This document shows positions 1 to 10,347 of a stretch of DNA of 10,347 bases, in pieces. A program made the position numbers and the translations under genes. How positions within the stretch are numbered: position 1 is the first letter of the stretch; every line of letters starts with the position of its first letter. The notes under the pieces are model-generated. The model was not told the origin of the DNA, did not search any database, and worked only from the letters and a program-made list of their open reading frames with translations. Origin of the DNA: Streptomyces sp. NBC_01454 (lineage in GTDB: Bacteria; Actinomycetota; Actinomycetes; Streptomycetales; Streptomycetaceae); contig NZ_CP109464.1 of the NCBI RefSeq assembly GCF_036227565.1, positions 1-10,347 on the forward strand. Direction: 5' to 3'.

Positions 1-130
1 GGTTGCCGATGACGCTGTAGGCGTCGCCGGGGTGCTCGAACCCGTCCTTGGCGGCCTGGGTGGCGTGGTTGAGGCCACGGATCGCTTCGGCAGCGGCGTC
101 GGACAGTTCGGCGGGGGTCTTGGTGGTCAT
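1..130 (-). CDS. N-terminal part of a 117-aa plasmid protein (continues at 10347 if circular)
   Basis: The minus-strand ATG at 128-130 is preceded by an AAAGGA ribosome site about eight bases upstream. The 43 visible residues begin MTTKTPAELSDAAAEAIRGL and end DAYSVIGN at the window edge, with no stop. The start and composition suggest a soluble alpha-helical protein; no membrane segment is visible. It lies 14 bp downstream of the 28-aa ORF and is probably co-transcribed with it. The one base left over at position 1 joins two bases from the right edge into a Pro codon, and the frame then continues into the protein fragment at 10124-10345. From memory, similar proteins of unknown function occur beside transfer/spread genes on Streptomyces plasmids, but I cannot assign a role. 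The coding call is strong; the function is unknown. Confidence 0.8.
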   Translation of the reverse strand, partial: MTTKTPAELSDAAAEAIRGLNHATQAAKDGFEHPGDAYSVIGN

Positions 131-144
131 GAGTCGATCCTTTC

Positions 145-231
145 TCAGTTCTTGCCGGACTTGTTGCCGGACGACTTGCCGTTGCGGTCGCGGAGATCGC
201 GTTCCAACTTCTGTCGCTGGGCGTCGTCCAT
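145..231 (-). CDS. 28-aa basic hydrophilic small protein
   Basis: This short ORF encodes 28 residues, MDDAQRQKLERDLRDRNGKS followed by SGNKSGKN, then TGA. Its ATG overlaps the TGA of the upstream 49-aa ORF by one base (TGATG), a common arrangement for translational coupling. A GAAGG stretch about ten bases upstream could serve as a ribosome site. The N-terminal half is a charged, probably helical segment; the C-terminal half is a Gly/Ser/Asn/Lys tail. No domain is recognisable. Support comes from the tight packing between two other minus-strand genes and from codon use that matches the neighbours. Confidence 0.5.
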   Translation of the reverse strand: MDDAQRQKLERDLRDRNGKSSGNKSGKN

Positions 232-380
232 CACTGGCCGGCCTTCGGGGTGCCGGGGACGGGGCGGGTGGAGGGGTCGCGGGTCCAGCCGCCGTCGCGC
301 TGGCTGTACTCGCGTACGTCCTGGGGGCGTTCGCCGGCGCGGCCGGGGTCGCGGGTCGGCATGTTCTTGCGGAGTGCCAC
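231..380 (-). CDS. 49-aa charged hypothetical protein
   Basis: The GTG at 378-380 is preceded by AGGAG seven bases upstream, the best ribosome site in this frame. A longer frame upstream has no comparable site and would run through the hairpins at 410-528, so the short form is preferred. The product starts with ALRKNMPTRDPGRAG after the initiator and ends PVPGTPKAGQ. It is rich in Arg, Asp, Pro and Gly, has no hydrophobic segment and is probably largely disordered. It is the first gene after the hairpin block that ends the spread operon, and it couples to the 28-aa ORF. No function is recognisable. Confidence 0.55.
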   Translation of the reverse strand: MALRKNMPTRDPGRAGERPQDVREYSQRDGGWTRDPSTRPVPGTPKAGQ

Positions 381-409
381 GATGGGGCTCCTGTCTCTGC
401 GAGATGGGA

Positions 410-451
410 GCGGACCGGCCGGCCTTCTTTCCGGGATGACGGCCGGTCCGC
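410..451. terminator. 12-bp perfect inverted repeat (hairpin)
   Basis: GCGGACCGGCCG at 410-421 pairs perfectly with CGGCCGGTCCGC at 440-451 across an 18-base loop. It lies in the gap between the 306-aa gene, which ends at 523, and the 49-aa gene. No T tract follows on either strand, as is usual for actinomycete terminators. It could be part of a terminator or attenuator between the two gene groups, or an mRNA-stabilising hairpin. Confidence 0.5.
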
Positions 452-467
452 GCTTGCGTGGAGCGTC

Positions 468-528
468 GGCTGACGGCTCCCCGCCCGCCCCGGCCGGGGT
501 GGCCGGGGCGGACAGGCAGCCGTCAGCC
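468..528 (-). terminator. Two-tier nested hairpin at the end of the spread operon
   Basis: Outer arms GGCTGACGGCT (468-478) and AGCCGTCAGCC (518-528) are perfectly complementary over 11 bp. Inside them, CCGCCCCGGCC (485-495) and GGCCGGGGCGG (501-511) form a second perfect 11-bp stem with a 5-base loop. The outer arm overlaps the stop codon of the 306-aa gene at 523-525, so the structure forms right at the end of that operon on the minus strand. The position and stability fit a factor-independent terminator without a U tract; partial read-through to the short genes below is possible. Confidence 0.65.
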
Positions 529-1443
529 GGCCTTCTGCAGCACGTGCCAGCGGTTGGGGTTCTCCGCGTCCTGGACGATCTGCGCCGCCCCTCCCCCCGC
601 GCTGTTGCTGGCGCTGTTGCTGTTGTTGTTGCTGGCTTGTTGCTCGTTCTGACCTGCGACAACAACAGCAACAGCCGGGCCCGGGGCCCCCTCTTGGAAG
701 GGGCCGGGGGAGGGGCTCGGCGGGCGGGCCGGGAGGTCCTCGACACGCACCCCGGTGGAGACCCCCTTGCCGGCCCCCACACCGCGCGCCCGGGTGCCCT
801 TGGAGACGGGCACCGCAGAGGCCTCACACAGGGCCCGGCAGTCGGCCGGGGACCACCCCCCGGACGACCCCCCGCCGGGGTAGCGGGAGGACAGCCCCAC
901 GACCACCTGAGGCCAGTGCAAACCGGGGGTCGGCTTACCCCCCTCCGAGTGCTCCTCGACCAGGTCGTGGAGGAGGTGCAGGAACGCCTCCGGGGAGGGC
1001 CGGGGGCTGGCCTTCCCCGCGCCTTGCGAACCGGCCTCCCCCGGCGCCTCCTTGGCAGCCTTCGCCTTCTCGACGGAGACCTTGGTGCGCAGGGCCGCGA
1101 ACGACCACACGGCGCCCAGCGGCCACATCAGGGCGTGGTGGCGGTAGACCAGCCAGCACAGGCCCGCCCCGGCGCCGAGGAGCAGGGCGCCGCGGACGTA
1201 GATCCCGAGGTCCGCGCTGAGGCCCTTGAGATCACTGCGGTGGGCCTCCAGGCACCAGCCCTTGAGCCGGGCGGCGAGGGACTTGCCCAGGAGGCTGGAG
1301 CCCTCCCCCAGCGTCGAGCCCAGCCGGACCGCCCAGGCGCTGGCCGCCTTCGCCTTCTCCTCCGCCTGCTGAGCCTTGGCCTTCAGCTCGTCGGCGCGGT
1401 CGGCCAGAGGGCCGGTCTTCTCCGTGCTCGCCTCGACGGTCAC
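523..1443 (-). CDS. 306-aa Spd-like spread membrane protein (last gene of operon)
   Basis: The start is the GTG at 1441-1443, whose GTGA overlaps the stop of the gene before it; the frame is open further upstream but only across that gene. Residues 8-35 are a charged Ala/Lys/Glu helix, probably coiled coil. Two adjacent hydrophobic stretches (about 82-100 and 103-118) look like a membrane hairpin. Residues 150-230 form a compact domain with LHWPQVVVGLSSRYPGGGSS and WSPADCRALCEA, and a Pro-rich linker follows. The tail (about 264-285) is low complexity, with Ala/Val then Asn/Ser runs. Its place in a coupled membrane-protein operon next to a GntR regulator resembles the spd genes of Streptomyces plasmids, which act in spreading plasmid DNA between mycelial compartments. 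The Spd assignment is inferred from context and topology. Confidence 0.75.
   Translation of the reverse strand: MTVEASTEKTGPLADRADELKAKAQQAEEKAKAASAWAVRLGSTLGEGSSLLGKSLAARLKGWCLEAHRSDLKGLSADLGIYVRGALLLGAGAGLCWLVYRHHALMWPLGAVWSFAALRTKVSVEKAKAAKEAPGEAGSQGAGKASPRPSPEAFLHLLHDLVEEHSEGGKPTPGLHWPQVVVGLSSRYPGGGSSGGWSPADCRALCEASAVPVSKGTRARGVGAGKGVSTGVRVEDLPARPPSPSPGPFQEGAPGPAVAVVVAGQNEQQASNNNSNSASNSAGGGAAQIVQDAENPNRWHVLQKAG
613..675. repeat. 17-bp perfect inverted repeat inside the 306-aa gene
   Basis: Bases 613-629 (starting GCTGTTGCTGTTG) are the exact reverse complement of 659-675 (ending CAACAGCAACAGC), with a 29-base spacer. In the protein one arm encodes the Ala/Val run and the other the Asn/Ser run of the C-terminal tail. 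The arms look like trinucleotide-repeat expansions (GTT/AAC) much lower in GC than their surroundings. In the mRNA they would form a long hairpin within the coding sequence. Confidence 0.75.
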
Positions 1444-1943
1444 AGGGACACCGCCCCGTTGAGCACGTCCGCGGCGCTGCTGCCGAGTGCGTTGTACATC
1501 TCGGGCACCCACTGCATGAGCTGGGCGAAACCGGCCGTGGCGCACAGCGTCAGGCCCGCGAACACCCCACCGAACATGCGCTTCTTGTCCTGCTTGCCCG
1601 CCGCCTTCACGACGATCCCGCCGACGATCGCGGCGACCACGACCGCGCAGGCCCCGGGGTAGGTGAGGTGCCCGAGAGAGCCGTGAGCCAAGCTGCCGCC
1701 GCCATGCGCGCCGGTCGTGGCACCGACGCCCTTGTCACCGACCTTGTTGCTCGCCTGCACCGCCTGCATGGCGAACCAGCCGAAGAGGCCGCCCAGGCAC
1801 ATCGTCCAGCCCGCGCCGGTGATCAGCCCGCCGCCGAACGGCACCAGCGCCTTCAACTCCCTGGTGCCCTTCCACCAGGACCGCACATTGATGATCAAGA
1901 TCGCGACGGAGACCGTGGCCCCGGCAAGGGTGAGCGTGTTCAT
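1440..1943 (-). CDS. 167-aa four-helix membrane protein, Spd-like
   Basis: The ATG at 1941-1943 overlaps the upstream stop (ATGA), and its own stop overlaps the downstream GTG start in the same way. The sequence has four hydrophobic segments at about 5-21, 37-62, 97-114 and 123-143. Short basic stretches (RSWWKGTRELK, KAAGKQDKKR) lie between them and would favour the cytoplasmic side. A Gly/His-rich loop occupies about 68-92. Glycine spacing within the helices (GGGLITGAGW, GGLFGW) suggests close helix packing, as in an oligomeric membrane complex. The likely role is a component of the plasmid spread apparatus, inferred from operon context; no enzymatic motif is visible. Confidence 0.75.
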   Translation of the reverse strand: MNTLTLAGATVSVAILIINVRSWWKGTRELKALVPFGGGLITGAGWTMCLGGLFGWFAMQAVQASNKVGDKGVGATTGAHGGGSLAHGSLGHLTYPGACAVVVAAIVGGIVVKAAGKQDKKRMFGGVFAGLTLCATAGFAQLMQWVPEMYNALGSSAADVLNGAVSL

Positions 1944-2683
1944 GCGCGAACTCCCGTGATTGCGGCGACCAGGTCAGGCCAGAGCACGCCCCACGTGCCG
2001 CCGATGAAGGTGGTGACGACGCCGAAGGCATCGAAGAAGGTCAAGCGCCGGACGAGGTCCCCGGCGAGGGTGGCGCGCAAGCGGCAGGGCCGATGGATGC
2101 GCGCGAACACCACCGCGACCGTGGCGGCCGCCGCGACGTGGGAAGCCGCGTAGTGGATGTCCGTGCCGATGTGGTCCAGCGCGGAGCCCCAGATGCGGCC
2201 GACGCCGTACCCGACGCCCGGCAGCGGGTAGATCGCGGCGACCGTCGCGGTCACCGCCACGAGCGGAGAGACCCGGTAGGGCACGGCCCGCGCGAGGCGC
2301 TGCCACCACGTCAGGTCCGGCTCCACCGGCACCGGCTGGTGGACGGTGACGTGCACGTCGATCTGCTGCGGCTGGCCGTACGGGGCCGGCGGCTGCGGCG
2401 GCAGCCAGGGCGTCATCCCTCCACCACGGGGCGGGACCGGGGGCACGGGCGGCAGCCCGAACAGCCAATCTCCGGACCCGCCAGCGGCGGTGGCCACCTG
2501 GGGGACAGGCGGCGCGGCCGGGGTGGACACCGGCCCCTCAGCGGTGGCCGGGGTGGACGGCAGGCCCGGACGGAACGGCCACGCCTCCCCCGGGATCACC
2601 CGGCTCGGGGTGACCGGCCGCGGGGCCTGGACGGGCAGGTGGACAGTCGGCGCAGTCTCCGGCCGCGGAGGGGTGGCGGTCAT
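1940..2683 (-). CDS. 247-aa Pro-rich membrane protein, Spd-like
   Basis: The ATG at 2681-2683 overlaps the TGA of the 62-aa gene, and the stop overlaps the next ATG. Residues 1-130 are Pro/Ala/Gly-rich and probably disordered, with runs such as PPVPPVPPRGGG and a Gln/Pro stretch before DVHVTVHQPVPVEP. A Trp pair (TWWQRL) marks entry to the membrane part. Hydrophobic segments follow at about 140-162, 176-195 and 217-240, separated by a basic loop (ARIHRPCRLRATLAGDLVRR). A proline-rich cytoplasmic arm on a membrane anchor is compatible with known plasmid spread proteins, but I cannot match it to a named Spd protein. It is the third gene of the coupled operon. Confidence 0.75.
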   Translation of the reverse strand: MTATPPRPETAPTVHLPVQAPRPVTPSRVIPGEAWPFRPGLPSTPATAEGPVSTPAAPPVPQVATAAGGSGDWLFGLPPVPPVPPRGGGMTPWLPPQPPAPYGQPQQIDVHVTVHQPVPVEPDLTWWQRLARAVPYRVSPLVAVTATVAAIYPLPGVGYGVGRIWGSALDHIGTDIHYAASHVAAAATVAVVFARIHRPCRLRATLAGDLVRRLTFFDAFGVVTTFIGGTWGVLWPDLVAAITGVRA

Positions 2684-2868
2684 CCCAGGCCCCCGATCCG
2701 GCGCAGCAGCCAGGCCCGCACCCGCAGTTCGTCACCGTCGGGACCGGCGATCACCGGCCGCCGGGCGGCGACGTAGCCGGGCGGTAACGAGGCCGGGACG
2801 GGCTCGACGTCCCGCCACCAGCCCTGCACCGGCAGGATCGTCCGCGTCAGCACCACCGGGGCCGTCAT
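2680..2868 (-). CDS. 62-aa small soluble protein in the spread operon
   Basis: This gene is defined by 4-nt ATGA overlaps at both ends, with the DUF2637 gene before it and the Pro-rich membrane gene after it; that makes it a convincing gene despite its size. The sequence begins MTAPVVLTRTILPVQGWW and ends RVRAWLLRRIGGLG. It has no membrane helix, and the central part (PASLPPGYVAARRPVIAGPDGDE) suggests a small beta-rich fold. The C-terminus is a basic amphipathic helix. I do not recognise the family. Small soluble proteins between membrane genes are common in Streptomyces spd clusters. Confidence 0.75.
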   Translation of the reverse strand: MTAPVVLTRTILPVQGWWRDVEPVPASLPPGYVAARRPVIAGPDGDELRVRAWLLRRIGGLG

Positions 2869-3800
2869 GCCGCAACCCCCTGCAACGTCATCTGCTGCGG
2901 CTCCGGACGCGGCCCGCGCTCCTCGACCAGCGCGGCGAACTGCTTCTCGACCAGGCTCTTGCTGCGGCCAGCCAGCTCTGCCGTCTTACGGAGCGACAGC
3001 ACGCCCTCTCGCCAGCACTGCTCGATGACCGCCGCGGCCTCCTCCGCCGACAGACCACCCACCGGCTCAGGCTCCGGCTGGTACTCGGGCTCCGGCTCGA
3101 CCGGCGGTGCGGGCGCAGTCACGGCCGGGAACTCCGGCCGGTAAAGGCGGCCGGAGCCACCACAGATGGCCACCAGCGGCCGTACAGAGGCCGGAGCAGG
3201 CTCCGCGTCGGGCTGCGGCGCCGCGGGCGCTGAGGCGTCCTTCCAGCCCCACCAGCGGCGACGTGGGGTGTCCACCGGAGCGTCCACGGGGGTGTCCACC
3301 GGCTCGACCTGCGGCTCTACCGTCACCACGGTGGCCGGTCGGGCGGACCGCAGGACGCGGGTCACCAGGTCCGCGCAGCAGGCGATGCTGCCGACCGGGA
3401 GCGCCGCGGCGACGCCGACGAGCACCCAGTGAACCTGAGGCACCGGGCTCAGCCGTGGGCGCGTGCCCTCCAACGGCACCAGGCCATGCACGTAGTTCAG
3501 CGCCAAGCTGGCGAAGGTGTAGAGGACGAGCACCGTCAGCGCCGCCCGGCGGTGACGCCCAGCCAGAACCAGGCTGGCCACCAGCGCGAGGGCGATCGGC
3601 CCGTCAGCAGACAGCGGGTACAGCACCGCGCCCACGGCATCCAGGCCGATCGCGCGGCCCACATCGTGCAACGCCGTCCACGACACGACGAACGCGACGC
3701 CCGCGACGGCGACAAGGCCGACGACGAGACCGGCGCGGACACACGCGACGGTCTCCGGCGCCAACTCCGACGACTCAGGGGAGGCAGTAGAAGACAGCAC
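2865..3800 (-). CDS. DUF2637-type membrane protein with C-terminal helix-turn-helix
   Basis: The frame is open further upstream, but the GTG at 3798-3800 has an AAAGGTGG ribosome site six bases before it, and the longer version would run through the operator palindromes; this gives 311 aa. Four hydrophobic segments (about 23-45, 54-81, 86-106 and 123-145), with the LYPLSADGPIALALVASLVL signature in the second, match DUF2637 membrane proteins of actinomycete plasmids and integrative elements. A long Pro/Glu/Val linker with 'PVDTPVDAPVDT' repeats follows. The end (about 260-296) reads as a helix-turn-helix: EEAAAVIEQCWREG, then LSLRKTAELAGRSKSLVEKQ. First gene of the five-gene operon and divergent from the GntR gene, it is probably the repressed target. 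The role in transfer/spread and DNA tethering is inferred. Confidence 0.8.
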   Translation of the reverse strand: MLSSTASPESSELAPETVACVRAGLVVGLVAVAGVAFVVSWTALHDVGRAIGLDAVGAVLYPLSADGPIALALVASLVLAGRHRRAALTVLVLYTFASLALNYVHGLVPLEGTRPRLSPVPQVHWVLVGVAAALPVGSIACCADLVTRVLRSARPATVVTVEPQVEPVDTPVDAPVDTPRRRWWGWKDASAPAAPQPDAEPAPASVRPLVAICGGSGRLYRPEFPAVTAPAPPVEPEPEYQPEPEPVGGLSAEEAAAVIEQCWREGVLSLRKTAELAGRSKSLVEKQFAALVEERGPRPEPQQMTLQGVAA

Positions 3801-3833
3801 GAAACACCACCTTTCGGTCACAACAGATAGACC

Positions 3834-3953
3834 CCTGAAGGTTCGTGATGAACCTTCAGGTGAGTCACGAAGGTACATCGATGACCCTTCGAGGGCAAGC
3901 GATGTACCTATGGCGACCCGTGATGTACCTTGGCCCGCAGGAAGGTGCATCGC
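3834..3953. promoter_or_regulatory. Operator array between the GntR regulator and the spread operon
   Basis: The divergent intergenic region carries a related repeat family. A perfect palindrome has arms CCTGAAGGTTC (3834-3844) and GAACCTTCAGG (3850-3860) around GTGAT. An imperfect dyad runs 3868-3891 (CGAAGG..CATCGATG..CCTTCG). GATGTACCT occurs twice in direct orientation, at 3901-3909 and 3922-3930, 21 bp (two helical turns) apart. An inverted copy, GAAGGTGCATCGC, lies at 3941-3953, just before the GntR ribosome site. The shared core is AAGGTNCATC / GATGNACCTT. GntR regulators bind such dyads, and KorSA-type proteins repress their own and neighbouring plasmid genes, so these are the likely operators. 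I could not pin down -10/-35 elements with confidence. Confidence 0.75.
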
Positions 3954-3966
3954 GAAAGGAGTGAAG

Positions 3967-4713
3967 GTGGCATACAGGACAACTGGGGCCGGGTATGCGG
4001 AGATTGCCGCCCATTACCGGCAACTGATCGACGATGGAGAGCTATCGCCCGGCGACGCCCTGCCGTCCGTGGCAGACATCCGAGAGCACTACGAGGTGTC
4101 CGCGAAGACCGTGTCCCGCGCGCTCCAGGTCCTCAAGAACGAGGGCTTGGTTGGGTCCCGCGGCAGTCTGGGCACCGTCGTTGCCAGCCGCCCCCGCGTA
4201 GCGGCCGCCAGCGGAGACGCCCGCGTCCAGCGGACGCAGCGCGGCGGACCGAACTACGCCCCAGGCGAGACGAGCACCGGACACGTGGCCATGCTGCGGT
4301 CCTGTGCCGATCCCGTGATCTGCCAGCTACTCGACATCGAGCCGCACGACGAGATCGTGATCCGCCGACGGGTGTTCCGGCAGGACGGCGTACCCAGCGT
4401 GATCGGCGTCGAGTGCATCCATCCGCGCGCACTGTCCGTCGTCCCTGACCTGCTCAAACAAGGGCCACGGGGGCCAGTGCACTGGCTCATCGAGTACAAG
4501 GAGCAAACCGGTCGATCCACCCACGGGTCACCGGAGCGGCGGGCCGCCCGACTCGCCAGCCGTGACGAGCTGGAGATGCTGGAAGTCCCGTTGCCAGACT
4601 CAGACGTGGCGGTGCCGGTCTTGGTTACCTACGTCGTCTACCACGACGAGGACGGCCCCCTGGAGGTGATGGAGGACGTACACGCCCCAGGCCTCTGGCA
4701 CGAAGCGCGATAG
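3967..4713 (+). CDS. GntR-family (HutC/UTRA subfamily) transcriptional regulator, KorSA-like
   Basis: The GTG at 3967 is preceded by AAAGGAG with a five-base gap, giving 248 aa; starts further upstream would lie within the operator array. Residues 8-73 are the winged helix-turn-helix of GntR proteins: YAEIAAHYRQLIDDGELSPG, then ALPSVADIREHYEVSAKTVS and RALQVLKNEGLV, then the GSLGTVV wing. Residues about 100-240 fit the UTRA ligand-binding domain, with VIRRRVFRQDGVPSVIGVEC and the closing VTYVVYHDEDGPLEVMEDVH. Regulators of this type (KorSA of pSAM2 is the classic case) repress plasmid transfer and replication genes. It is the only gene on the plus strand and diverges from the spread operon over a dense set of dyads, so autoregulation and operon repression are likely. 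Any effector is unknown. Confidence 0.9.
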   Translation: MAYRTTGAGYAEIAAHYRQLIDDGELSPGDALPSVADIREHYEVSAKTVSRALQVLKNEGLVGSRGSLGTVVASRPRVAAASGDARVQRTQRGGPNYAPGETSTGHVAMLRSCADPVICQLLDIEPHDEIVIRRRVFRQDGVPSVIGVECIHPRALSVVPDLLKQGPRGPVHWLIEYKEQTGRSTHGSPERRAARLASRDELEMLEVPLPDSDVAVPVLVTYVVYHDEDGPLEVMEDVHAPGLWHEAR

Positions 4714-4716
4714 GCA

Positions 4717-4776
4717 CCACCGGCAAGTCGAAGGGCCCCTCATCGGGAGTTGAGGGGCCCTTCTACTTGCCGGTGG
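4717..4776 (+). terminator. Long hairpin terminator after the GntR gene
   Basis: Starting four bases after the GntR stop, CCACCGGCAAGT (4717-4728) and GAAGGGCCCCTCA (4730-4742) pair with TGAGGGGCCCTTC (4751-4763) and ACTTGCCGGTGG (4765-4776). That is 25 of 26 paired positions, a single mismatch and an 8-base loop. No T run follows. Being nearly symmetric, it could stop transcription from both directions and insulate the GntR gene from the repeat-rich region beyond. Confidence 0.85.
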
Positions 4777-5109
4777 ACACCGTCCGTCCACTGGTGTCCA
4801 CGCCTTCGGTCCGTAAGCCTCCGTGGCCTGGTGCGTCGGCGACTGCGGGTGCGTCGAGCCGGTCAAAAGCGGCTGCCTGCGGAGGGGGTGGACAGGGGTG
4901 GCGTCCGGCCACCGTCCACCACTGTCCACCGTGGCCGATCGCCGTACCCCCGCCGTCACGGATGCAGGCGCATGAGGCGACCGGCCACCGGCCATGGCCG
5001 GTGGGGGAGCAATCTGCTGCCGCGATGTGGCCGGCCACCGTGACGCTTCCAGCGCTGCGGCCATCGTCGTGGCCGATCGTCCGGCCAACCGGCCATGGGC
5101 GGTGGCCGG
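4777..5109. other. 333-bp non-coding region with clustered GGCC palindromes
   Basis: No frame here looks coding. It lies between the convergent GntR gene and zinc-ribbon gene. Notable structures are GTGGACACC/GGTGTCCAC (4773-4781 and 4793-4801); GGTGGACAG/CTGTCCACC (4887-4895 and 4922-4930) around a smaller GGTGG/CCACC stem; a perfect 20-bp palindrome at 4985-5004; and ACCGGCC/GGCCGGT arms near 5090-5112. GTGGCCGATCG occurs twice (about 4931 and 5070) and GGCCACCG recurs several times. Such a cluster could be a replication, transfer or resolution site; nothing in the sequence decides between these. Confidence 0.5.
4985..5004. repeat. Perfect 20-bp palindrome
   Basis: CCACCGGCCATGGCCGGTGG is identical to its own reverse complement with no spacer. 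It is the most symmetric element of the intergenic region, and variants (GGCCATGGGCGGTGGCCGG) recur about 100 bp downstream. It could be a protein-binding or cruciform-forming site. Confidence 0.8.
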
Positions 5110-5499
5110 TCAGAACAACCGGCCCTTGGGCAGGCCCTGGAACACGTCGGACGCCCGACGTGGTTGAGGCCGACGCGAGGAGGCCGGCCTTTCCGCCGGT
5201 TCGGCCGGGGCGGGAATCGCCGGAACCTCCGTTTCGTCAACCGGAGAATTCGTTTCGTCCGTTGACGAATCGGTCGTTTCTCCCGTTGACGAAACGGTTT
5301 CTCGTGTTGACGAAACGGCAGCCGCGTCGGCCAGTGCCTCAGCGATCAGACGATCGTCCCGACGCCGGCGGTACGCGCGTTCCCGGCACAGCCGCGTGCA
5401 GTAGTCCCGGCTCCGGCCTACACCGGATTGCTTGATCGGTCCGCCGCACCAGCCGCACAGCTTCGCGCCGGCGCCGTCCCGTGGGGTCTCGTACGTCAT
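5110..5499 (-). CDS. 129-aa zinc-ribbon protein with acidic Ser/Thr repeat tail
   Basis: The ATG at 5497-5499 begins the conserved-looking part. No ribosome site precedes it, and the frame stays open upstream through the CCGTCATG array, so a start near 5558 or 5606, or a leaderless transcript, is possible. Residues 15-38 hold four Cys in the pattern CGWCG...YCTRLCRERA, followed by a very basic RAYRRRRDDR helix. This is a zinc-binding, probably nucleic-acid-binding module. Residues about 61-91 are an 8-residue repeat (VSSTRET, VSSTGET, DSSTDET, SPVDET), an acidic flexible linker. The end (ASDVFQGLPKGRLF) is short and basic. The Cys layout matches the N-terminus of Rep on the same plasmid. Proximity suggests that it binds the adjacent array; this is inferred. 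Confidence 0.65.
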   Translation of the reverse strand: MTYETPRDGAGAKLCGWCGGPIKQSGVGRSRDYCTRLCRERAYRRRRDDRLIAEALADAAAVSSTRETVSSTGETTDSSTDETNSPVDETEVPAIPAPAEPAERPASSRRPQPRRASDVFQGLPKGRLF

Positions 5500-5518
5500 G
5501 CCGTGACCGTAGCCGGGT

Positions 5519-5612
5519 CCGTCATGGCGTCCGTCATGGCGCCCGTCATGACCCGTCATGGGGTTGGCCGCATGACGGACCCATGACGGGGGCCTGACGG
5601 GCGCCATGACGG
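5519..5612. repeat. Phased array of eight CCGTCATG motifs in two opposed blocks
   Basis: CCGTCATG occurs exactly at 5519, 5531, 5543 and 5553. Its reverse complement CATGACGG occurs at 5571 and 5582, as a one-base variant at 5593, and again exactly at 5605. Spacing is 10-12 bp, close to one helical turn, so the sites line up along one DNA face, and the two blocks point toward a centre near 5565. A 7/8 match (5493-5500) contains the ATG of the zinc-ribbon gene. The array could be an iteron-type or operator array, or a transfer (clt-like) locus of the kind where TraB translocases recognise 8-bp repeats. Confidence 0.85.
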
Positions 5613-5616
5613 ACGC

Positions 5617-6015
5617 TGTTACAAGTTTCTCTACTGGATCAAGGCCGCCCGCTGGCGCGGTCGGCGCGGTCCGGCGTCGGCCGGACCGCTCCTGTCTCCG
5701 CCCCGCTCCCCGGCCACGCTCGGACCGCCGGCCAACGAGCCCGGCCGGGACCGTCGAGGACGTCATCGACCGCCGCTGTACGTCAGCGAGATGACGTACT
5801 CCGTCGAGCACCAGGAGCACGAGCAGCTGCTCGGCCGCCTCCCGAACTTCTCGACAGCCCGGCCGACCAATCCCCCACACCTATGCATCACGACCTAGCG
5901 GCCGATCCAGCACGAGCACCAGGCGCTCGACGAGCTTCAGCGGTCGCGGGGCCGACGGGGCCGGGTCGCTCCTGCCTGCGCCCCCGCTCCCCGGCCCCTC
6001 CAGCCCCCTCGGGGA
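5617..6015. other. 400-bp stretch without a convincing gene
   Basis: An AT-richer patch at 5617-5640 (GTTACAAGTTTCTCTACTGG) sits just beyond the CCGTCATG array and could hold a promoter for either strand, though no clear -10/-35 pair is visible. A degenerate 32-33 bp repeat, sharing GCTCCTG.CT.CGCCCC and GCTCCCCGGCC, occurs at 5684-5715 and 5963-5995. A 35-codon plus-strand ORF at 5791-5898 exists but is not supported well enough to call. Confidence 0.4.
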
Positions 6016-6213
6016 GCGTCCGGCTGCCCACCATGGGGGGAAAGGCGTGGGATAGCCGGACGCCTGTTCACAGTCTCCATCTCACCCCGCTCCGACACGG
6101 GCAGGTAGGGAGCAGCATCACCCGCTTGCCCACGGCGCCTAGCCGGAGGGGGCGTCCGGCTGCCCACAGGAACGGAAGTAAGCATGAACAGCCGGGCGCC
6201 TGTTCACAGTCTC
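6016..6213. repeat. Duplicated 62-bp stem-loop with conserved flanks and variable core
   Basis: Two copies lie at 6016-6077 and 6152-6213, offset 136 bp. Each starts with the identical GCGTCCGGCTGCCCAC, continues with 22 bases that differ completely, and ends with AGCCGG(A/G)CGC plus CTGTTCACAGTCTC. In each copy the first ten bases pair with AGCCGGRCGC; the one changed base preserves pairing as G-U. The conserved pairing and equal core lengths argue for a functional hairpin (single-strand origin, recombination site or small RNA) rather than chance. Confidence 0.75.
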
Positions 6214-6280
6214 TCCCGCATCACAGCGGGACACGCACGCACCGGCGGGGCACAAACGAACGCCCGGCCCGCCGCCTACG

Positions 6281-6412
6281 TCACCGGCGCGACCACACAG
6301 GGCACTGCTCTTGGTGGACGGTGGTCACGAGCACGGTCTCGCCCAGCCAGCCGCGCACACGCTCCACCGCACAGCAGTCGTAGTCCCGCTCCCAGACCTG
6401 AACCGGCGTCAC
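6281..6412 (-). CDS. Small ORF, 43 aa (or 71 aa with upstream start)
   Basis: The GTG at 6410-6412 follows GGGAG with a six-base gap and gives a 43-aa product beginning TPVQVWERDYDCCAVERVR after the initiator and ending CPVWSRR. Third codon positions are overwhelmingly G or C, unlike the surrounding frames, and the peptide looks folded (aromatic core, amphipathic helix, beta-like VLVTTV). An in-frame GTG at 6494-6496 with GGAGGGG before it is an equally well-placed start; it would add 28 Arg-rich, less protein-like residues. Three Cys residues are present. I do not recognise the family. It stands alone in the non-coding half and is read in the same direction as rep. Confidence 0.5.
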   Translation of the reverse strand: MTPVQVWERDYDCCAVERVRGWLGETVLVTTVHQEQCPVWSRR

Positions 6413-6496
6413 GGCAGGCTCCCGGACCGATGGCCGAGGAACCGCCTCTGGACGGACACCGCGATGCCAGCGCTGCCGCCTTCGCACACCCGCCAC

Positions 6497-6858
6497 AAGC
6501 CACCCCTCCATTCACGCTCAACAGTTGATTCACACCGTCCCACAGTCCGCACCACAAAGCCCGCTACAAACCACACCTAGGCATTCTTCAATTCGCCGGA
6601 ATCACAAGAGCACGAGCGACCGTAGCTCATGCATTATGAATGTACCAGGCTTTGTATCACTCGCCGGAGCGAGCGGAACCCCGAAGAACGGCACACCTCT
6701 TGCATCTCGCCAACCGCAGGTCAGAGCACCCGGGTAAGCATCCGGGTAACCGCCTTCTCAGAGGTTCGTTGAGGAGCACGACCGCGTCCCCCACGCGGGT
6801 CTGAAGGGCTCCGCTTCGTGATGGCAGCGGAGCCCTCCTTCACGAGTGAAGTACCCCG
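6497..6858. other. Non-coding stretch with two short hairpins
   Basis: This segment is lower in GC than its neighbours and has no frame I would call coding. CCGCGT (6782-6787) pairs with ACGCGG (6793-6798). AGGGCTCCGC (6805-6814) pairs perfectly with GCGGAGCCCT (6827-6836). CCGGGTAA occurs twice at 12-bp spacing around 6730-6750, and CTCGC/GCGAG form a small stem near 6660. The hairpins may belong to the same transcript as the structured segment just downstream. Confidence 0.4.
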
Positions 6859-6942
6859 GTATCTGCGATACGTGATCTTGCTTCGCAGCGATCAAGATCA
6901 TCTTGAGTGCTAAGGTATCGTCACCGCTTCGCGCCTCGATAC
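6859..6942 (+). ncRNA. Candidate structured RNA segment upstream of an intrinsic terminator
   Basis: Consecutive pairings are visible: GTATC/GATAC (6859-6863 and 6867-6871), TGATCTTG/CAAGATCA (6873-6880 and 6893-6900), and GTATCG/CGATAC (6915-6920 and 6937-6942). The two GTATC and two GATAC elements can also pair crosswise, giving alternative folds. A T-rich terminator follows immediately. No protein frame on the plus strand accounts for that terminator. A small RNA or a regulated leader is plausible; the promoter and 5' end are not identified. Confidence 0.3.
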
Positions 6943-6964
6943 GCCGCCCAAGGGCGGCTTTTTT
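6943..6964 (+). terminator. Classic intrinsic terminator
   Basis: GCCGCC and GGCGGC form a 6-bp stem with a CAAG loop, followed directly by six T residues. It is the only hairpin with a U tract in the window, and it points along the plus strand, where no upstream protein gene is evident. Confidence 0.8.
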
Positions 6965-6978
6965 CATGCCCTGAGACC

Positions 6979-7007
6979 GGAGCGAGCTAGACGATCAGGT
7001 CACCTGA
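6979..7007. repeat. Direct repeat copy 1 (29 bp) with embedded palindrome
   Basis: It matches 7479-7507 at 28 of 29 positions, exactly 500 bp away. In this copy the sequence extends into a palindrome at 6991-7011 with 10-bp arms ACGATCAGGT and ACCTGATCGT around one central C. A pair like this may be a recombination site or the boundary of an inserted segment. Confidence 0.8.
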
Positions 7008-7260
7008 TCGTGGTGCGCGCCGCTACGGAAACAGGCGCATCATGGACACATGAGCACCGGCCGCCGCGTCCTTGGGACCGGCCCGAGCACCACCAGGACG
7101 TCACCGTCGATGGTGCCGGCCAGCGCGCGGCGACTCCCCGCTGAGGGTCTTCAAGACCCTGGTGATGAAGCCTCCGAGCACACCCCGACCGGGCCGCCGA
7201 CAGTCCGGCGCCGAGCACTCGGCGAAGGCCCCGACGCCACCTCATAGGACCGGCTGCAGC
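7008..7260. other. Repeat-flanked segment without a convincing gene
   Basis: Between the first 29-bp direct repeat and the 12-bp array I see one clear structure: AGGGTCTT/AAGACCCT at 7144-7160 around a single C. Frames on both strands stay open because of GC content but lack ribosome sites and protein-like sequence. Confidence 0.4.
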
Positions 7261-7341
7261 GGTTCCACCGTGCGTACCACCGCAAGGTCCACCGTGGGTT
7301 CCACCGTCGGTACCAGCGTGCGTACCACCGTGGGTACCAGG
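7261..7341. repeat. Tandem 12-bp repeat array (about seven units)
   Basis: Consecutive 12-base units start at 7261, 7273, 7285, 7297, 7309, 7321 and 7333 (the last partial) and follow the consensus GGTACCACCGTG with one to a few changes each. No plausible gene covers them; reading frames through them give only artificial repeats. Tandem direct repeats near a plasmid initiator are typical of iterons or of recognition repeats in transfer loci. Confidence 0.85.
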
Positions 7342-7478
7342 CCGGTCCGGGCCGCACCCGATGCCCCGCAGGTCAGCCCGTGGAGGGTAAGCGCGACCGC
7401 CGCTGACACCTCCTCCCCAGAGCGGGAGGAGGGAGATTCCCCCGGAGGAAGAAGGCCGGCCTACGACAGAGCCACGGC

Positions 7479-7507
7479 GGAGCAAGCTAGACGATCAGGT
7501 CACCTGA
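7479..7507. repeat. Direct repeat copy 2 (29 bp)
   Basis: It shares GCTAGACGATCAGGTCACCT with the copy at 6979-7007, with one difference upstream (GGAGCA versus GGAGCG). Here the palindrome is only half present, because the sequence diverges after CACCTGA. Confidence 0.8.
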
Positions 7508-7683
7508 CGAGCGGTCCGGCGGCGTTCGCCGGTCGCTCCGCTGAGGCGTGCGGGCAGACACATCGGCCGACGCCAGCGTCCGGCCCGGCCCGCGCAGCGA
7601 GAGAGCCGCGCGGCGGTGAGCACCACACCCACACACCCCCTCGTAGGAGAGTTGTCGGGGTTTTCGCTGCCGCTTACCAAGGG

Positions 7684-7710
7684 AGGTGGCCTGGGATTTT
7701 CCGGTCACCT
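7684..7710 (-). other. Hairpin beside CTTGGTA: candidate double-strand origin
   Basis: On the minus strand, AGGTGACC and GGCCACCT form a stem (7 of 8 pairs) with an 11-base AT-rich loop. It is followed within about three bases by CTTGGTAAG, which resembles the CTTG-containing nick sites of pC194-type rolling-circle plasmids. It lies downstream of rep beside a 12-bp array. This is a weak inference from local resemblance only. Confidence 0.25.
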
Positions 7711-7715
7711 CACGC

Positions 7716-7787
7716 TGGGTGATGCATCCTCCATTGCAACCCCAAGTGCAACCCCCATTGCATCCTTACCGCCGGCCTTACCACCGG
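7716..7787. repeat. Second 12-bp-periodic array, downstream of rep
   Basis: Units begin at 7728 (CCTCCATTGCAA), 7740 (CCCCAAGTGCAA), 7752 (CCCCCATTGCAT), 7764 (CCTTACCGCCGG) and 7776 (CCTTACCACCGG), with a degenerate unit at 7716. The first three share a C-rich half and an AT-rich TTGCA half; the last two form a separate tandem pair in the same register. The low GC of the TTGCA halves stands out. Iteron or initiator-binding function is plausible. Confidence 0.75.
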
Positions 7788-7864
7788 CAGATGGGCACAG
7801 CGAGTTAGTGCTTACTGGGGTCAGTTTCGCGGTCGGCCAGGGATGGCCGGCGGGGGAGCGGGGG

Positions 7865-9889
7865 TCACTCCTGGGTGTTCGGATCGTCGCCGTCGTCGTC
7901 GGCCGCGTCGCCCACGATCCGGCCGGAGCCGCCGCACTCGAAGCACTGGCCGTCGCGGATCGCGCGGTACTTCTCCAGCACGCCGGAGCCGTCGCACTTC
8001 GGGCACGGAGCCAGTTGCAGCCCCTGCTCCAACAGCCGTTCCAGCATCGCCTTGTCGTCGGCCCGCGCCTTTGCCTTGGCCTTCATCACCTCGGCCAGCG
8101 AGGTCACGTACTCGGCGCAGCCGTCGCCGTCGACCACCCGCGCGTGGTCCTCCCGGCCGCCGGACTCAGCGACCAGGGCGGACACCTCGGCCTCCCGCTC
8201 CGTGCGCACCAGCTCGGCCACGGCGAAGTCGTTCTCAGCCTCGGCCACGTGGCCGTGCGCTTCCTGCGTCAGCACGACGCCCGCGAGCAGCTGCACGCGC
8301 GACTCCTCGTAGCGGTACTTCTCCAGTTCGCCGACCAGGTCGGCGTGCCGCTTGAGCCCCCGCGTCATCTCGAACGCGCGACGGCCGCGCGTCGCCGTCT
8401 CGTACTCCAGCGACCACGCGCGGCACTGCTCCGCAGTCCCGTAGCCCGGCGCCTCGTCCTCGTCCAGGCCGTCACGCTCGATCGCCCACAGGCGGTCGAG
8501 GAACTGGAACGGCGTCATGGACTTCCGGCCCTTGGCCAGCTTGGCCCCGGAGTACGACACCTCGGCCGCCGCACCCTTGGCCGCCTCGATGTCGGCCTTC
8601 ACCGACTCGGCCGTCTCGCCCCCGGCCTTCGTCAGGTACTCGATCAGCGCTTGGTCGTCCGGCGACGTGATGACCGTGAAGCTCACGCCGTGACCCTTCC
8701 CCCCGCACTTGCAGTTGGCCCGCTCGCACTCGGTGCTGGGGGTGTAGGCCGGATCGATCGACTTCAGGGCATCGGCCCAGAACTGGCGTAGCCACCCCTC
8801 GAACTTGGTCATCGACTTCGTGGACGGCTCGAACGTGCAACTGCCCTCCCCGGGCTCGAACGCGCAGTCGCCGTCCTCGTCCACGTAGACCAGCTCCCCG
8901 TTCGCCGGGGTGCCGGACAGCCGTCCCCCGAGGAACACCAGGGCGTTGAGGTGCGGGTTCCACCCGTTGTCGAGCGACCGCGTCACCTCGGGGTTCCGGG
9001 CCATGCCGACGTAGCCGACCTCGGCGGCCAGGTCGCCCCGCAGAGCGTGGCTCTTGAGCATCTTCTGGTACGCGCCCGGTTGGCGCGGGGTGATCTGCCC
9101 CGTCTCCGCGTCCACCAGCTTCCGCGTGCCCTGCAAGCCGTCGATCAGGTCGGCCAGGGCGTGCGTCCGGTTGTGGCGCGTCGTCAACACGACGGCCACG
9201 AGCGTCCCCCCCTTGGCCAGCCACCGCAGGGCTGCCGTGGTCAGTTCGTGGGTGTCCTCCGCGCGCTTGGCGCTCTCGCACACCGCGCACGCCCAGATGG
9301 ACTCGCAGAGCTGCACCCCCCGGCCGGACGCCTGCCCGCGTTCGTCGCGCGCCGTCAGCGTCCCCAGCTCCGGCGCGACCGCGACCCGCGCGCACTTGCG
9401 GCACCGGTCGATCTGGGTGAACTCCTGCATGATCCGGCGCCGTCGCCACTTCCGCAGCGCGGGGGTTACCGGCGTGGTCTCCCGTTTCGGGGTCTGCCTC
9501 GCACCGCCGTCGACCGTGCCGCCGGTGGCTCCGGTCTCGGTTTCCGGGGCCCCGGTCCCCGCACCGCTGTGACCTGGGGTTTCTTGGGCCCGCGAACTCT
9601 GTTCGTCAGTTACCAAGAAGTGGACACCACGAGGGGTGTCTTTCCGCAGGTCAGAGGCCGTTTTTGGGGGTCGAACCTCGTCCCCCTTGGAGGCCGCCTT
9701 GGAGACCGCCTTGCGGCACGCCGAAGAGCAGTAACTCTGTCCCGGTTTACGGGGGTTTAGGGTGAACTTTTTCGAGCAGCCCCGGCGGCGGCACGTGCGG
9801 CGGGGCCCGGGCACACGAACGGCCCTGGTCAGCGACGTGTCAGCCGGACCGTGTGGCGGTACTGGGGTGTCATTGCTTACGCTGGCCAC
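7865..9889 (-). CDS. rep: Rolling-circle replication initiator (pIJ101/RepSA-like), 674 aa
   Basis: The GTG at 9887-9889 has AAGGGGA about nine bases upstream. Cys33/38/54/58 form an N-terminal zinc module. Cys163/166 with Cys195/201/204 (CRKC, CESIWACAVC) form the cysteine core usual in actinomycete Rep proteins. LVAVVLTTRHNRTHALADL (about 230-248) is the first Rep motif. The metal-binding motif is GWNPHLNALVFLG, with His313 but Asn315 where a second His is expected. IEYLTK (Tyr418) fits the catalytic tyrosine, and KSMTPFQFLD follows as in relatives. Residues 500-625 are charged helix, and the C-terminus carries CPKCDGSG and CFECGGSG (DnaJ-type zinc repeats). At 674 residues it is longer than RepSA (about 460). 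The role is nicking at the double-strand origin to start replication. Confidence 0.92.
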   Translation of the reverse strand: MASVSNDTPVPPHGPADTSLTRAVRVPGPRRTCRRRGCSKKFTLNPRKPGQSYCSSACRKAVSKAASKGDEVRPPKTASDLRKDTPRGVHFLVTDEQSSRAQETPGHSGAGTGAPETETGATGGTVDGGARQTPKRETTPVTPALRKWRRRRIMQEFTQIDRCRKCARVAVAPELGTLTARDERGQASGRGVQLCESIWACAVCESAKRAEDTHELTTAALRWLAKGGTLVAVVLTTRHNRTHALADLIDGLQGTRKLVDAETGQITPRQPGAYQKMLKSHALRGDLAAEVGYVGMARNPEVTRSLDNGWNPHLNALVFLGGRLSGTPANGELVYVDEDGDCAFEPGEGSCTFEPSTKSMTKFEGWLRQFWADALKSIDPAYTPSTECERANCKCGGKGHGVSFTVITSPDDQALIEYLTKAGGETAESVKADIEAAKGAAAEVSYSGAKLAKGRKSMTPFQFLDRLWAIERDGLDEDEAPGYGTAEQCRAWSLEYETATRGRRAFEMTRGLKRHADLVGELEKYRYEESRVQLLAGVVLTQEAHGHVAEAENDFAVAELVRTEREAEVSALVAESGGREDHARVVDGDGCAEYVTSLAEVMKAKAKARADDKAMLERLLEQGLQLAPCPKCDGSGVLEKYRAIRDGQCFECGGSGRIVGDAADDDGDDPNTQE

Positions 9890-9929
9890 AGCGAGGAGTC
9901 CCCTTGAGATTGCTTGGTTCGCGTCTTCG

Positions 9930-9992
9930 GGGCTCCAGCAGGAGCGGCCAATGGGACCTGGCAGTCCCGGCCGCTCCGCTTATTTGGAGCCC
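9930..9992. promoter_or_regulatory. Three-tier nested hairpin in the rep leader
   Basis: Upstream of the rep GTG, GGGCTCCA (9930-9937) pairs with TGGAGCCC (9985-9992), GGAGCGGCC (9941-9949) with GGCCGCTCC (9969-9977), and GGGAC (9953-9957) with GTCCC (9964-9968). All three are nested and perfect. The element begins about 40 bases before the start codon and would lie in the rep mRNA leader if transcription starts beyond it. It may be an attenuator or countertranscript target controlling copy number, or part of an origin. Confidence 0.65.
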
Positions 9993-10051
9993 GTTTGTGG
10001 GGTGTGATCATGCCATCTGGCAGGCACCCGCCGCATGGGTGACGCGCACAG

Positions 10052-10079
10052 AGGCCCGCCCGGCTTGCCGGGCGGGCCT
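10052..10079. terminator. 13-bp perfect GC hairpin after the 117-aa gene
   Basis: AGGCCCGCCCGGC (10052-10064) and GCCGGGCGGGCCT (10067-10079) are perfectly complementary with two bases between them. It lies 45 bp past the stop of the minus-strand gene at 10124 and separates it from the rep leader. It probably ends the 49/28/117-aa transcript and insulates rep. Confidence 0.8.
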
Positions 10080-10123
10080 TGCTCATTGACGAGACGTCAT
10101 GAAATGCCCGGGTTGGTGCCTGG

Positions 10124-10347
10124 TCAGTCCTTCCAGGCGAGCGGGGAGAGGGCGGAGTGCACGGCGTTGAGGTGGTCTGCGAGCGCTTCGGCGTCATCGG
10201 TCGACATGCGTAGGCCGGCGGTGACGGCCGCCACCTCGTCGGCGAGATTGCGCTCGCGGTCGCTGCGGAGGTGGCCCTCGGTCTCCAGGCGCGTGACGAA
10301 CTGGGCGATCTGGTCGAGGGCCTGCGGCAGGCGCTGGGCGAGCGTGG
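10124..10347 (-). CDS. C-terminal part of the 117-aa plasmid protein (N-terminus at 130-1)
   Basis: The frame is open from the right edge to TGA at 10124-10126. It encodes 73 residues from TLAQRLPQALDQIAQ to HSALSPLAWKD, with no internal initiation site that would make a better short gene. Together with the fragment at 1-130 it forms a 117-residue helical protein with an Ala/Leu/Asp-rich C-terminal half (NLADEVAAVTAGL, STDDAEALADHLNAV) that could form a coiled coil or helical bundle. Codon use has the same strong GC3 bias as the neighbours. A hairpin terminator follows. The function is unknown; the position beside the spread operon suggests a role in plasmid maintenance or spread. Confidence 0.8.
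   Translation of the reverse strand, partial: TLAQRLPQALDQIAQFVTRLETEGHLRSDRERNLADEVAAVTAGLRMSTDDAEALADHLNAVHSALSPLAWKD

Follow-up and report, generated by a model that had tools for sequence, protein, structure and literature searches.

A two-block 8-mer array on a small Streptomyces plasmid resembles the arrays behind SLP2-type traB genes and may be a clt-like site used in trans

A 94-bp array of short repeats on a small plasmid of Streptomyces sp. NBC_01454 has the motif and layout of arrays that follow SLP2-type traB genes, although the plasmid itself carries no recognisable traB. Judged from sequence comparisons, it is probably a clt-like recognition array of SLP2-type TraB that is used in trans, and the plasmid would then be a relaxase-free hitch-hiker equipped with a clt only; this reading is held with moderate confidence. 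The stretch of DNA analysed, here called the window, is contig C5 (10,347 bases) of a five-contig assembly, in which C2, C3 and C4 have 639,479, 388,248 and 62,906 bases. The array (5519..5612) lies between spdA and the replication region and holds eight copies of CCGTCATG, seven exact and one with a single mismatch, in two facing blocks of four (Table 1).

The array is real and far above chance. The top 8-mer of the window was counted seven times (both strands, per 100 bp), against a top count for any 8-mer of 2 in 182 and 3 in 118 of 300 dinucleotide-preserving shuffles of the window, and never more than 3. Start-to-start steps are 12, 12 and 10 bp in the left block, 18 bp over the centre, and 11, 11 and 12 bp thereafter, which confirms the four direct and four inverted copies, one mismatched, at 10-12 bp steps described in the first-pass annotation. 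Outside the array, the window has one exact CCGTCATG, at 2862. A ninth near-copy over the spdA start codon had also been described; it is present, but it is probably coding sequence and is left out of the unit count, since pJV1, which has no array, carries the identical letters GTACGTCATG at its own spdA start. The distance from the array end to the spdA start is 20 bp. An Rfam search of the window returned zero matches.

Table 1. Positions of the array, its neighbours and related features
Feature	Position	Strand	Remarks
Left block	5519..5560	+	exact CCGTCATG x4, at 5519, 5531, 5543, 5553
Central gap, 10 bp	5561..5570		separates the facing blocks
Right block	5571..5612	-	CCGTCATG at 5571, 5582, 5605; CCGTCAGG (one mismatch) at 5593-5600
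Near-copy ACGTCATG	5493-5500	+	covers the spdA start codon
spdA/spdA2-type gene, 129 aa	5110..5499	-	tblastn to the pIJ101 spdA2 region and relatives
sps-like palindrome CGTCCGTTGACG	5256..5267		inside spdA; pattern CGTCNNNNGACG
GntR-family regulator	3910..4713	+	Pfam PF00392, PF07702; longest reading, annotated protein shorter
DUF2637 protein	2865..3800	-	Pfam PF10935; occupies the place of tra beside the GntR gene in pIJ101
Replication protein	7865..9889	-	annotation of identical NZ_CP109459.1; annotated start further in, 521 aa
CGCCGTACCCCCGCCGTCACGGATGC ... CTGCTGCCGCGATGTGG stretch	window ~4930-5045; L145 4820-5135; L156 8250-8565; L193 3696-3946; L150 10375-10690		
Linear-plasmid array	NZ_CP109310.1 (L199), 3.7-4.1 kb from left end		two specificities
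Linear-plasmid array	NZ_CP109519.1 (L200), near 319.4 kb of 327.3 kb		
CGTGAGC clusters	L007, L153, L154, L157, L158, L191, L195		

The window sequence recurs at 100% in NZ_CP109459.1 (Streptomyces sp. NBC_01456, 20,689 bases), which has the gene set twice in tandem; the set comprises genes for a replication protein, a regulator of the GntR family, a DUF2637 protein and small unnamed products. Tandem dimers were likewise seen in NZ_CP109458.1, CP109521.1 and G066:C3, while the window is a single unit; such records may be real multimers or assembly artefacts. Seven Tra/TraB queries (two SLP2-type, three pJV1/pSN22-type and two pIJ101-type) gave no tblastn match in the window, nor in its dimer, NZ_CP109458.1, pNKL, pSNA1, the S. 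anulatus plasmid or G066:C3, and none of the seven window proteins examined belonged to the FtsK/TraB family by Pfam or NCBIfam. A clt is expected to have traB on the same element; the window plasmid has none that is recognisable, and because of this the array is not classed as an ordinary clt. Elsewhere in the same genome, SLP2-type TraB matched only two weak places, both on contig C1 (E about 2e-4), and all seven FtsK_SpoIIIE places are also on C1. By these searches an SLP2-type TraB is absent from the genome, so no helper is at hand there.

Compared with 72,556 plasmid records, the array gave as its first match pSglau1 of S. glaucescens, at 78%. The two-block pattern (two forward and one reverse unit) was found in 34 stretches of genome contigs and 2 of viral contigs; by eye, phased arrays of the window form occurred among the 34 only in S. 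glaucescens NRRL B-2706 (L068) and [Kitasatospora] papulosa NRRL B-16504 (L044). In L068 and pSglau1 the first unit begins 1 and 0 bases, respectively, past the stop of a gene for a 542-aa FtsK/SpoIIIE protein, and in pSglau1 the next gene after the array specifies a lytic transglycosylase. This protein was matched over at least 80% of its length by 26 plasmid records, 25 of them at 44-78% identity and including SLP2, and at E<=1e-50 it was present in 17 of the 392 Streptomyces genomes. At the protein level, 7,997 candidates were scored and 238 clusters passed E<=0.001; the one that holds the pSglau1 protein is named TraSLP2. The window array and that of S. glaucescens NRRL B-2706 are both 4+4, with an identical 22-bp centre (CCGCATGACGGACCCATGACGG), and traB is followed by the CCGTCATG form in S. 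glaucescens, in pSglau1 and in others; the centre step in L068 and pSglau1 is 18 to 20 bp start to start.

In the genes compared, facing arrays of the window form directly follow SLP2-type traB. Twenty-six traB genes with 25 different motor sequences were compared: 17 from the genome search, six from records chosen among the 26 matching plasmid records, and those of L068, pSglau1 and a K. papulosa contig (L113), with a copy of L068 left out. When the best 8-mer was counted within 150 bp after the stop, allowing one mismatch and taking non-overlapping units on either strand, every one of the 26 had 7 to 13 units; a count of 7 was reached by 25 random pieces out of 483 and by 3 shuffles out of 260. 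The motifs vary, and include CCGTCATG, CCGCCATG, CCGCCACC, CCGCACC, CCGCTGG, CCGCCGG and CCGTCAG. The arrays of SLP2, pSglau1 and S. glaucescens NRRL B-2706 consist, like that of the window, of facing 8-mer blocks with steps of about 11 bp, and in pSglau1 and S. glaucescens the motif is also the same; the setting differs, as those arrays have traB before and a lytic transglycosylase gene after them. The first-pass annotation had regarded the two-block symmetry as more like an operator or origin, but facing blocks are the very form seen behind SLP2-type traB, and its other suggestion, a likeness to the TraB repeats of clt loci, proved to be the right lead.

The counts depend on how arrays are detected. 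Pairs of the form CCGTCATGN{1,8}CCGTCATG occurred in 181 of 392 genomes, but many were lone pairs or coding tandem repeats, and this figure is no measure of arrays; a degenerate array pattern matched 368 of 392 genomes and was discarded as too loose. A strict detector (exact 6-mers, at least 3+3), run over 1,194,056 bases of loci, copies included, picked up 16 of the 26 arrays behind traB, those of the window and its copies, of pSN22, of the 8.7-kb S. californicus plasmid and of the S. anulatus plasmid, and also a 16-bp tandem repeat unrelated to them (L166). Ten traB arrays escaped it, as did those of the 9.2-kb S. californicus and the S. olivoreticuli plasmids, and since known arrays were thus missed, array counts were taken from the tail comparison and the 150-bp score.

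Among the traB genes compared, the array motif goes with the C-terminal tail of TraB. At least two copies of CCG[ACT]CATG were present in the arrays of 11 of 12 rows with a GRG[YH] tail (the exception being L124) and in 0 of 14 with other tails (Fisher p 1.6e-6, relatedness not corrected, and with the rule read off the very rows used to test it). On a tree of the TraB motor, built without the last 30 residues, tail type requires 9 changes and array type 8; in eight supported independent pairs the array followed the tail in seven, showed no difference in one and went contrary in none (p 0.016). Tail and array can also change jointly between motors that are nearly identical: L134 and L113 share 97% identity in the motor and 50% in the tail, with arrays of CCGCTGG and CCGTCATG, respectively, while two elements of one genome (L125 and L131) share 94% and 64%. 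Within the CATG rows, K after RGY went with CCGTCA (six rows) and R with CCGCCA (four rows), with L127 as the exception, but outside these rows the K/R rule fails (L121, L122, L123). Linkage alone could keep tail and array together, because they are adjacent and a single recombination event transfers the pair. For the S. glaucescens TraB, an AlphaFold2 model (mean pLDDT 77) resembles FtsK motors (6t8o, E 3.8e-13; TM-score 0.4-0.5), and its residues 473-541 form helices and strands in winged-helix order, with RGYK in the last strand, which is read here as a predicted winged helix like that of FtsK.

The position of these arrays corresponds to that of published clt loci. PMC3583192 gives the clt of pJV1 as nine direct repeats of CCGCACA[C/G][C/G], and the pJV1 record shows nine TGTGCGG directly behind traB, spanning the origin of the record; as these repeats directly follow traB, the published clt position is that of the SLP2-type arrays. 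CCGCACA clusters also occur behind traB in pSN22, NZ_CP108216.1 and G354:C2, and pSSPS4.7b, apparently the same plasmid as L191, has GGTGTCA there. The clt repeats of pSVH1, pJV1 and pIJ101 are short-repeat clusters bound by an FtsK-like TraB (PMC3583192). The window array, with eight 8-bp units of the motif and layout of the CCGTCATG-type traB arrays, is likewise a short-repeat cluster of this kind, but the pJV1 repeats run in one direction whereas the window array is built of facing blocks, on an element that lacks a recognisable traB. According to PMC12857230, TraB binds 8-bp clt repeats and also clt-like sequences on chromosomes, which are thus TraB-bound repeats outside the TraB-encoding plasmid; the window array, by comparison, is dense, has two blocks and sits on a small plasmid that is autonomous. 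Full-text searches of open-licence literature yielded no paper on SLP2-type arrays or a clt-only plasmid. As a separate observation, clusters of CGTGAGC (5-7 copies in 160 bp) were seen in several rolling-circle plasmids, away from traB and arrays.

If the array is a TraB site used in trans, then whenever a helper element with a matching SLP2-type TraB shares the mycelium with the small plasmid, the TraB of the helper, an FtsK/SpoIIIE-like DNA pump, would load onto the facing 8-mers, and the small plasmid would be pumped into the recipient as double-stranded DNA, with no need for a relaxase or tra gene of its own. Small mobilizable plasmids of other bacteria are known for oriT mimicry, where, as proposed here, possession of a cis site would be enough for a small plasmid to exploit the machinery of another element; the difference is that the machinery proposed for the window is a double-stranded-DNA pump and involves no nicking. 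Against hitch-hiking, the sister plasmid NZ_CP109458.1, pNKL and pSNA1 have neither a Tra match nor an array, so these relatives do without one. NZ_CP109458.1 (L145, in NBC_01456) has part of the window backbone, with MobC and a relaxase in place of the array (1170-3526), and near relatives lacking a Tra match may have two different mobilisation routes.

Facing arrays were also found on other small plasmids, in every case without an SLP2-type traB match on the stretch read. The linear plasmid pSCL1 (11,696 bp) has units in both directions, five forward and four reverse, of which six are exact CCGTCATG, and gave no Tra match. In pSN22 an SLP2-type array (CCGCCAT, 5+5) lies 3' of rep, separate from the CCGCACA repeats behind its own traB. 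The S. californicus plasmids of 8.7 and 9.2 kb combine an array with a pIJ101-type Tra, the S. anulatus plasmid has an array and a relaxase, and a 61.6-kb plasmid of S. olivoreticuli (12 kb read) has an array and a weak Tra-like match (E 2e-4). Two of these arrays are weak by the 8-mer score, that of the 9.2-kb S. californicus plasmid reaching 6 (as did 66 of 483 random pieces, at 6 or more) and that of S. olivoreticuli 7. Except for the window and the 8.7-kb plasmid, all came from array searches, and they give no frequency. Among 11 small plasmids scanned without regard to arrays, only the 8.7-kb S. californicus plasmid had one; none was found in pIJ101, pJV1, pSSPS4.7b, NZ_CP109458.1, pNKL, NZ_CP108216.1, pTSC2, the S. 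subrutilus and S. longwoodensis plasmids or pSNA1. The window and pSCL1 have the motif but little else in common, as their GntR proteins share 27% identity and their DUF2637 proteins could not be significantly aligned, and a motif common to two otherwise unrelated plasmids speaks for a reader that is encoded elsewhere. Arrays of SLP2-type form were also noticed near the ends of two large linear plasmids (Table 1), with no traB in the roughly 8 kb read.

The resemblance to S. glaucescens would also be expected of a relic, left by an ancestor that had, or recombined with, an SLP2-type transfer region of which the array alone remains, now functionless. The DUF2637 gene, sitting where pIJ101 has tra, fits such a history. 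It is nevertheless an unlikely one, as seven of eight units are exact, no trace of flanking traB or transglycosylase genes is found beside the array, and arrays occur on unrelated small plasmids as well.

Proximity to spdA raises the alternative of an operator or stability site, acted on by SpdA (or GntR) and affecting spdA expression or plasmid inheritance. Along roughly 35 residues at its N terminus, the 129-aa protein matches (tblastn) the SpdA2 region of pIJ101 and relatives, and the DNA matches too; a search of genome contigs found no SpdA relatives, and 79 of 392 Streptomyces genomes matched at E<=0.001, mostly weakly. As described in PMC4170104, SpdA2 binds sps, a 12-bp palindrome, loss of either spdA2 or sps lowers segregational stability and leaves transfer unaffected, and the spdA start of pEN2701 and pSVH1 has the sps site upstream of it or across it. 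Like the sps of pIJ101, the window array sits at spdA and contains CGTCA, an arm of CGTCACGTGACG, of which pIJ101 and pJV1 have two copies each. The sps of pIJ101, however, is a palindrome in 1-3 copies, mostly within spdA (PMC4170104), whereas the array consists of eight one-way units: CGTCNNNNGACG occurs in the window only at 464, 5256 and 8656, and not within 5519-5612, so the 12-bp palindrome of the CGTCACGTGACG kind is absent there, with one such site inside spdA instead. No facing array lay beside spdA in any of the seven other spdA plasmids scanned (pIJ101, pJV1, pSSPS4.7b, NBC_01298 in part, S. subrutilus, S. californicus 8.7 kb and S. longwoodensis), a count from a scan separate from the motif search for SpdA upstream regions, which picked up nothing but pIJ101, L078 and the dimer of the window itself. 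On both flanks of the array, pJV1 is similar to the window, yet it lacks the array. The same array class, moreover, stands behind traB and on pSCL1, which is outside the 15 records with an SpdA match. The earlier proposal of a binding site for the adjacent zinc-ribbon protein is therefore unsupported, and the absence of the array from plasmids with the same gene, which had been named as grounds for rejection, holds for SpdA as far as seven plasmids go; an SpdA or GntR site is quite improbable.

Phased 8-mers in facing blocks also occur in iterons and centromere-like sites, and four of the arrays on other small plasmids are close to the 3' end of rep or a rep-like gene, but a replication or partition site bound by Rep or a host protein is improbable here, since NZ_CP109458.1, pNKL and pSNA1, with part of the backbone in common, replicate without the array, and the window and pSCL1 have the motif, not the replicon, in common.

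A recognition array read in trans by SLP2-type TraB thus remains the preferred explanation, and it can be tentatively extended, at a little under even confidence, to a class of small plasmids that would spread with only a TraB 'barcode'. SLP2-type pumps would then have exchangeable specificity cassettes of tail plus array, and unrelated small plasmids would have taken up arrays matching the pumps circulating in soil Streptomyces. Candidate members are the window and pSCL1, with CCGTCATG, and the pSN22, S. californicus, S. anulatus and S. olivoreticuli plasmids, with other motifs. Taken with pSCL1 and pSN22, the array opens the question to direct testing on known small plasmids. If the proposal is true, the typing of such plasmids as 'non-mobilizable' would be wrong, small Streptomyces plasmids could be classified according to the helper that carries them, and tail/array pairs would yield a readable DNA-recognition code for a double-stranded-DNA pump.

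A non-coding stretch between the GntR gene and spdA (CGCCGTACCCCCGCCGTCACGGATGC ... CTGCTGCCGCGATGTGG; Table 1), for which Rfam gives no match, is conserved in five plasmids, namely the window, NZ_CP109458.1, pSNA1, G066:C3 and pNKL, all without a Tra match. Just past the array (5620-5644) lies a box, TACAA[CG]TTTC[CT]CTAC-N3-ATCAAGG, which is also present in pIJ101 (L005) at 7269 and in pJV1 (L006) at 4346.
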